From NCBI GenBank assembly GCA_913058495.1, contig CAJXQC010000006.1:62001-126000 (forward strand): 64,000 nt of DNA. Reading direction: 5' to 3'. Shown one piece after another: positions 1-64,000 of the stretch (its first letter is position 1; each line of letters opens with the position of its first letter). Under the pieces are notes generated by a model, which was not told the origin of the DNA, did not search any database, and saw nothing but the letters and a program-made list of their open reading frames with translations. The position numbers were made by a program, and so were the translations under genes. Source of the DNA: an uncultured Balneola sp. GTDB taxonomy: Bacteria; Bacteroidota; Rhodothermia; Balneolales; Balneolaceae.

Positions 1-3000
1 ATTAATACTGTTAGAAATCTATTTATTGATGACTTGCTTCCATTTGGTTTCGAATATCAATTGGGATCCACAAAACTGGATGGTGTAAAGCTTCAGGATC
101 CCGAAGGTGATAAAGGTCCGAGTTTGAAATTTGATGTGGGCGATATTGAATCAGGAACAACTAAAGAATTAACATACAGAGTATTTGTAGGTCCCGGATC
201 AGAAAAAGGGAAAGGAATAAACGTTGCAGTAGCTAAGAGTGATGAAGTAGTAGTAAAAAGCAGTAATGAAGCTAAAGTAAAAGTAGAAGTTCGTGGCGGT
301 CTGTTCAATGACAATGCATATGTAATTGGTAAAGTCTTTCAGGACTGTAACGAAAATGATATGCAGGATCCGGGTGAAGTTGGAGTGCCGGGTGTTCGAT
401 TATATATGGAGAATGGTACTTTTGTAGTTACCGATAGCGAAGGGAAATATACTTTCTATGCAGTAAGTCCAAATAAGCATGTTCTTAAAGTTGATAACTA
501 TTCACTTCCGGAAGGAAGTAAGTTATCAGTTTTGGATAACCGTCATGCCAATGATCCTTCAAGTAGATTTGTGGATGTTAAGAAGGGACAACTTCACAGA
601 GCTGACTTTGCAATTTGTGAATGTACTCCGGGAGTTAATGAGGAGATCAATTCAAGAAGAGAGTTGCTTTCTCAAACATCTAAAGATGCACTGTCAGGTT
701 CTTTAAAAAGAAGCTTCACATTAAATGAAAGTAACGCTCAATCTGGCAGAGGTCAGTTTGAAAATGCAAGTGGTACTGTAGACGGTAAGGCTTCAGTATC
801 GAGAAAAGCTGCTACAAGTCCTGATGGAAAATTAACTAACAATGCTAAAGAAGAAGAGGGAGCTCCATCACAAGGCAGACTACTTGAAGAAGCGCTAATG
901 GAAGCAGAGGATGGTTTAGGATTTTTGAACCTTTCAAATAATGATACTCTTTCGGTTAACAACTATACAATTTGGGCTAAAGGAAAATCAGGAGCCAAGT
1001 TCTTACTTACACTAAATGGAAATCTGATTACTGATGAGAAAGTTGGTCAATCTTCCGTTTCACCAACAAATAATTTACAAGGTTGGGAATATGTAAGTAT
1101 CGATTTTAAAGCAGGTAAGAATGTATTGGTATTAGAAGAGATTGATCCATTTGGCAATATCAGAGGCAGAGAAGAAATTCAAGTGTATGCTCCGGGTAAA
1201 ACCAGCCGACTTAAAGTAACTGCTCCAAGGAATTTCGTTTCTGCTGATGGAGTTTCTTCTGCCTTGATAAGAGTAGAAATACTTGATGAAAATGATATCA
1301 AAGTAGGTGATCAGGTATTAGTAACACTAGATACTGAATTCGGAAATTGGAAAGTTAAAGACAACAATACTAATGAGCCCGGAACTCAGACTTTTATTGA
1401 AGGTGGCGTCGCTGAATTTGAACTTACTTCTACTACTCAACCAAAAACTACTTTGGTTCGTGCTAATTTGGGTATTATAAAAGGAGAAGTAAAAGTAGAA
1501 TTTCTACCTGATCTAAGACCTTTAATTGCTGCAGGTATCATTGAAGGTACGCTTAGATTTAATCAGCAAGTGAACATAAGCTCTGAAAAAGAGGCCGATG
1601 GTTTCGAAAGAGAGTTAAAGCAGCTTTCCTATGATTTCCAGAACTTTACAGGTGATGCAAGACTTGCTTTCTTTATCAAAGGTAAAATAAGCGGGAGATC
1701 ACTTCTGACGGCGGGTTTTGATTCTGAAAAGTCAAAAGAAGATCGATTATTCAGAGATATCAGACCGGACGAATTTTACCCTGTATATGGAGAATCATCT
1801 ATTAAAGGTTTTGATGCACAATCTTCCAGCAGGCTTTATGTACGTGTTGACAGAGGCAAAACTTATGCACTTTATGGTGACTTTATTACTCAGGAAAGAG
1901 ATCAAAATGTACAATTAGGTACATACAGTAGAGCCCAAACCGGTTTAAAAGCAAACTTTGAAGAAGGAAAGATTAAAGCTCAGGCATTTGGTGTAAATGC
2001 ATTCTCGAGCAGAAAAGTAAGAGAATTCCAGGGACAGGGGATTTCACGGTACGATCTTCCTGACACTGACATTGTAGATAATAGTGAGATCATTGAGATA
2101 GTAACATACGACAGAGAACAACCCGAAGTAATTTTAAGTGTTGAACCACTGACTCGTTTCCGTGACTATGTAATAGATCCGTTTTCAGGTGTGATCACTT
2201 TTAAAAATCCTGTCTCAAGTGTGGATATTGATTTCAACCCGGTATTTATAAGAGCTACTTACGAAGTTACCAATAATCAGGACAGATACTTGATAGGTGG
2301 TATCAAAGCCGAAACGGAACTTAGAGAAGGTATCAAAGTAGGTGCAAATGCAGTTCAGGATAACAATCCGGAAAATAACTTCAGATTACTCTCAGCTAAC
2401 ATTTCTGCAGAATTGAGTAAGGGAACAAAATTAGTTGGTGAATTTGCTAACACCAATACCGATAATAACGGAAGTGGTAGTGCAGCCCGAGTTCAGGTAA
2501 ATCACAAAGGTTCAAAATTGGATGTATTTGCTCAATTAGGTAAATCAAATGAGGACTTCAGTAATGAAGGTTCCAGTTTAGGTCAGGGGAGAACGGAAGC
2601 CAGAGCCAGAACACGTTATAAGTTAAACAGCTCAACTTCATTAAAGAATGAGCTTTTATTTACAAGAAACGATACAACAAGTGATCGTACTTTTGGCGGC
2701 TTGATTTCAGCTGAAAAGACTTTTGGAAATAATATCAACGCCGAACTTGGACTTAGATATTCAGAAAATTATAAGTCAGCACTTGATTCAACTACTTATA
2801 ACACAAATATAAGAGGAAAAATTAAAGCTGATCTTCCATTCATTTCAGGAGCTTCCGCATTCGGTGAAGTAGAGCAAGACCTGGATGAAGCGGACAAGCG
2901 GTTAATTGCAATTGGTGCTGATTACCGACTAAGAAAGCTTGCTAAATTATATGCTCGTCATGAGTTTATATCCAGTGCTGCAGGTATAAATACTCTAAAT

Positions 3001-5277
3001 AGCTCTCAACAGAGAAATAATACTGTAGTTGGTATTGATGCTAATTACATGAAAAACGGTAAAGTGTACAGTGAATATAGAGTTAATGATTCTTTCGATG
3101 GAAGAAGCGGTCAAGCTGCTATAGGATTGAGAAATCAATTTCAGTTAACACAAGGTCTGGGACTTAACTTTGGTTTTGAAAGAGTATTTACATTGGAAGG
3201 TCAGGCTGTGAATGACGGAACAGCAATTACATCTGCAATGGATTACACAGGTAGTACAAACTGGAAAGCTACAGCAAGAGCTGAAGCGAGATTTACATCT
3301 ACTGATAATTTATATCTGAACAGCCTTGGTTATGGATTAAAGCTAAACACAGACTGGACGCTCCTTACAAAGAATATCATTTCGTTGAATACCAAAGATG
3401 GTGTGTCAGGTTTAAGTAAATTACAAGAACGTTTACAAGTAGGTGCGGCATACAGAAGTACATCAACAAACAAATTTGATGCACTTTTCCGTTATGAGTT
3501 TAAGCATGAGATAGACAAAAATATTGATGAAGATTTCTTCAGAACAGCTCATGTACTCTCATCTCATGGAAATTATCATCCAACTACGGACCTGACGTTA
3601 TCAGGTAGAGTTGCTGCTAAATATTCTTTAGAGTCAGACAGCCAGTTAAGAACTTCAAGCTTCCTTGAATTGATTTCCGGTAGAGTTATCTATGATATAG
3701 ACGAAAAATGGGATGCAGGTATAAATGCCAGTTTACTTGCTAACAGTGATTTCACAACTAAAGATTATGGCCTGGGTGTTGAAGCAGGATTCTTAATTGC
3801 TACAAATTTAAGACTTGCAGCCGGATTCAATTTCTTTGGATACGATGATCAGGATCTTGTTGCAAATAACTACACTCAAAAAGGTGCTTATTTAGGATTC
3901 AGTTATAAGTTTGATGAGCGATTATTTGATAACCTGATTCCTGAGAGAGCAAAAAAGACTCCGATTATTGATCCGAATAACTATTTAACATGTGAAGAAG
4001 AGTGTTTTGTTGTTGATACAACTCCTGTTGAGATCCTTCCATTTACGCCTGAAGTAATTCCTCATGCTCTGACAGTAAATCCAATTGCAGCCAGAAGTCT
4101 TGCTTTCGGAGAATTGGAAACACTGACAGTACTTCCAAAGCATATTCACTTCAACAACAACAGTACTTACATAAATCAGCCTGCTGCTCATATGCTTGAT
4201 AAAGTTGCTAAATTCTTAATTGAACGTGATGATGATTACTTCATTAAAGTAACGGGGCACACGGATAGCAAGAGTTCTCAGTCTTACAACTTAGCATTGT
4301 CGGAAAGAAGAGCTAAGGCGGTAAGAGCTTATATGGTAGCTGCTGGTGTGGATGCAGATAAATTACAGTTCGAAGGGTTGAGCTTCAGTAAAAATGCTGC
4401 TCCGGAGAAGGATCGTGTGGATATGGCCAGAAACAGACGTGTAGAACTGGAACTGAGTGTAGAAAACAGAAACATCAGATTTATTTCTCAGGTAGAAGAT
4501 CTTCAGGTTAATCCAAGAATCAGAGGTATCAGAAGCTGGGATTATGTATTCATCGCTGAGCATAATGCGGTTCCGAGTGGCCTAAATCTAGGTGCAAATT
4601 CATCTCTTAACAGAGTTCATGAGTACCTTGTACAACGTGTATCATTACCGATGAAGGAATACCAGAATTTAACTGTTCAGGTAAACGCTCCTTCACTTGA
4701 AATTGGTAACAGAGTTAAAGCTATTCTGTATGGAGAAGGCGTGGCTCAGGATCGTATAATTGTATCTCAAATTTCTGGAACTGAAGTTGAATTTGATTAC
4801 TCTGATGATTCATTCTTAAGAATTTATGATCAAAAAGACGACATCAACCTTGTAAGCAACAGCCTTGCACTAAGAATGATGGACAACTTGATGAATATAT
4901 TACGACAAAGAGAAGATTTATTATTAATCAGAGACTTCTCACAAAGCTATACAGTACCAAACATGGTAACATTTGCAGGAAACAGTGCTCAATTAAGTAA
5001 TGAAGTTCAGGCTATTCTTTCAAGAATTGGTTCTTACCTGAAAAGTTCGGCCTCAGTAAGAATTGCCTTGACGGGAGACGGAAGTCAGACTTCTTCTTCA
5101 AGATTAAAAGCTATGAAAGACTACTTAGTTGAATGGGGCATTGATGCAAACAGAATTGAAATCAGCAATGGATCAACAGCTACAGATAATCAGGTGAATA
5201 TCAAATATCTGAATGCAGATTCAATCAACCTTTTAGAACTAGACCTTATCAATGATGGTAAAGGCGGAGGTAAATAA
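1..5277 (+). CDS. Large outer-membrane beta-barrel protein with SdrD-like, Big-1-like and OmpA domains (5' end outside window)
   Basis: The reading frame is open from base 1, so the gene begins upstream; 1758 residues are visible. In order: the tail of a DUF11-like repeat (to about nt 290), an SdrD B-like domain (nt 320-520, GKVFQDCNENDMQDPGEVGV), a low-complexity linker, a Big-1/invasin-like domain (nt 1198-1520), then about 800 residues of alternating aromatic/polar strands (nt 1540-3940) that look like a large beta-barrel. This includes the DRLFRDIRPDEFYPVYG stretch that I recall from large DUF11-linked outer-membrane proteins. An OmpA C-terminal peptidoglycan-binding domain follows (nt 4130-4460, with TGHTDSKSSQSYNLALSERR and the NRRVEL end), then two degenerate OmpA-like segments to the stop. 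No NYPNPFNP sorting domain is present. The next gene begins at the base after the stop. I infer an outer-membrane anchor or export partner for that giant protein; the exact function is not known. Confidence 0.85.
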   Translation: MNTVRNLFIDDLLPFGFEYQLGSTKLDGVKLQDPEGDKGPSLKFDVGDIESGTTKELTYRVFVGPGSEKGKGINVAVAKSDEVVVKSSNEAKVKVEVRGGLFNDNAYVIGKVFQDCNENDMQDPGEVGVPGVRLYMENGTFVVTDSEGKYTFYAVSPNKHVLKVDNYSLPEGSKLSVLDNRHANDPSSRFVDVKKGQLHRADFAICECTPGVNEEINSRRELLSQTSKDALSGSLKRSFTLNESNAQSGRGQFENASGTVDGKASVSRKAATSPDGKLTNNAKEEEGAPSQGRLLEEALMEAEDGLGFLNLSNNDTLSVNNYTIWAKGKSGAKFLLTLNGNLITDEKVGQSSVSPTNNLQGWEYVSIDFKAGKNVLVLEEIDPFGNIRGREEIQVYAPGKTSRLKVTAPRNFVSADGVSSALIRVEILDENDIKVGDQVLVTLDTEFGNWKVKDNNTNEPGTQTFIEGGVAEFELTSTTQPKTTLVRANLGIIKGEVKVEFLPDLRPLIAAGIIEGTLRFNQQVNISSEKEADGFERELKQLSYDFQNFTGDARLAFFIKGKISGRSLLTAGFDSEKSKEDRLFRDIRPDEFYPVYGESSIKGFDAQSSSRLYVRVDRGKTYALYGDFITQERDQNVQLGTYSRAQTGLKANFEEGKIKAQAFGVNAFSSRKVREFQGQGISRYDLPDTDIVDNSEIIEIVTYDREQPEVILSVEPLTRFRDYVIDPFSGVITFKNPVSSVDIDFNPVFIRATYEVTNNQDRYLIGGIKAETELREGIKVGANAVQDNNPENNFRLLSANISAELSKGTKLVGEFANTNTDNNGSGSAARVQVNHKGSKLDVFAQLGKSNEDFSNEGSSLGQGRTEARARTRYKLNSSTSLKNELLFTRNDTTSDRTFGGLISAEKTFGNNINAELGLRYSENYKSALDSTTYNTNIRGKIKADLPFISGASAFGEVEQDLDEADKRLIAIGADYRLRKLAKLYARHEFISSAAGINTLNSSQQRNNTVVGIDANYMKNGKVYSEYRVNDSFDGRSGQAAIGLRNQFQLTQGLGLNFGFERVFTLEGQAVNDGTAITSAMDYTGSTNWKATARAEARFTSTDNLYLNSLGYGLKLNTDWTLLTKNIISLNTKDGVSGLSKLQERLQVGAAYRSTSTNKFDALFRYEFKHEIDKNIDEDFFRTAHVLSSHGNYHPTTDLTLSGRVAAKYSLESDSQLRTSSFLELISGRVIYDIDEKWDAGINASLLANSDFTTKDYGLGVEAGFLIATNLRLAAGFNFFGYDDQDLVANNYTQKGAYLGFSYKFDERLFDNLIPERAKKTPIIDPNNYLTCEEECFVVDTTPVEILPFTPEVIPHALTVNPIAARSLAFGELETLTVLPKHIHFNNNSTYINQPAAHMLDKVAKFLIERDDDYFIKVTGHTDSKSSQSYNLALSERRAKAVRAYMVAAGVDADKLQFEGLSFSKNAAPEKDRVDMARNRRVELELSVENRNIRFISQVEDLQVNPRIRGIRSWDYVFIAEHNAVPSGLNLGANSSLNRVHEYLVQRVSLPMKEYQNLTVQVNAPSLEIGNRVKAILYGEGVAQDRIIVSQISGTEVEFDYSDDSFLRIYDQKDDINLVSNSLALRMMDNLMNILRQREDLLLIRDFSQSYTVPNMVTFAGNSAQLSNEVQAILSRIGSYLKSSASVRIALTGDGSQTSSSRLKAMKDYLVEWGIDANRIEISNGSTATDNQVNIKYLNADSINLLELDLINDGKGGGK

Positions 5278-8200
5278 TTGAGTATTAAGAAACTTACATA
5301 TCAATTAAGAATAGCCGGACTAATTCTGGCTGGGTTTTTCTTTTTTCTTCCAACTGAGGATGCTACAGCTCAGGTAGTAGTTAACGAGACAACTCTAACT
5401 TCGGGTTCTTATACAGTACCTTCCGGTGGAGAAGTTACTATAACCATAAAAGGTGGTGATGGAGGTAATGGCTCTAATACTATAGGTGGAGAAGGAGCTA
5501 CTGCCGTTGCTACTTTTGCAGTAAATGCAGGAGATGTAATTCGTTATGTAGTTGGGGAAGCCGGAGTTACTCATGCCGGTTCCAGTGCAGGTGGTGGAGG
5601 TAGTACAGGTGTTTATATAAATGATGTGCTGGTAATGGTTGCCGGTGCCGGTGGTGGTGGTGATAATTCTAACGGTGCTTTAGGTTTAGGCGGAAATAGT
5701 ATTACTGCAGGTGATGCAGGAACAGGAACCGGACCGGGTGCAGCGGGTACCAACGGAAATGGAGGTGGAACTACTACAAATACTGCTGCCGCAGGTGGTG
5801 GTGGTGGTGTATTTTCTGCTGGTGGTTCGTCTGATGCTGGAGGTGGTGCCCGGGCAGATGCTACTACAACAGATACATCTCAGCTTCTGGATATTGCAAA
5901 TGGAGGAAATGGTAACGGAACAGGTTCAGCAGGTGGTCGTGGATTTACAGGTGGCGGTGGCGCAGATTCAAATTATAGTGGTGGAGGAGCAGGTTATTCC
6001 GGTGGTGGTGGCGCAGGTGCTAATGGTGGAGCAGGAGGAGGAGGCTCATTCATAGCTGCTTCGGCTACTTCAAGCAATTTTACAGCAGGAAGTGATGGTG
6101 CAGGAAATGAGAATAATGGATCTATAGTTATCGATTATACAAACAATCCTCCTGAGTTAGAATCTAGTTCTATAAGTGGTACTACTTTAACACTGGACTA
6201 TGATGAAACCCTGGACGCAACGTCCACTCCTGCAACAGGTGATTTTGATGTAAGAGTTAATGGGTCATCTATCACGGTAACAAATGTTTCTATTAACAAT
6301 GATATACTTACTCTCACTGTGTCGCCGGGTGTAGACTTGAGTGATAATGTAACTATAGATTATACAGCCGGTACAAATCCTATTCAAGATCAGCAGGGAA
6401 CACAATCAGTAAACCTTTCCAATGAAGCTGTAACCAATAACTCTCCGGATAATACACCCCCGGGAGTTCCTCAGAATGTATCTGCAAGTGCAATCTCAGG
6501 TGGTGCGATCAGAATTAATTTTGATGATGTAGATGAATCTAACGGAAGCGGAGTAGCTTCTTATTCTGTTAAAAGAGCTACGAGTTCGGGTGGTCCTTAT
6601 TCCCAGGTTGGTACAGTAAGTGATAATGAAAGTATAAGCTATACATTTACTGATAATACACCTGTAAATGGAACCACTTACTATTATGTAGTTAGTGCAA
6701 TTGATGGTTCATCTAATGAAAGTGCAAATTCTACTGAAGTATTTGCAACTGCTGATGGAATCTCTCCTCAACTGGATTCTGTGATTGTAAAAGGAGAAAC
6801 ACTGACTCTTTACTATGATGAACCAATTGATATTTCCTCTGCTCCAGCAAATTCTGATTATGCCGTAAGTGTAAACAGCAGTAACAATCCCGTAAGTAGC
6901 TTAACAATATCAGGAAATCAAGTAATACTTACATTAACGAATGTGGTTCAACCGGGAGATAATGTTGAACTGGATTACACTCCGGGTATCAATAAGATCA
7001 GGGATAATGTTGGGAACTTAGCGTCCTCGTTAAGTAATCAGGCAGTTACAAATCAAACGGCTGGCTTTACTCCAACACCTCCACAAAATGTGCAAGCAAA
7101 AGCAGTGTCTGACGGTGATATTGAAATTTCATTCCTGGATGTAGGCACAGGGGGGCAGATTGCAACATATTCAGTTAAAAGGTCAACCTCTCAGGGAGGA
7201 TCTTATTCTCAGGTAGGAACGGTAACAGATAATGAAAGCGCGAGTTATACTTTTACAGATAATACAGCCGCAAACGGAATTACGTATTATTATGTAGTTA
7301 CTTCGTTGGATGGTAGTTCGGGTGAAAGTGGTTTCTCTAGTGAAGTTATTGCAGTTTCTGATGATGTTGCACCTGTTTATGAAACAAGCCTGGTTGGAGG
7401 AAATTCGCTCTTGCTTGATTACGACGAAATTCTGGATGCAAGTTCAGTGCCCGCAACAACTGATTTTGAAGTTAGGGTGAATGGGTCACAAGTAAGCATT
7501 TCAAGTATTTCTATAACAAATGTGAGAGTCAATATTGAATTAGCCAATGCTATTCAACAAGGCGATAATGTAACCTTCGATTACACTCCGGGAACGAATA
7601 GAATTCGAGATCTTGCCACTAATGAAGCGGCTGCGTTTACAGGCACAAATGCTATTAATTACACTTCTACCAATATTCCTTTTGGTCCCGATCCTTGTCC
7701 GATCGTTAATGGAAATGATGCAAGTTGGGCGTGTTTTGACGGAACGAACAATTCTACTACGATTTCAGCAAAAGTAGGAAATGTTGAAATTGCCACAGTT
7801 GACGCACAAGGTGGTACTCAAACCACATTTTCGCCTAATGCACTTCAGGAATGGTCCAGCGGTGCATTTTCAGGAGATCAATTCAACGGCCCTCAGGCTA
7901 ATGCAAGCGGTAACACCGGAAATGCGACCTCTTTTGATATTAACATAGCTGATGGAATTCCTTCTGACGCATTTATACTCAGCTTAAATAAATTAAGACC
8001 AAACTCAGGAAATACTTCTTATACATTAGAAGCTTTTGACGGAACCAATACTAAAATTGCTGTTAATGGTTGGGTAACCGGTCAGGGTATGGATGGTGGT
8101 GTTTGTACAAACTCCGTTAATTTGAATTACACCAATGCCAACACAACGATTGAATTTCAACCAGTAGTTTCAGGTAATCCTTCATGTACGTCATCTTCAA

Positions 8201-11200
8201 ATGCAATTTGGTTCAGAGTAAATACTCCGGGTGTTGAAAGAATTGAGGTCAGAAAAACTGTAGCCAGTACCGATAATATACACGTAGGTTTAGCTTTGGT
8301 TGCTGATTATGGGGATGCACCAAATTCCTACAGAACTTCTTACAATTCCAGAGGTAATGATCCTGCTTTTCATATACTGAGCAACACGGGTACAAATCCT
8401 GTTTACTTTGGTGGTACAGTTGATGCAGACGGAAACGGAGCTTCTGGTTCCCAAGCCAACGGAGATGATTCTGAATCTTCAGGAATTGGTTCTGGAGATG
8501 ATGAAGATGCGATTACAATACTTCCTGTTCTCAGAACAAATTATTCAGAATATGAGGTGAATCTGGTTTGTACTTCCGGGGCAAAAGTAGGAGGGTGGTT
8601 GGACCTAAATCAGAATGGTACTTTTGATAACTCAGAATATGCTTTCGCAGAATGTATTAGCGGTGCAGCTAATTTAAGTTGGAACGGAATTTTAGGTTTA
8701 ATTACTGGTGATACCTTTGCTCGATTCCGAATTGCACCATTAACAAGTAGTGTAGCTTCTCCGTATGGAATTGCAGTTGGTGGAGAAGTTGAAGATTATC
8801 CGGTTAGTATTCAGGAACCGGCTACACCTGATCTGGAAATTGATAAAGTTGTAGATAATTCCACTCCGGTTCAGGGAGAGACAATCACGTATACTGTATC
8901 CGTTACAAACCCCGGAGAGTTTGAAGCAACAAATATTCAGGTTACAGACGACCTGCCAAACGGAATTACGTATCAATCACATTCAGCAAGTCAGGGAACG
9001 TATAATACTTCTACAAATCTATGGAACATTGGTAGTTTAGCCGAAGGTGATACTACTACTGTTACATTGACGATTGTTGCTACTGTTAATAGCGGAACGG
9101 AAGGAAATACGATCACTAATAATGCTGAAATTACCCAGTTAAATGAGAATGATCCTGAGTTAAATAATAATTCTGCTTCAGCCGGAATTACGGTAGTTTC
9201 TGAAGCTTCGGATATTGAGGTGCTCAAAATTGTTGATAATGCAGTCCCTATTGAAGGTGATTTTATTAACTACACAATTTCAGTAACTAATCAGGGACCA
9301 AGAGATGCCACAAACCTGAAGATCATTGATCAGCTTCCATCAGGATTAACTTTTCAAAGTGCAAACCCGAGTGTAGGAACCTACAATAATTCAACGGGAA
9401 TTTGGGATATAGGTACTTTTGTAAACGGTGCAAGCGCTTCACTGGTAATCAACGCTCAGGTTGATCAAAATACTGAAGGAAGCACTATTGCTAACACAGC
9501 AGCTGTTCAGTCAGTTGATCAGAATGACACAAATATTTCTAATAACTCATCCACTGCTAATATTACTGTTGATGAAGCCAGTGCTCCTACTTCTTGTAAC
9601 GACAGACCGTTACTTAGATTTACAAATTACACCCTTGAAAGCGGTACAGCTTTACAACTAGGTGCGGTGTATAAGTTTGATTCAGTTCTTCCGGGAGTAT
9701 ATGCCCGTATCGAAATTATAACCGATAATAATGCAACGCTTACTGATATAGATCAAACGAGTGGAACTACAGCTTTTAACGAAGCATTATCGCCAAGAGT
9801 GCAAAGTGCTGATGGCAATGACGCTTTCATGGATTTTGAAATTTCCTTTTACGATTCTGCTACAAATGTTCAAAAGTATCTGTCATTTGCTGCAACATCC
9901 AGTGATGTGGATGGTAACGGAGCAAGTTTGAAGGAATATGTAGGATTTCAAAACCTAAGCTCTTATACCATTGAAAGCACCACAGACCTTGTTATTGGTT
10001 CGGCAGGTATTTATGCAACATACACGCCAGATAATTTCAATGGAGTATCTTCCGCAGATCCTGATTTTACTAATCATACGGTATACAGTGCTTATACTAA
10101 TGAACCAAAATTCAGATTCAGAGCAGGTATACAGGGTGGGGGATCAACTTCGAATCGTTTATACAGATTAAGCTTTGATCCATGTGAGATTAATAATTTT
10201 AGTAACCCTGTTTCAGAAAACATCATTGATGTTTCTGTTACAAAAGCTGTGGATAACGTAACTCCTTCAGTTGGCGACACAGTATCGTATACCATAACTG
10301 CAAAAAATGAAAAAGGAAATGCCGTAGGAAATGTGGAGGTGACAGACCAACTTCCTGCAGGTTTAACTTATGTTTCCGGTACTACAACATTAGGAACATA
10401 TACAAACGGAACTGGAATCTGGGATATAGGAACGCTTTCCGGATTGCAATCTGCTACACTTACCTTAAAAGCCACGGTTAATACAGGCCAGGAAGGAAAT
10501 ACGATCAAAAATACAGCCAGCTTCTCGAATTTTACCGGCGGAGACGGTAATCAGAGTAATAATAGTGCAGACGTTGATATTATAGTGTTTGACCCTTCTT
10601 CAGGATTAACCTGTAGTGAGCCTCCGTTATTTAATTTCAGCAGTAATTCGCTAGAGCAAGGTATTGCCGGACAAGTTAACGCAGTATACAGATTTAATAA
10701 TATCGCGTCGGGACTTGATGCCTTGGTGAGAATAAAAGCGATCAGTAATGCAAATCTGAGTAATATTGATAATAATACTTCAGGTAATAGCGCGGCTAAT
10801 TTCAGTCCGCTATTCCAGGCCACCCAAAGTGGCGGGTATATTGATTGGGAGGTTAAATTTGTTGCTACAGGGACAACAACTCCTGTGAAAAAAGATTTCG
10901 CAATGACCGCTTTGGACATTGATGGCTTTATAAATCCTAATGATAATTCCCAATCTATTCGTGATTTCTTAGGATTTACTCAGAATCAGTCAAATTCTGT
11001 GCAGGGAGGTAATAATCTAACTGAAACTACTACAGGAGCTTTCCAGTTCTTTACCTCTACTCCGGCAACAGATGGAAACGGATCCTTGGATTTCGATCAC
11101 ATGGCGTATATAAAGTATAATTATACTTCTGTATTTGAATTCAGAACCGGGTCAAATTTAACAAATGGTTATAATATTGACCGGTTAGTGGATATTGATT

Positions 11201-14200
11201 TCGTACAATGTAGAAATCAGGATTTTGACCCTGAAGTTGTAACTACACGTGATGCTGATATTTCCGTAACCAAGACGGTGGACAATGCAAATCCGCTGGA
11301 AAATGAATCCGTTAATTTCACTATTACAGTTACAAACAATGGACCTGAAAGAGCTACCGAAGTAGATGTTAATGAAACATTGCCTTCCGGTTTGGCTTTA
11401 GTGCAAGCAACTCCAAGTCAGGGAACGTACAACCAGATCACTAAGACCTGGGCGATCGGTACTCTTAACAACGGTAGTTCTGTAACTATGAGTGTGGAAG
11501 CAACAGTAAACTCAGGTGTAACAGCTGATTCTCTGGTAAATAAAGCATACCTGTTGGGACTGAATCAGTTTGACCCGAATCAGGCAAACGATACATCTAA
11601 AGTAGCTATATACATCAGCAATAAAGTTGAAGGTATTGTTTTCAGAGACAAAACCGGAAACGGAATTACTGACGGAGACACAAACTTTGGCGATGCTTCC
11701 GGAGACCAACAAGCAGTAAAAGATGTGATCGTTCACTTGTTTAAAGATGGTGGTGATGGTCTGGCCGACGGTAGTGATGATGTGTTCTTAAGATCCGATA
11801 CAACTAATATTTCCGGTGCATTTACATTTCAGGTGGGACAAGATGCCGACTATTGGGTAGCCGTAAATTCTAAAACAGGAAATCTGACAAACGGTTCAAG
11901 TTGGGCCGAACAAGTTTATGCCCCGACAGGAGCGCTTTGCTCAGATGGAGCGGGTGGAATTGGAACAAAAGGTTCCGCAGGGAATTGCTTTGGAGGTAGA
12001 AGAGGAAATCAATCTGATAATCTGCCACTCGGAACTGAACCATCAAATACGGATCTTGCAAACGCTGAACATGTGGCAAAGTTCACTATGGCAAGTAATA
12101 ATGTTTCCGGGCTTAACTTTGGATTCAGCTTTAATGTGGTTACTGATACCAGAGACGGAGATGATGATCTTTCTTCAAACAGAAGTATTCAGGGTTCATT
12201 GAGACAATTCATTACTAATGCGAACGAGATCTCAGGCGCTAATACAATGAGATTTGTTCCGTCTGTAGCGACTAATGAAACAGGTAGTGGTGGCAACTGG
12301 TGGAAGATTACACTAAACTCAGAACTTCCTGCAATAACAGATCCTCTTACTACACTTGACGGTCGTTCTTTTGACCTGAACTCTCCGCTTTCTATCCTGA
12401 ATACAAACTCCGGTACGGTTGGAACCGGCGGCTCAGTTGGTATTGACGGAATTTCATTAAACACTTTTGAGAGAAAAGAACTGGAAGTAGATATTAATGA
12501 TGTTGGGAATAATGCACTTTCCATAAACAGCTCAGGCGCAGTTGTACTAAGACATTTCGCTCTGTTTAATAATAGTCGTTCCGTTTCTCTGGCTAATGTT
12601 GCAGGTGGAACTATTGAAAATAATATGATTGGTACCAGAGCAGACGGAACTGATCCAACAGGACTTAATCAATCTGATCTTGGTATTTTGATTACCGGAT
12701 CAGGTTCGCAAACACCGTTGATTCAAAGAAACTATATCGCTTATACAAAAGACAGCGGGGTGCGATCAGAAAATGGAAATGCCACTATTCAGTTCACTAA
12801 AAATGAGGTTTACAGAGCCGGCTCTTCTGTAAATAATGCAGATGGATTAGAAGGAGTCGGAACATGGTCAATTACCCAGAACTTATTCCATGAAAATGGA
12901 AAAACCAATGGAAGTGATGTTTACGGTGGAGCAGGTATAGAACTGGGTAATATTGCCGGAACGCAGACTACAGGTAACACGATCAGAAATAATACTATCA
13001 AAGATCAAAGAACTACAGGTATTAATGTTCTGAACAGGGTTTCAAGTACGCTGGTTGAGAAAAACATTATCACCGGAAATGGAACAGATTACACTTCAAG
13101 TCCATATAAAGGAGCCGGGGTTCGTTTAAGTTTCCCGGATGCTCAACCACAACAAGGTGTATTTATTACTAAAAACAGCTTCTCTAATAACAAGGGTCTT
13201 GCAATCGATATCGTTACTTCCGGTAACGGGCAAGCAGACGGTGTATCTCCTAACGATGGTGTAATAGAAAACGCCACTACAGAACCAAACAGAGGCCTCG
13301 ATTATCCTGTATTTACTTTAGCTACTGTTGATGGAAACCAGCTTACAGTTGAGGGTTATATAGGAAAAAACTCAACACGATTAACCGGTGTATATACCAT
13401 TGAAATTTATAAAGCTGCAGACGACGGAAATCAAGAGGGATTAATAGAAGAAGGTGGTTCGTTAATTCGTCCTCATGGAGAGGGACAAACTCTGATCGGT
13501 ACCATCAATACGAATGCAAACGGTACATTCAGTGAAACATTTACTGTTTCTTCAACAAGTATCGTTGTTAATGACAGAATAACCGCACTTACTTTTGATT
13601 CAGGAAATAACACTTCTGAATTTTCAACCAACCAACGAGTTGTAGCCACCGGAGTTACTGTAAACGGGTATGTATATAAAGATGACAACCACAACGCGCT
13701 GAGAGAAGGCGGAGAAAGTGGTATTGAAAATGTCACTATTGTTCTCTTTAACAAAAATCTGAATAACTGTAAGAGTGTTCTTACTGATGCGAATGGATTC
13801 TATCAATTCAGCAACGTTCTTAATGGTGAGTATGACCTGATTGAATCCTTTGGACAAAGTGTTCCTACACCGGATGTTTGTACTCCTGCAGAAACAGATC
13901 CGACCGATCATATTTCAACTACACCGAATTTAAGAACAGTTATAGTTAACAACCTTCCTGCACAACAAAACTTTGGTGATTACGAAGGTTCAAAAGTTAC
14001 AGGTACTGTTTTTACTGATAACGGAATCGGTGGCGGAACAGCTAATGACGCTGTGAAAAATGGAGGAGAGATTGGGATTAATGGTACAGTCGTTAAAGCA
14101 TTAACAGGTTCTGATGTATTGATTGAACAAACAACAGCGAATGCCAATGGTACTTATGAACTGTACATCCCGAAATCAACGGTACCAAGCGGTGGAACTG

Positions 14201-15057
14201 TTAAAATTCAAGAAGAAAATAAAGCTGCATATCTGACTATAGGCGGTGCATCAGGTACTACATCCGGTTCTTATGACAAAAATACTGATATCACAACTTT
14301 TACAAACACAGTTGGGTCTTCGTATATAGGTGTAGACTTTGCTGATGTACAAGTGAGTACATTTAATACAAATGGTAGTCAGAATGTGCTTCCGGGAGCA
14401 ACTGCTTTCTTCCAGCACACATTTGAAGCAAATACAGCCGGAAGTATAATATTTACAACGAACTCTGTAAACAACCCAAGTAATGTAACCTGGCCCGTTG
14501 TACTGTTCAATGATTTGAATTGTAATGGTTCTGTAGATAGTGGTGAAACAATTCTGGATGGGAGTACTCCTGTAGTTGTTACAGCTCAACAAACATTGTG
14601 TTTATTGCTGAAAGTTAGTGTCCCTCAAGGGCTTAATAACGGGTCAACAAGTAATACTACAATCTCTGCAGTGATGAGTTATTCCAATACTTCACCGGTG
14701 ATCGAACAAAATCTATCGAGAAGTGATCTTGTTACGGTAAATAATAGCGAAGCTGGTTTGGTACTGATAAAAACTGTAGATCAAAATCAGGCATTGCCGG
14801 GAGCAACTTTAACATATACGGTTAGTTATCAAAATAATGGAGATGAACCAATTAGCTCTCTTGAAATCATTGATAACACACCAAATTACACAACTTTCAA
14901 TACGGCAGCTTGTGGGAGTTTGCCAAACAATCTAACCGATTGTACGATTACAAGCCCATCTGTAGGTACTGCAGGCGGCATAAAATGGACATTTACAGGA
15001 ACACTGCAACCCGGGGGTACCGGAGTAGTAACATTTACTGTTAAAATTGATAATTAA
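5278..15057 (+). CDS. Giant secreted surface protein with Gly-rich, SwmB-like/FN3, GEVED, DUF11, beta-helix and SdrD-like domains (3259 aa)
   Basis: Starts at TTG 5278 directly after the previous stop. GGAGG at 5266-5270 lies 7 nt upstream, and the first 31 residues form a signal peptide ending TEDATAQ, which supports this start. Domains by nt: glycine-rich region 5400-6140; three SwmB-like domains (6150-6430, 6770-7050, 7375-7670) alternating with two FN3 domains; a GEVED domain with the DYGDAPNSYRT motif (8310-8810); DUF11 repeats at 8820-9200, 9205-9580, 10220-10590, 11250-11620 and 14740-15054; SdrD B-like domains at 11630-12130, 13650-13970 and 13990-14350; a right-handed beta-helix at about 12150-13300. 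There is no T9SS sorting domain. Known for these families: extracellular adhesin or S-layer-like architecture. It is probably co-transcribed with the barrel gene upstream and the response regulator downstream. Ligand and role unknown. Confidence 0.88.
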   Translation: MSIKKLTYQLRIAGLILAGFFFFLPTEDATAQVVVNETTLTSGSYTVPSGGEVTITIKGGDGGNGSNTIGGEGATAVATFAVNAGDVIRYVVGEAGVTHAGSSAGGGGSTGVYINDVLVMVAGAGGGGDNSNGALGLGGNSITAGDAGTGTGPGAAGTNGNGGGTTTNTAAAGGGGGVFSAGGSSDAGGGARADATTTDTSQLLDIANGGNGNGTGSAGGRGFTGGGGADSNYSGGGAGYSGGGGAGANGGAGGGGSFIAASATSSNFTAGSDGAGNENNGSIVIDYTNNPPELESSSISGTTLTLDYDETLDATSTPATGDFDVRVNGSSITVTNVSINNDILTLTVSPGVDLSDNVTIDYTAGTNPIQDQQGTQSVNLSNEAVTNNSPDNTPPGVPQNVSASAISGGAIRINFDDVDESNGSGVASYSVKRATSSGGPYSQVGTVSDNESISYTFTDNTPVNGTTYYYVVSAIDGSSNESANSTEVFATADGISPQLDSVIVKGETLTLYYDEPIDISSAPANSDYAVSVNSSNNPVSSLTISGNQVILTLTNVVQPGDNVELDYTPGINKIRDNVGNLASSLSNQAVTNQTAGFTPTPPQNVQAKAVSDGDIEISFLDVGTGGQIATYSVKRSTSQGGSYSQVGTVTDNESASYTFTDNTAANGITYYYVVTSLDGSSGESGFSSEVIAVSDDVAPVYETSLVGGNSLLLDYDEILDASSVPATTDFEVRVNGSQVSISSISITNVRVNIELANAIQQGDNVTFDYTPGTNRIRDLATNEAAAFTGTNAINYTSTNIPFGPDPCPIVNGNDASWACFDGTNNSTTISAKVGNVEIATVDAQGGTQTTFSPNALQEWSSGAFSGDQFNGPQANASGNTGNATSFDINIADGIPSDAFILSLNKLRPNSGNTSYTLEAFDGTNTKIAVNGWVTGQGMDGGVCTNSVNLNYTNANTTIEFQPVVSGNPSCTSSSNAIWFRVNTPGVERIEVRKTVASTDNIHVGLALVADYGDAPNSYRTSYNSRGNDPAFHILSNTGTNPVYFGGTVDADGNGASGSQANGDDSESSGIGSGDDEDAITILPVLRTNYSEYEVNLVCTSGAKVGGWLDLNQNGTFDNSEYAFAECISGAANLSWNGILGLITGDTFARFRIAPLTSSVASPYGIAVGGEVEDYPVSIQEPATPDLEIDKVVDNSTPVQGETITYTVSVTNPGEFEATNIQVTDDLPNGITYQSHSASQGTYNTSTNLWNIGSLAEGDTTTVTLTIVATVNSGTEGNTITNNAEITQLNENDPELNNNSASAGITVVSEASDIEVLKIVDNAVPIEGDFINYTISVTNQGPRDATNLKIIDQLPSGLTFQSANPSVGTYNNSTGIWDIGTFVNGASASLVINAQVDQNTEGSTIANTAAVQSVDQNDTNISNNSSTANITVDEASAPTSCNDRPLLRFTNYTLESGTALQLGAVYKFDSVLPGVYARIEIITDNNATLTDIDQTSGTTAFNEALSPRVQSADGNDAFMDFEISFYDSATNVQKYLSFAATSSDVDGNGASLKEYVGFQNLSSYTIESTTDLVIGSAGIYATYTPDNFNGVSSADPDFTNHTVYSAYTNEPKFRFRAGIQGGGSTSNRLYRLSFDPCEINNFSNPVSENIIDVSVTKAVDNVTPSVGDTVSYTITAKNEKGNAVGNVEVTDQLPAGLTYVSGTTTLGTYTNGTGIWDIGTLSGLQSATLTLKATVNTGQEGNTIKNTASFSNFTGGDGNQSNNSADVDIIVFDPSSGLTCSEPPLFNFSSNSLEQGIAGQVNAVYRFNNIASGLDALVRIKAISNANLSNIDNNTSGNSAANFSPLFQATQSGGYIDWEVKFVATGTTTPVKKDFAMTALDIDGFINPNDNSQSIRDFLGFTQNQSNSVQGGNNLTETTTGAFQFFTSTPATDGNGSLDFDHMAYIKYNYTSVFEFRTGSNLTNGYNIDRLVDIDFVQCRNQDFDPEVVTTRDADISVTKTVDNANPLENESVNFTITVTNNGPERATEVDVNETLPSGLALVQATPSQGTYNQITKTWAIGTLNNGSSVTMSVEATVNSGVTADSLVNKAYLLGLNQFDPNQANDTSKVAIYISNKVEGIVFRDKTGNGITDGDTNFGDASGDQQAVKDVIVHLFKDGGDGLADGSDDVFLRSDTTNISGAFTFQVGQDADYWVAVNSKTGNLTNGSSWAEQVYAPTGALCSDGAGGIGTKGSAGNCFGGRRGNQSDNLPLGTEPSNTDLANAEHVAKFTMASNNVSGLNFGFSFNVVTDTRDGDDDLSSNRSIQGSLRQFITNANEISGANTMRFVPSVATNETGSGGNWWKITLNSELPAITDPLTTLDGRSFDLNSPLSILNTNSGTVGTGGSVGIDGISLNTFERKELEVDINDVGNNALSINSSGAVVLRHFALFNNSRSVSLANVAGGTIENNMIGTRADGTDPTGLNQSDLGILITGSGSQTPLIQRNYIAYTKDSGVRSENGNATIQFTKNEVYRAGSSVNNADGLEGVGTWSITQNLFHENGKTNGSDVYGGAGIELGNIAGTQTTGNTIRNNTIKDQRTTGINVLNRVSSTLVEKNIITGNGTDYTSSPYKGAGVRLSFPDAQPQQGVFITKNSFSNNKGLAIDIVTSGNGQADGVSPNDGVIENATTEPNRGLDYPVFTLATVDGNQLTVEGYIGKNSTRLTGVYTIEIYKAADDGNQEGLIEEGGSLIRPHGEGQTLIGTINTNANGTFSETFTVSSTSIVVNDRITALTFDSGNNTSEFSTNQRVVATGVTVNGYVYKDDNHNALREGGESGIENVTIVLFNKNLNNCKSVLTDANGFYQFSNVLNGEYDLIESFGQSVPTPDVCTPAETDPTDHISTTPNLRTVIVNNLPAQQNFGDYEGSKVTGTVFTDNGIGGGTANDAVKNGGEIGINGTVVKALTGSDVLIEQTTANANGTYELYIPKSTVPSGGTVKIQEENKAAYLTIGGASGTTSGSYDKNTDITTFTNTVGSSYIGVDFADVQVSTFNTNGSQNVLPGATAFFQHTFEANTAGSIIFTTNSVNNPSNVTWPVVLFNDLNCNGSVDSGETILDGSTPVVVTAQQTLCLLLKVSVPQGLNNGSTSNTTISAVMSYSNTSPVIEQNLSRSDLVTVNNSEAGLVLIKTVDQNQALPGATLTYTVSYQNNGDEPISSLEIIDNTPNYTTFNTAACGSLPNNLTDCTITSPSVGTAGGIKWTFTGTLQPGGTGVVTFTVKIDN

Positions 15058-15067
15058 GGCTAAAAAA

Positions 15068-15463
15068 ATGCGTAGAGAAATAACAAAACCAATAGTATTT
15101 ATTGTTGAAGACAATGATGCTTACCGAGTACTTACAGGGAGAATGTTGGAACAGAGAGGATTTTTAGTTCTTTTATTTTCTGACGGATATAAAGCATTGG
15201 AAATGTTGGAATATATTATTCCGAATATAATTCTTTCAGATATACAAATGCCCGGCATGGACGGGTTTACTCTTCATGAAAAAATTGAAGATCTGTATCC
15301 AAACATTAAGGTGCCATTCCAATACATTTCATCCACCACGGAGAAAAGTGTAATTGAAAGAGCAAATTCTTTGAGTATAGAGCAACTGGTACAAAAACCT
15401 GCTAAACCCGAAGAACTTTCCAGAACCTTAAAAAGAGCTATAAATAAATTTGCTGCAGCGTAA
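15068..15463 (+). CDS. Single-domain response regulator (CheY-like receiver)
   Basis: 131 residues consisting only of a receiver domain. The acidic pair is in IVEDND (E14, D15), the phospho-acceptor Asp is D58 in ILSDIQMPGMDG, and the conserved Lys is in VQKPAKP. No output domain is present, so it acts by protein-protein contact or as a phosphate sink. I chose ATG 15068 over the in-frame TTG at 15047 because AAGG at 15056-15059 is spaced properly for it and the earlier codon would overlap the giant gene. It lies 10 nt after the giant surface-protein gene and is probably in its operon. The cognate kinase is not identifiable here. Confidence 0.88.
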   Translation: MRREITKPIVFIVEDNDAYRVLTGRMLEQRGFLVLLFSDGYKALEMLEYIIPNIILSDIQMPGMDGFTLHEKIEDLYPNIKVPFQYISSTTEKSVIERANSLSIEQLVQKPAKPEELSRTLKRAINKFAAA

Positions 15464-15515
15464 ATATTCCTGAATAAAAGTTTCATTTTATAGCTTGTTG
15501 AGATAGATTCTACGC

Positions 15516-16253
15516 ATGATCACAACCTCAAAAGCTATTGTACTTCGCTCTATCGATTATCAGGGTTCCAGTAAGATAATTACGGTACTAAGCCAAACGC
15601 ACGGAAAGATCGCTTTAATTGCAAAAGGTGCTAAAAAGCCCAAAAACAAGCTGGCAGGAACTATTGAAGTTGGAAATATACTCGAGGTTACTTATTACTA
15701 CAAAGCTTCAAGAAATATTCAAACACTTGCCGAAGCTTCCATTGAATACCAGTCTTTAAACTTCAGAAAAGACTTTGAACGAGCTTCCATACTTTATTCA
15801 ACTCTAGAGCTTATTTCTCAACTTATACATGAGAATGAAGAAAATGATCAGCTGTTTTTATTTTCAAGTACATTTATACAATGGCTTGGCGATGCAGAAC
15901 CGGTAACACTATCAGTTTTCCCTTATATACAATTAAGACTTGCTCAAATAGCCGGAGTGGGTTTAGTGGTTCAGAAGATCAATGAAAATGAAACAGTTTA
16001 TCTGAATATTAGTAGTGGAACATTAACCGAAAATCCTGATTCAGAATTATCATACAAGCTAACCAAAAACCAAGCGCTGTTTTTAAAAGTTGGAGTTAAT
16101 TCCAGGAATACTGAAATTTTTAATATCGATTTTGCAAATGTGGAATTAAAGCAACTTATTCATCATTTAGATGTTTACTTTAAATACCATATTGAAGGTT
16201 TTAAGGATAGAAGATCAGATACAATTTTTGAACAGATGCTAAAGGAGACTTGA
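15516..16253 (+). CDS. recO: DNA repair protein RecO
   Basis: 245 residues. The N-terminal OB-fold begins TTSKAIVLRSIDYQGSSKII and continues with THGKIALIAKGAKKPKNKLAG, both typical of RecO. The helical C-terminal part keeps the RLAQIAGVG segment. The CxxC zinc-binding cysteines found in many RecO proteins are absent. RecO loads RecA on SSB-coated DNA with RecR in RecF-pathway gap repair, in the cytoplasm. Length is normal. Its stop at 16251-16253 lies two bases before the ATG of the protease gene, so the two are probably co-transcribed. Confidence 0.9.
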   Translation: MITTSKAIVLRSIDYQGSSKIITVLSQTHGKIALIAKGAKKPKNKLAGTIEVGNILEVTYYYKASRNIQTLAEASIEYQSLNFRKDFERASILYSTLELISQLIHENEENDQLFLFSSTFIQWLGDAEPVTLSVFPYIQLRLAQIAGVGLVVQKINENETVYLNISSGTLTENPDSELSYKLTKNQALFLKVGVNSRNTEIFNIDFANVELKQLIHHLDVYFKYHIEGFKDRRSDTIFEQMLKET

Positions 16254-16255
16254 TC

Positions 16256-17770
16256 ATGAGAAAGAGAGACAGATTTTTAACCGGGATACTTTTGATCCTC
16301 ATTGGGGTATCGATAGGGACATTGTTTGCTTTATACACTATCAATGATGATCTGGCTCCGCTTTCAGAAGTACGGTATACTGAAATTAAGAAAAGCGAAT
16401 CACCCTTTTTTGAAGATGAAGAATTAGCAGACATTGATCCCCGGTTTGTTTTCAAAACCATAGCAACTAATGTAACTCCGTCTGTTGTGTATATTGAAAC
16501 AATTATCCCTGTTTCAGAAAACGGAGAGAGCAGTTCAGATAACTTTTGGAACCGGGTTATTCCCCGCAGAGCACGAACGGTGGGTTCCGGAGTCTTAATA
16601 ACAAGCGATGGTTATATCCTTACCAATAATCATGTAATTGAAGATGCGGTAGATAAAGGCATTAAAGTAGTATTGAACGATAAAAGAGAATATCCGGCAA
16701 AAGTTGTCGGATTAGATCCCAGTACAGATCTGGCAGTTATTAAAATAGAAGGGGAGAACCATTCAGCTATTACTGTTGGTAACTCAGAATCTGTGGATGT
16801 TGGAGAATGGGTTTTGGCGATCGGGAATCCATTTCGGCTTCGATCTACCGTTACTGCAGGAATTGTAAGTGCGTTGAGCAGGGACGTTCAGATCATTGAC
16901 GACAATTTCAGAATAGAGAGTTTTATTCAAACCGATGCTGCAATCAACAAAGGGAATAGTGGCGGAGCCTTAGTTAACACCAGCGGACAATTAGTAGGAA
17001 TAAATACCGCGATTGCTTCTCAAAGTGGAAGTTATCAGGGATATGGATTTGCTGTACCTGTGAACTTAGCTATGAAAGTGGCTACAGATCTGATTGAATT
17101 TGGTGAAGTTCGCAGAGCTTTGCTTGGAGTCAGTATCGCTTCCGTAGATTATAACAGAGCAGTGGATATTGGACTGGAAGAAGTAAAAGGAGTGGAGATC
17201 ATCGTAATTACAGAAGATGGTGCTGCTTATGAAGCAGGTTTAGAACTTGGGGATGTTATTCTGGAAGTGAATGGAGTGGAAGTAAATGAATCGAATCAGC
17301 TTCAGGAAAAAATAGCCATCGTAAGACCCGGTGAAAAAGTTGAACTTACGATCTGGCGGGATGGGCAAGAATTCAGTCAATCCGTTGAACTAAAGATGCT
17401 TGAGCAACAACAGATCAATGATCTGGTTGGGATTCCGGAATCTCCGCAAGAAGAAGAAAATGAGCCCGAAGTTTTTGAGTTGGACGTAGATTTCCATGAA
17501 TTCGATCTTGGCTTCAGAGTCATTGAAGTACCGGTTCAAAACGGACAGCTAAATCAGTTGATCGTCTCAATAGTTTATAAGTATTCAGAGGCTTGGAACA
17601 GAGGCTTAAAAAAGAATCAGAAAATAATTTCTGTAGATGAAATTGAGGTTGAAGATCTCGAAAGTTTAAAAGAACTTATCACTGAAAATTTAAATAAGAA
17701 TAAGGCTGTAACTATAGAGGTGCTTAATGAAGATAGTGCCCGTGGTTATATAGAACTAAAAGATAATTGA
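16256..17770 (+). CDS. HtrA/Deg-family serine protease, membrane-anchored, two PDZ domains
   Basis: 504 residues from ATG 16256, which has AGGAG at 16243-16247; a TTG at 16250 is too close to that site. One N-terminal hydrophobic segment (residues 8-28) anchors or exports the protein to the periplasm. The catalytic triad is visible: His126 in TNNHVIED, Asp158 in STDLAVIKI, Ser235 in GNSGGALV. PDZ1 spans roughly residues 290-380 (LGVSIASV... EAGLELGDVILEVNG) and a weaker PDZ2 roughly residues 420-500 (NRGLKKNQKIISVDEIEV). These proteases degrade or refold misfolded envelope proteins, a plausible need in a cell exporting multi-kilodalton surface proteins. The stop overlaps the next ATG (TGATG). 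Confidence 0.93.
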   Translation: MRKRDRFLTGILLILIGVSIGTLFALYTINDDLAPLSEVRYTEIKKSESPFFEDEELADIDPRFVFKTIATNVTPSVVYIETIIPVSENGESSSDNFWNRVIPRRARTVGSGVLITSDGYILTNNHVIEDAVDKGIKVVLNDKREYPAKVVGLDPSTDLAVIKIEGENHSAITVGNSESVDVGEWVLAIGNPFRLRSTVTAGIVSALSRDVQIIDDNFRIESFIQTDAAINKGNSGGALVNTSGQLVGINTAIASQSGSYQGYGFAVPVNLAMKVATDLIEFGEVRRALLGVSIASVDYNRAVDIGLEEVKGVEIIVITEDGAAYEAGLELGDVILEVNGVEVNESNQLQEKIAIVRPGEKVELTIWRDGQEFSQSVELKMLEQQQINDLVGIPESPQEEENEPEVFELDVDFHEFDLGFRVIEVPVQNGQLNQLIVSIVYKYSEAWNRGLKKNQKIISVDEIEVEDLESLKELITENLNKNKAVTIEVLNEDSARGYIELKDN

Positions 17771-18309
17771 TGAAAAACTTTTCCAAAACGGCACTAATGA
17801 GCGTAGTACTTTTAACGATTGCATGTTCCGGTGCTAATGAACTTTCCAATAATAATCCACCAGAGACCAATGCTCTTTACCCGTCCTGGTATGGTGCTTA
17901 TGAGTTTTCATCTGACTCAACAGATTTTTATGCCCGTGCTACAGCTGTGGCATCTGATGCAGATATGGCAAAAACAAGAGCAGAGAAAGAAGCCCGTGCT
18001 TTACTGGAAAGCTACATTGCTAAAGAATTAGAAGATGTAAGATCTGAACTGGAAAGGGATGGCTCAAGCATAGTTAAAGAACCGAATTTTCTCCTGATGT
18101 TGCGCAATGCGCATAGTAAAATTGAAGAACAAGCCAGAGTTAGTCGTACAGAAGCTGTGATGAAAGATGGAGTTTACAGAGGATTTGCTATGGTTGAGAT
18201 TGTAAAAAAGGATGTAAATGACTTAATTGAAAGCGGTTTGAACTCAAATAGTCAGTATAGAAGAGAATTTGTTGGTTCAACAGGTTATAAAGAGTTATTT
18301 GATAACTAA
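17770..18309 (+). CDS. Small lipoprotein, LPP20-like
   Basis: 179 residues from ATG 17770, which shares its A with the protease stop (TGATG). The lipobox is LLTIAC followed by SG, so Cys19 is the predicted lipidated residue. The body contains an Ala/Glu/Lys-rich segment (YARATAVASDADMAKTRAEKEARALLES) and a conserved-looking VYRGFAMVEI strand, resembling LPP20-type lipoproteins that process a run of small residues and end in an aromatic strand. Translationally coupled to the HtrA-type protease, so an envelope role is likely. Specific function unknown. Confidence 0.75.
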   Translation: MKNFSKTALMSVVLLTIACSGANELSNNNPPETNALYPSWYGAYEFSSDSTDFYARATAVASDADMAKTRAEKEARALLESYIAKELEDVRSELERDGSSIVKEPNFLLMLRNAHSKIEEQARVSRTEAVMKDGVYRGFAMVEIVKKDVNDLIESGLNSNSQYRREFVGSTGYKELFDN

Positions 18310-18328
18310 ACTGCATAATTATGTAGTT
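18309..18328. promoter_or_regulatory. 20-bp palindromic operator candidate, site A
   Basis: AACTGCATAATTATGTAGTT is palindromic at 18 of 20 positions. It begins on the last base of the lipoprotein stop codon and lies 54 nt before the small orphan gene at the head of the signalling island. It is one of five intergenic copies of AACTRC-N8-GYAGTT in the window. Proposed binding site for the NarL-type regulators encoded nearby (inference). Confidence 0.55.
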
Positions 18329-18382
18329 TTTGAAGTCAGTTTAATAACTATTATAATTTTAACTACTAATTAAATATACATT

Positions 18383-18757
18383 ATGCCAAAGCCTATTTTT
18401 AATAACGATCTTAATAAAAATATTAAAGTCTTCGCTGAGATTGATGGTGGACCTAGATCAGGAATTGGCCCCAATGGTGAATCTGAACTTGGAAAAGAAG
18501 GAAGTACCAGCTTACCTGATGAACTAGAATTCACCAAATATGATATTAATAAGGAAGTAAAAATAATTATTGAGTTAGACAAGATTCCTAATAATTCCAA
18601 GGGCGAAGGTTTTGTATATGCTTTTGGTGAAAAAATGGGAAGAGCTCCACATCATATTGAAGTTAAAAGAAGTGGAAATGATTTTACTTTAATAATTCAT
18701 TATAAAAATGCCGGAAGCGTTACAGATGTGGATCCCCTAGTAAAACATCCAGGCTGA
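18383..18757 (+). CDS. Small orphan protein upstream of sensor kinase 1 (124 aa)
   Basis: ATG start, 124 residues, no signal peptide, lipobox or membrane segment, so probably cytoplasmic. Composition is charged, with a Gly/Pro-rich early stretch (IDGGPRSGIGPNGESELGKE) and later beta-like segments (KIIIELDK, DFTLIIHYKNAG). I recognise no family. It is framed by the palindromic operator A on its 5' side and by the sensor kinase, whose predicted non-AUG start lies two bases after its TGA. That placement suggests a regulatory or accessory partner of the kinase. The ORF is intact and reasonably coding-like, but without homologues in hand the call is moderate. Confidence 0.6.
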   Translation: MPKPIFNNDLNKNIKVFAEIDGGPRSGIGPNGESELGKEGSTSLPDELEFTKYDINKEVKIIIELDKIPNNSKGEGFVYAFGEKMGRAPHHIEVKRSGNDFTLIIHYKNAGSVTDVDPLVKHPG

Positions 18758-18758
18758 T

Positions 18759-21590
18759 ATTATATATAAATATATAACATTATTTTTTTTTGTATTACTA
18801 TGCCAAAATTCGACATACAATGTTTTGGCTCAGAAAGCTTATGTCTCAAAAAACTATACTGTAGAAGATTTTGCGAATTCCAGACAACATTGGGATGCTG
18901 TTCAATTAGATGATGGCAGAATGATTCTTGGGAATTCCAATGCCATCAACTTATTTGATGGAGTAAATTGGAGTTATATCCATGTTCCAAAAGGACAAAC
19001 TGTGTATTCACTTGCTATTTCTAAAACAGGCAGGGTTTACACCGGAGGGGAGGGAGATATTGGATATTTGTACCCAGACTCATTAAACCGAATGAAATTC
19101 AGATCTTTACTACCTAAAATGGATTCGTTATTTCACGGGTTTTTATATGTAAGGCAAACTCATTATTTAGATAATAAGGTATACTTTCGTTCCAAATCTC
19201 AATTAATGATGTATGATGAAGTAAGGGATACTGTTTATGTTCATCAAAAAAAAACAGAGATAGGAAATTCCTTTTTAATTGATGATGAGATTGTTGTTCA
19301 ATTGGAAAAGGGGATATATAAGATCAATGACTTAAATGAGGTACTGATCGATTCATCTGAGGCATTCAGAGACGATGAAATCTATGGTATGTTACCGATA
19401 GATGAACAACTTTTGATTTACTTTAGAAATAAGGGTTTACAAGTATTTAATGGATATCAACTCGAAAGTTTTTCAACACCTTCTGAAAAGTATTTGGAAA
19501 CCCATTTAGGATATCGAATGTTGAAGCTTAACAACGATCAGATAGCTGTAGCTACGCTTACCGGTGGAATTGTAATTTTAAATTTAGAAGGAAAAATAGA
19601 TCAAATACTTACCAAAGAAAGAGGTCTCAACGATTCACACGTCTATGGTTTATTTGTAGATAAACAAGACTTATTATGGGCTATGCTGGATGATGGTATT
19701 TCTGTTCTTCATTCAGAAAAAGGCTTGCAAGTTTATGACTATAACTATGGAATTGAAGGTTTAGTAACAGGAATCTATAATTCAAATAAATTCACTCATG
19801 TTATCACAAATAAAGGATTTTATATAAAGGGTGAGGGCGAAGAATTCAGGAAAATAAATATAAATCCGGTACAGGTTTATAACTCTGTGAAACTTTCGGG
19901 TAAAATATATTCCGCTACTTTTCAGGGATTATTTCAAATTAATAAGGATGATTTAGATCAAGTTTCTTCTACAGTATTTGAAAAAATTATAACTATCAAT
20001 GATTCAAGTTTATTGGGATGGTCAAACGAAAAATTGTACTTAATAAACATAAATAATGAAGACTTTGAGGAAAATTTATTCATTGAAGATTTCAAATATC
20101 CGATTAACTGGATCATAAATGACAATGACCTTTTTGCATATGAAGGGAATAATAAAATAGCAAAATTGAGTCTTTCAGATAAAGAGAAAACTATAATTCC
20201 AATTTCTGATGATGTAGGCAACATATATATAATGAATAGCATAAAGGATACAATCCTTTTAGGTACTTCAGATAGCATATATAAATTAGAGGGAGATCAA
20301 GTAAAAAAAATTGATCAAAAACCTTTACAGAATTTTAAGCGTGTTACTCAGATGGAATATTGTAACAAAGCAATTTGGTTGAGATCGGAAGCTGATTTAT
20401 TCAAAATTGATTATGAAAACAACAATCAGATAGTTCAAAAAGATATATTCAATACTATTGGGAATACTGAAGGTGTTTATTCTATTTCGTGTACAGAAAA
20501 TCAAACTTGGTTTGGTTTAGAAAACAAGGTTATTTCTATTTCAAATGAGTATGATGTAACACATAAGCCCTTTTATACAAATATAACGCGATTAGTAGTA
20601 AATAATGACTCGTTAATTTATGCCGGGTTTGAGGAGCCTGAAAAGATGACGCTGCTGAATTACAGTAAACAAGAAATAAGATTTAACTATGCGGCAGCTA
20701 ATTTTTTAAATCCAGAGCAAAATGTGTATTCGTATAAGCTTGAAGGATTTGATAATAAATGGAGTTCATGGTCTTCAAATACTCAGAAGGCTTATACAAA
20801 TATTCCGGAAGGGGATTATATTTTTAAGGTAAGGAGTAAAAATATTTTTAATCAGGAAGGAATTCCTGATGAATTTAAGTTTAAGATTCTTCCACCCTGG
20901 TACAGAACGTGGTGGGCGTATAGCCTATACGTGATATTAATTGTAGGATTTCTATACATGATCTACAAAATCAGGCTCAACCAAATTCTTAAAGTCCAAC
21001 GGGTCCGAAACAGAATAGCAGATGATCTGCACGACGACCTTTCCGGGACTTTGATCGGTATCAGTAATTTTGCAAAAGCAATTACTAAAAATCCTGATAT
21101 GAAAAACCAGAAACGGTTTATCGGATTAATAGAAAAAAGTGCTGACGAAGCTAAAGAAAAGATAAGTGATATTGTATGGACCATTAATCCAACTCATGAT
21201 GAATGGACTAATTTCTTAACTAAGTGTCGCCGGCATGCGTCAGATATTTTTGAGGCACAGGGCATCGAATATGCTTTAGAAATGGATGAAAATATTCCCG
21301 GGAACCTGGAAATGGAACTCAGAAAGAACCTGTGGCTCATATTTAAAGAGATCATTACAAATATTATTAAACACGCAGAAGCAGAATATGTTCTTATTCG
21401 TTTTACAACAGAATCAGGGAAGTTGAATATTACGATAAGAGACAAAGGAAAGGGGTTTGATGTAAATACTCAGAAAAAAGGAAATGGTATTAATAACGTC
21501 AAAAAAAGAGTAGAAACCATAAATGGGAAACTTAGTTTGGATTCAACACCTTCTGAAGGTACAAAATGGAATATTGTAGTTCCTGTTTAG
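18759..21590 (+). CDS. Propeller-type sensor histidine kinase 1 (reg_prop, Y_Y_Y, HisKA_3, HATPase)
   Basis: The first canonical start in frame is TTG 18825, but that begins at A-Q-K-A-Y, inside what looks like a signal-peptide cleavage site. Reading the open frame back to ATT 18759 gives a textbook signal peptide: Lys at position 4, then ITLFFFVLLC, then NVLAQ. There is no ATG, GTG or TTG between the upstream in-frame stop (18741) and 18825, so I place the start at ATT 18759 (943 aa) provisionally. After the signal come about 620 residues of two-component-regulator propeller repeats, a Y_Y_Y domain (EGFDNKWSSWSSN... IPEGDYIFKVRS), one membrane helix (WWAYSLYVILIVGFLYMIY), a HisKA_3 phospho-acceptor His in ADDLHDDLSGTL (codon at 21030), and a HATPase_c domain (GKGFDVN... 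GNGINNVKKR). The partner is probably the regulator at 21659. Confidence 0.88.
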   Translation: MIYKYITLFFFVLLCQNSTYNVLAQKAYVSKNYTVEDFANSRQHWDAVQLDDGRMILGNSNAINLFDGVNWSYIHVPKGQTVYSLAISKTGRVYTGGEGDIGYLYPDSLNRMKFRSLLPKMDSLFHGFLYVRQTHYLDNKVYFRSKSQLMMYDEVRDTVYVHQKKTEIGNSFLIDDEIVVQLEKGIYKINDLNEVLIDSSEAFRDDEIYGMLPIDEQLLIYFRNKGLQVFNGYQLESFSTPSEKYLETHLGYRMLKLNNDQIAVATLTGGIVILNLEGKIDQILTKERGLNDSHVYGLFVDKQDLLWAMLDDGISVLHSEKGLQVYDYNYGIEGLVTGIYNSNKFTHVITNKGFYIKGEGEEFRKININPVQVYNSVKLSGKIYSATFQGLFQINKDDLDQVSSTVFEKIITINDSSLLGWSNEKLYLININNEDFEENLFIEDFKYPINWIINDNDLFAYEGNNKIAKLSLSDKEKTIIPISDDVGNIYIMNSIKDTILLGTSDSIYKLEGDQVKKIDQKPLQNFKRVTQMEYCNKAIWLRSEADLFKIDYENNNQIVQKDIFNTIGNTEGVYSISCTENQTWFGLENKVISISNEYDVTHKPFYTNITRLVVNNDSLIYAGFEEPEKMTLLNYSKQEIRFNYAAANFLNPEQNVYSYKLEGFDNKWSSWSSNTQKAYTNIPEGDYIFKVRSKNIFNQEGIPDEFKFKILPPWYRTWWAYSLYVILIVGFLYMIYKIRLNQILKVQRVRNRIADDLHDDLSGTLIGISNFAKAITKNPDMKNQKRFIGLIEKSADEAKEKISDIVWTINPTHDEWTNFLTKCRRHASDIFEAQGIEYALEMDENIPGNLEMELRKNLWLIFKEIITNIIKHAEAEYVLIRFTTESGKLNITIRDKGKGFDVNTQKKGNGINNVKKRVETINGKLSLDSTPSEGTKWNIVVPV

Positions 21591-21591
21591 G

Positions 21592-21611
21592 TACCACATA
21601 ACCATGTAGCT
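21592..21611. promoter_or_regulatory. 20-bp palindromic operator candidate, site B
   Basis: TACCACATAACCATGTAGCT, aligned to AACTRC-N8-GYAGTT with imperfect outer bases but matching inner half-sites (CCACAT / ATGTAG). It starts just after the stop of sensor kinase 1 and is 47 nt upstream of response regulator 1. Confidence 0.45.
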
Positions 21612-21658
21612 CAATACTCATCATGTTTAGATATATTGAAAATAAAACCTAATCAGAT

Positions 21659-22300
21659 ATGGAAAAAATAATCAAGGTAGGGATTGTAGAGGATAACCCA
21701 TACATGAGAGAGGGTTGGGAGACCTTCATCGATTTAGAGAAAGACATGTGTGTTATTGGAAGTTATGAATCGGTTGAAGATGCATGGGATTCAGATGATT
21801 TGAAGAAATGTGATCTTATCATAATGGATATAGAATTACCCGGTATCTCCGGAATTGAAGGAGTAAAAAAAATAAAAAAGAAAGGCCTGAGCGCAGAAAT
21901 AATAATGGCTACGGTTTTTGATGACGATGATAATATTTTTAATGCGGTAAAAGCAGGAGCCGTTGGTTATTTGTTGAAAAAAACTTCTCCCGAAGATATG
22001 GTAAAAGCAATAAGGCAGGCATTTAAAGGTGGGTCTCCAATGACTCCAAATATTGCAAGGAAAGTAATACAAACCTTTCATATAAAATCTCTTCCGCCTG
22101 AAAAACAATTATCAGAACGAGAACTGGAAATTCTCAGAGAACTGGCTACAGGACGATCCTATGCAGAAATTGGGAAAAGAATTTTTCTTTCAGTAGATGG
22201 CGTCCGGCATCATATCCGGGGTATTTACAAAAAGCTGGAAGTAAACTCCAGAACTGAGGCTGTGACCAAAGGCATCAACAGAAATCTTATTGCTGTTTGA
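21659..22300 (+). CDS. NarL/FixJ-type response regulator 1
   Basis: 213 residues. Receiver domain residues 5-120 with acidic pair E11/D12 in GIVEDNPYMREGW, phospho-acceptor D57 in LIIMDIELPG, and the switch/Lys region in GYLLKKTSPEDM. LuxR-type HTH at about residues 148-205 (LSERELEILRELATGRSYAEIGKRIF, then VDGVRHHIRGIYKKL). It follows sensor kinase 1 and is the natural partner of it. The DNA-binding helix differs little from that of the regulator at 27406, so both could recognise the same palindrome; a copy of that palindrome lies in this gene's own upstream gap, suggesting autoregulation (inference). Confidence 0.92.
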   Translation: MEKIIKVGIVEDNPYMREGWETFIDLEKDMCVIGSYESVEDAWDSDDLKKCDLIIMDIELPGISGIEGVKKIKKKGLSAEIIMATVFDDDDNIFNAVKAGAVGYLLKKTSPEDMVKAIRQAFKGGSPMTPNIARKVIQTFHIKSLPPEKQLSERELEILRELATGRSYAEIGKRIFLSVDGVRHHIRGIYKKLEVNSRTEAVTKGINRNLIAV

Positions 22301-22322
22301 TATTTTCAGTTTTATAACTTTG
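22296..22322 (+). promoter_or_regulatory. Bacteroidota-type promoter candidate for the TPR kinase
   Basis: TAACTTTG at 22315-22322 fits the -7 consensus TAnnTTTG used by the Bacteroidota primary sigma factor. A TTTG at 22296-22299 lies upstream with a 15-nt spacer, shorter than the usual 19 or so. The next gene starts at 22396. Confidence 0.4.
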
Positions 22323-22345
22323 TGCTGAATATGTCAATTCGTTTT

Positions 22346-22391
22346 ATTATCCTATTTCTAGTAAAAAATCTAGGACAATTTTTAGGATAAT
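22346..22391 (+). promoter_or_regulatory. Inverted repeat in the leader of the TPR kinase gene
   Basis: ATTATCCTA at 22346-22354 and TAGGATAAT at 22383-22391 are perfect 9-bp inverted arms, with an inner CTAG...CTAG pair between them. The right arm ends 4 nt before ATG 22396, so a folded leader would hide the ribosome-entry region. It may equally be a protein-binding site. Confidence 0.4.
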
Positions 22392-22395
22392 TGAT

Positions 22396-24378
22396 ATGAT
22401 AAGATTGATTGTGGGTATCATTCTTAGTTCAATGGCTATTGGACTGCATGCACAACAGCGAATGACAAGGCCTTCGACGCCCCAAGAATTATATTTACAA
22501 TTAGAGGAAAGTTTAAACTCTACAGATAATCCTGATTCGATACTTGAATTATATACAATGTATGCAATGCATCATTTAAGACGGAATCCGGATAGCTCAG
22601 AAGCTGCTTTAAAAAGAATGAATGCGTTAAGCGATTTACCGGAGCTAAAGTTAGGTGCTTATTCAGATTTCCTTAAAGCTAATCTACTTGTACTGCCTTA
22701 TCCAGACTCAGCAATGAAAGCTATTAATTCGTCCATTCAAAAGTTTCAACAATTGGATAATAAAACGAAGCTTGTAGGAGCTTTTAATCTAAAATCTCGA
22801 ATTCACACCCAAAAAAATAATTACCTGGAGTCTGAAGAAACTTTGATTCAAGCGATTGAAATAGCCCAAAGTGAAGAGGTTAATTTAAGTAACGAAGACA
22901 TTAATAATCTTTTAAACATGCTGGCAGACCTTTATATGCGGGTTGGAGCAACTGAAATTGCAGTTCAAAGATATCAGCAGATGTTGGAAATAGAGACGTC
23001 AAAAGAAAGAGAGTGTAGAGTTAGGATAAGTGTCAGTAATGCATTTAAAGTTGATCGTAAATTGGAAGATGCCAAATCATACCTTGAACCTTGTTTAGAT
23101 GAAACAAATATTGCTCTTCCTGTTCAAATTGCTGTTATAAAAAGTTATTCTGATCTGGAAAAGAACCTGGGTAATTACGATGAAAGACTTTTCTATATCA
23201 AAAAAGCAATCTCTCTTCAAGAACAGACACAGTACAGAGATATAACCGCTTATTTTTTTCTAGCTGAAGCTTATTACGATAAACAAGAATATTTCAAATC
23301 AGATTCTGTATTACAAGAAGTGGGCGCCAGAGAGTTACAAAGGGTTCAACCTTTTACTCAATTTCATATCCTTTTTTTGAGAGCCAAATTGCTTGAACAA
23401 GAAAATAAATATAGCGAAGCACTTTTACAGTTAGATGAAGCCCTGAAGATACTCGAACGACTTCCTGAAACTCCTCTTAAAATCGATGCTTACACTCTTC
23501 AGGCTGAGATATATACCGAGCTTGGTGATTATAAAAAAGCTTATGACCTTACTAAAACCAGTGAAACAGTTAGTGATATACTGAGAGAAAGAGTGGATGC
23601 CAGAGAAGAAGCTAATTCTAAAGTACGTTTTCAAATGAGGGCAAAAAACCAAGAATTAGCTGATGTGACCACTGAACTGGGTACCGTAAAGACCCGAAAT
23701 GCTCTTATTATAATTTTATTGGTATTGTTGTCTTCTTATATACTATATCGCTACAGAGTACATTTTTTATTGAAAGAAGAGCGTACTAGAAACAAAATTG
23801 CAAGAGACTTGCATGATGATCTGAGTGCCACATTAAGTAGTATTAGTTTTTTTAGTGAAGCAGCGAAAAGGGATGAGCCTAAAGGATCGAACAGATTTCT
23901 ACAGAGAATTGATGAAAGTGCTGTTGAAGCGAAAGAGAAGATCAATGACATAATTTGGGCTATTGATCCAGGTAATGATGATTGGGAATCTTTTCTTACA
24001 AAATGTAAACGCTTTGCAGCAGAAATGTTCGAAAGCAAAGATATAACTTACAATATTGATATAGATACTAAAGCGATGATACCCATAAATATTAAAGGCA
24101 GAAAAGATCTGTGGTTAGTATTTAAGGAAATTATAACCAACTTGGTTCGTCATTCTGAGTCTTCCACTGCAAAAGTAATCTTTAAATCAGATAAAGATAG
24201 ATTTATAATTGTAATTGAAGACAATGGTATTGGGTTTGATACAGAAAAGAATTATAAAGGAAACGGGTTGACCAATATTAAAAAAAGAGTATCATCCATT
24301 AGCAAAAACTGTAATCTGATTCTGGAATCTGAACCGGGAAAAGGTACGAAATGGGAACTGGTTTTAAACACAAAATGA
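22396..24378 (+). CDS. TPR-type sensor histidine kinase 2
   Basis: 660 residues. Signal peptide ending GLHAQ (residues 1-20); periplasmic TPR-like helical repeats over residues 25-400 (for example YSEALLQLDEALKILERL, YTELGDYKKAYDL); a coiled stretch; one membrane helix (ALIIILLVLLSSYILY, about residues 436-451); HisKA_3 with the phospho-acceptor His473 in ARDLHDDLSATL; HATPase_c with DNGIGFD and GNGLTNIKKR near the C-terminus. The kinase core is closely similar to kinase 3 (both have SSISFFSEAAKR and INDIIWAIDP). No response regulator directly follows it, so it may feed regulator 1 or 3. What the TPR region senses is unknown. Confidence 0.9.
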   Translation: MIRLIVGIILSSMAIGLHAQQRMTRPSTPQELYLQLEESLNSTDNPDSILELYTMYAMHHLRRNPDSSEAALKRMNALSDLPELKLGAYSDFLKANLLVLPYPDSAMKAINSSIQKFQQLDNKTKLVGAFNLKSRIHTQKNNYLESEETLIQAIEIAQSEEVNLSNEDINNLLNMLADLYMRVGATEIAVQRYQQMLEIETSKERECRVRISVSNAFKVDRKLEDAKSYLEPCLDETNIALPVQIAVIKSYSDLEKNLGNYDERLFYIKKAISLQEQTQYRDITAYFFLAEAYYDKQEYFKSDSVLQEVGARELQRVQPFTQFHILFLRAKLLEQENKYSEALLQLDEALKILERLPETPLKIDAYTLQAEIYTELGDYKKAYDLTKTSETVSDILRERVDAREEANSKVRFQMRAKNQELADVTTELGTVKTRNALIIILLVLLSSYILYRYRVHFLLKEERTRNKIARDLHDDLSATLSSISFFSEAAKRDEPKGSNRFLQRIDESAVEAKEKINDIIWAIDPGNDDWESFLTKCKRFAAEMFESKDITYNIDIDTKAMIPINIKGRKDLWLVFKEIITNLVRHSESSTAKVIFKSDKDRFIIVIEDNGIGFDTEKNYKGNGLTNIKKRVSSISKNCNLILESEPGKGTKWELVLNTK

Positions 24379-24443
24379 ACGTAGTTCATAGATAAATTTA
24401 TTACTGAAGTTTTTAATTTAGTTCAACTATTAATTGGCCTTAT

Positions 24444-27356
24444 ATGCGGCTGTTTATATTGAGTATTTTAGTATTATTCTTAATTGATATTAAAGCTCAG
24501 AATGTATCCTTTAAGTTCAAAAACTATTCCATCGAAGATGGGTTGTCTCAGTCAACTGTGTATTCGTTCCTGGAGGATGATCTTGGGTATATTTGGATAG
24601 GCACCCGGGATGGATTGAATCGGTTCGATAACAATAATTTTGTGAGTTATTATCCGGTTTATGGCGATTCTAATTCTCTAAGCAACAGGTCAGTAAGATC
24701 TCTGGTAAAAGATAGAGAAGGCTTTATTTGGGTTGGTACCGATGGTGGGGGTGTTGATCGTTTAAACCCGGTAACCAACACTTTTATAAGTTTATGTGAA
24801 CTTGTTGTTTCAAGTGATTGTGAATTTATAAGTAATATCACAAGTCTCGAAATTTCAGAGAGCTCACTGTTGATCGGAACCCGTTCTGATGGACTGTTCA
24901 AATATGATAAGGAGACTAAAAATCTTACAAGAGAACAGCTGTTGGTTTCTACAATCTGGGATGTACAATCTTATTCGAGTGAGGTGGTTTTAGCAACTTC
25001 AAATGGTGTACTAAGGCTGAATTCAACGAACCAAAAAGTTTATTTAAAAGATCAGGAGATTAGGGCTTTAGAGTTCAATAATGAAAGCAAACTTCTTATT
25101 GGCTCCAGAAATGACGGTGTCTATGTCTTGGATATTAATACTGATGAAATTTCATTCTTAAATGAAAAATTCAGAGGACTTGAGGTTTCTGATATTACAA
25201 TAGATAAATCGTCAAATATTTGGATCGCTACTGATTCAGAGGGAATCTTTTTAACAAGTTCATCAGGAGAAATTTTATTTCACTTTACTCCCTCTATTCA
25301 ACGTGAATTTCAATTGCAGAGCTCAAGTATCAGGAGCCTCTATGAGGATTCAAACGGAATAATTTGGATAGGAACCAACAACGCCGGTTTTAGCAATTTT
25401 CATGAGGACAGATTTCAATTTCAGGGCTACTCCAGCCAAAATACAGATCAGGAGCTTATTTCTGACGTAATACTTTCGTTCAATGAATCAGACAACGGGG
25501 AAATATTAATAGGAACGGAGCAAAACGGGCTATTAGCATTTGATCTGTCGGATGAGTCCTTCAATACTGTAAAAGCATTTGGGAAGGAAAGCATTATTGC
25601 CATCGAGAAAAGTGGGAGTGGGTCATTATGGGTAGCAACAGATGGTTCAGGGTTAAAGAAAATTGAAGATCAGTCTGACCTAAACCGGGTAACAGAGATC
25701 AAAAACCTGGAAGACAAAAGTATTCTTAGTCTTGAAACCGATTCTGTTAATGATGTTATGGCCGGTGCTTATCAAGGATTCTATTTGATCAAAAATAATA
25801 AAGTGCAGGATATAAAAACTATTCCGGAATATTTAAAAGCGGACAGAGTACTTGCTATTGAATTGCTAAAAGACTCTGGCGTGCTATTAGGTACTTTTGC
25901 AAATGGTTTGGTGATGTTTAACAGAGCAGATTCAAGTTTCAAGAAAATAGATCCGGATGAAGCGAAAAGGGTTCCTGAACGGATACAGGTGATTTATACA
26001 GACACAGAAGACAGAATATGGTTGGGTTCATATTCCGGTTTATATCAATTCGATCCTGATAATTTTTCATTTGAAGCATATACAACCAATGATGGATTGC
26101 CAAGTGATGTAGTGTATGGAATACTGGAAGACCAGAAACAAAATCTATGGCTGAGTACCAATTCTGGTATTTCAAAATTCAATCCTGAAAGTAAGTATTT
26201 CATAAATTATTCAAAGGCGGATGGACTGCTGAGTAACGAATTTAACGGAGGTGCTTTCTTCAAAGATTCAAAAGGGAGGATGTATTTTGGTGGGGTAAAG
26301 GGCTTCACTGTTTTTGAACCGTCAAAAATAGAAGATGAATATGTACCCGGGAAAATTGTTGTTCATCAAATGAATGTAGATGGTAAAATTTATAATACAA
26401 TCACTGAAAAATACTTCAGGTTCAAAGAAGGTCAGGATTTTATCCAGTTCGATTTTTCCTATCTCAATTTCTTAAACTCAGAAAAGAATAAATTAGAATA
26501 CCGGCTCAAAGGTTTGAGTGAAAACTGGGTTTCTGTTAACAAAAGGAGGAGTGTAAATTTCTCGGGTTTACCGTCCGGTGATTATGATTTTCAACTCAGA
26601 ACTCTGGGTGTGGAAGGGGCAGTGAACGCTTATTCAAATACAATTTCATTCTATATATCCCCGCCACTTTGGAAAACATGGTACTTTATTTTGGGTGTAA
26701 TAATTGTCTTATTTTTAATGACTTACACTTTATTCAGATATAGAATGTTCTACTTGCTTAAAGAAGAAGAAACCAGAATACGAATTTCTAAAGATCTGCA
26801 TGATGATTTAAGCGGAACCTTGAGCAGCATAAGTTTTTTCAGTGAAGCAGCAAAAAGAAATAATCCGGAGAAGACAAAAGAATTTCTTCAGAAAATTGAT
26901 AAGAGTGCGATAGAAGCAAAGGAAAAAATTAACGATATCATTTGGGCGATAGATCCTGTCAATGACGATTGGTCATCCTTTTTGGCAAAGTGTAAGCGTT
27001 ATGCTTCAGAAATGTATGAAAGTAAAGGAATTAACTATGAAATTGAACTCGATGATTCTGTTTCAGCTCTTAAAAATTACAGGCTCAGGCAAGATATATG
27101 GCTTATATTTAAAGAAATGGTAACGAATGTAGTTAGGCATTCGCAGGCCACGCATTCTAAAATAACGCTCTTAAAGAAAGATAAAATACTTATTTTGGAA
27201 ATTGAAGATAATGGAATCGGATTGTCTCAAAATGATCAGACCAAAGGAAGTGGTATTTCAAATTTAAAATACCGGGCTAAGAAAATGGGAGCTTTTTTAT
27301 CCTGTGAGCAGGTAAAGCCAATGGGAATTAAATGGAAATTGGAAATCAGTTTATAA
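24444..27356 (+). CDS. Propeller-type sensor histidine kinase 3
   Basis: 970 residues. Signal peptide ending LIDIKAQ (residues 1-18). Two-component-regulator propeller repeats fill residues 25-650, with clear blades such as FLEDDLGYIWIGTRDGLNRF and LVKDREGFIWVGTDGGGVDRL. A Y_Y_Y domain follows (YRLKGLSENWVSVNK... LPSGDYDFQLR), then a membrane helix (WYFILGVIIVLFLMTYTLF), HisKA_3 with His786 in SKDLHDDLSGTL, and HATPase_c (DNGIGLSQ... GSGISNLKYR). Sensors of this plan respond to periplasmic ligands, often carbohydrates, in Bacteroidota. No SusC/SusD pair is present here. Cognate regulator: the gene at 27406. Confidence 0.92.
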   Translation: MRLFILSILVLFLIDIKAQNVSFKFKNYSIEDGLSQSTVYSFLEDDLGYIWIGTRDGLNRFDNNNFVSYYPVYGDSNSLSNRSVRSLVKDREGFIWVGTDGGGVDRLNPVTNTFISLCELVVSSDCEFISNITSLEISESSLLIGTRSDGLFKYDKETKNLTREQLLVSTIWDVQSYSSEVVLATSNGVLRLNSTNQKVYLKDQEIRALEFNNESKLLIGSRNDGVYVLDINTDEISFLNEKFRGLEVSDITIDKSSNIWIATDSEGIFLTSSSGEILFHFTPSIQREFQLQSSSIRSLYEDSNGIIWIGTNNAGFSNFHEDRFQFQGYSSQNTDQELISDVILSFNESDNGEILIGTEQNGLLAFDLSDESFNTVKAFGKESIIAIEKSGSGSLWVATDGSGLKKIEDQSDLNRVTEIKNLEDKSILSLETDSVNDVMAGAYQGFYLIKNNKVQDIKTIPEYLKADRVLAIELLKDSGVLLGTFANGLVMFNRADSSFKKIDPDEAKRVPERIQVIYTDTEDRIWLGSYSGLYQFDPDNFSFEAYTTNDGLPSDVVYGILEDQKQNLWLSTNSGISKFNPESKYFINYSKADGLLSNEFNGGAFFKDSKGRMYFGGVKGFTVFEPSKIEDEYVPGKIVVHQMNVDGKIYNTITEKYFRFKEGQDFIQFDFSYLNFLNSEKNKLEYRLKGLSENWVSVNKRRSVNFSGLPSGDYDFQLRTLGVEGAVNAYSNTISFYISPPLWKTWYFILGVIIVLFLMTYTLFRYRMFYLLKEEETRIRISKDLHDDLSGTLSSISFFSEAAKRNNPEKTKEFLQKIDKSAIEAKEKINDIIWAIDPVNDDWSSFLAKCKRYASEMYESKGINYEIELDDSVSALKNYRLRQDIWLIFKEMVTNVVRHSQATHSKITLLKKDKILILEIEDNGIGLSQNDQTKGSGISNLKYRAKKMGAFLSCEQVKPMGIKWKLEISL

Positions 27357-27374
27357 CTGCCCATTTCGGTAGTT
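27355..27374. promoter_or_regulatory. 20-bp palindromic operator candidate, site D
   Basis: AACTGCCCATTTCGGTAGTT, an excellent match to AACTRC-N8-GYAGTT. It overlaps the TAA of kinase 3 by two bases and lies 31 nt before response regulator 3. Confidence 0.55.
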
Positions 27375-27405
27375 ACTTTCATATAGTAATGTATTTTATT
27401 CAATT

Positions 27406-28035
27406 ATGATTAAGATTTCGATAGTTGAGGATAACAAATATATGCGTGAAGGATGGGAAACCATTCTGGATTTTGAGGCAGATCTATGTGTAGTAGGTAC
27501 TTATGGAAGTTGTGAAGAGGCTTTAGAAGAAAATCAGCTTGGTAAAAGTGATGTGCTACTGCTTGATATTGAGCTTCCGGGTATTCACGGAACAGAAGGG
27601 GTGAAAATTTTTAAAGAAAAATATCCGCACCTGATCACACTTATGGTGACTATGCATGATGAGAATGAAAAGATCTTTACTGCTTTAAGAAATGGAGCTG
27701 TTGGCTATCTTTTAAAGAAAACATCCCCTTCAGAGCTTATTGACGCCATAAAGATTGCAGTAGATGGCGGCTCGCCTATGAGCCCTAATATTGCGAGAAA
27801 GGTAATTTCTTCATTCCAAAAAAAGCAGGACCTGGACGTAGATTTATCTGAAATGGAACAGGATATACTTACAGAACTTGCTTCAGGCCTTTCTTACAAA
27901 GCAATTGCAGAAAAGATATTTCTGTCTGTAGATGGTGTACGATATCATATTCGTAATATCTATCGAAAACTAGAAGCAAAGAACAGAGCAGAAGCTGTTG
28001 CTAAAGGAATTAGTTACAACTTAATTAAATCCTGA
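27406..28035 (+). CDS. NarL/FixJ-type response regulator 3
   Basis: 209 residues. Receiver with E8/D9 in SIVEDNKYMREGW, phospho-acceptor D54 in LLLDIELPGI, and GYLLKKTSPSEL. LuxR-type HTH at about residues 145-200 (LASGLSYKAIAEKIFLSVDG, then VRYHIRNIYRKLEAKNRAEA). Strongly similar to regulator 1, including the VDGVR-HHI/YHI recognition segment. Palindromic operators lie both upstream (site D) and immediately downstream (site E), the latter in the gap before the large beta-helix gene. I infer control of its own expression and of the secreted-protein genes. Confidence 0.93.
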   Translation: MIKISIVEDNKYMREGWETILDFEADLCVVGTYGSCEEALEENQLGKSDVLLLDIELPGIHGTEGVKIFKEKYPHLITLMVTMHDENEKIFTALRNGAVGYLLKKTSPSELIDAIKIAVDGGSPMSPNIARKVISSFQKKQDLDVDLSEMEQDILTELASGLSYKAIAEKIFLSVDGVRYHIRNIYRKLEAKNRAEAVAKGISYNLIKS

Positions 28036-28037
28036 AA

Positions 28038-28057
28038 TACTACATGATACGGTAGTG
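28038..28057. promoter_or_regulatory. 20-bp palindromic operator candidate, site E
   Basis: TACTACATGATACGGTAGTG, matching AACTRC-N8-GYAGTT except at the outermost bases. It follows the stop of regulator 3 by two bases and is 75 nt upstream of the beta-helix/dockerin gene. Confidence 0.5.
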
Positions 28058-28132
28058 AGATTTCCATATCTCATTGTTAGAATGGGTTGAAGCCTGTAAC
28101 AGGCATTTAAAACATAATTCAATTTATTCGCG

Positions 28133-31100
28133 ATGAAACTCTTAAAAGCTACCATTCTTATCATTTTTTTTGGAACTGTTGGAGCCAATATTAGTGCGCA
28201 AACAAGTATTTCCGGAAACATTACCACTAACACAACCTGGACTACAGCGGGGAGTCCATATACAGTTACGGATACCGTTACTGTAGATAATGGGGTAACA
28301 CTTACAATAGAACAGGGTGTAAGTATAGAGTTTAATTCCGGAGCATCGCTTTTCATTGATGGAGCTTTAAATGCAGAGGGTACAGAAAGTAGTAAAATCA
28401 CTTTCACATCCTCAGAATCTATTAAAAGTGCTGGTGACTGGGGAACCATCAGATTTAATAATACTTCGAATGTTGGTTCAACTTTAATTCATCTTATCAT
28501 TGAATATGGTGGGGGAGCAGGAACAGGAGCAATGATAACCTACCGAACAGGAGCCCTGGGAGTAGATCTCAGAAATTCAGAGTTACGATTTAGTGAACTT
28601 CATGGAATTGACTTAAGAGCATCAAGTCCTACAATTTTCAAAACTACTATAAGAGATAATACCGGGTATGGCGTTTTTTCTGATTTAGCGCTGAACTTCA
28701 GGGTGGATTCATCATCAGTGCTCAGAAATACTCAAGGAGGAATTAGAGTACCAATAAACGCTAGTTCAAAGATCACCGCTTCAACTATTGATGAAAATGG
28801 AACAGGTATCTATGTAGATAATGGAGCAATTCCTGAAATCAGATTTAATGATATAACAAATAACTCTCTTGGTATCCGAATTATAGAAACTTCTGGTTTA
28901 AGTCCGGTAATTTCAGATAATACTATTTCAGGGAATTTAAATTTCGGTATTAGGAATGATGGAAGTGGTGAAGTAATTGCAGATTATAACTTTTGGGGAG
29001 ATAAATTCGGACCGGTTAACTTTTCTAATCCTTCAGGTACAGGAGATGAAGTTTCTAATAACATAGACTTTACTCCATGGTTATTTGGGGAAACACTTCC
29101 CGTACGTGAAATTACCGCAAACCCTGCTGATGGAGATATTTGGTCTGCTGATTCTGTTTATTATCTTCAGAATACAATAAGTGTAGGTTTATCGGTAACA
29201 TTGACTATCCAACCAGGAGCTGTTGTTAAATTTGCAGATGGTGCTTCCCTTACGGTCAGCGGAACTTTAATTGCTAACGGTACAAGTACTGATAGAATCT
29301 ATTTTACTTCTCAATATGATGATGCCATTGGAGGAGATTCAAATAATGACATGAGGGCAACTCAACCTGATCGTGGCGATTGGAACTCATTATATATTGG
29401 AAGTAGTACAACAAATTCGGTACTGAATAACATAGATTTAAGGTATGGAGGAAGTAGTAGTTCAGGTATGCTTCATTTGATTTCTTCTGACATAAACGTA
29501 ACCAACATACAAGCAACCAACAGTGGATATCATGGAATTTTCGTAGATAATAAACCAACGGCTTTTAATCATATTACTGCTAACAGTAATGATAATGATG
29601 GAATTTATGTGCAAGCTGGTGGCGTTGAATTACAAAATATAACCACAAGTTTTAATGATGATGATGGTTTAACAGTAGAACTAAGTGATCTTACGGAAGA
29701 TATAACTATTGACAGTCTTACATCTGTAGGGAATGGAGATTATGGAGTTTATTTTAATGACGGTGGTACAGGACGTAATTTTGGTCTTGCTTCCTTAACA
29801 AACTCGCAAATCTCAGATAATGGATTCACCGGTTTAGAAGTTCATGAAAATGATGTAGATCAGATTTCAATCAGTAATAATACTTTTTCAGGGAACGGAG
29901 ATTTTGGAGCTTCTTTATATCTTACAAAAGCAGATTCAAATTCAGTAGAAATATTTGATAATACTTTTTCAGACAACGGTCTTTCCGGAATTAAAACTAC
30001 GGCTGCTCAAATTCACAACAATACCTTTTCCGGCAATGAGTTTGGAATTTCGTTGTGGGGGAAGTTGGGTCACCGTTATACAGATGAAAACGGAGTAGAT
30101 GGAAATACCTTTACCGGGAATACCTATAATAATGTGGTTGGTTTGGAGGGATTCCTTCTGAAGGGAACACTGAGCTCCACATTACCGGAAGCAATCACGT
30201 CGGGAGCATATATGTTTCAGCGCGTATCATATTTGTCACCGGATCGACAAGCTTTTGGTGTAGCGGTTGTAGCAGATGACACACTTACTATAGCCCCAGG
30301 AGTTATAGTGAAAGCATGGGATGGGCGCTATAGAGACGGAGCTTTTGAAATTTTTGATGGAATGATTGTAGCCGAAGGTACTGAGTCCAACCCTATTATT
30401 TTTACCTCTTGGAGAGATGATAGCGCAGGAGGAGATACCGATGCAGTAGATGATACGGTGTCAGCCAAACCCAATGATTGGGGGGGGATTTTTATTAACG
30501 ATGTAAGCAGAGATAACAATGGTATTTCCAAACATTCAAGATTAAGCCATGTACAGATAAAATATGCCAATATTGGTCTGAGTATGGAGGTGGGAAATCA
30601 ACTATTTGCTGATGAGATAGACCATCTAACAATCACCGATTCGCACAATCGGGGTATGAAATTGGAATATGGAAGATACACTATAACAAATGCGTTGATC
30701 GAAAATACGCAGCTTTTCCAAGGAATTTTTGCAAATAGAGGAGCGGATGTAACAGTGCGTAATTCGATCATTAGAAATAATGGAAGTGATGGGTTAGTTG
30801 CCAGTGGTAACAATGGAAGTTTCTTCAGGGAAGTGTCTAATTCTACTATTGAAGGCAATAGTGCTAATGGGGTAAACACAGAAAATTTAGGATCTGCCAG
30901 TACATTATTGGGAAATACCATTCAAAACAACGCTCAAAATGGAGTAAGTTACCATCATAATGATTTAGATAGCACGGATGTATTTTTCACAGGAAATATA
31001 CTTCGTAATAATGGAGAAAGTGGAATCCGTTCCTCAGCAGCTAATTTTGTGGATAATGCTTTTGAAGGCAATGAGTTTGGAATATCGTTATGGGGGAAGT

Positions 31101-33913
31101 TAGGTCACCGTTATACGGATGAAAACGGAGTAGATGGAAATACCTTTACCGGGAATACCTATAATAATGTGGTTGGTTTGGAGGGATTCCTTCTGAAGGG
31201 AACACTGAGCTCCACATTACCGGAAGCAATCACGTCGGGAGCATATATGTTTCAGCGCGTATCATATTTGTCACCGGATCGACAAGCTTTTGGTGTAGCG
31301 GTTGTAGCAGATGACACACTTACTATAGCCCCAGGAGTTATAGTGAAAGCATGGGATGGGCGCTATAGAGACGGAGCTTTTGAAATTTTTGATGGAATGA
31401 TTGTAGCCGAAGGTACTGAGTCCAACCCTATTATTTTTACCTCTTGGAGAGATGATAGCGCAGGAGGAGATACCGATGCAGTAGATGATACGGTGTCAGC
31501 CAAACCCAATGATTGGGGGGGGATTTTTATTAACGATGTAAGCAGAGATAACAATGGTATTTCCAAACATTCAAGATTAAGCCATGTACAGATAAAATAT
31601 GCCAATATTGGTCTGAGTATGGAGGTGGGAAATCAACTATTTGCTGATGAGATAGACCATCTAACAATCACCGATTCACACAATCGGGGTATGGAATTGG
31701 AATATGGAAGATACACGATAACAAATGCGTTGATCGAAAATACGCAGCTTTATGACGGAATTTGGGCAAGTAGAAATGCGGATGTAACAGTGCGTAATTC
31801 GATCATTAGAAATAACGGAAGTGATGGGTTAGTTGCCAGTGGTAACAATGGAAGTTTCTTCAGGGAAGTATCTAATTCCACCATCGAAAATAATAATAAG
31901 TCAGGATTGTTTGTAAACGATGCTAAATCACCCATGACTTTTCAGAATAATGTAATCTCTAATAATGAGCATTATGGAATTTTTGCTAACGTTACCGAAG
32001 CAACAACCGATACGGTATTAACTATTGCCGGAAATAGAATTGAAAATAATAAGTTAGTTGGTATTGCAAGTTCCCGGGCTATTATTCTAAACGATACGTT
32101 AACAGGTAACTACTATCCTATTGCTACCACCGGAGAATTGAGCAAAAACGGAACCATTAATGAGAATGGTAATTTCTATGAAGACAATATCATCCACAGT
32201 AATAAAATTGATAGCGTTACCGCGCTGTTCGGTAAAATAAATGGAAAACTCGGGTTTAATAATCCGTATGGTACTACCAATTCCGTAATGGTAACAGATA
32301 ATGATAGGTTGCCGAGGTTTAGCGATAATAGAGGTAGTCAAACTGTATATACCCAAAGTGGAGATTCACTGATTGTTAATGCAGGTACCGTTGTAAAAAA
32401 TTCGGGTATTTCTACCATTTATATGGAAGGTACTTTCCTATCAGAAGGAGAAATTAACAGCAAAATTGTATTTACCTCTATTAATGACGATACCTATGCT
32501 GGTAATACAAACAGAGATACGACCAACATTCTACCCAAAAGTAGAGATTGGTCAGGAATAACATTGCATGATGCAGGTTCTGACAGCAGTAGAGTTAAGA
32601 ATACCATTATCAGGTATGCTAATTCAGCACTTTCAATAAATAATAGCGATGCTTTAATCGATTCTTCCGCTTTTAGTAACAGCAGATACGGAATTTTCTT
32701 CTCAAGAGGTTCAAACTCTACTATTCGATTATCAGAAATTCATTCTAATGATTTTGATGGCGTACACATTGACAATAATTCAGATAATAACCCTGTATTT
32801 CAACTCAATAATTTCTACGGAAATGGGCGCTCAGGCCTTATAAATCGGTCGCCAAATACTATTCTAGCAGAGAATAATTATTGGGATGATGCCACCGGAC
32901 CATTGGTAGATAAAGGTTCTGATCAAAATTTAGGAGGATTGGGAGAATATATAAATGTTGATAATGGCGCGGTGGATTACCGACCATTTTTAACCGGAAG
33001 AAACGGAATTTTATTAGGTGATGTAACTGAAAACGGAACTATTTCAGCTTTTGATGCTTCAACCGTTCTGCAACATATTGTGGGAGCTACCACTTTAGCA
33101 GGAAATGCGTTAGCTGCTGCCGATGTAACTGCAAACGGAACGGTTTCTGCAATGGACGCTTCTTTCATTCTTCAATTTGTGGTTGGTAATATCACAGGGT
33201 TTCCGGGGCAAGGTAAAAAATTACCTATTGATATGACCGAAGCCTTTGAATTGACCATAGTAAGTGATTCTGATCATTCAGAGCTGGAATTAACAAATAC
33301 AGGGATAACCTTTATCTCAGCAACTGAAATAGAATTTGTGGTACCAAATAATCCTATTAACGAAGTAGAATTAGTACCATCAGTATTCAGTGAAAACCTA
33401 AGTATGAATTATCGAATTGATAAAGATACTGTGATGATCGCAATCGCCGGAAACAAAGCTATGAACGAAAAAGGGGTTTTTGCAAAGCTTCGATTCGCAT
33501 ATGCAGATAACGGTGAAGGACGAGATCTTAGGGAAAATATATTTTATAACAAGTTTATTCTTAATGAAACAGATCTAACAGATCATATGAATGAGGTTCA
33601 AACGGGTATAAAAGATGATTTAGCGGATATCCCTCTTGAATTTAAACTGAATCAAAACTACCCGAATCCGTTCAACCCAAGTACAAATATTACATACGAT
33701 CTACCCGCTAAAGGTCAGGTTAAGATCGAAATCTACAATATTATTGGCCAGCTTGTACAAACACTGGTTGATGCTCCACAGCAAGCGGGAAGTTACCAAA
33801 TGCAATGGGATGCTTCCGCTTTTGGAAGTGGTACTTATTTGCTTCGTATAAATTACAAAGGAGAAAATAATCAGACTTACTCACAAATACGGAAAATGCT
33901 TCTCATTAAATAA
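28133..33913 (+). CDS. T9SS-secreted beta-helix protein with dockerin-like domain (1926 aa)
   Basis: Signal peptide ends ANISAQ (residue 22). Right-handed parallel beta-helix repeats fill most of residues 25-1620 (many N-x-I-x-x-N rungs and NNYWDD-type turns). Residues 634-910 and 979-1255 are near-identical copies of each other. A type I dockerin-like pair of calcium loops lies at about residues 1628-1686 ([17 protein letters not shown] and [16 protein letters not shown]), followed by a cohesin-like or beta-sandwich region (about 1700-1810). The C-terminus is a T9SS sorting domain ([19 protein letters not shown]... GTYLLRINY... MLLIK). The beta-helix suggests binding or cleavage of a polysaccharide, but no catalytic motif could be assigned. 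A palindromic operator precedes the gene. Probably cell-surface anchored or released. Confidence 0.9.
30032..30860 (+). repeat. Internal duplication, copy 1
   Basis: About 830 bp, repeated in the same frame at 31067-31895 (offset 1035 bp = 345 codons). By eye, 30083-30642 is identical to 31118-31677 (560 bp); scattered differences lie only towards the edges. Confidence 0.92.
31067..31895 (+). repeat. Internal duplication, copy 2
   Basis: Second copy of the unit at 30032-30860. The two copies are separated by about 206 bp of unrelated beta-helix sequence. Confidence 0.92.
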
Positions 33914-33945
33914 AAGCTAATACCGTAACTAAAAATGGAGTAACT

Positions 33946-36900
33946 ATGAATTTTTTGAACCTAAAACACCAATGGATGCGATGGGTGGGAGTTATATTTC
34001 TTACCCTGCTTCCAATAATTACGCAAGCGCAAATAAATCTCAGCTTGCCCGATACCTCTCTCAAAGCCGGAGAAGTGATTGATCTTCCAGTATTTGTAGA
34101 TCAAATTGCCCCGCAAGATGGAGTTATTTCGGGAGAATTTGAATTCTCTTTCAATAATAATATTGTTGATATCATTGGTTTCGACAAAGCAGGAACTTTA
34201 CTCGAAACGGTTGGTTCAGTCGTCTATTTTCAGGGAACAGATCGCTTAGCATTTGCTTCCACGGATACAGTTTCGGGTAGCGGAATTCTTGTTTATATCA
34301 GACTAAAAGCGGATAGCAATGCGTCCTATTTCCAGAGAAGTTCGTTAAATTTTGAGAATGCTACTTTTAATGAAGGTAATCCTACAGTCTCTACATTAAA
34401 CGGAAATATTGAAATTGAAGGAGTAACTATAAGCCCTAAGAACAATATTCTAATCACTAAGGGTGATTCACTTCAATTTTCACTAAATGGTTTTGTAAAT
34501 GATCCTATAACTTGGACAAGTAGTGATACTTCGTTAGCTGAAATAGATGAAAACGGACTATTTAAAGCTAAGAATCTAGGTTTTGTAAAAATAAAAGCCA
34601 CAGAATCAGAAGGTCTTTCAGATTCCACTCAGCTTATTCAAATTTTACCTCAGAGTTTTTCAGATCTCACAGTATCAATTCCTGACAGTAGTACAACTCA
34701 AACCTTAACTATTGACTTACCTATTCGCGTTACAGATTTAACAGGGTTGGGTGTTTTGTCTTTAGAACTTGATATCAATTTTAATCAATCTCATTTGACA
34801 TTACAGGAAGTGTTACCTGGAGGAATTACTTCCGATTGGAGCAGCCCAACTTTAAATATAGATAACGACCGGGTTCAAATCGCTTCTGCCGGTACGGATA
34901 CTTTAAAAGGAACCGGTACACTCTACATATTAAGATTTAAAGTAGACGATTCATTTTCGGGGTCTACAGATATCAATATTAATTCCAGCGCTTTCAATGA
35001 AGATCTTTCTGCTACCAATGAGAGTTCGAGATTAACCGTTTTATCGGCACCAGAAATAAATGTATCACCAGTTGATGTTGATATAAGTATAGGCAATTCA
35101 GTCCAATTTACAGTATCAGGACAGGGTTCCACACCTTTTAGTTGGGAAAGCTCTAATCAGAATATTGCAGAAATAAATGCTCAAACCGGACAATTAACAG
35201 GCATTTCGAGAGGGGATGTTACCATTCAAGCATTTGATTCAGAAAGTTTCCCCTCAAACTCAGTTAATGTTCGAATTAATGATTTTGATGCATACTTAGA
35301 TTCTACTCAATTAATCTATAATGATACAGTAAGTGTGGGATTATTTACTGAGGACTTATCAAGCTATGGAATACGATCTATTGAATCTGAAATTACCTTT
35401 GATACGACAAAACTTACTTTTATTGGAATAGATACTGAAAATACTCAATCGGAAGCAGCGGGTTTCAATACCGAAGTTCGTGAAGACTCGGAAGTAATTA
35501 AAATTGCTGCTGCTGGTACGAGTACTTTATCCGGAACTGAAGCTATTTTACAGTTAAAGTTCACAACAAAAGAATCAGTAATAGATAGTGAGTTGTTATC
35601 ATTAGAATTATTAAACTTATCGTTTAATGAGCCTGGACCAAATGTCCCAACGGTAACTACTATTCCAGGACAATTATCAATTCAACGTATCGAGCCTCCG
35701 GGTGTGCCAAACTTAGAATCTCCTGAAAATGAAGCATCCCAAGTTGACACAACGGTAATTTTTAATTGGGCTGATATTCCTGAGGCTGATTTATATACCT
35801 TGCAACTGTCTACTAATAATTCATTTTCAAATATCTTGACGGACTCCTCAATAGTTATGTCAACATTATCAATTGATGGTCTGAATTTTGAAACTACTTA
35901 CTATTGGAGAGTAAAAGCTGAAAATGCAGGTGGAGAAAGTGCCTGGAGTTCGGCAAGAACCTTCACTGTAAGAGAACAGGAACCTGATATCCCACAACTT
36001 CTTTTCCCGGCTGATGATGAGGTTGATGTAGATACATTAACTACTTTTGTTTGGGAGAGTGCTGACAGAGCAAACTCATATACATTTCAAATATCTACGG
36101 ACAGCTTATTTGGGAGTTTATTCTTAGATGTGGTCACATCTGATACTTCTGAAAATGCTGGAGGACTGAATTTTCAACAAAAATATTTCTGGAGAGTAAA
36201 ATCTTCAAATTCTGCAGGAGAAAGTGAGTATTCAACTACCTTTTCATTTACAGTTAAAGCTCAGGATGCTTCTGTTCCGAAACCATTATCGCCTGAAAAT
36301 AACAGCGAATACGTGAGTGTTTCTCCGCAATTTATCTGGAATAATGCTCAGGGAGCAGTTAAATATGAATTTCAGCTTTCGGATGAAGCTGAGTTTAACA
36401 CTACTTTGGCGTCAGATATACAATCAGATACTACAACCGGAATCAGTATTGACTTAAACTTTGAGACCACTTACTTCTGGCGGGTTAGAGGAATTGGCGC
36501 TGCTTCGGATTCTTCTGACTGGTCTCCAACAATGACCTTCACAACTACTCCAGATGTTCCAAACGTTCCGGCTCTGATCAGTCCGGCTGATGGTACCAGT
36601 GACCAGGAATTACAAACAGAATTTAGGTGGAGTAGCATACAATCAGCTGAAAATTATACCATTCAAATTTCGGAAAGTGATGTGTTCAGTATAATACTGG
36701 TTGATACAACACTATCCGACACATCCCTAGTAGTAGAAAATTTCGAATACGAAAATACCTACCACTGGAGAGTTAAGGCGAGTAATACAGCAGGGGAAAG
36801 CGAATTTTCAACGGTTAATTCGTTTACAGTGAAAGAAGTACCTGAAAGCGCTCCGGTTGTTTTAAGTGCGTTGGGACAAATCTCATTAGAAGAAGATTTT

Positions 36901-37716
36901 GAGAAACATTTTGTCAAAAGTCTGGATTCTGTTTTTACGGATAATGAGTCTTCTGACTTAGCTTATGAGATCGTATTTAACTCCGGGAATATAAATGCCA
37001 GTTTAAATACAGATTCGCTATTTGTTTCTTCAGTTCAGGATTCTAACGGGGTTAATCAGGTAATAGTTAAAGCTACTGATACAGGCGGTTTGTTTGTATA
37101 CGACACACTTACTGTGGATGTAATCTCTGTAAATGATATTCCTTATTATGAAAACCTTGTAGATACCGTTTCATTTACAGATAAATCTCCGGGAGAATTT
37201 AACTTCGCAGGCAAAGTAAAAGACGTTGAAACTCCTTTTGATGAACTTACCTTTTCAGCATCTGTTGTACCTGATCAAATCACTCTTACTTTAGATGCAG
37301 AAAACGGGCTAATTGAACTTTCTTCAGATACTTTTACGGGAGAAGGCTTATTAACTTTTACCACTACAGATTCTGATGGAGATTCTGTCTCAGTAGATAT
37401 TATTCTTGTTGTGACTATGTCAACTTCTAATGAAGATGACGGTCTAATGCCTGATCAATTTTCATTATCTCAGAATTATCCTAATCCATTTAATCCATCC
37501 TCAACGATAAGGTTCGGTATTCCTGAAGCTGCAGTTGTAAAGCTGGAGGTTTTTAATTTGCTTGGGCAAAGAGTTAAATCTCTTGTTAACGCGCGAAAGT
37601 CGGCAGGATATCATACAGTAACTTTTAATGCCTCTGATCTTTCATCAGGAATGTACATTTATAGAATTCAGGCAGGGGATTTTATTCAGATTAAAAGGAT
37701 GACGTTGATCAAATAA
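33946..37716 (+). CDS. T9SS-secreted multi-cohesin-like protein with Big-2 and FN3 domains (1256 aa)
   Basis: ATG 33946 has GGAG 6 nt upstream. Signal peptide ends ITQAQ (residue 29). Three cohesin-like beta-sandwich domains (about residues 30-150, 240-365, 450-575; each has the pattern of a DLP/PIRV opening, FDTTKLTF or NFNQSHLTL, and a [12 protein letters not shown]-type strand). Big-2 domains lie between them ([37 protein letters not shown]). Four FN3-like repeats follow (about 580-980, each with [14 protein letters not shown]-type signatures), then a cadherin-like region and a T9SS sorting domain ([19 protein letters not shown]). Cohesin modules bind dockerins in scaffold complexes; dockerin-like modules occur in the proteins at 28133 and 43977. 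A scaffold role is inferred from this pairing. Confidence 0.88.
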
Positions 37717-37772
37717 TTAATACTAATCAGAAGTAAAAACTAATCCTTATATAGAATATTTAAAGTATTAAA

Positions 37773-37792
37773 AACTACCCGTTCGGGCAGTT
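37773..37792. promoter_or_regulatory. 20-bp palindromic operator candidate, site F
   Basis: AACTACCCGTTCGGGCAGTT, the most regular copy of AACTRC-N8-GYAGTT, with long inner arms ACCCG/CGGGC. It lies 52 nt upstream of the vWA-domain protein gene. Confidence 0.6.
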
Positions 37793-37844
37793 GCTAAGAA
37801 CGTACTATTTCATACTGTATTGGAACCCAACCTCAAAGGACAAT

Positions 37845-40469
37845 ATGAAAACTCTACGAGTACTATCTCTTATAATATTAGGCTGCCTTAGTCCTATCTT
37901 TATTTTTGCACAATTCCCGAATCCATACGAAAGCTATCCACCGGAAATACTGGAAGTGAGGTATCTGGAAAGAATAAATAATGAGGGACTGATACTCGTA
38001 ACCTCAGAAAAGCACCGACGAGATGAAAATCTAGTATCTTACTATGATAATCGTCTGTTTTTATTACAAGAAGAAGCTACAATAGATAATAAGCTAAAGT
38101 ATACGGTCGTCGATTCTGTTTTTTTAAACACTAATACTTACCATGTAGAACTTAAGTTTAGTTACTTACCTCCGTATGTATTTTTTGGTGATACAGCGAT
38201 AGTTGTAAATGAGGATGGTTTTTCAGCGACCCAACCTAATAGAACAGGAGAGTATCCTTGTTTTATTTACTGTGCCGGATATGATTATAGATTCAATGAT
38301 GACAGTTATATTGACATGCAGAAAACATCAGATTCTACACTTATTGCGTTAAATATATTCAACTTTGATTTTGATAAATATCTACGAGTTCTGGAATTTA
38401 CTTTAAGGGGTGATAGGTTAATAAAAAGTGATTCAACATTGGCAATTCAAGAAACAGGCCCATATTCAGGGAACTCTCTTGGTTCTGCTGTAGATAACGG
38501 AAATTGGTATGTAACTATTCCAAACGGACAAGCTGGTACATCAAGTCTTTTAAGGGTAAATGAAGAATCACTCCAAATTAAAGCGTTTAACTCTTTGCCG
38601 TTCATGTCAGCTAATTCTGGATATAGAACATTTAATATTTATAATGACACACTCTACATTGCCACTAATTCCAAGAAAGACCTTACACTTTTTGATTTAA
38701 CCGGAGATTTTGCTAAAAATACTGGGAATATTTTTCAGTATGATATAAGAGGTACTCATCCAACTTATGGAACTATTTTAAACAGGGATAATGATAATTT
38801 TTATCCCAATTTTTTCTCAGATTCATTAAGAGTTATCGGTGGTCTTGAAATCATTAAAGATCCATTAACTAAACAATGGTTATGGACGGGAGCAGAGTAT
38901 CATACCGTTAATTTTATTGGCTTAAAAGATAATTATATATATAGCGGTACAGGGTTTTCTGATAGAAATGACTATCGCCACAAATCATTTTCTGTACAAC
39001 CTATTACATCATTTGTAAATGCACCTTCATATGTAAATGGGCTTTTCTATATAAGAGATATTTTCGGAAACTCAATTCACGTTCGTGAAAATGAAATCTC
39101 ATTCAGATCAAAAGACGATGGGCAATTGATATCTGAAAACGAATCATTTTTTACGTTTGAAACAGTTAAAAATGTTCCATCTGATTTAAAGATGGTAATG
39201 ATGATCGATAATAGCTTTAGTGTTGGAGCTGAACTGCCAAAGTTAAAAGAAGCCGCGGTTTTACTGCTTGAAGAATTGCCCCGAGAAATAGCGGTTTCAT
39301 TGTATTCTTTTTCTGATCAGACACAAATGCTTTCAGACTACACTTTTGATCGTGGCAGCCTGATATCTGCTGTAAATAATATTTCTTTAGGAAATATAAC
39401 TACTGATTTACATGGTTCTATAATTACGGGACTTCAGACTTGGACAGATTCTTACAATGATGAGAAGTTGTCGATAGGAGCAATGCTGCTTATAACTGAT
39501 GGAGAAGATACGAAAGGCTCATATACCATAGAGCAAGTATTGCAGGAACGTGGAAATAAGCAAATATTTTCAATCAAGGTTGGAGAAAGTTCTTCAAGTG
39601 TAAGCGAATTTGGAAACAGCGCTTCTTACACTTTTGGTAGCTTTGAATCATTTTTAAATGGTGTTGAAGTAATAATTGACAGGCTGAGTGAAGATGCAAA
39701 GAATATGATTTGGTTTAGTTATGCTTCTCCAAAAAGAGGTAACCAAGTTCGTACGTTTGAACTTGAGTTAATAGGTCAATGGCAGAATAGTCCAAATACA
39801 AGAGATTACGGATTCTATGAAAATATTCTTCAACTGAATTATAATAGCTCTGACTTTTCTGATGTTATTCCAGGTCTGTACATTAACAGGTCTGTTTATA
39901 ATACAGAAGGGGTAAATGTTATAAATGCAATTCAAAAGGATACTGTAAAGATTAAAGCAAACACGATTTTTCCTATCTACGAACCGAAGTATACATTCGA
40001 ATTAAAATTATCAGCTCAACAGGAAGTTAATTTGTTTGTTCTTGATGGAGATAGTAGTGTAGCATATATCTATTTGCCGGAAGGAGTTAGTGTAAGCTCT
40101 TCGGATACACTAATCATAAAGGATATTGGGAATAATTATGAAAGAAGACTTTCTTTTCAGGGAAATATCATAAATTCGATTGACGATGATTTGATTGATA
40201 AATTGAATGAATTCCAGCTTTTTCAAAACTATCCAAACCCATTTAACCCCACTTCTACAATTAAGTTTGGACTTCCTGAAGCTGCAGTAGTAAAACTGGA
40301 GGTTTTTAATATTCTAGGGCAAAGAGTTAAATCTCTTGTTAACGCGCGAAAGTCGGCAGGATATCATACAGTAACTTTTAATGCCTCTGATCTTTCATCA
40401 GGAATGTACATTTATAGAATACAGGCAGGAGATTTTGTTCAGGTTAAAAGAATGACGTTGATCAAGTAA
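37845..40469 (+). CDS. T9SS-secreted von Willebrand factor A-domain protein (874 aa)
   Basis: Start taken at ATG 37845 (AAGGA upstream; the next residues form a signal peptide ending FIFAQ). An in-frame TTG at 37791 overlaps the palindromic operator and would add a non-signal extension. The N-terminal 440 residues are beta-rich and unassigned. A vWA domain spans about residues 450-630, with a MIDAS-type motif: D455-N-S-F-S, a Thr in TTDLHGS, and an Asp in [11 protein letters not shown]. The C-terminus is a T9SS sorting domain ([19 protein letters not shown]). vWA domains on surface proteins mediate metal-dependent adhesion or complex assembly. The last 105 bp of the coding sequence and its terminator are nearly identical to those of the gene at 47747. 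Confidence 0.88.
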
Positions 40470-40592
40470 TATCCAAAACCACCTGAATATGCGTTTTTAT
40501 GCCTTCTGATTTGTTTTAGGTTATATGGTCCTTACTAACTTGAACATCATAAGTTCATCGAGAAACCCTGTTTTGAAAGACAGGGTTTTTTA
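40365..40592 (+). repeat. Sorting-domain/terminator cassette, copy 1
   Basis: 228 bp covering the last 105 bp of the vWA gene and the following 123 bp. It is repeated at 49061-49288 with no indels and about seven mismatches by eye. Confidence 0.88.
40563..40591 (+). terminator. Rho-independent terminator after the vWA gene
   Basis: AAACCCTGT (40563-40571) pairs with ACAGGGTTT (40580-40588) around an 8-nt loop, followed by a T run. Confidence 0.85.
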
Positions 40593-40667
40593 TAAGTCAA
40601 AGTTGCTAATATCTAATTTACTTGAATTTAATACTCAATAGTTTATTTTTTATGTAAAGAAGTATGC

Positions 40668-41372
40668 ATGGGTTATAAAACAGACAAAGAAAATTTGGCT
40701 ACTCAAATGCAGAATCTGTATTTGTTGGATAAGCTATTCAGGAAAGAAGGCTGTTCCTTTAAGGAAATAGTCGATGATATTCCAGGCATATTCCATACAA
40801 ATTATGTAGCGGATATGTCGATCGATAATATGAATAGAGAGGGAGAGGAATATTCTCAACTAACAAAAGAAGAAATTAATGAAATGGGCTTTGAATATTT
40901 TTTAGAATATGCCCATCCATATACTATTGAAGTTGTCGGTCCGCGATTCCAAAAATTCTATGAAGAAGCAGATGATGAAAAGGTTAAAGCAGATTTTCAA
41001 TTGATCAAAAATCCTAAAACCAATGAATATGATACATTTTTCACTGTAAGTAAGCCTTTTAAGGATAAAGAACTTTTGCTCACCACATCAAATCCGGTTG
41101 AAACTTTAGATTGGATAAGTACAAAGGTGGAACGGATTGCCGGCGAAGAAATATTTGTAAGAAAGCATTTTCGTCAGTTTCAGTCACTTACTATAAGAGA
41201 GCTCGAAATTCTAACCCTAATTGCACAAGGCAAAACAAATAGACGAATTTCAGATCAACTATTTATAAGTATTGCTACCGTTAAGCAACATCGCAAATTC
41301 ATAAAGAAAAAGACCGACTGCAAAAATACGGTAGAGTTAGTAAAATTTGCCCAAGCTTTTGATTTGATATGA
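40668..41372 (+). CDS. LuxR-type transcriptional regulator with PAS-like N-terminus, paralogue 1
   Basis: 234 residues. No receiver domain. The N-terminal 165 residues look like a PAS-type fold (DDIPGIFHTN... FTVSKPFKDKELLLTTSNP) and end in a short coiled helix. The C-terminal LuxR HTH (about residues 170-228) has LTIRELEILTLIAQGKTNRR and SIATVKQHRKFIKKK. Direct tandem paralogues follow at 41369 and 42083; the stop overlaps the next start (ATGA). Regulators of this plan are thought to sense small molecules directly or partner proteins. The cassette sits within the secreted-protein block and could control it. Confidence 0.88.
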   Translation: MGYKTDKENLATQMQNLYLLDKLFRKEGCSFKEIVDDIPGIFHTNYVADMSIDNMNREGEEYSQLTKEEINEMGFEYFLEYAHPYTIEVVGPRFQKFYEEADDEKVKADFQLIKNPKTNEYDTFFTVSKPFKDKELLLTTSNPVETLDWISTKVERIAGEEIFVRKHFRQFQSLTIRELEILTLIAQGKTNRRISDQLFISIATVKQHRKFIKKKTDCKNTVELVKFAQAFDLI

Positions 41373-42076
41373 GCTACCGTACTGATTTTGAAATATTGAT
41401 TGGGCAAAGAATTGATCTTTTAAGAATTGAAAAAGGAATAAAAGAACATGGTGATGATTGGCAGGACTTTTTGGATGATATTCCGGGCTTTGTTCATCTT
41501 AATAAGAAATCGGGAATTCTTGTTCACTATATAAATGAAACAGGAATTAAGGAGACAGGTTTTACAAATGTTGAATTAAATGAGATGGGTTATAATTATC
41601 AGGAAAATCATCTTGATCCTTTCACACTACATGTAACGGTTAAAAGTCTGGTGCCTTTTATAGAGAGAGATAATGACAATGAAATATTTACATTTTCACA
41701 GGGACATCGAAAAAGAGAAGAAAAAGAATTCGAACACATATATACAGCTACAAAGCCTTTAAGAGGTACTGATAATCTGATTTCTTATTCATTGCAACTC
41801 GATCAACTGGGTGAGTTATCAAAAAAAGTAGATCGGGTACTCGGTGAGTACAAGTTTATGCACCGCTATTTTTTGCATTATCAATCGCTCACACCAAGAG
41901 AAATTGAAGTATTAACATTTATTGCTCTTGGAGATACTAATAAAAGGATTTCAGAAAAACTATTTATTAGTAAAGCAACGGTTAAGCAACACAGAAAGAA
42001 TATTAAGAGAAAAATAGAATGTCGGAATATTTATGAATTGGTAAAGTTCGCTCAGGCTTTTGATTTGATTAAGTAG
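41369..42076 (+). CDS. LuxR-type transcriptional regulator with PAS-like N-terminus, paralogue 2
   Basis: 235 residues, starting inside the stop of paralogue 1 (ATGA). The N-terminal domain (DDIPGFVHLNKKSGILVHYI... ATKPLRGTDNLISYSL) is recognisably the same fold but the most diverged of the three, implying a different ligand. HTH: LTPREIEVLTFIALGDTNKR then SKATVKQHRKNIKRK. There is a 6-nt gap to paralogue 3. Confidence 0.88.
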   Translation: MSYRTDFEILIGQRIDLLRIEKGIKEHGDDWQDFLDDIPGFVHLNKKSGILVHYINETGIKETGFTNVELNEMGYNYQENHLDPFTLHVTVKSLVPFIERDNDNEIFTFSQGHRKREEKEFEHIYTATKPLRGTDNLISYSLQLDQLGELSKKVDRVLGEYKFMHRYFLHYQSLTPREIEVLTFIALGDTNKRISEKLFISKATVKQHRKNIKRKIECRNIYELVKFAQAFDLIK

Positions 42077-42082
42077 AATTAT

Positions 42083-42787
42083 ATGGGATATAAAACTGAA
42101 AAAGAACAACTGGAAAGTCAGGAACAAAGCTTATTTCTTTTGGACAAATTAATGACCAAAGAAAATAGTGATATAAAAGATCTTTTAGATTCACTTCCGG
42201 GAATATTTCATACTAATAGAATAGAAAATGTGGAATTGGTTCATCTTAATAAAAATGCTGAGAACTGGATTGACATGCTTACAGAAGATGTAAGAGAAGA
42301 AGGGGTAGCATTATTCGAAAAGATAATCCATCCGGACACGCTTAAATATACGACTCCAAGGTTTATTGAATTTGGGCAAACTGCAGGTGAGCATGAAATA
42401 TGCAGCGGATTTCAGGGAATTTGGAACCCAAAACTTGGCGAGTTTAAAATGTTTCTTACTTTTCTGAAAAAATATAAAGGAACAGATCTTTTACTTTGTG
42501 TCAGTAATCCTATCGAAAATGCCGGAGAGATTTCAGAGAAACTGGAAAAAGTAATTGGAGAAGAGGCATTTGTACGTAAGTATTTCAAAAAGTTTAAGCA
42601 ATTAACACCAAGAGAAGTTCAAATACTCACGCTAATTTCTGGTGGTGAAATCAACAAAATGATTGCTGACCGATTATTTATTAGCACAGCTACAGTAAAA
42701 CAACACAGGAAGAACATTAAAAGAAAGCTTGAAGTTAGAAATATTGTAGAAATGGTCAGGTATGCGCAAGCATTCGATCTAATATAG
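42083..42787 (+). CDS. LuxR-type transcriptional regulator with PAS-like N-terminus, paralogue 3
   Basis: 234 residues. N-terminus (DSLPGIFHTNRIENVELVHL... LTFLKKYKGTDLLLCVSNP) is closest to paralogue 1. HTH: LTPREVQILTLISGGEINKM then STATVKQHRKNIKRK. All three end in the same FAQAFDLI-type tail, which argues for tandem duplication of one ancestor. The recognition helices (ATVKQHRK) are identical, so they may compete for or co-occupy the same DNA site while sensing different inputs (inference). Confidence 0.88.
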   Translation: MGYKTEKEQLESQEQSLFLLDKLMTKENSDIKDLLDSLPGIFHTNRIENVELVHLNKNAENWIDMLTEDVREEGVALFEKIIHPDTLKYTTPRFIEFGQTAGEHEICSGFQGIWNPKLGEFKMFLTFLKKYKGTDLLLCVSNPIENAGEISEKLEKVIGEEAFVRKYFKKFKQLTPREVQILTLISGGEINKMIADRLFISTATVKQHRKNIKRKLEVRNIVEMVRYAQAFDLI

Positions 42788-42922
42788 CCGATCCCAAAAA
42801 TAACCACTTGTGGGTATTTACAAGCTCTATCCTCAAAATTAGTTTAACCGCACAGGTGTGTGGTGATTTTGAAAATTCAAAACATCATAATCTGCTATCA
42901 ACAAAAACTAATTCAGGGTACT

Positions 42923-43939
42923 ATGAAACGCTCAATTCTATTATTCGGCTTTTTCTTTTTAACAATATCTGCTTTCGGGCAAAATACATTAATCGTTGAT
43001 AATACCGGCAGCGCTCCAACCGGTGATCATATTTATACCAACTTACAAGATGCTATTGATGCTGCACAGGCAGGGGATGTGATACAGGTAATGCCGAGTC
43101 CAACACAAAATGGAAATATAAATTTAAATAGTAAAAATAATTTAACAATATCTGGTATAGGTATTAATCCTCAACTACTTGGAACACCAACTGCTGAAAG
43201 ATCCCAAGTTGGAAATATAGTTATAATAGGATCTTCCAATATTGTTTTAACTGGTTTTACTGGAGCTATCTTACAGGTTGCTAATGCAAGTGCTAGCAGC
43301 ACAGAATTGATACTCGATAAAATGCATATTACTGGTTTTACAATCGAATCTCTTTCTAACTCTGTTTTTCGAAATTCGTTTATAAATACAAGCGCTAACA
43401 GTAAAATAGAATCTCCTGCTTCAGGTATTCAATTTGTTAATTGTATTGTAACAGGTGTTTTTCCATCTATTCATAACACTAATTTCACAAACAACATTAT
43501 ATACAGTTACAACAGTGTTGTTTCAAATAACATTTTGAATTCAGTATTTCGAAATAACATAATTATTTCTAATAATCAGTTTACAACGAATCCATCAAAT
43601 TCTGATAATTCAGTATATGAATTTAATTATTCGGAAAATCCATTACCAACTTCTGGTACTAATGCAGGAACTGGTAATATTGGTACTTTAACTGGAACAC
43701 TTTTCGTTGATTCAAATATTGATTTTAATACTCCATGGAATAGAATTTGGAGACCTGAGCTTGGGTCTAATAATTTAATAGATGCAGGCAAAGATGGCAC
43801 TAATATTGGACCAACCGGTGGTTCATCACCATACAAACTTGATTCTAGTCCTCTACCATTTATCAAGGACTTGATAGCACCTATCACAATAAAAAAAGGC
43901 ACAGACACAGAAGTCACCATCAAAGCAAAAGGCAACTAA
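42923..43939 (+). CDS. Secreted small beta-helix protein (338 aa)
   Basis: Start taken at ATG 42923 (AGGG upstream, then a signal peptide MKRSILLFGFFFLTISAFGQ). An earlier TTG-initiated form would put 21 extra residues before the signal. The mature part opens with the GDHIYTNLQDAIDAAQAGDVI segment typical of secreted beta-helix proteins, followed by short Asn-rich rungs (NNIIYSYNSVVSNNILNSVF). It ends IKKGTDTEVTIKAKGN without a T9SS sorting domain, unlike its neighbours. A substrate or partner cannot be assigned. Confidence 0.8.
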   Translation: MKRSILLFGFFFLTISAFGQNTLIVDNTGSAPTGDHIYTNLQDAIDAAQAGDVIQVMPSPTQNGNINLNSKNNLTISGIGINPQLLGTPTAERSQVGNIVIIGSSNIVLTGFTGAILQVANASASSTELILDKMHITGFTIESLSNSVFRNSFINTSANSKIESPASGIQFVNCIVTGVFPSIHNTNFTNNIIYSYNSVVSNNILNSVFRNNIIISNNQFTTNPSNSDNSVYEFNYSENPLPTSGTNAGTGNIGTLTGTLFVDSNIDFNTPWNRIWRPELGSNNLIDAGKDGTNIGPTGGSSPYKLDSSPLPFIKDLIAPITIKKGTDTEVTIKAKGN

Positions 43940-43976
43940 GCCTCTTATCTAATTTTCATTCAAAAAGAGGTTTATT

Positions 43977-46900
43977 ATGCGATCATTCAATGTTTTAGGA
44001 TCATTACGCAGTCACTCAGAGCAAGTCTGTTGGAGCGTAAGCAGAGACGGACGCAGCGAAGAGTCTGCACAAACGGTTACTTGGCAGGAAAAGATTGTGC
44101 AGATCCTTCGCAAGTATGCTCAAGATGACATCTTAAAAAGCGTTCACTTATGGGTTGTATTACTGGTGTTTATTAGCGGGAATATTCAGGCACAAAACAT
44201 ATCAGAATTAGAATATTTCTTTAATGCCGATCCCGGTGTGGGAGCAGCAACTTCTATTTCATCTTTTACAAATGATTCAGAAATTACATTTACCGGAGAT
44301 ATTACTACTTCGGGTTTAGAAAATGGAATTCATACCCTGTTTATTCGTGCTAAAAATTCGGATGAAGAGTGGGGGCTTCCCATAAAAAAACTGGTATTGG
44401 TAGATGCCGGAGAAGTTTTAGAAATAGATCAAATGGAATATTTCTTTAATGAAGATCCGGGTGTAGGTTTGGCGAATACCCTTTCTGTGACTTCATCTGC
44501 AGAAATTAATCTTACAACCGATTTAGCAACTTCATCTCTTACTAATGGAATTCATACGTTATTCATTCGTGCAAAAGCCAATGGTGGAGGCTGGGGACTT
44601 CCAATAAAAAAATTAATACTTGTAGATAAAGACGATCCTAATTCTGTAAGTATAATCACTGAAGCGGAGTATTTCATAGATGCTGATCCCGGTTTTGGAA
44701 ATGGAACTTCTATTGATCTTGCCGATGGTTCAGAAATTGAAGAAAGTGTGACAATAAATACTTCAGATTTATCAGAAGGCTCTTACATAGCTTATATCAG
44801 AGTAAAAGATGAAGACGGGGAATGGAGCTTAATTGCTAAACAAGCTTTTGAGGTAGTAGATCCTTTAATTACCATTGCAGAAGCTCGCAGCTTAGATAAT
44901 GGAACAGAAGTTACGGTGAAAGGGGTAATCACCAGAACTTCCGAAAATTTCGTTTACCTGCAGCAAGATCAGAATGCTCTCATGATCTTTAGTAATGAAG
45001 GCTCCAGTCCCGACTTCTTTAGTTTTCTACAAAGTGATTCCTTAAATGCAGGAGATTCTTTATTGGTAACAGGTTCTTTAGAGGAGTTTGAAGGACTAAA
45101 AGAAATATTAGATGTAACGGAATACTCAGTGATTTCTTCAGGTAATCCATTACCGGCTTCTCAAGAAATAACATTGACTGAAGCAATAAATAACGCCGAA
45201 AACTACGAAAGCGAAATTGTATACATCCGAGATTTAGAGTTCATTGACGGAGCTTCCGGTACTTTTACTGGAGCGACACGTTACACGGTTCAAAAAGCAG
45301 GAACGGATACCACATACAGATTTTTCGTTCACGGTCCCGGTAACAGTGATTTGGCGGGGGAAACAATTCCTCAAACTACATTTGATTACGAGGGAATAAT
45401 CAAAGAAATAAGCGATGGAGATACAGGTACGCATCATGTACTGGCACCACACAATCCTACTGATATAACCAATATTGCGGCCCCGGTTTATCCTACCATA
45501 GCAGAGATCCGGGAATTACCTTTAGGAGAAATTGTAACTGCTAAAGCATTGGTTACAAGAGCAAAAGGAAGATTCGCTTATATCCAACAGGATACAGCGG
45601 CTGTAAACTTGTTCAACTCAAGCGGTGTATTTTTTAATGCCGTTGCTGATGGTACGGTACAATCAGGAGATTCAGTTCTGGTTACCGGAGAAGTTTCCGA
45701 GTTTGAAGGTCTTCGGCAACTCAATAATGTGACAGATTTTCAAGTAATATCTTCCGGAAATGACTTACCCGAACCTGTTTTATTAACTATGGACGAACTG
45801 GTTTCGTCCGGTTATAAATATCAAGCTGAGCTTATAAAAGTAGATAGTTTATTTATAACTGAGTCATCAACGTTCAATTTAGGAGTTGGGTATGAAGTTT
45901 TACAAAAAAACAGTTCATCTTCAGCTCAATTATATGTACCAACAGGTGGGGATACTGAAATTGGAGGGTTAACGATTCCGGCTTTGTTCAACTACGAAGG
46001 GATTCTGGGACAGTTTGACTCGGAAGACACCGGATCAGGTCATCAGATTAGGCCTATTAACCTTACAGATATTATTGAACTTGAGCCTGCAATTGAAGTT
46101 GATTCACTTGAAATTACTTTCAAAGTAGATATGTCTGTTCAAGTTGATAAAGGGAACTTTAATCCGGATTCAATGAACGCACAATTGGCAGGAAGTTTTA
46201 CCGGATGGAGCACTCCTGTTGATATGCAAAATATCGGTGATAACAAATACGACATAACTCAAAGTTTTATAGATCCAATCCCCGGTGATACCATATTCTA
46301 TAAATTCGTTTATACAAAAGCTGATTCTATCGTTTATGAAGATCCCAATCCCGACATCTCACCGGTTGCAAAAGAATTTAACAATAGATTCTATGTGTTT
46401 ACAGGTACTGAAGCGGATACTGATGGAGATGACATTAAAGATGTAGTGTTGGATCGGGTGCTTTTTAGTGATGATGATGGTAGTGTACCTATAGATTCAG
46501 TGATAAGACTTTCAATAGAAACTGTTAATGCGTTTATAACAGATACCATTGAAATTCCGATTCAAATTACCGGCTTAGGAGATTTACCAATGAGTTCTTT
46601 TGAACTGGCAATTAATTTTGATCCTGCTTTAATGGATTTAGAATTATCTGATAATACTGAGTCGTTAACATCTGATTTTTTGGTTGAATCAAATAAAACA
46701 ATTCCGGGAAAGATCGTAATATCTGGAGCATCTACTTCAAGTGTAAATTCAGATGGGGATTTGCTTTTCCTTAATATCTATCCTCAAGCCTCCGGAGAAG
46801 GATCTATTGAAGTTGAAAAACTAACAATTAATGAAGATGGAGAACTAATAAATCCAACACTAAGTCTAGTCAATATAATTGAAAGGGTTTGTGGTGATGT

Positions 46901-47738
46901 AACCGATGACAGGACTATAAGTACTTTGGATGCAACTTTTGTTTTGAGACATACTGTGTTTCTTTCTCCGCAGTATCCATTATCAGGTCTGGATTCAGTA
47001 GCAGCTGATGTTACAGGAAACGGAGATATCAGTGCATTTGATGCTTCAAGAATTCTTCAGTTTGAAGTCGGATTTATAGATGAATTGGGCTGTAATACTG
47101 TTGTATCAAAAAAAGAACCACTTTTTACAAAGGCTCTATGGCATAAAGTTGAAAAAGAAGATGAAGTACTTGTTACGATAGATATTTCAAACAATGACTT
47201 TGATATTTATTCAGCTCAATTTGATTTGAAAATTGAGGAAGGGTTGTCATTCAATCGCTTAAATAATAAACCCTCAAACTGGCAAACTCTAATCAATAAT
47301 AGAGAGGGGTCAACTCTGGTATCTATGTTTGGTGTGCAACCACTTGAATCTAAATCTCTGGAACTTGTGTTAACCAAAGATCAACGTTCATTGAATGCAA
47401 AAGTTAATGCAAACGTTATCCTAAACGAGAGTGAGTTGTATAAGCTGAATGAATTGTTAGTAAATACATTACCGGATGAATTTAATTTAAAACAAAACTA
47501 TCCTAACCCATTCAATCCAAGTACAAATATTGAATATTCCTTACCTGAGCAGGCAAATGTAACTCTCACTATCTACAATATGCTCGGGCAAAAAGTAGCA
47601 ACCTTGGTTAATGAAGCATTAGCAGCAGGTACGTATAACCAAACTTGGGATGCGAGTTCAGTTTCAAGTGGTGTTTATTTCTACCGCTTAAAAGCTGGAA
47701 ATAAAATATTTACTAAACGAATGCTACTTGTTAAATAA
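43977..47738 (+). CDS. T9SS-secreted protein with cohesin-like and dockerin-like domains; N-terminus contains a palindromic repeat (1253 aa)
   Basis: ATG 43977 with AGAGG 6 nt upstream. Residues 11-51 are translated from an intergenic-type palindrome (44011-44129), which pushes the hydrophobic signal core (LWVVLLVFISGNIQAQ) to residues 58-73. Then: three EYFFNADPGVG-type repeats (about residues 77-300), two OB-fold-like domains (about 300-480 and 515-690; VTVKGVITRTSENFVYLQQD), a starch-binding-like domain (FKVDMSVQVDKGNFNPDSMN... LAGSFTGW), a cohesin-like domain (about 845-975), a dockerin-like pair (CGDVTDDRTISTLDAT and AADVTGNGDISAFDAS), a further sandwich domain, and a T9SS sorting domain ([19 protein letters not shown]). 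It holds both cohesin-like and dockerin-like modules. Whether the long N-terminus still permits export is uncertain; no alternative ATG or TTG exists before the signal core, only a GTG at 44097. Confidence 0.82.
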   Translation: MRSFNVLGSLRSHSEQVCWSVSRDGRSEESAQTVTWQEKIVQILRKYAQDDILKSVHLWVVLLVFISGNIQAQNISELEYFFNADPGVGAATSISSFTNDSEITFTGDITTSGLENGIHTLFIRAKNSDEEWGLPIKKLVLVDAGEVLEIDQMEYFFNEDPGVGLANTLSVTSSAEINLTTDLATSSLTNGIHTLFIRAKANGGGWGLPIKKLILVDKDDPNSVSIITEAEYFIDADPGFGNGTSIDLADGSEIEESVTINTSDLSEGSYIAYIRVKDEDGEWSLIAKQAFEVVDPLITIAEARSLDNGTEVTVKGVITRTSENFVYLQQDQNALMIFSNEGSSPDFFSFLQSDSLNAGDSLLVTGSLEEFEGLKEILDVTEYSVISSGNPLPASQEITLTEAINNAENYESEIVYIRDLEFIDGASGTFTGATRYTVQKAGTDTTYRFFVHGPGNSDLAGETIPQTTFDYEGIIKEISDGDTGTHHVLAPHNPTDITNIAAPVYPTIAEIRELPLGEIVTAKALVTRAKGRFAYIQQDTAAVNLFNSSGVFFNAVADGTVQSGDSVLVTGEVSEFEGLRQLNNVTDFQVISSGNDLPEPVLLTMDELVSSGYKYQAELIKVDSLFITESSTFNLGVGYEVLQKNSSSSAQLYVPTGGDTEIGGLTIPALFNYEGILGQFDSEDTGSGHQIRPINLTDIIELEPAIEVDSLEITFKVDMSVQVDKGNFNPDSMNAQLAGSFTGWSTPVDMQNIGDNKYDITQSFIDPIPGDTIFYKFVYTKADSIVYEDPNPDISPVAKEFNNRFYVFTGTEADTDGDDIKDVVLDRVLFSDDDGSVPIDSVIRLSIETVNAFITDTIEIPIQITGLGDLPMSSFELAINFDPALMDLELSDNTESLTSDFLVESNKTIPGKIVISGASTSSVNSDGDLLFLNIYPQASGEGSIEVEKLTINEDGELINPTLSLVNIIERVCGDVTDDRTISTLDATFVLRHTVFLSPQYPLSGLDSVAADVTGNGDISAFDASRILQFEVGFIDELGCNTVVSKKEPLFTKALWHKVEKEDEVLVTIDISNNDFDIYSAQFDLKIEEGLSFNRLNNKPSNWQTLINNREGSTLVSMFGVQPLESKSLELVLTKDQRSLNAKVNANVILNESELYKLNELLVNTLPDEFNLKQNYPNPFNPSTNIEYSLPEQANVTLTIYNMLGQKVATLVNEALAAGTYNQTWDASSVSSGVYFYRLKAGNKIFTKRMLLVK
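44011..44129. repeat. Palindromic intergenic element read in frame inside a coding region
   Basis: Inner arms GCGAAGAGTCTGCACAA (44056-44072) and TTGTGCAGATCCTTCGC (44095-44111) are inverted repeats with a 2-base mismatch. Outer ends GTCA....GAGC (44011-44022) and GCTC....TGAC (44118-44129) also pair. It resembles the GTCATTCTGAG...GCGAAG(A)ATCT-type elements at 56752 and 59566. Confidence 0.75.
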
Positions 47739-47746
47739 GGGTAGAC

Positions 47747-49165
47747 ATGAATTCTATTAAGTTTGTTCTTGGAATTATAATTGTAAACCTGATCCCGAAT
47801 TTAAGTTTCGGGCAGGTTTCGATTTCATATACAGACACAACAATTGAGGCTAATCAAATACATGAAATTCCTATTCAATTAAATGTACAAAATGAAGATT
47901 CAGTATATGGCTTAAGAATAGAATTTGAGTTTGAGTCAGAGCACTTAGAATTTATTGGAATGGAATCTGAAAATACTATTTCAGACTCTGTATTGACTGC
48001 TATAAATAATAAGAACGAGACCATTATATTTTCTCTGTCGTCTGTACACCCAATTAGTAAAAGTGGTACACTTTTTAAACTGTCTATTCGGCCAAAGCTT
48101 GAATCTGTTTCCAGGCTGAATAATTCAAAGCTTAGGGTAAATGAAGAAGAAGAAATAGAAAGTTCATTTTCTGCAGAAATTAATTCTGTTACAAGCCCTG
48201 TAACACTATCAGTTTCGGGAGATACTTCAGAAGTTAGAACCAATATGACATTAGATATTGGTTTAGCAGGGCTGCAGGGAAGAGACCTTAATAGCTTTAG
48301 TTTTATATTAGATTATAGAAAGAAATCATTTGATTTAATTTCATTTGAAGCCAACGAAACACTTTTAAGTGCAGGTTATGTTATCAATTCGTCTATAATA
48401 GCGGATTCATTAATTGAAATTTCCGGCAATAGCGAAACCCCTGTTTCAGAGGATGTATCAATAGGAAGTGTTTTGCTTTATTCGAATGAAGAAGGACTTT
48501 TTGAGTTCAATGTTACAGAACCTTCAGTAAATAACGGTTCCATCAATATTGAAGTAGAAACTGAAGAGACCCTGATCACAGAAGATAAAACTGCTCCGGA
48601 AATCCCACAAAATTTTAAAGCCACATTTAGTGAGTCAACAGACTCAGCTTTGGTAGAATTAACTTGGAGCGTTGTTACAGACGTAGATCTTGATAAATTT
48701 ATTATTTCCCGCAATGATGGAACTTCTGTTACTGAAATAGAAGTCGACAGTACTAATTATACAGATGTACTAAAAAAATCAGGGAATTTTAATTATTTCG
48801 TCCAATCAATTGATTTTTCAGGCAATTTGAGTGAACCCTCTGAGGTAGCTCAGATAACAATTATTAGTGTTTCTAATGAGATTCAAACCGGATTTGTTCC
48901 ACTAGAGTTTTTACTCTTCCAAAACTATCCAAATCCATTTAATCCTAGTACAAATATCAGTTTTGGTATTCCCGAAGCAGCTATAGTAAAGATTGAAGTT
49001 TACAATCTGCTTGGACAGAAAGTGAAAACGCTTATTAATTCTCGTAAAACGGCAGGGTTACATACAGTAACTTTTAATGCCTCTGATCTTTCATCAGGAA
49101 TGTACATTTATAGAATACAGGCTGGAGATTTTGTTCAGGTTAAAAGAATGACGTTGATCAAGTAA
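47747..49165 (+). CDS. T9SS-secreted protein with two cohesin-like domains and an FN3 domain (472 aa)
   Basis: Starts 8 nt after the preceding gene, so co-transcribed with it. Signal peptide ends LSFGQ (residue 23). Two cohesin-like sandwiches (about residues 24-145, with YGLRIEFEFESEHLEFIGME, and 150-270, with SFSFILDYRKKSFDLISFEA), one FN3 domain (about 285-372) and a T9SS sorting domain ([19 protein letters not shown]). A compact companion of the larger cohesin protein at 33946; it could receive the dockerin-like modules at 28133 or 43977 (inference). The 3' 105 bp and terminator match those of the vWA gene. Confidence 0.87.
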   Translation: MNSIKFVLGIIIVNLIPNLSFGQVSISYTDTTIEANQIHEIPIQLNVQNEDSVYGLRIEFEFESEHLEFIGMESENTISDSVLTAINNKNETIIFSLSSVHPISKSGTLFKLSIRPKLESVSRLNNSKLRVNEEEEIESSFSAEINSVTSPVTLSVSGDTSEVRTNMTLDIGLAGLQGRDLNSFSFILDYRKKSFDLISFEANETLLSAGYVINSSIIADSLIEISGNSETPVSEDVSIGSVLLYSNEEGLFEFNVTEPSVNNGSINIEVETEETLITEDKTAPEIPQNFKATFSESTDSALVELTWSVVTDVDLDKFIISRNDGTSVTEIEVDSTNYTDVLKKSGNFNYFVQSIDFSGNLSEPSEVAQITIISVSNEIQTGFVPLEFLLFQNYPNPFNPSTNISFGIPEAAIVKIEVYNLLGQKVKTLINSRKTAGLHTVTFNASDLSSGMYIYRIQAGDFVQVKRMTLIK

Positions 49166-49288
49166 TATCCAATACCACCTGAATATGCGTTTTTATGCCT
49201 TCTGATTTGTGTTAGGTTAGATCGTCCTTACTAACCTGAACATCATAAGTTCATCAAGAAACCCTGTTTTGAAAGACAGGGTTTTTTT
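49061..49288 (+). repeat. Sorting-domain/terminator cassette, copy 2
   Basis: Copy of 40365-40592 at a constant offset of 8696 bp. The coding part is also very similar to 37609-37716 at the end of the multi-cohesin gene, but the downstream part is not present there. Confidence 0.88.
49259..49288 (+). terminator. Rho-independent terminator after the cohesin/FN3 gene
   Basis: AAACCCTGT (49259-49267) pairs with ACAGGGTTT (49276-49284), followed by a T run. It ends the secreted-protein block. Confidence 0.87.
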
Positions 49289-49357
49289 ATTTCACAACCA
49301 CTCTATTTTTCACGATATTCAGTCCAATTAAAAGACTTAATCAAGACGTAGCTTTCC

Positions 49358-50728
49358 GTGAAAGAATTTATTCGTATCGCATCAGGACAAGGTTTTTGGG
49401 GAGATCTCCCAATAGCTCCGGTAAACCAGGCTAAAAAAGGTCCCATAGATTATTTAGTAATGGATTATCTGGCAGAAGTGACCATGTCCATTATGCAAAA
49501 ACAAAGAATGAGAAATCCGGATTGGGGATACGCCCGTGATTTTGTGGGTGTAGTAGAGCAGGTACTGCCCGAGATAGAAAAAGATGGAATTAAAGTGATC
49601 AGCAATGCCGGGGGCGTAAATCCTCAAGCTTGCAAAGATGAAATTCTGAAGATTGCTAAAGAAAAAGGCTATAAAAACCTCAAAGTGGCTGTTGTTGATG
49701 GCGATGATATTCTTCCGAACATTGACGAATTGATTGCCGACGGACATGCTTTAAAAAACATGGAAACAGGCGAGCCTATCACAACGGTTAAAGATCAATT
49801 GCTTAGTGCGAATATCTATTTTGGATGCCAACCTATTGTGGAAGCTTTGAAATTAGGTGCTGATGTTATCATTACAGGACGTGTAACTGATACCGGACTT
49901 ACTTTAGCACCAATGATACACGAGTTTGGCTGGGAGTATGATGATTTTGATAAAATGTCGGTTGGAACTATTGCCGGACATATTTTAGAATGTGGTGCTC
50001 AAGCATCAGGTGGTAATTTTACGGATTGGGAAAAAGTTAAAGACTTTACGGATATAGGATTTCCGATTGTGGAAGCTTATCCAGGCGGAGAGTTTTTTGT
50101 TACTAAACATGAAGGGACAGGTGGACTGGTTAGTTCACAAACAGTAAAAGAGCAATTGCTTTATGAAATCGGTGACCCGAAAGATTATATAACTCCGGAT
50201 GTAGTAGCTGATTTTACTTCCATCCATGTAGAAGATGTAGGTAAGAACAGAGTTAAAGTGTATGGCATTAAAGGTGAGCCATTTACAGATTCATATAAAG
50301 TTTCCGCGAGCTATAACGACGGGTTTAAACTCTCAGCAACATTGGTATACTCATGGCCTGATGCACTCAAAAAAGCTCAAAAAGGAGCTGAAATACTGGA
50401 AGGTAGAGCACAAGCTCTTGGCTTGAATTTAACAGAATTCAATAAAGAATATATTGGATATAATGGTGTGGATGAACGTCCCACCAATGATGATCCCGTA
50501 AATGATGATATTGATGAAATTCAAATGAGAATTTCAGTTACAGGACCAAAAAAAGAAGATTTGAACCGCTTTGGAATGGAAATAGCACCGTTAATATTAA
50601 CCGGACCAAGTGGTGTTACCGGTTTTGCAGGAGGAAGACCAAAGGCAAGCGACGTAGTGGCTTACTGGCCGGCGTTGTTGGCAAAGGAAGCAGTTCAACC
50701 AAGAGTAACTATTTACGAAATTAACTAA
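49358..50728 (+). CDS. AtuA-family (DUF1446) protein
   Basis: 456 residues from GTG 49358. Shows the family's opening IRIASGQGFWGDLPIAPVN, the DYLAEVTMSI and NAGGVNPQAC segments, and the GADVIITGRVTDTGLTLAP, GTIAGHILECGAQASGGNFT and GYNGVDERP signatures. AtuA-like proteins are linked to acyclic terpene and acyl-CoA catabolism, but the reaction is not established. The small C-terminal domain fused in some AtuA proteins is absent. Not obviously in an operon with the secreted block, being separated by a terminator; the oxidoreductase follows after 21 nt. Confidence 0.88.
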   Translation: MKEFIRIASGQGFWGDLPIAPVNQAKKGPIDYLVMDYLAEVTMSIMQKQRMRNPDWGYARDFVGVVEQVLPEIEKDGIKVISNAGGVNPQACKDEILKIAKEKGYKNLKVAVVDGDDILPNIDELIADGHALKNMETGEPITTVKDQLLSANIYFGCQPIVEALKLGADVIITGRVTDTGLTLAPMIHEFGWEYDDFDKMSVGTIAGHILECGAQASGGNFTDWEKVKDFTDIGFPIVEAYPGGEFFVTKHEGTGGLVSSQTVKEQLLYEIGDPKDYITPDVVADFTSIHVEDVGKNRVKVYGIKGEPFTDSYKVSASYNDGFKLSATLVYSWPDALKKAQKGAEILEGRAQALGLNLTEFNKEYIGYNGVDERPTNDDPVNDDIDEIQMRISVTGPKKEDLNRFGMEIAPLILTGPSGVTGFAGGRPKASDVVAYWPALLAKEAVQPRVTIYEIN

Positions 50729-50749
50729 CTAAATCAATCAGAATAGATA

Positions 50750-51781
50750 ATGAAGATTGCAGTAATTGGAGCAGGGGTAGCAGGATTAACAGCCGGAAGA
50801 ATATTAGCCGGGTCAGGACATGAAGTTGTGGTTTTTGAAAAGAGCCGTGGCTACGGTGGCAGGTTAGCTACCCGATATGCAGGAGCAGATAATTCCACTA
50901 AAGTTGATCATGGGTTACCATATATAGAAGTTTCTTCTCCTGATATTGAACCGTTAATTGATGAAATGGTTGAAGCCGGAATATTAACTCCTTGGCAAGG
51001 ACCTTTCGTGCATATGAATGAGAAAGGTGAACTCTCTGATGTTAAACCATCCAAAAAAAGATACATTGCTGCAAAGGGAATGAATCAGGTTGGTAAAAAA
51101 TTAGCCAGAATGGTGGATGTCAGAACCGAAACTAAGGTCAGTGGTGTTACACATATTGGTGAAGACAGAACCAAGAAACGTTCCTGGATGCTGAACTTCC
51201 CGACCGGTTTAACAGAAAATTTTGATGCCGTTATTATTGCTGCACCATCAAAACAAGCGTATGCAATTTTGAACACAACGATAGATGAAGTTCAAACGCT
51301 TAAACTTCTTCGGGAAGTGGATGATGTGGAATACGCTCCTTCTTTTTCGCTTATGGTTGGCTACGGGTCAACAGATAACCCTGATTGGGCAATGATGACT
51401 TGCGATAATGACGTTATCGAATCCATAACTAATGAAACTTCGAAAAGATCAGAAGACTCAGAATGTGCATTTGTAGTTCATACTACTTCAGAATTTGCAA
51501 ATAAGTTCAAAGATTCTGACCATGATGAAGTGCAGGAAATTATTCTGGATGAACTCGCGGAGATTTTAGGCGGTTGGAGTGCTCTTCCGGAGTGGAAACT
51601 ATTGCATTTCTGGAGATACACAAAAGCTGTTAATCCTTTACCATCTCCGTTTATGGAAGTAGTAGGGAACGATGCACCTATAGCTTTGGTAGGAAGTTAT
51701 ATGAATGGAGATTCTGTAGAATCTGCATATTTATCCGGCCTTGCGATTGGAAAATTCTGGTCAGATAAATTTTCAGACTAA
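50750..51781 (+). CDS. FAD-dependent oxidoreductase, renalase-like
   Basis: 343 residues. N-terminal Rossmann motif IAVIGAGVAGLTAGRILAGS, then VVVFEKSRGYGGRLATRY (renalase/amine-oxidase style), a DHGLPYIEV segment, and a C-terminal LVGSYMNGDSVESAYLSGL that closes the FAD site. Such proteins bind FAD and NAD(P)H and oxidise small amines or dihydropyridines. The substrate is unknown. Soluble, no signal peptide. Sits 21 nt after the AtuA-family gene. Confidence 0.87.
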   Translation: MKIAVIGAGVAGLTAGRILAGSGHEVVVFEKSRGYGGRLATRYAGADNSTKVDHGLPYIEVSSPDIEPLIDEMVEAGILTPWQGPFVHMNEKGELSDVKPSKKRYIAAKGMNQVGKKLARMVDVRTETKVSGVTHIGEDRTKKRSWMLNFPTGLTENFDAVIIAAPSKQAYAILNTTIDEVQTLKLLREVDDVEYAPSFSLMVGYGSTDNPDWAMMTCDNDVIESITNETSKRSEDSECAFVVHTTSEFANKFKDSDHDEVQEIILDELAEILGGWSALPEWKLLHFWRYTKAVNPLPSPFMEVVGNDAPIALVGSYMNGDSVESAYLSGLAIGKFWSDKFSD

Positions 51782-51808
51782 ATATATAAACTTTTAAAAC
51801 CCGTCCTT

Positions 51809-53614
51809 TTGGGTGCTTTAAAGCGATTAAATAGCTATCTCAGTAAATACAAGTGGGCAGTTGTACTGGGTACACTGTTCCTTACAGGTGCTAACTTCTT
51901 CCTGGTGTGGATTCCCGGGCTTATCCGTAAAACAATGGATGAAGTAGAAGCTCTGAAAAATGCTGATTATGATGGAGCAGACACTCTTTTCTCTACACTT
52001 TTTTCGACAGAAGCAGGAATAATACTAGCTGAAAATGCAGGCTATCTGATCGGAGCAGTAGCTTTATATGGAATTCTCTTATTTGCTACTCGTCAAACTT
52101 TGATCGTTTCCTCCAGAAAAGTTGAATTTGATATGAGAAACGAGATTCTGGAAAAACTCATGAAGCTTCCTCAACGTTTCTATGCAAAGTATTCTTCCGG
52201 AGAAATTTATGTAAGGGCAACTGAAGATGTAAACAAAGTCCGCGAATACTACGGTCCGGTTATCATGTATAGTATTAACACTATTACCAGAGCCGGCTTT
52301 GTGATAACCATGATGTATGTAGTCAGTAAAGACCTCATGATCTGGGCTTTAATACCACTTCCATTCATTTCTGTATTTGCTTATTGGATAACAGGTTACA
52401 TACACAAGCATTCTATTATAATTCAGGAGCAATACTCGGAATTAGCCGGACAAGCTAAAGAAACCTTTTCCAGTATCCGTTTAATAAAAGCGTACAACAG
52501 ACTCGATAACGAGCAAAAGAAATTCGAGAAAATGAGCGAACAGTATCGAAAGAAAAAGCTTCGTTTAGATATGATCGAATCTCTGTTTCATCCTGCACTA
52601 AACTTTCTGATCGGCATATCTCTGTTAATTGTGATCTGGAAAGGAGGGGAGATGATCATTCAGGGTTCGCTAACTGTTGGTAATATTGCTGAGTTTCTGA
52701 TCTACGTAGCTTACTTAACGTGGCCGGTAGCTGCTTTAGGATATACCACAAACAGATTCCAAAAATCTCTTGCTTCATGGAACAGAATTGAAGAAGTCTT
52801 AGATCAGCCCATCGAAATTGAAAGCTTAACCACTGTTCAGGAGCAGAAAGATCCAAAATCCACTTTTGGTTCAATCGAGTTTAAAAATGTAAGTTTCAAA
52901 TATCCTGATACCACAGAAAATGTGATCAAAAATGTAAGTTTCAAGATCGAGAAAGGACAAAATATAGCCATTGTAGGTAGAACCGGATCAGGAAAAACAA
53001 GTCTTGTACAACTCATCCCACGTTTGTTCGATCCCAATGAAGGGGAAGTGCTGATAGACGGTCAGAATATCAAATCCCTGGATCTGGAACAGCTCAGATC
53101 AGCTATTGGCTTTGTTCCTCAGGATACATTCCTTTTCTCTGATACTATCGGTGATAACATTTCATTCGGTATTGAAGGAGCTACTACAGAGATGATAGAA
53201 CAGGCGGCAGAAAAAGCTCAGGTTAAAGAGAATATTTTGGATTTTGAGAAAAAATTTGAGACTATGTTAGGAGAAAGGGGAATAACTCTTTCGGGTGGGC
53301 AAAAACAACGTACGGCTATTGCAAGGGCATTAATTAAAGACCCGAATATTCTGATTTTTGATGATTCACTAAGCGCAGTTGACACAAAAACAGAAGAAGC
53401 CATACTAAAACATTTGAGACAAGAATTAAGTGGCAGGACAACAATAATGATAAGTCACCGTATTTCAACTATAAAAGATGCGGATGTGATTTATTATTTA
53501 AAGGATGGTGAAATTGTAGAATCTGGGAACCACCAAGAACTTTTAGCACTTGAAGGACATTATACTAACATGTATAACAAGCAAATACTAGAACAAGAAC
53601 TGGCTGAAATATAA
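51809..53614 (+). CDS. ABC exporter half-transporter with degenerate catalytic site
   Basis: 601 residues from TTG 51809; the frame is open back to the previous stop with no ATG available. The N-terminal membrane domain has six helices (for example AVVLGTLFLTGANFFLVW, FLIGISLLIVIW). The nucleotide-binding domain has Walker A GRTGSGKTS, Q-loop FVPQDTF, signature LSGGQKQR, Walker B ILIFDDS (Asp where the catalytic Glu normally stands) and H-loop ISHR. This pattern is that of the degenerate-site subunit of heterodimeric exporters such as TM287/TM288 or BmrC/BmrD. Its partner is the subunit at 54910. Likely exports a lipid or drug-like compound across the inner membrane. Confidence 0.92.
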   Translation: MGALKRLNSYLSKYKWAVVLGTLFLTGANFFLVWIPGLIRKTMDEVEALKNADYDGADTLFSTLFSTEAGIILAENAGYLIGAVALYGILLFATRQTLIVSSRKVEFDMRNEILEKLMKLPQRFYAKYSSGEIYVRATEDVNKVREYYGPVIMYSINTITRAGFVITMMYVVSKDLMIWALIPLPFISVFAYWITGYIHKHSIIIQEQYSELAGQAKETFSSIRLIKAYNRLDNEQKKFEKMSEQYRKKKLRLDMIESLFHPALNFLIGISLLIVIWKGGEMIIQGSLTVGNIAEFLIYVAYLTWPVAALGYTTNRFQKSLASWNRIEEVLDQPIEIESLTTVQEQKDPKSTFGSIEFKNVSFKYPDTTENVIKNVSFKIEKGQNIAIVGRTGSGKTSLVQLIPRLFDPNEGEVLIDGQNIKSLDLEQLRSAIGFVPQDTFLFSDTIGDNISFGIEGATTEMIEQAAEKAQVKENILDFEKKFETMLGERGITLSGGQKQRTAIARALIKDPNILIFDDSLSAVDTKTEEAILKHLRQELSGRTTIMISHRISTIKDADVIYYLKDGEIVESGNHQELLALEGHYTNMYNKQILEQELAEI

Positions 53615-53680
53615 AACTGGACATATGAGGATAGCCTGAACGCAATTCCTCATTTAAAATAACATTACGGGAGACACACA

Positions 53681-54898
53681 ATGATAGTAGTTCCACTAGG
53701 CGTAGCCTCAGCAACCCCAACAGCAGTACGACATTTACCCGCAGTAGCACTTTGGCGCGAAGGAAGCGTATTCCTTTTTGATTGTGGCGAGAATGCACAA
53801 ATGAGAATGCTTCAGGCCGGAATTAAACGCTCTAAAATAGAATGTATTTTTATTTCTCATTTTGACGTGGATCATTACTCAGGATTAATTGGATTGTTAT
53901 CTACACTGCAACTTCAACGTCGCGATAAACCATTGAGAATTGTTGCACCGGAAGGAATTCAGGAATATGTAGAATGGAATCTTAAGTTTTCAGGAGTTGA
54001 ACTCGGCTTTGAGATCATCTTCATAGAAGTAGAAGAGGGCACGGATGAAGCTCGTGTAATTGATGCTGAAGATTATTATGTAGAAGCGAGAGCGCTCAAA
54101 CACAGAAGATATTGCCTTGGCTATCGGTTTCAGGAAAAAGATAAACCCGGAAAAGTAAATGCTGAGAAAGCTACTGAAATGGGGATCACTGAAGATCAGC
54201 AGTTCAAAGATCTGAAAGACGGACAAGATGTGACCTTAAGTGACGGAACGGTTGTAGAATCATCAGATATTGTAGGACATCCACGACCCGGAGATAGTTT
54301 CGCATATGTGACCGACACAGAATACTGCCCGAATGCCGTTAAACTGGGGATGAATACCAACATTCTTTATCACGAAGCAACATTTAGTGATTCGCTATCT
54401 GATAAAGCCTCAGAAACAGGGCATTCTTCAGCAAAAGACGCTGCAAGAGTTGCTACTGAAGCTCAAACAAAACTGTTGGTTATCGGTCATTTTTCCGCAC
54501 GATATACAAATGCACATCTGCTTTTGAAAGAAGCCAGAGAAGGTTTTTATCCTGCATGGTTAGCTAATGAGTTACGACCAATTTTTACGGATCCTACCCA
54601 TGAGCGTGGAATTGTTAAAGCAAAAGTTGAGTTAAAGGATCTGACTAAGGATTCCGGAAGCAGTAGTAATTACAGCAAAGGAAGCAGCGATCGCAGAGGT
54701 GGCGGCAGAAAGAACTTCCGTCCAAGACGAAAAAGTGGCGGAAGCAGCTACAAAAGCAATAGCAGAGATCGTAACAGTGGATATAAAAGCAGAAGGTCTT
54801 CAGATAGTGACAGACCCAAAAGCAATGATGAAAACCGTTGGAACAAAGATTCAAGTAATCGCTCCAGATCTTCATACAGAGATCAGGACAGATTTTAA
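53681..54898 (+). CDS. RNase Z-like metallo-beta-lactamase-fold protein with basic tail
   Basis: 405 residues; ATG 53681 with GGGAG upstream. The first 320 residues carry RNase Z marks: LFDCGENAQMRMLQAGIK, then FISHFDVDHYSGLIGLL, HRRYCLGYRF, VTDTEYCPNA, and LYHEATFSD... GHSSAKDAA... VIGHFSARYTN. RNase Z trims the 3' end of tRNA precursors. The first metal motif reads H60-x-D62-x-D64-H65 rather than the usual HxHxDH, so one metal ligand is Asp instead of His. The last 80 residues are a disordered, Ser/Arg/Lys/Gly-rich tail with RGGGRK and repeated RS/SR pairs, suited to RNA binding. It sits between the two halves of an ABC exporter with which it has no obvious link. Confidence 0.82.
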   Translation: MIVVPLGVASATPTAVRHLPAVALWREGSVFLFDCGENAQMRMLQAGIKRSKIECIFISHFDVDHYSGLIGLLSTLQLQRRDKPLRIVAPEGIQEYVEWNLKFSGVELGFEIIFIEVEEGTDEARVIDAEDYYVEARALKHRRYCLGYRFQEKDKPGKVNAEKATEMGITEDQQFKDLKDGQDVTLSDGTVVESSDIVGHPRPGDSFAYVTDTEYCPNAVKLGMNTNILYHEATFSDSLSDKASETGHSSAKDAARVATEAQTKLLVIGHFSARYTNAHLLLKEAREGFYPAWLANELRPIFTDPTHERGIVKAKVELKDLTKDSGSSSNYSKGSSDRRGGGRKNFRPRRKSGGSSYKSNSRDRNSGYKSRRSSDSDRPKSNDENRWNKDSSNRSRSSYRDQDRF

Positions 54899-54909
54899 AC
54901 TGAAAAGCA

Positions 54910-56685
54910 TTGGGTAAGAAAGAAACCAAAAAAGCCGTCGATAGAAAACTAATTCGGCGGCTTTATTTTTATATACGTCCATACAGATGGTTTGTAGTAC
55001 TTGCCATAGGTTTAACACTGACAGCGGCATTTCTGGGAACTGTACGCCCAAAACTTACTCAGATCGCCGTTGATGATTACATTGCATTCAATGATCTGGA
55101 TGGACTACTCAAGATCATTGGACTTCTTTTTCTTGCTCAGATAGGTGAGTTTGTACTTCAGGTTATCAACACTTATATCACACGCTGGTTTGGTCAGGGA
55201 TCACTCTTCTCATTGCGAAATGCAGTGTTTAAGAAAATTCAGAATTTAAATATTCAGTTCTTTGATAAGAATCCGATCGGTAAACTTATTACGCGGACAA
55301 CCAGTGATATTGAAGCGCTTAGTGAGCTTCTTTCGGACGGAGTAGTAGCTATCATCGGAGATTGTTTCCGGATCATATTCATTCTCTACTTTATGTTCAG
55401 TATGAGCTGGGAACTTACTCTGGTTACCATAGCGATACTTCCGGCTCTGTTCTATGCTACGTTTTGGTTCAAAGGTAAAGTGCGTATATCTTTTCTCGAG
55501 GTAAGAGATCAGATCGCTCGTCTTAATTCTTTTGTGCAGGAGCATATCAACGGAATGGACATCGTTCAGCTTTTCAACAGAGAGAAAAAGCAGCAGGATA
55601 AATTCAAAAACATAAATGCTGCTCATCGCAAAGCGCATATTGAAACCATTTTCTACTTCTCTATTTTCTGGCCTTTGGTTGAAATGATGGCAAGTTTTGC
55701 CATGGCATTGGTCGTTTGGTACGGTGGTGGTCGAGCGCTGATGGGTGGAGTGACATTTGGTGTGCTTCTGGCTTTTATACAGTACGCACGACAGTTTTTT
55801 ATGCCTATCCGTGGACTTTCAGAAAAATTCAATACGCTCCAATCTGCACTGGCTTCATCTGAACGAATTTTCAATGTGATGGATATCGAAACCGAAGTTC
55901 AGGAACCGGATGAGCCCAAAACCATTGTCGATCCCAAAGGAGAGATCACTTTCGAAGATGTGTGGTTTAAATACAATGAAGACGGCGAGCAAATTCTGAA
56001 AGATGTTTCTTTTACTGCCAAAGCCGGAGAAACCATCGCAATTGTTGGAGCAACCGGGGCGGGGAAGACTACCATCATTAATTTATTACTGCGATTCTAC
56101 GACATTCAAAAAGGAAGTATAAAACTGGATGGAGTTGATATTCGAGATCTGAGTTTGAATGAACTTCGATCTAATTTTGGACTGGTGTTGCAAGATAATG
56201 CTTTGTTCTCTGGGACTATTTTAGAAAACATCACTTTGGGTAATCCTGATATCAGCAGGGAAGAAGTAATTGAAGCGGCTCATAAGGTTGAAGCACATCG
56301 TTTTATAGAAAAACTGAAAGGAACCTATGATTACAAACTCCGTGAACGTGGTGCTTCGCTTTCAATGGGACAAAAACAGCTGATCTGTTTTGTTCGCGCT
56401 TTGGTCTACAATCCTCAGATATTGATATTGGATGAAGCCACTTCCAGTGTGGATTCCGAAACAGAAGCTTTGGTCACCGCTGCCAGTGATAAGATGATGA
56501 AGGGGAGAACCTCCATTGTAGTCGCTCACCGACTATCAACTATTCAGGGAGCAGACAGAATTCTGGTGATGCATAAAGGGGTGATCAGAGAATCCGGTTC
56601 TCATCAGGAACTGATTCTTCAGGAAAACGGCTTGTACAAAAAACTCTACGAATTACAGTATAAAGATCAGCTTGTAGAAGGCTAG
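54910..56685 (+). CDS. ABC exporter half-transporter, catalytically competent subunit
   Basis: 591 residues from TTG 54910 (an in-frame stop at 54901-54903 rules out a longer form). Membrane domain with six helices (FVVLAIGLTLTAAFLG at the start). NBD: Walker A GATGAGKTTI, Q-loop LVLQDNA, signature LSMGQKQL (deviates from LSGGQ), Walker B ILILDEATS with the catalytic Glu, H-loop VAHR. Together with the 51809 subunit this gives one intact composite ATP site (this Walker B with the partner's LSGGQ) and one degenerate site (Asp Walker B with LSMGQ), as known for heterodimeric exporters. Confidence 0.92.
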   Translation: MGKKETKKAVDRKLIRRLYFYIRPYRWFVVLAIGLTLTAAFLGTVRPKLTQIAVDDYIAFNDLDGLLKIIGLLFLAQIGEFVLQVINTYITRWFGQGSLFSLRNAVFKKIQNLNIQFFDKNPIGKLITRTTSDIEALSELLSDGVVAIIGDCFRIIFILYFMFSMSWELTLVTIAILPALFYATFWFKGKVRISFLEVRDQIARLNSFVQEHINGMDIVQLFNREKKQQDKFKNINAAHRKAHIETIFYFSIFWPLVEMMASFAMALVVWYGGGRALMGGVTFGVLLAFIQYARQFFMPIRGLSEKFNTLQSALASSERIFNVMDIETEVQEPDEPKTIVDPKGEITFEDVWFKYNEDGEQILKDVSFTAKAGETIAIVGATGAGKTTIINLLLRFYDIQKGSIKLDGVDIRDLSLNELRSNFGLVLQDNALFSGTILENITLGNPDISREEVIEAAHKVEAHRFIEKLKGTYDYKLRERGASLSMGQKQLICFVRALVYNPQILILDEATSSVDSETEALVTAASDKMMKGRTSIVVAHRLSTIQGADRILVMHKGVIRESGSHQELILQENGLYKKLYELQYKDQLVEG

Positions 56686-56691
56686 GGGTTT

Positions 56692-56730
56692 GAATATTGA
56701 ATATCGAACAGGGAATATTCAATATTGAAG
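56692..56730. repeat. GAATATTC-type short repeat, copy 1
   Basis: Contains GAATATTGAATATCGAACAG then GGAATATTCAATATTGAAG. The same element occurs at 58821-58850 and 59685-59727 in inverse orientation. Confidence 0.7.
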
Positions 56731-56751
56731 TGTGGCTAGATTCTGATTAGG

Positions 56752-56843
56752 AAGTCATTCTGAGGCTACTGCCGAAGAATCTACACAGTTTAATTTTTCT
56801 ACTTAAGAGAAATTCTTTCTTCGTCGGGAGTGATCAGAATGAT
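56752..56843. repeat. Palindromic intergenic element, copy 2
   Basis: Left arm GTCATTCTGAGGCTACTGCC plus GAAGAATCT; right arm TTCTTCGTC...CAGAATGAT. Same family as the element inside the gene at 43977. The right end overlaps the 3' end of the minus-strand lipoprotein gene. Confidence 0.72.
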
Positions 56844-57169
56844 TTTATCGGATCTAAGAATACTTTCGGATAGCGTAAATTCTCGTTCTTCCTCAAAATA
56901 GGCTTCACATTGCTGAGAGGTTTTTTAAACAGCCAGATTTCAGTTACAGAATTATCGTTATTACTTTTAAGTTCAAATTCATGATCAGGATTACACCCAC
57001 TGTAACTAACTCTGCTATTCAGTACCTCATTGCTGATCGTCGGCATATCTGATGTTGTGATAATACTGTAAGGAGCACCAAACTCAATATCTTCAGATGT
57101 GCTGGATGTTTGATTGTCAGAACAACTGATGAGGAATCCAAAAAGTAGAAGTAAGCTTAATCGTCTCAA
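56834..57169 (-). CDS. Small hypothetical lipoprotein
   Basis: 111 residues from a TTG start (complement of 57167-57169; no in-frame ATG before the signal). Signal and lipobox: LSLLLLFGFLISC followed by SDNQ, so a lipoprotein with Cys16 lipidated. The rest (FGAPYSIITTSDMPTISNEV... GCNPDHEFELKS... VTEIWLFKKPLS) is beta-like with one further Cys and no recognised family. The last codons SF-stop are supplied by the palindromic element at 56752-56843, so the original C-terminus may have been longer. Confidence 0.65.
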   Translation of the reverse strand: MRRLSLLLLFGFLISCSDNQTSSTSEDIEFGAPYSIITTSDMPTISNEVLNSRVSYSGCNPDHEFELKSNNDNSVTEIWLFKKPLSNVKPILRKNENLRYPKVFLDPIKSF

Positions 57170-57221
57170 GATGTTTGTTTTTTTAGTTTTTATATCGGTT
57201 TTCCAAGATAAATAAAACCAG

Positions 57222-57524
57222 TTAAGAATCTTCCGGATTAAAGGTATGAGATGAGGCTTTTCGAAATTTGTATGTCATTGCAAATAAAAATCCAAGTAAC
57301 ACATGGATAGAAATAGTAAACAAAAATGCTCTTAATGTGCCCAGTCCATATTCATCATGTCCTAAATCAATCAATCTTGTAAATAATAAGATGTAGTAAT
57401 AGCATGCTAAAATAAATAGATTAGCAAAGAAGAATTTCCAGAAATGTTTCCAGTCTTTCAATGTTACTAAGCTAATTACCCCTAGAACAGGACTCGATAA
57501 GAAGAAAGGTAAGAATGTTTCCAT
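57222..57524 (-). CDS. Small multi-pass membrane protein of unknown function
   Basis: 100 residues from ATG (complement of 57522-57524); a TTG 15 nt upstream is also possible. Three hydrophobic segments: FLPFFLSSPVLGVISLVTL, FFFANLFILACYYYILLF and LRAFLFTISIHVLLGFLFA, with a charged tail. No family recognised. In line with the three other small minus-strand genes of this stretch, which may be a lineage-specific cluster. Confidence 0.6.
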   Translation of the reverse strand: METFLPFFLSSPVLGVISLVTLKDWKHFWKFFFANLFILACYYYILLFTRLIDLGHDEYGLGTLRAFLFTISIHVLLGFLFAMTYKFRKASSHTFNPEDS

Positions 57525-57619
57525 AATTTGGATGATCAATAGAGTGTACTAACACCCAGATATTTAAGAGGCGTACTTGTACTAATGTCCTTTATAGTGA
57601 CATCTGTTTGTATCATTTA

Positions 57620-58033
57620 CTACAATCCATTTTGTTCAACTAGTTCATATGGTTTATACAAGATATTTTCTTCAGGTATCGATTCAAAACCACAACCGAT
57701 TACGTTTTTAGGTTTTTCTTTAAAAGTAGATTCCTGATCGATACAGTTTTTAAGAATCCAATTTTTTCCTTCATAACCAATACTCATTTCTCCTTTTGTA
57801 AAAATATATTGACTTCCGGGAAGTGGATTAAATCTTGATTTCTTACCTAGTAATATCCAATTGTAATCATTTGAAGGAGAAGAACGAATTATAAGGGTCA
57901 GATAATCTTCTGTTTCAGGATTTTGAACATAAAAAACCATTTTATCGCTTTGATCCCAGACCCATATGGCGCTTATCACTATGATTAAAGTGATTCCTAT
58001 TATAGCTGAAAGTAATTTAAGAGATGTTTTCAT
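57620..58033 (-). CDS. Hypothetical protein with N-terminal membrane anchor (137 aa)
   Basis: ATG start. An N-terminal hydrophobic segment (residues 5-25, LKLLSAIIGITLIIVISAIW) precedes a soluble beta-rich domain (MVFYVQNPETEDYLTLIIRS... YIFTKGEMSIGYEGKNWILK) with two Cys near the end (KNCIDQ and IGCGFE) that could form a disulfide. Probably periplasmic. No family recognised. Confidence 0.6.
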   Translation of the reverse strand: MKTSLKLLSAIIGITLIIVISAIWVWDQSDKMVFYVQNPETEDYLTLIIRSSPSNDYNWILLGKKSRFNPLPGSQYIFTKGEMSIGYEGKNWILKNCIDQESTFKEKPKNVIGCGFESIPEENILYKPYELVEQNGL

Positions 58034-58078
58034 ATCTACAGTTGTTCAAGTCAGCTTGTGGTTAGACCGTACTATTGA

Positions 58079-58645
58079 TTATTTGGTTAAACCAATTTTT
58101 TCTAAAAGGTCAGTTCCGTTCTTTAAAATTATTTTTGAAATATATTGATTAGGGTGTCCAAAAAACTCAAATGTCACCCACCAGTGCATAGTTGGATTTA
58201 ATCTTACTAAATATCGAAAAGTTTTAACACTAGTATCTTTATTGATTGAGCTACTATCAGGTTCAAGTTCAATGTTTAATTTTTTTCCAATTATTGTTCG
58301 ACCGCTGTCAGTTAAAGCAGAAGGTTCGAACGGAAAAATATAACCGGGAACAAGGGTTTTAATTTTTTTGAAAGTTCTACTAATTAATGTGTCCGGATCA
58401 CCGTAGAAGAATTCACTTTTTTGTTTATCAGATAGAGAATCACTGTAATATTCAATATTCCATAAGTCTTCAGGATGAAAAACCTCATTTGCCTGAGAAA
58501 CAGTAACTGAAGAGTCCTGGAACAGAAGTTGATAAAAATTACGAATCACCATTTTTTGCATTTCATATACTTCTTCAGAATTTTGCGCATTCAACGGCAA
58601 AACTGATACAAAACAAAAGATTAAAATGAAATGGAGCTTAAGCAT
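58079..58645 (-). CDS. Hypothetical secreted protein (188 aa)
   Basis: ATG start; signal peptide ending LPLNAQ (residue 21). Mature part is acidic and mixed alpha/beta (VYEMQKMVIRNFYQLLFQDS... DSGRTIIGKKLNIELEPDSS... MHWWVTFEFFGHPNQYISKI). No catalytic motif or family recognised. It is the first gene of the small minus-strand group, whose members are separated by 46-97 nt. Confidence 0.6.
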   Translation of the reverse strand: MLKLHFILIFCFVSVLPLNAQNSEEVYEMQKMVIRNFYQLLFQDSSVTVSQANEVFHPEDLWNIEYYSDSLSDKQKSEFFYGDPDTLISRTFKKIKTLVPGYIFPFEPSALTDSGRTIIGKKLNIELEPDSSSINKDTSVKTFRYLVRLNPTMHWWVTFEFFGHPNQYISKIILKNGTDLLEKIGLTK

Positions 58646-58820
58646 ATTAGAAATCCGTAGAATATTACAAATGAACCTCTGATCTCTTTCAAGATAATTA
58701 AAATGAGTTAAGAATCATGTATGAGAAAATACATGAAAATGAATCGGAGAATTTCAGAAAAGCCTCCAACTACACCGACCTTTAGAATTATTGGACAACC
58801 CAAGTCGATTTAGAAACTCA

Positions 58821-58850
58821 TCATTGAATATTCCTTGTTCAATATTCTTA
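58821..58850. repeat. GAATATTC-type short repeat, copy 2
   Basis: TCATTGAATATTCCTTGTTC followed by AATATTC; same element as 59685-59727 and, inverted, 56692-56730. It lies just downstream of the broken proline dehydrogenase, exactly as copy 3 lies downstream of the intact gene. Confidence 0.75.
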
Positions 58851-58851
58851 A

Positions 58852-58966
58852 TCATTTTCTTTTCGCTTTTTCACGTCGTTCAAGCTCTTCGCTCAGCATT
58901 AAGTACTCACGGGAAGCATCGCTCGTGATAGAAGTGTTTTCATGAGATCTGCGAACCAAATAGGAA
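58852..58966 (-). pseudogene. 3' remnant of a second proline dehydrogenase gene
   Basis: In the minus strand it still reads YLVRRSHENTSITSDASREY then LMLSEELERREKAKRK-stop, nearly identical in protein to the last 36 residues of the intact gene at 59734. The DNA differs mostly at synonymous positions (for example GAGCTT against GAACTT, CGACGT against CGTAGG). Upstream of YLVRR homology stops at once. So it is the tail of a formerly functional, diverged copy, not a recent duplication of the present gene. Confidence 0.85.
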
Positions 58967-58979
58967 GAGTAAATTTATC

Positions 58980-59471
58980 TTATACTGCAGGCCAGCCAAT
59001 TTCAGACTCTTTCAATTGCCACCAGCCAAAAAACCAAACATATTCTTGTTTATATTCAGCAACATACCATTCGGAAGTAACTACCCCAACAAAAATCTCA
59101 GCGCTGAAGAGATATCTATAATCAATGTTTACTAAAAAATTAATATTGCCATCGGATAGTTCTGAAAAAATTTCTCCCGTTGAGTTAATGTATTGAACTT
59201 TATTTGCGTTACTAGAAATTTTAAGGTTCGCTAAAAATTCATTTCTAAATGACTCTTTAATTCCACTAATATCTCCATATATCTCTAAATCACTAGGGCC
59301 GAGGTAACCAGAGTAGATAAATAGTGTATCGATAGGATAATATTGTTCATCTTGATGGAAGAAGCTAAGTGAAGTTTTTAGAACATTTTCTTTGCCAATG
59401 AAATACCAAGTTATTGTATTCAGAATCAGAATTCCTAGCAGAAAAAGGAGTGTGTACTTAAAGAACTTCAT
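58980..59471 (-). CDS. Hypothetical protein with N-terminal membrane anchor (163 aa)
   Basis: ATG start. N-terminal hydrophobic segment (LLFLLGILILNTITWYFIG) followed by a soluble domain rich in aromatic residues (YYPIDTLFIYSGYLGPSDLE... NIDYRYLFSAEIFVGVVTSE... WWQLKESEIGWPAV). No family recognised. It lies between the broken and the intact proline dehydrogenase ends, so it probably arrived with the rearrangement. Confidence 0.6.
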   Translation of the reverse strand: MKFFKYTLLFLLGILILNTITWYFIGKENVLKTSLSFFHQDEQYYPIDTLFIYSGYLGPSDLEIYGDISGIKESFRNEFLANLKISSNANKVQYINSTGEIFSELSDGNINFLVNIDYRYLFSAEIFVGVVTSEWYVAEYKQEYVWFFGWWQLKESEIGWPAV

Positions 59472-59565
59472 TATTTTGGATCAATAGTGTAAAGAGTGGG
59501 TGGCTGATAAGCCAACCCAATTATTGAAATAACAGAATTAATATAAGTAAATAAACTAAAATTTT

Positions 59566-59663
59566 GTCATTACGCTGTGAGTGCCAGACTTCAGAATATT
59601 GAACTATAAGAGTTGGTTTAGTAAATGATTGTATAGATCCTTCGCAGGTGTGTTCAGGATGAC
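59566..59663. repeat. Palindromic intergenic element, copy 3
   Basis: Left end GTCATTACGCTGTGAG (59566-59581), right end AGATCCTTCGCAGG...CAGGATGAC (59635-59663). The right arm matches the element in the gene at 43977 well; the left arm is more decayed. Confidence 0.6.
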
Positions 59664-59684
59664 ATACTACATAGTTGAAAAATC

Positions 59685-59727
59685 ATCATTGAATATTCCT
59701 TGTTCAATATTCAATATTCAATATTCT
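59685..59727. repeat. GAATATTC-type short repeat, copy 3
   Basis: CATCATTGAATATTCCTTGT then several TTCAATA units; located just downstream of the intact proline dehydrogenase gene. Confidence 0.72.
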
Positions 59728-59733
59728 CTTTTC

Positions 59734-60918
59734 TCACTTTCTTTTCGCTTTTTCCCTACGTTCAAGTTCTTCGCTTAACATCAGATATTCACGGGAAGCA
59801 TCGTTCGTGATAGAAGTGTTTTCATGAGCTCTGCGAACCAAATAAGGAAAGGTGTTTTCAACAGAACCATAAGGTAAGTATTTCATACTTCTGACGCCCT
59901 GAGTAGCCAGATTGAAGGTAAGATTATCACTCATTCCGTAAAGCTGGCAGAAGGAGATATTGGGATGATTCTCTACTTTATTTTCTTTAATCAGTTCCAG
60001 CAATATGATACAGCTTTCCCTGTTGTGCGAAGCACAGCAAAACGCCATGTTATCCCGCTCTTGAAAACTGTAAAGAATAGCTTCGTTGTAAGCGTCGTCC
60101 GTATCACCTTTGGTAGGATAAATGGGATCTTCCAATCCAAGTTCTTCCGCTCGCTTTGACTCTTTATCCATATATGCGCCACGAACGATCTTTGCACCCA
60201 AAACCAAGCCGGTTTTCTTTAATTCAGTATGATGGGAAATCAATCGATCTCTTGAACTCTTCAAATACATCTGATACGTGTTGTAAAGAACAGGAGCGTC
60301 TGTGTTGTACAACCTCATCATATCCATGACCATGGTATCCAAAGCAGGTTGGATCCAGCTTTCTTCAGCATCCACAAAAATACTGGTGCCGTTTTCATAG
60401 GCAGTTTTACAGATCAGATCAAATCTGGCCATAGCTCGTTCCCAGTCAATGACTTCCTGAGGAGTTTTCGTTGAAGAAGGCTTACTGTACTTTTCCAATA
60501 ACTCAAAATCTGCAATTGCCGTGATCTTCATGCTTATAAGAGGGATGGAAGAGTGTTTCCCTGCAAAGCGAATAGCTTTAAGAAATTCCTGTGTTACGGC
60601 TTCATATTCTTCTTCGGAATCTTTGGCTTCAGCTCCGTAATCCAGAACAGTTTCAACGCCAAACTCTGCAAGATTCTCAACAACAGAAATACAATCTTTA
60701 AGATCTTTTCCTCCACAAAATACTTTGTAGAATGTGTTATAAACTACTTGGTCGGCAAACGGAATTTTCCATTCCACTGCAAACATTCCCAGTTGACTCA
60801 TGCTCAAAACCAGATCAGGATATTGATGCATGATGCCATAGATCCATTTAGCGAGTTTTAAATCCTTCGTGGACTTGTACTTAAAAGCAGTTTTAGTATT
60901 TGTGAGTAATTCTTGCAT
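59734..60918 (-). CDS. Proline dehydrogenase
   Basis: 394 residues, a complete stand-alone PRODH. It oxidises L-proline to delta-1-pyrroline-5-carboxylate with FAD, passing electrons to the quinone pool. Conserved segments are visible: VDAEESWIQPALD, GAKIVRGAYMDKESKRA, CCASHNRESC, SFCQLYGMSDNLTFNLA and the substrate-binding tail YLPYGSVENTFPYLVRRAHEN. No P5C dehydrogenase domain is fused and none is encoded in the window. The gene is followed (minus-strand sense) by a GAATATTC repeat and, 0.8 kb on, by the remnant of a related copy. Confidence 0.93.
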   Translation of the reverse strand: MQELLTNTKTAFKYKSTKDLKLAKWIYGIMHQYPDLVLSMSQLGMFAVEWKIPFADQVVYNTFYKVFCGGKDLKDCISVVENLAEFGVETVLDYGAEAKDSEEEYEAVTQEFLKAIRFAGKHSSIPLISMKITAIADFELLEKYSKPSSTKTPQEVIDWERAMARFDLICKTAYENGTSIFVDAEESWIQPALDTMVMDMMRLYNTDAPVLYNTYQMYLKSSRDRLISHHTELKKTGLVLGAKIVRGAYMDKESKRAEELGLEDPIYPTKGDTDDAYNEAILYSFQERDNMAFCCASHNRESCIILLELIKENKVENHPNISFCQLYGMSDNLTFNLATQGVRSMKYLPYGSVENTFPYLVRRAHENTSITNDASREYLMLSEELERREKAKRK

Positions 60919-60980
60919 GTATTAAAAATGAAAGCGCTTTTTTGGGCGAGTCAATGATACTGAAAATTTTATAGAATCCA

Positions 60981-61577
60981 TTATCGTCGGCCTACAAAAA
61001 ATGAGTACCTCCATAACCCTGAATAAGCACTTTTGGTTTCTGAATGTTTTACCTGAAAAGTGTTTTTTAACTTGGTGAATAAACTTCCTGAAATTTCTAC
61101 ATGATTGAGTTTCATCCAGCGTTCAAAAATTTTAAAAGGTGTATGATCGAAATCTACAATAGCAACCAAACCATTTTGAGTTAAACCATCGCGTATCAAT
61201 TCTAAATAATTGTGATCATCCCCAAACATGGATAGAGAGTAAGAGCATACGATAAGATCAAAGGGGTCGCTGTTGGTTAAATAAGTATGGACAGAAGTGT
61301 GCGCTAATTCTATACGATCAAAGGATTGTACTTTTGCAGAAGCTTTGTTAAGCATTTCTTTAGAAGCATCAACTCCAATGATATTGGCATCAGGGAACTG
61401 TTCACCAAGTTTGATGAGATGCTTTCCTGTTCCACAACCCAGATCTAAAATTCTTTCGGGACGGAAATCTTCAGGAATTAGTTCAAGCAAACGATTTCGT
61501 CCAAAAAGAATTCCCCAACGTGTAAGATCATAGATCCTAGAATGTGCTTTGTAATATGAGTTTACGGAATCAAACAT
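60981..61577 (-). CDS. SAM-dependent methyltransferase, probable BtaB (betaine lipid N-methylation)
   Basis: 198 residues. Class I methyltransferase: motif I ILDLGCGTGKHLIKLGEQFP, motif II IIGVDASKEML, then FDLIVCSYSLSMFGDD. The length and the overlap of 8 bp with the BtaA-like gene upstream fit BtaB, which adds three methyl groups to diacylglyceryl-homoserine to make the betaine lipid DGTS. The alternative is a generic ubiquinone/menaquinone-type methyltransferase; the genetic coupling to BtaA decides in favour of BtaB. Confidence 0.75.
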   Translation of the reverse strand: MFDSVNSYYKAHSRIYDLTRWGILFGRNRLLELIPEDFRPERILDLGCGTGKHLIKLGEQFPDANIIGVDASKEMLNKASAKVQSFDRIELAHTSVHTYLTNSDPFDLIVCSYSLSMFGDDHNYLELIRDGLTQNGLVAIVDFDHTPFKIFERWMKLNHVEISGSLFTKLKNTFQVKHSETKSAYSGLWRYSFFVGRR

Positions 61578-62697
61578 CTAATTCAAGAAGAAAAGTGGAG
61601 GGGTAGGTTCCGACTCTGTCATTTTGCAATAAATAATCCTTAGAAACCGGTACTGGTTTAACTTTGCTTTGAACGAACCGTGGTAAGAATTCCGTGTTTT
61701 TATGAACAGACCGCATCAGAATTTTAGCTTTCGGCTTAGCTGATCTAAGAATAGCGATCCATTCTTTTTCCAACTGGTCAGTGCCATTTCCAACAAGCCA
61801 GTCCTGATGATCCAGCAAGACAAAATGAGAATATTTTTTTGTTGAATTGTTTAAGAAATCAGTCACAGTTCCGGTTGAGTGAGATAGACTATGGAGTTGT
61901 GACCGAATCAGTTCAAAATTTTCTTCTTTGAGATAATTAGGTAGGCAAGTTTCGGTGTAGTTTCCTTCCAGATACAGCTTCCAGAAGTAGTTGTTGTTTA
62001 CACCTTGATCCACGAATAAATTCCAAAGTGTGGTCTTCATATACTCGTTGAGATCGGTAATACTGCTACGTTGAGTATCAGGCACTCCCGCAAGATTTAA
62101 TATGAGTTTAGACTTCCAGAAATGCTGACTGAATCCCTGCCAAAGAGATGGAGCTATTTCTGTTTCAAATATTAGGGCTCTTTTATCAGGTGAAGTTTCA
62201 GCTATAATAGAGTTTATAGCAGAACGTAAACTCTTTATGTCGATCAAAAAATTTAAAACCCCTGCAAAATAACCTGTTAGACCGGAATTATAGAAACCTT
62301 TATCGGGGGAAAACCAATGAATATTGCTACTCCAAAATTTCAGGGAATACGGGTTTAGTAAGTGCTTTATATCATTGAATATTGATTGGTAGTGCTTTGT
62401 TTTCCCTGTCAGAAACATAGAACTCAGCAACTCAAAATTCCCGAATTCAAAAAGTGCACATTTCAGATCCAAAAGCGCATTTTGATATGGATTGATATCG
62501 ATGCAATCAATGGAGCGTGGATTATCCAGAAGATAGTCGAACGCATTATCTCCTGCGCTCGTTATCATTAGAAGATCGCTGGTCGGACGAAGATTAATTA
62601 GATTTCGATCAATTTCGGGATCTTCCCAGCTGGTATTGTATATAAGAAAATGAGACGTAAGGTATTTAAACCAAAGATTCGAAAGCGAATTTTTCAT
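61570..62697 (-). CDS. Probable BtaA, SAM:diacylglycerol 3-amino-3-carboxypropyltransferase (DUF3419)
   Basis: 375 residues from ATG (complement of 62695-62697). Shows the DUF3419/BtaA opening: LIYNTSWEDPEIDRNLINL, then LLMITSAGDNAFDYLLDNPR, CIDINPYQNALLDLKCALFE, and later VLLDHQDWLVGN and ILMRSVHKNTEFLP. BtaA transfers the aminocarboxypropyl group of SAM to diacylglycerol, the first step in betaine lipid synthesis. Overlaps the probable btaB by 8 bp, giving a two-gene operon. Such phosphorus-free lipids replace phospholipids under phosphate limitation in several bacteria; that regulation is not visible here. Confidence 0.8.
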   Translation of the reverse strand: MKNSLSNLWFKYLTSHFLIYNTSWEDPEIDRNLINLRPTSDLLMITSAGDNAFDYLLDNPRSIDCIDINPYQNALLDLKCALFEFGNFELLSSMFLTGKTKHYQSIFNDIKHLLNPYSLKFWSSNIHWFSPDKGFYNSGLTGYFAGVLNFLIDIKSLRSAINSIIAETSPDKRALIFETEIAPSLWQGFSQHFWKSKLILNLAGVPDTQRSSITDLNEYMKTTLWNLFVDQGVNNNYFWKLYLEGNYTETCLPNYLKEENFELIRSQLHSLSHSTGTVTDFLNNSTKKYSHFVLLDHQDWLVGNGTDQLEKEWIAILRSAKPKAKILMRSVHKNTEFLPRFVQSKVKPVPVSKDYLLQNDRVGTYPSTFLLELDV

Positions 62698-62792
62698 TAA
62701 ATAAACTTAGCATATTTTTAAGGAAGGTTCAGCCGAAACATCCTAACAATTTGCCGTCAAATTTGTATTTTTAAAATCAATTAAGGAAACTC

Positions 62793-63053
62793 ATGGATAC
62801 TACAGAAAGAAAGAAAAAACTTGAACAAGGGCTGGAAAAGGCCGGAGACATTCTGGAGCAAAAAGCTATAGAAAGTTACGATAAAGCTCTGGACAGACTT
62901 CAATACGAAAAAGATCGCCTGGAAAGAGAATTGCGACACGAATACAGAAATGCTCGTCGGTATGTAAGAGCAAATCCAGAGCAGGGTTTAGGTGTGGCAT
63001 TTGTAGCCGGACTATTTCTGGGTGTATTGCTTACCAGAGGCGGAAAAGACTAA
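62793..63053 (+). CDS. DUF883/ElaB-YqjD-like small membrane protein
   Basis: 86 residues from ATG 62793 with AAGGA upstream. A charged coiled-coil helix (KLEQGLEKAGDILEQKAIES... LDRLQYEKDRLERELR) is followed by the family's YVRANPEQGLGVAFVAGLFLGVLL tail-anchor and a short RGGKD end. Family members bind the inner membrane and, in E. coli YqjD, ribosomes in stationary phase. Separated by 12 nt from prfB, so possibly co-transcribed with it. Confidence 0.82.
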   Translation: MDTTERKKKLEQGLEKAGDILEQKAIESYDKALDRLQYEKDRLERELRHEYRNARRYVRANPEQGLGVAFVAGLFLGVLLTRGGKD

Positions 63054-63065
63054 TTAACTGAACGA

Positions 63066-64000
63066 ATGGGAATTAATAAAGATCACCTAAATGAACTCTA
63101 TGAGCGCGTGGATTCGCTCAGGAGGTATCTTTGACTACGACAAAAGAAAAGTCCGCATAATAGAACTTACCGAGAAAACCCAGGACCCTGAGTTTTGGAA
63201 TGATCCAACTTCTGCGCAAGCAGTTATGAAGCAGATGGATAATGAAAAAGGTTTGGTAGAATCCTGGGATGATCTTAATGATCTGCGTGACAGCATCAAT
63301 GTGTTTCTTGAATTTGAAGAAATGGGTGAAGATGTTGAAAGCGAGATCGAAGCAGAATATGCCAAGCTCGAGAATAAGCTGGAAGCATTGGAATTGAGAA
63401 ACATGCTCAATGGTCCGGATGACCAAAGAGACGCGGTGGTAACTTTCAATCCCGGAGCCGGAGGAACGGAAAGTCAGGATTGGGCACAGATGTTATACAG
63501 AATGTATGTTCGCTGGGCTGAAAAGAATGATTTTAAAGTTTCTAATATTGATTATCAGGATGGAGATGTAGCCGGATTAAAATCAGCGACTATTGAAGTA
63601 CAGGGAACCAATGCTTACGGTTTTCTTAAAGCAGAAAGCGGTGTTCATCGTTTAGTGCGAGTTTCGCCATTCGACAGTAATGCCAGAAGACATACGTCTT
63701 TTTGCTCAGTATTTGTTTCGCCATTGATCGATGATTCTATTGAAGTGAACATCAACGAAAGTGAAGTTGAGCTTCAGCGTTTTCATTCAAGTGGTGCCGG
63801 TGGACAGAATGTGAACAAAGTTGAAACCGGAGTCCGTTTGATCTGGGAAGGAGAGCTTTCTGATGGTAGAACAGAGAAGGTAGTTGCTGAGTGTCAGCAG
63901 GAGCGTTCTCAACTTCAGAACAGAGAGAAAGCTATGGTCTTATTGAAGTCCAGAATCTACGAGTTAGAAAAGGAAATTCAGGAAGAAGAAAAAGCTAAGC
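63066..64000 (+). CDS. prfB: Peptide chain release factor 2, programmed +1 frameshift (3' end outside window)
   Basis: ATG 63066 opens a 22-codon frame that stops at TGA 63132. Reading resumes in the +1 frame from GAC 63133 and continues DYDKRKVRIIELTEKTQDPE... to the window end, so about 312 codons are visible. RF2 signatures: the FWNDP start of the coiled coil, the FNPGAGGTESQDWAQMLYRMY region, and the GGQ catalytic motif in HSSGAGGQNVNKVETGVRL. It ends translation at UGA and UAA. The frameshift senses RF2 level: slow UGA decoding lets the ribosome shift. The SPF/anticodon-mimic element was not pinned down. Confidence 0.96.
63120..63135 (+). promoter_or_regulatory. prfB programmed +1 frameshift site
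   Basis: AGGAGG (63120-63125), TAT, the slippery CTT (63129-63131), then TGA C. The internal Shine-Dalgarno with 3-nt spacing and CTT TGA C is the classical RF2 autoregulatory signal. Confidence 0.96.

Follow-up and report, generated by a model that had tools for sequence, protein, structure and literature searches.

A sensor histidine kinase gene without a canonical start codon in a Balneola-type bacterium: probable initiation at a near-cognate AUH codon

The window, by which we mean the whole 64,000-nucleotide stretch of DNA analysed here, comes from an uncultured Balneola sp. and carries on its forward strand a small gene followed by the genes for a sensor histidine kinase (kinase 1) and a response regulator (Table 1). 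The kinase 1 frame remains open for 948 codons, with internal stops absent and its stop codon ending at 21590. Two Pfam domains are recognized in the protein with scores above their cut-offs [Y_Y_Y, 50.1 bits (cut-off 26.6), and HATPase_c, 38.8 bits (cut-off 26.4)], and HisKA_3 reaches 21.9 bits against a Pfam cut-off of 24.

Table 1. Features of the kinase 1 locus, in positions of the window
Feature	Position	Strand	Basis
Upstream gene, 124 aa; fast-evolving family preceding kinase 1 in relatives, with a shared short C-terminal tail	18383..18757	+	Relatives, profile
Last stop in the kinase 1 frame, TAA	18741..18743	+	Sequence, codon listing
TGA of the upstream gene	18755..18757	+	Sequence; 4 bases ahead of ATA 18762
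ATT, candidate start of the preliminary description, second choice here	18759..18761	+	Context score, alignment A1
ATA, favoured putative start codon	18762..18764	+	Alignment A1 column of L047, L048 and L049; median context score
Sensor histidine kinase 1: predicted exported N-terminal region, Y_Y_Y, transmembrane segment (by eye), HisKA_3-like region, HATPase_c	18762..21590	+	Frame, Pfam
Signal peptide; counted from ATA 18762, 24 residues through the Q of LAQ	18762..18833	+	Translation, relatives
T9 tract within the hydrophobic core	18783..18791	+	Sequence; slippage there cannot provide a start
First canonical in-frame start, TTG, at the cleavage site	18825..18827	+	Codon listing
Response regulator, Response_reg + GerE	21659..22300	+	Pfam; downstream of kinase 1

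A preliminary description of this DNA had stated that kinase 1 offers no canonical start between the in-frame stop at 18741 and TTG 18825, and that this TTG falls inside an AQ cleavage site. Both statements are borne out by a listing of the in-frame codons: the 27 codons at 18744-18824 include no ATG, GTG or TTG, and TTG 18825 encodes the L of the NVLAQ that closes the hydrophobic stretch IYKYITLFFFVLLCQNSTYNVLAQ. The only AUH codons in frame ahead of it are ATC 18747, ATT 18759, ATA 18762 and ATA 18774. Gene callers limited to ATG, GTG and TTG would strip the signal peptide from kinase 1 and misread the protein as cytoplasmic.

The 81 bases that precede TTG 18825 were shuffled with their dinucleotides preserved (n = 20,000); 3,394 shuffles stayed open and 270 (1.4%) were both open and at least equally hydrophobic. 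Of 3,000 shuffled 81-mers taken from anywhere in the window, 492 were open and 5 (0.2%) were open and as hydrophobic; part of the hydrophobicity in these figures comes from T-rich composition alone, and both tests ignore the basic n-region and the A-Q cleavage site and thus understate the case for a signal peptide. In all six relatives of kinase 1 a signal peptide, as judged by eye, lies at the equivalent place, and the possibility raised earlier, that relatives begin at the position of 18825 without one, does not describe them. On the strength of the shuffles and of the signal peptides in these six relatives, we take the 18744-18824 stretch to be coding, in agreement with the original reading of a signal peptide upstream of TTG 18825.

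The nearest relatives of kinase 1 in a search of 38 genomes are 45% (G003), 42% (G001) and 39% (G017) identical, and the genome_contigs database yielded one relative, at 42% identity; same-species or near copies of the locus were absent from the viral_contigs and phages databases. Four members of the six-relative set belong to the genus (L045, L046, L047 and L048) and two to other genera of the family (L049 and L052). Inspection of their starts, proposed earlier as a check, showed that all six begin the signal peptide canonically, with ATG in L045, L048 and L049, TTG in L046 and L052, and GTG in L047, so that a non-canonical start conserved among species was found in none of the six. Among another 12 large frames, taken from G004 and the order, 11 likewise show a canonical start close to where the frame opens, L096 being the remaining one. 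The near-cognate codon ATA 18762 nevertheless occupies a homologous start position: in alignment A1, it shares its column with the starts of L047, L048 and L049 (three of the six), with those of L046 and L052 falling three columns after it and that of L045 four columns before it, and no relative starts over ATT 18759. The N-termini resemble each other accordingly (MHKYIF in L048 vs M-YKYIT in the window), and the count of residues up to the Q is 24 in L049 and likewise 24 in the window if counted from ATA 18762. Judged from sequence, kinase 1 appears to show what marks a non-canonical start in bacteria, namely a homologous N-terminus preceded by no canonical start. The ATA itself, as far as these genomes go, is private to one of them, and conservation is no argument for its use; the closest relative, just 45% identical, is too distant to bear on recent selection at the kinase 1 start.

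For scoring start-site context, we took 209 ATG-first genes that are 250 codons or longer from 624 kb of the window's genome (28 stretches plus the window) and derived from them a 42-position matrix of the start region. Real starts have quartiles of 0.35, 2.35 and 4.62, and internal AUN codons of -5.56, -3.41 and -1.18. The candidates score -3.35 (ATC 18747), 0.22 (ATT 18759), 2.30 (ATA 18762), 2.73 (ATA 18774) and 1.51 (TTG 18825), which places ATA 18762 at the 50th percentile of real ATG starts, a value that 3% of internal AUN codons reach, and ATT 18759 at the 23rd. ATA 18774 slightly outscores ATA 18762, but we prefer the latter because a start at 18774 would lose the n-region lysine. The preliminary description had favoured ATT 18759; the shared A1 column, the peptide length of L049 and the median context all fit ATA 18762 better. 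Shine-Dalgarno energy was dropped as a start criterion, because ATG starts pair no better than random positions: with an assumed anti-SD sequence, 149 genes showed no enrichment (median -0.9 vs -2.2 kcal/mol at random positions). More generally, the ATG-first genes of the genome (n = 149 and 209) are A-rich around -20 to -10 and weakly folded locally, and lack SD enrichment.

Directly upstream of kinase 1 lies a gene that had been described as an orphan. That label does not hold, since relatives have a small gene at the equivalent place with a similar short tail, although a single-sequence search with the upstream protein hit one of eight genus genomes, and there only itself. The tail reads DVDPLVKHPG in the window and DIHPDIHHP, HICDPSKPGCDS and HVCDPRYENCNG in relatives, with PEP- or NPPG-like ends further out. 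A nine-member profile of the tail family matches only the five genus genomes that have a close kinase 1 relative and not the three without one, a count that leans toward those five, as they supplied rows to the profile. From these sequences, the tail gene, kinase and response regulator look like a module, present in five of eight genus genomes, and a tail that is sensed or processed beside a sensor kinase would be worth studying. In L045, L046, L047, L048, L049 and L052, 13 to 85 bases separate the stop of the small gene from the kinase start; in the window the corresponding spacing is 4 bases to ATA 18762 and 1 to ATT 18759.

What has to be accounted for is an absent canonical start, an intact signal peptide and body, a homologous start position, and the presence of other such genes in the same genome. 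We propose that kinase 1 is a live gene and that a near-cognate AUH codon serves as its start, with AUA 18762 the likeliest candidate and AUU 18759 the second choice, and assign this reading a probability of roughly 0.58. A non-AUG start is probably the simplest route to the kinase 1 protein, and to this extent the earlier proposal of such a start stands, but a base substitution competes with it, as discussed below. IF3 disfavours initiation at near-cognate codons. We infer that ribosomes would start at AUA 18762, where the initiator tRNA would read the codon as formyl-methionine and the product, M-YKYITLFFFVLLCQNSTYNVLAQ, would be an ordinary signal peptide; that little kinase 1 would be made, because of the discrimination by IF3, on which its level would depend; and that ribosomes finishing the upstream gene at its TGA may feed AUA 18762. 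Such translational coupling of the two genes is plausible because the kinase start closely follows the stop of the upstream gene.

A survey of late starts covered two samples of the genome. The first, of 464 kb, has 243 frames that reach 200 codons, and in 36 of these at least 14 codons precede the first canonical start; the second, a further 160 kb, has 126 frames that reach 150 codons, and in 23 of these at least 13 codons do. Read by eye, 3 of the 369 frames (about 1 in 120), kinase 1 included, have no canonical start before an N-terminus marked by homology. Other late-start frames proved ordinary in a three-frame view, with a later ATG as the start (e.g. L067 13000-14043 and L077 1347-2573). 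The yigZ/IMPACT gene (G000:C16:8733-9356, L104, minus strand; TIGR00257, 171.3 bits vs cut-off 167.95) lacks ATG, GTG and TTG before its GSKF motif in five of eight genus genomes, the window's own among them; a CTG at the start position is conserved in six of the eight, and L117, L119 and L121 have TTG at that spot. This conserved CTG offers a clean test case for start choice in a phylum with little Shine-Dalgarno use. In a HEAT-repeat membrane gene (G000:C3, L069 7242-8381), the transmembrane segment is not preceded by a canonical start; its ATT is kept in its one genus relative (55% identical), but that relative carries a GTG as well, two codons ahead of the ATT. Outside the survey sample, infC (L057, G000:C34; L053-L060) has ATC-GCA in all eight genus genomes; in six of these, including the window's own, the conserved core RAAQVR is preceded by no canonical start, and in two an ATG follows five codons later.

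This kind of start is already known, and kinase 1 would be a new, unproven member of the group. The infC gene, which encodes IF3, starts with ATT or ATC and is autoregulated. Kinase 1 would resemble it in a near-cognate AUH start without a canonical alternative, but the infC start is conserved across species and that of kinase 1 is not. In Streptomyces, according to the available part of the report, sigR starts with GTC and is repressed by IF3, which keeps the regulator low (PMC5472188). Kinase 1 may likewise be a regulatory gene held low via a non-canonical start; the sigR case, as described in the same excerpt, is proven by experiment and involves a different codon, GTC, and for infC fidelity mutants a rise of 3- to 15-fold is quoted there (PMC5472188). 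The closest match in codon is Listeria rsbW, an operon regulator gene in which ATA or ATT replaces ATG: the accessible text reports changes that arose under acid selection and reporter activities in the order ATG > ATA > ATT, with ATA and ATT still yielding some protein (PMC13068326). By the same text, these variants, unlike kinase 1, were selected in the laboratory and the wild type of the species has ATG (PMC13068326). Our literature search on Balneola-type start codons found no related report, and the portions of PMC11445065 and PMC11497404 available to us hold nothing decisive on the kinase 1 start. As a speculative and rather doubtful extension, Balneola-type bacteria, with ATG starts that lack SD enrichment, might tolerate near-cognate starts, and ATC in infC, CTG in yigZ and ATA/ATT in kinase 1 and perhaps in the HEAT-repeat gene would form a small set tuned by IF3, in which kinase 1 would be kept purposely scarce relative to the upstream tail-bearing protein.

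Instead of a settled trait, the ATA could be a recent ATG-to-ATA substitution in the strain that produced a weak or null kinase 1 allele, either nearing loss or selected for low output. We consider this unlikely, but it is the alternative with most in its favour: ATA 18762 is one substitution away from a canonical start, relatives have ATG or GTG there, and changes of ATG start codons to ATA or ATT are documented in Listeria rsbW and in Bdellovibrio bd0108, the latter, as the available part of the report describes it, a spontaneous ATG-ATA start mutant (PMC3818213). Indeed, damage of this class also occurs in the genome: in a sensor kinase of the same class (G000:C2:42985-45897, L066 2985-5981, minus strand), the frame changes directly after the signal peptide, whereas relatives encode signal peptide and body as a single frame. 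Set against this, the body and signal peptide of kinase 1 are intact, so any loss would be recent, and other genes of the genome keep conserved near-cognate codons instead of canonical starts. The sequence of one genome is compatible with both a settled trait and a fresh lesion at ATA 18762.

Improbable, in our estimate, is a one-base assembly or base-call error that conceals a canonical start in the true genome. The assembly is a draft of 47 contigs, and 5 of 117 possible single substitutions in codons 18744-18782 would create a canonical start. Substitutions are rare in assembled drafts, however, which counts against this explanation, and the error would have to be a substitution and not a homopolymer indel, as no frame offers a start. 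The preliminary description had considered slippage or a sequencing error in the T9 tract, and had listed a mutated start alongside them; of these suggestions a substitution survives, but slippage or a miscount at the homopolymer does not, because the three-frame codon listing shows no ATG, GTG or TTG in the interval from each frame's last stop to the tract. The sole TTG nearby, at 18790, begins in the last two T of the tract and would omit the first half of the peptide.

Translation from TTG 18825, yielding a product without a signal peptide, is very improbable. This codon is the first canonical start and the choice of gene callers, and its context is not bad, but with its use the sensor region would end up on the wrong face of the membrane and the upstream hydrophobic stretch would go unexplained; the six relatives possess a signal peptide, and the site folds at -9.1 kcal/mol, more strongly than 96% of real starts. 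Least credible of all is a fusion of the upstream gene with kinase 1: a +1 shift at the GGC TGA (18755) does enter the kinase 1 frame, but it would bury the signal peptide, and those relatives that show both genes have 13 to 120 bases between them and a separate start for the kinase.

Whichever codon is used, and we favour AUA 18762, the gene preceding kinase 1 belongs to a fast-evolving family. The small genes (window 18383-18757; L045 3860-4495 and 5492-6022; L046-L049; L052) differ in their bodies and have in common a C-terminal tail ending in DP/HP, and some members have two cysteines (CDP..C). An AlphaFold2 model of the upstream protein, from 9 rows, has a mean pLDDT of 71.6, and no fold could be assigned from the best Foldseek match (E 0.064) or the best VIA-align match (Z 5.5, to designed proteins); a Pfam match to RnlA_toxin_N, at 18.9 of 24 bits, lies below the cut-off and is not believed. 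In one relative (G003, L045 3700-6060), two tail-gene copies stand in tandem, separated by a disrupted copy of the upstream lipoprotein-like gene; their 5' flanks and tails are nearly identical and their bodies different.

Follow-up and report, generated by a model that had tools for sequence, protein, structure and literature searches.

In-frame insertion of palindromic sequences into genes is already known from Rickettsia, Coxiella and many genomes bearing REP elements. Palindromic elements of Rickettsia (RPEs) were found inserted in frame in protein genes, in some cases at the N-terminus, and nearly half of the RPEs reside in genes, as stated in a summary of the work of Ogata et al. 2000, 2002 (PMC10969869). 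CGTC-tagged REPs occur in Bacteroidetes and Chlorobi without a linked transposase, and some of their copies are located in ORFs, N-termini included (Di Nocera et al. 2013; PMC3733652). Coxiella harbours QMITE1 and QMITE2, small non-autonomous palindromic elements that overlap ORFs or lie in them in frame; the sections of the report dealing with these elements describe no signal-peptide case (PMC5896051).

The DNA analyzed here (the window) is a stretch of 64,000 nucleotides from an uncultured Balneola sp. An earlier note, made from the sequence alone, had described an imperfect palindrome at 44011-44129, translated without a stop in a secreted protein. These coordinates proved exact: the palindrome runs from GTCACTCAGAGC, starting at 44011, to ...CTCAAGATGAC, ending at 44129, and contains the inner arms GCGAAGAGTCTGCACAA / TTGTGCAGATCCTTCGC; its fold has z = -4.1 compared to dinucleotide shuffles. 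The ORF 43977-47738 indeed crosses the palindrome without a stop, and residues 12-51 of its 1253-amino acid product come from it. The palindrome is an inverted dimer of a dispersed unit of ~34 nt. Its relatives were searched with a covariance model (R1) constructed from 12 intergenic units, the 44011-44129 element being excluded. Features of the window are given below, with G000 denoting the 3.4-Mb genome that contains it and G017 a Balneolaceae MAG of another genus (JAEPNO010000001.1).

42860..43939, + strand: upstream gene, signal-bearing; syntenic in G017 and at the loci of a 472-amino acid paralogue
43964..43979, + strand: Shine-Dalgarno-like sequence and start codon, AGAGGTTTATTATG (sequence, nucleotide alignment)
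43977..47738, + strand: host gene, 1253-amino acid protein (ORF)
44011..44071, + strand: 5' unit of the dimer, long-loop form, encoding HSEQVCWSVSRDGRSEESA; R1 match G000:C6:106011-106071, E=1.5e-6
44096..44129, - strand: 3' unit of the dimer, inverted, encoding VQILRKYAQDD on the + strand; R1 match G000:C6:106096-106129, E=2.7e-11
44097..44099, + strand: in-frame GTG inside the 3' unit, possible alternative start, with AGGAAAAGATT upstream (sequence)
44130..44195, + strand: signal peptide core and cleavage region, ILKSVHLWVVLLVFISGNIQAQ, 22 codons (codon alignment with G017)
56754..56787, + strand: intergenic R1 unit, E=1.6e-12
59630..59663, - strand: intergenic R1 unit, E=2.9e-11

The 1253-amino acid protein has repeated ELEYFFNADPG segments and matches the domains Por_Secre_tail (E=3e-14), Cohesin (1.6e-7) and Dockerin_1 (3.6e-6). 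Its C-terminal sorting domain (TIGR04183, E=3.2e-15) marks it as a predicted type IX-secreted protein. The product of the upstream gene ends in VTIKAKGN; no Pfam match was found for this gene. A hairpin at 43930-43975 (AAGCCTCTT...AAGAGGTTTA) pairs the stop-codon region of the upstream gene with the Shine-Dalgarno sequence of the gene starting at 43977, an analogous hairpin being predicted in G017; this looks like translational coupling. A signal-bearing gene together with a gene for an ELEYFFxxDPG protein occurs twice in G000 (window 41369-47738 and G000:C1:113800-116000), as the long form and the 472-amino acid form. In the window, as well as at the 472-amino acid loci of two further genomes (G001 and G006), LuxR-type regulator genes lie directly upstream.

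Copies from G000 have the unit GTCATYCTGAG..CGAAGRATCTGCACA and mostly consist of two units in inverted orientation. Among the 12 intergenic units, the stem ATYC/GRAT and the inner GS/SC pair showed covariation, with 8 compensatory cells and none of 500 shuffles as high. The R1 search of the whole G000 genome yielded 46 units in 31 places (E<0.01), the genome-wide count that the earlier note had proposed, and recovered both halves of the excluded element. In the R1 test the window element showed the family pattern GTCAYYC..GARGRATCTGCACA with the stem ATYC/GRAT and the GS/SC pair, and thus belongs to a dispersed palindrome family of the Balneolaceae, present in 11 of the 39 genomes searched and in several genera. 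A resemblance to two intergenic elements at 56752-56843 and 59566-59663 had also been reported. This is correct for one significant R1 unit in each; the second arm is too degenerate for R1. No Rfam family matched within the window, and the literal terminal sequence of the element had no match in the relevant papers. A link between the repeats and a REP-type tyrosine transposase was looked for but not found: ten Y1_Tnp loci contained no R1 unit, and none of the Y1_Tnp places in G000 is near an R1 unit. The 5' unit of the window copy is a member of a long-loop subclass with a nested extra hairpin, found also at G000:C1:189741-189858, G000:C6:141643, G001:C7:35234, G006:C15:111848 and G003:C62:97427. 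In G017 an array of inverted dimers spaced mostly by 234-295 nt is located at C48:86800-96800, largely duplicated some 5 kb away.

The family resembles the CGTC-tagged REPs in its GTC tag, a stem beginning with AT, head-to-head type dimers and the absence of transposase linkage (PMC3733652). However, these REPs have a continuous stem of 8-9 bp, a loop of 4-5 nt and a CCA tail, whereas R1 units have an outer stem of 4-5 bp followed by a 2x2 internal loop and 2 bp, loops of 3 to 30+ nt and a CTGCACA-like tail. GTC itself is always present. The base before it is A (5' end) or T (3' end) in the window copy and A in most others, compared to CGTC (or TGTC/CCTC) in the tagged REPs. Because stem, loop and tail depart from the definition, R1 was not assigned to this class. 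The Coxiella QMITEs differ in having 150-400 bp and direct repeats, and QMITE2 carries a GTAG REP, according to the sections describing them (PMC5896051). The parallel with Rickettsia suggested in the earlier note holds in that a dispersed palindrome occupies a gene in frame and gives rise to an added peptide, as summarized for RPEs (PMC10969869), but Rickettsia is not the sole precedent. Unlike RPEs, nearly half of which are in genes by that same summary, the Balneolaceae family has, in G000, one of 31 places in a gene, a single case in that genome instead of a recurrent one, and it belongs to another bacterial phylum. What sets the present case apart is its place before a Sec signal, its persistence across genera, its uniqueness in each genome and the low divergence of the element DNA. 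Long N-terminal segments before an ordinary Sec core are also found in type V secreted proteins, as extended signal peptide regions. Those regions are a conserved motif of their own and not derived from a repeat, whereas the segment of the window protein is repeat-derived and precedes a protein of the putative type IX route.

Among the 31 places in G000, examined by means of genome stretches and ORF lists, only 44011-44129 is contained in an ORF of substantial size. Of the remaining units, one overlaps a 134-amino acid antisense ORF, which looks spurious, and another touches the last 5 nt of an ORF. Intergenic copies often end shortly upstream of a start codon. In G017, likewise, the copy in the orthologue is the only one in an ORF among the units checked; frequent residence in genes, as in RPEs, was thus found in neither genome. 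Apparent in-gene copies at two loci (L107 and L148) were rejected as coordinate artefacts, the units lying outside those ORFs, and two weak R1 matches inside ORFs (G000 C13:59702 and C29:13047) were rejected as chance, with E above 0.2. Stop-free frames are uncommon in the other intergenic dimers (13 of 90). The window dimer has exactly one, which is the gene's own frame; its nearest subfamily members have in that frame a TGA within the long loop, absent from the window copy. These results bear out the view that an intergenic-type element separates, in frame, the gene's own start from its signal core.

A close long relative of the 1253-amino acid protein was found, among 92 Balneolaceae genomes, only in G017 (58 % identity). 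This orthologue has the same upstream gene and a sorting-like C-terminus; its N-terminus is MDTYYLYGHSERSEEPSQHQTLQRMALQILRKFVLDDLKKK and the protein begins MDTYYLYGHSERSEEPSQHQTLQRMALQILRKFVLDDLKKKLSY.... Long N-termini without palindromic character throughout the orthologues had been named in the earlier note as counting against an insertion. The opposite was observed: the N-terminus of the one true orthologue is long and itself palindromic. Both units were recognized there in a search of the whole genome, in frame and at the same place (E=9.9e-6 and 1.2e-3), with a fold of z=-2.7. In both genes exactly 22 codons separate the end of the element from the start of the mature protein. A 13-nt start, GAGGTTTATTATG, is common to both in the nucleotide alignment and lies outside the element, as had been said of the window's AGAGGTTTATTATG, the G017 counterpart of which is kept as GGAGGTTTATTATG. 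Translated from the upstream ATG, the element would add about 40 residues in G000 and 29 in G017; its length changes between the lineages are 12 and 30 nt, with frame and openness kept. The 472-amino acid paralogue of Balneola species, including that of G000, starts MKFLANVLLVMLLASPLMGQ and lacks the element. In the tree the two long proteins pair (88/91), beside the 472-amino acid group. A third element-bearing orthologue was found neither among 129 genomes of the order nor in GTDB contigs, leaving two in the genomes searched.

We consider the following history probable. Before the window gene and its G017 orthologue diverged, an inverted dimer of a REP-like, non-autonomous palindromic repeat, dispersed between Balneolaceae genes, would have entered the ancestral gene in frame, downstream of the start codon region and ahead of the hydrophobic Sec signal core. 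With the gene's own Shine-Dalgarno sequence and ATG kept, the ribosome would translate the element as part of an unusually long n-region of the signal. The element-derived residues would presumably be cleaved off together with the signal peptide, leaving the mature protein unaffected, which would explain why the in-gene copy survived while the other copies checked are intergenic.

The likeliest course appears to be a single ancient insertion downstream of the start codon that stayed in frame in the two lineages; one insertion was judged more likely than two from the identity of gene, orientation, frame, 22-codon distance and GAGGTTTATTATG start. It is improbable that related dimers inserted separately at one site, a target hot spot, in two lineages. 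Such separate events would account for the 5' unit having the long-loop Balneola form in the window and a short loop in G017, each of which is also represented by other family members. In matched stretches the identity of the units is 84 %, compared to about 65 % for the mature coding sequence, as expected of recent copies of a family consensus, and unit by unit the two in-gene copies resemble each other no more closely than they do some other copies. However, the only in-gene copy of each genome would then have to share gene, orientation, frame and the 22-codon distance by coincidence, and no G017 unit other than the 3' unit of this gene copy has the CTTGCGA loop. That the 5' units share the ACTC/GAGT form was rejected as a mark of common descent, since this form is common in both genomes. 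Even with one insertion, translation might begin inside the 3' unit: in the window at GTG 44097, in G017 at the ATG within RMALQILRK, which is the nearest start in frame there and precedes the window's GTG by two codons in the alignment. Most of the element would then be 5' untranslated sequence, its 3' arm forming the n-region of a signal peptide of normal length (MQILRKYAQDDILKSVHLWVV... / MALQILRKFVLDDLKKKLSYIII...). This is rather unlikely, although in-frame starts at nearly the same place in both genes would give signal peptides of 33 and 35 residues, AGGA lies 7 nt before the window's GTG, and intergenic copies often end close upstream of start codons. Many REPs at annotated N-termini have moreover been argued to be untranslated (Di Nocera et al.; PMC3733652). 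On the other hand, the two genera share the upstream GAGGTTTATTATG, each with an open frame behind it, 40 open codons have a P of about 0.06 under random composition, the G017 ATG lacks a Shine-Dalgarno-like sequence, and the two internal starts stand at different codons. Because the Shine-Dalgarno sequence and ATG are conserved, the frame is open in both genes and the upstream hairpin fits translational coupling, the start at ATG 43977 appears clearly favoured over an internal one.

The divergence between the two in-gene copies bears on what the element may do. Its units differ at 15/69 nt, fewer than the mature domain (236/666, P=0.023) and the signal core (38/66, P=2e-5), and third positions differ in 6/23 codons of the units vs 118/222 of the mature domain (Fisher P=0.016). 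Differences per codon position within the element are flat (8/9/9); purifying selection on its peptide is therefore not seen. The low divergence would be explained by constraint on DNA or RNA, or by gene conversion from dispersed copies. The element might be retained for an RNA hairpin close behind the start codon, modulating translation or mRNA stability, with the peptide being incidental. The stable folds in both genomes and the third-position deficit, which suggests constraint beyond the amino acids, agree with this. But the loss in G017 of the inner 10-bp stem of the window copy (TCTGCACAA/TTGTGCAGA) counts against a strict RNA role, compensatory pairs were not observed, and gene conversion would yield the same excess identity in this comparison of two sequences, which makes such a hairpin role distinctly unlikely. 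Similarly doubtful is co-option of the element, its product or hairpin serving as a lengthened n-region or a translational control segment for a type IX-secreted protein; if true, it would account for the in-frame retention in two genera and for the lower divergence of the element than of the flanking coding DNA.

Under the preferred history of one ancestral insertion translated from ATG 43977, the locus documents by clean comparison, outside Rickettsia, an intergenic-type palindrome that became part of a translated gene and stayed there in two genera. It suggests one way in which insertions may survive, namely in a segment cut off with the signal peptide. The locus also lends itself to testing how far a Sec n-region may be lengthened and whether gene conversion keeps dispersed in-gene palindromes similar. 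More abundant in G000 is a second short palindrome, with ends GTCATCCTGAAC, which appears to be a related repeat in monomeric form; it occurs on many contigs, with about 40 exact matches, many of them near contig ends.
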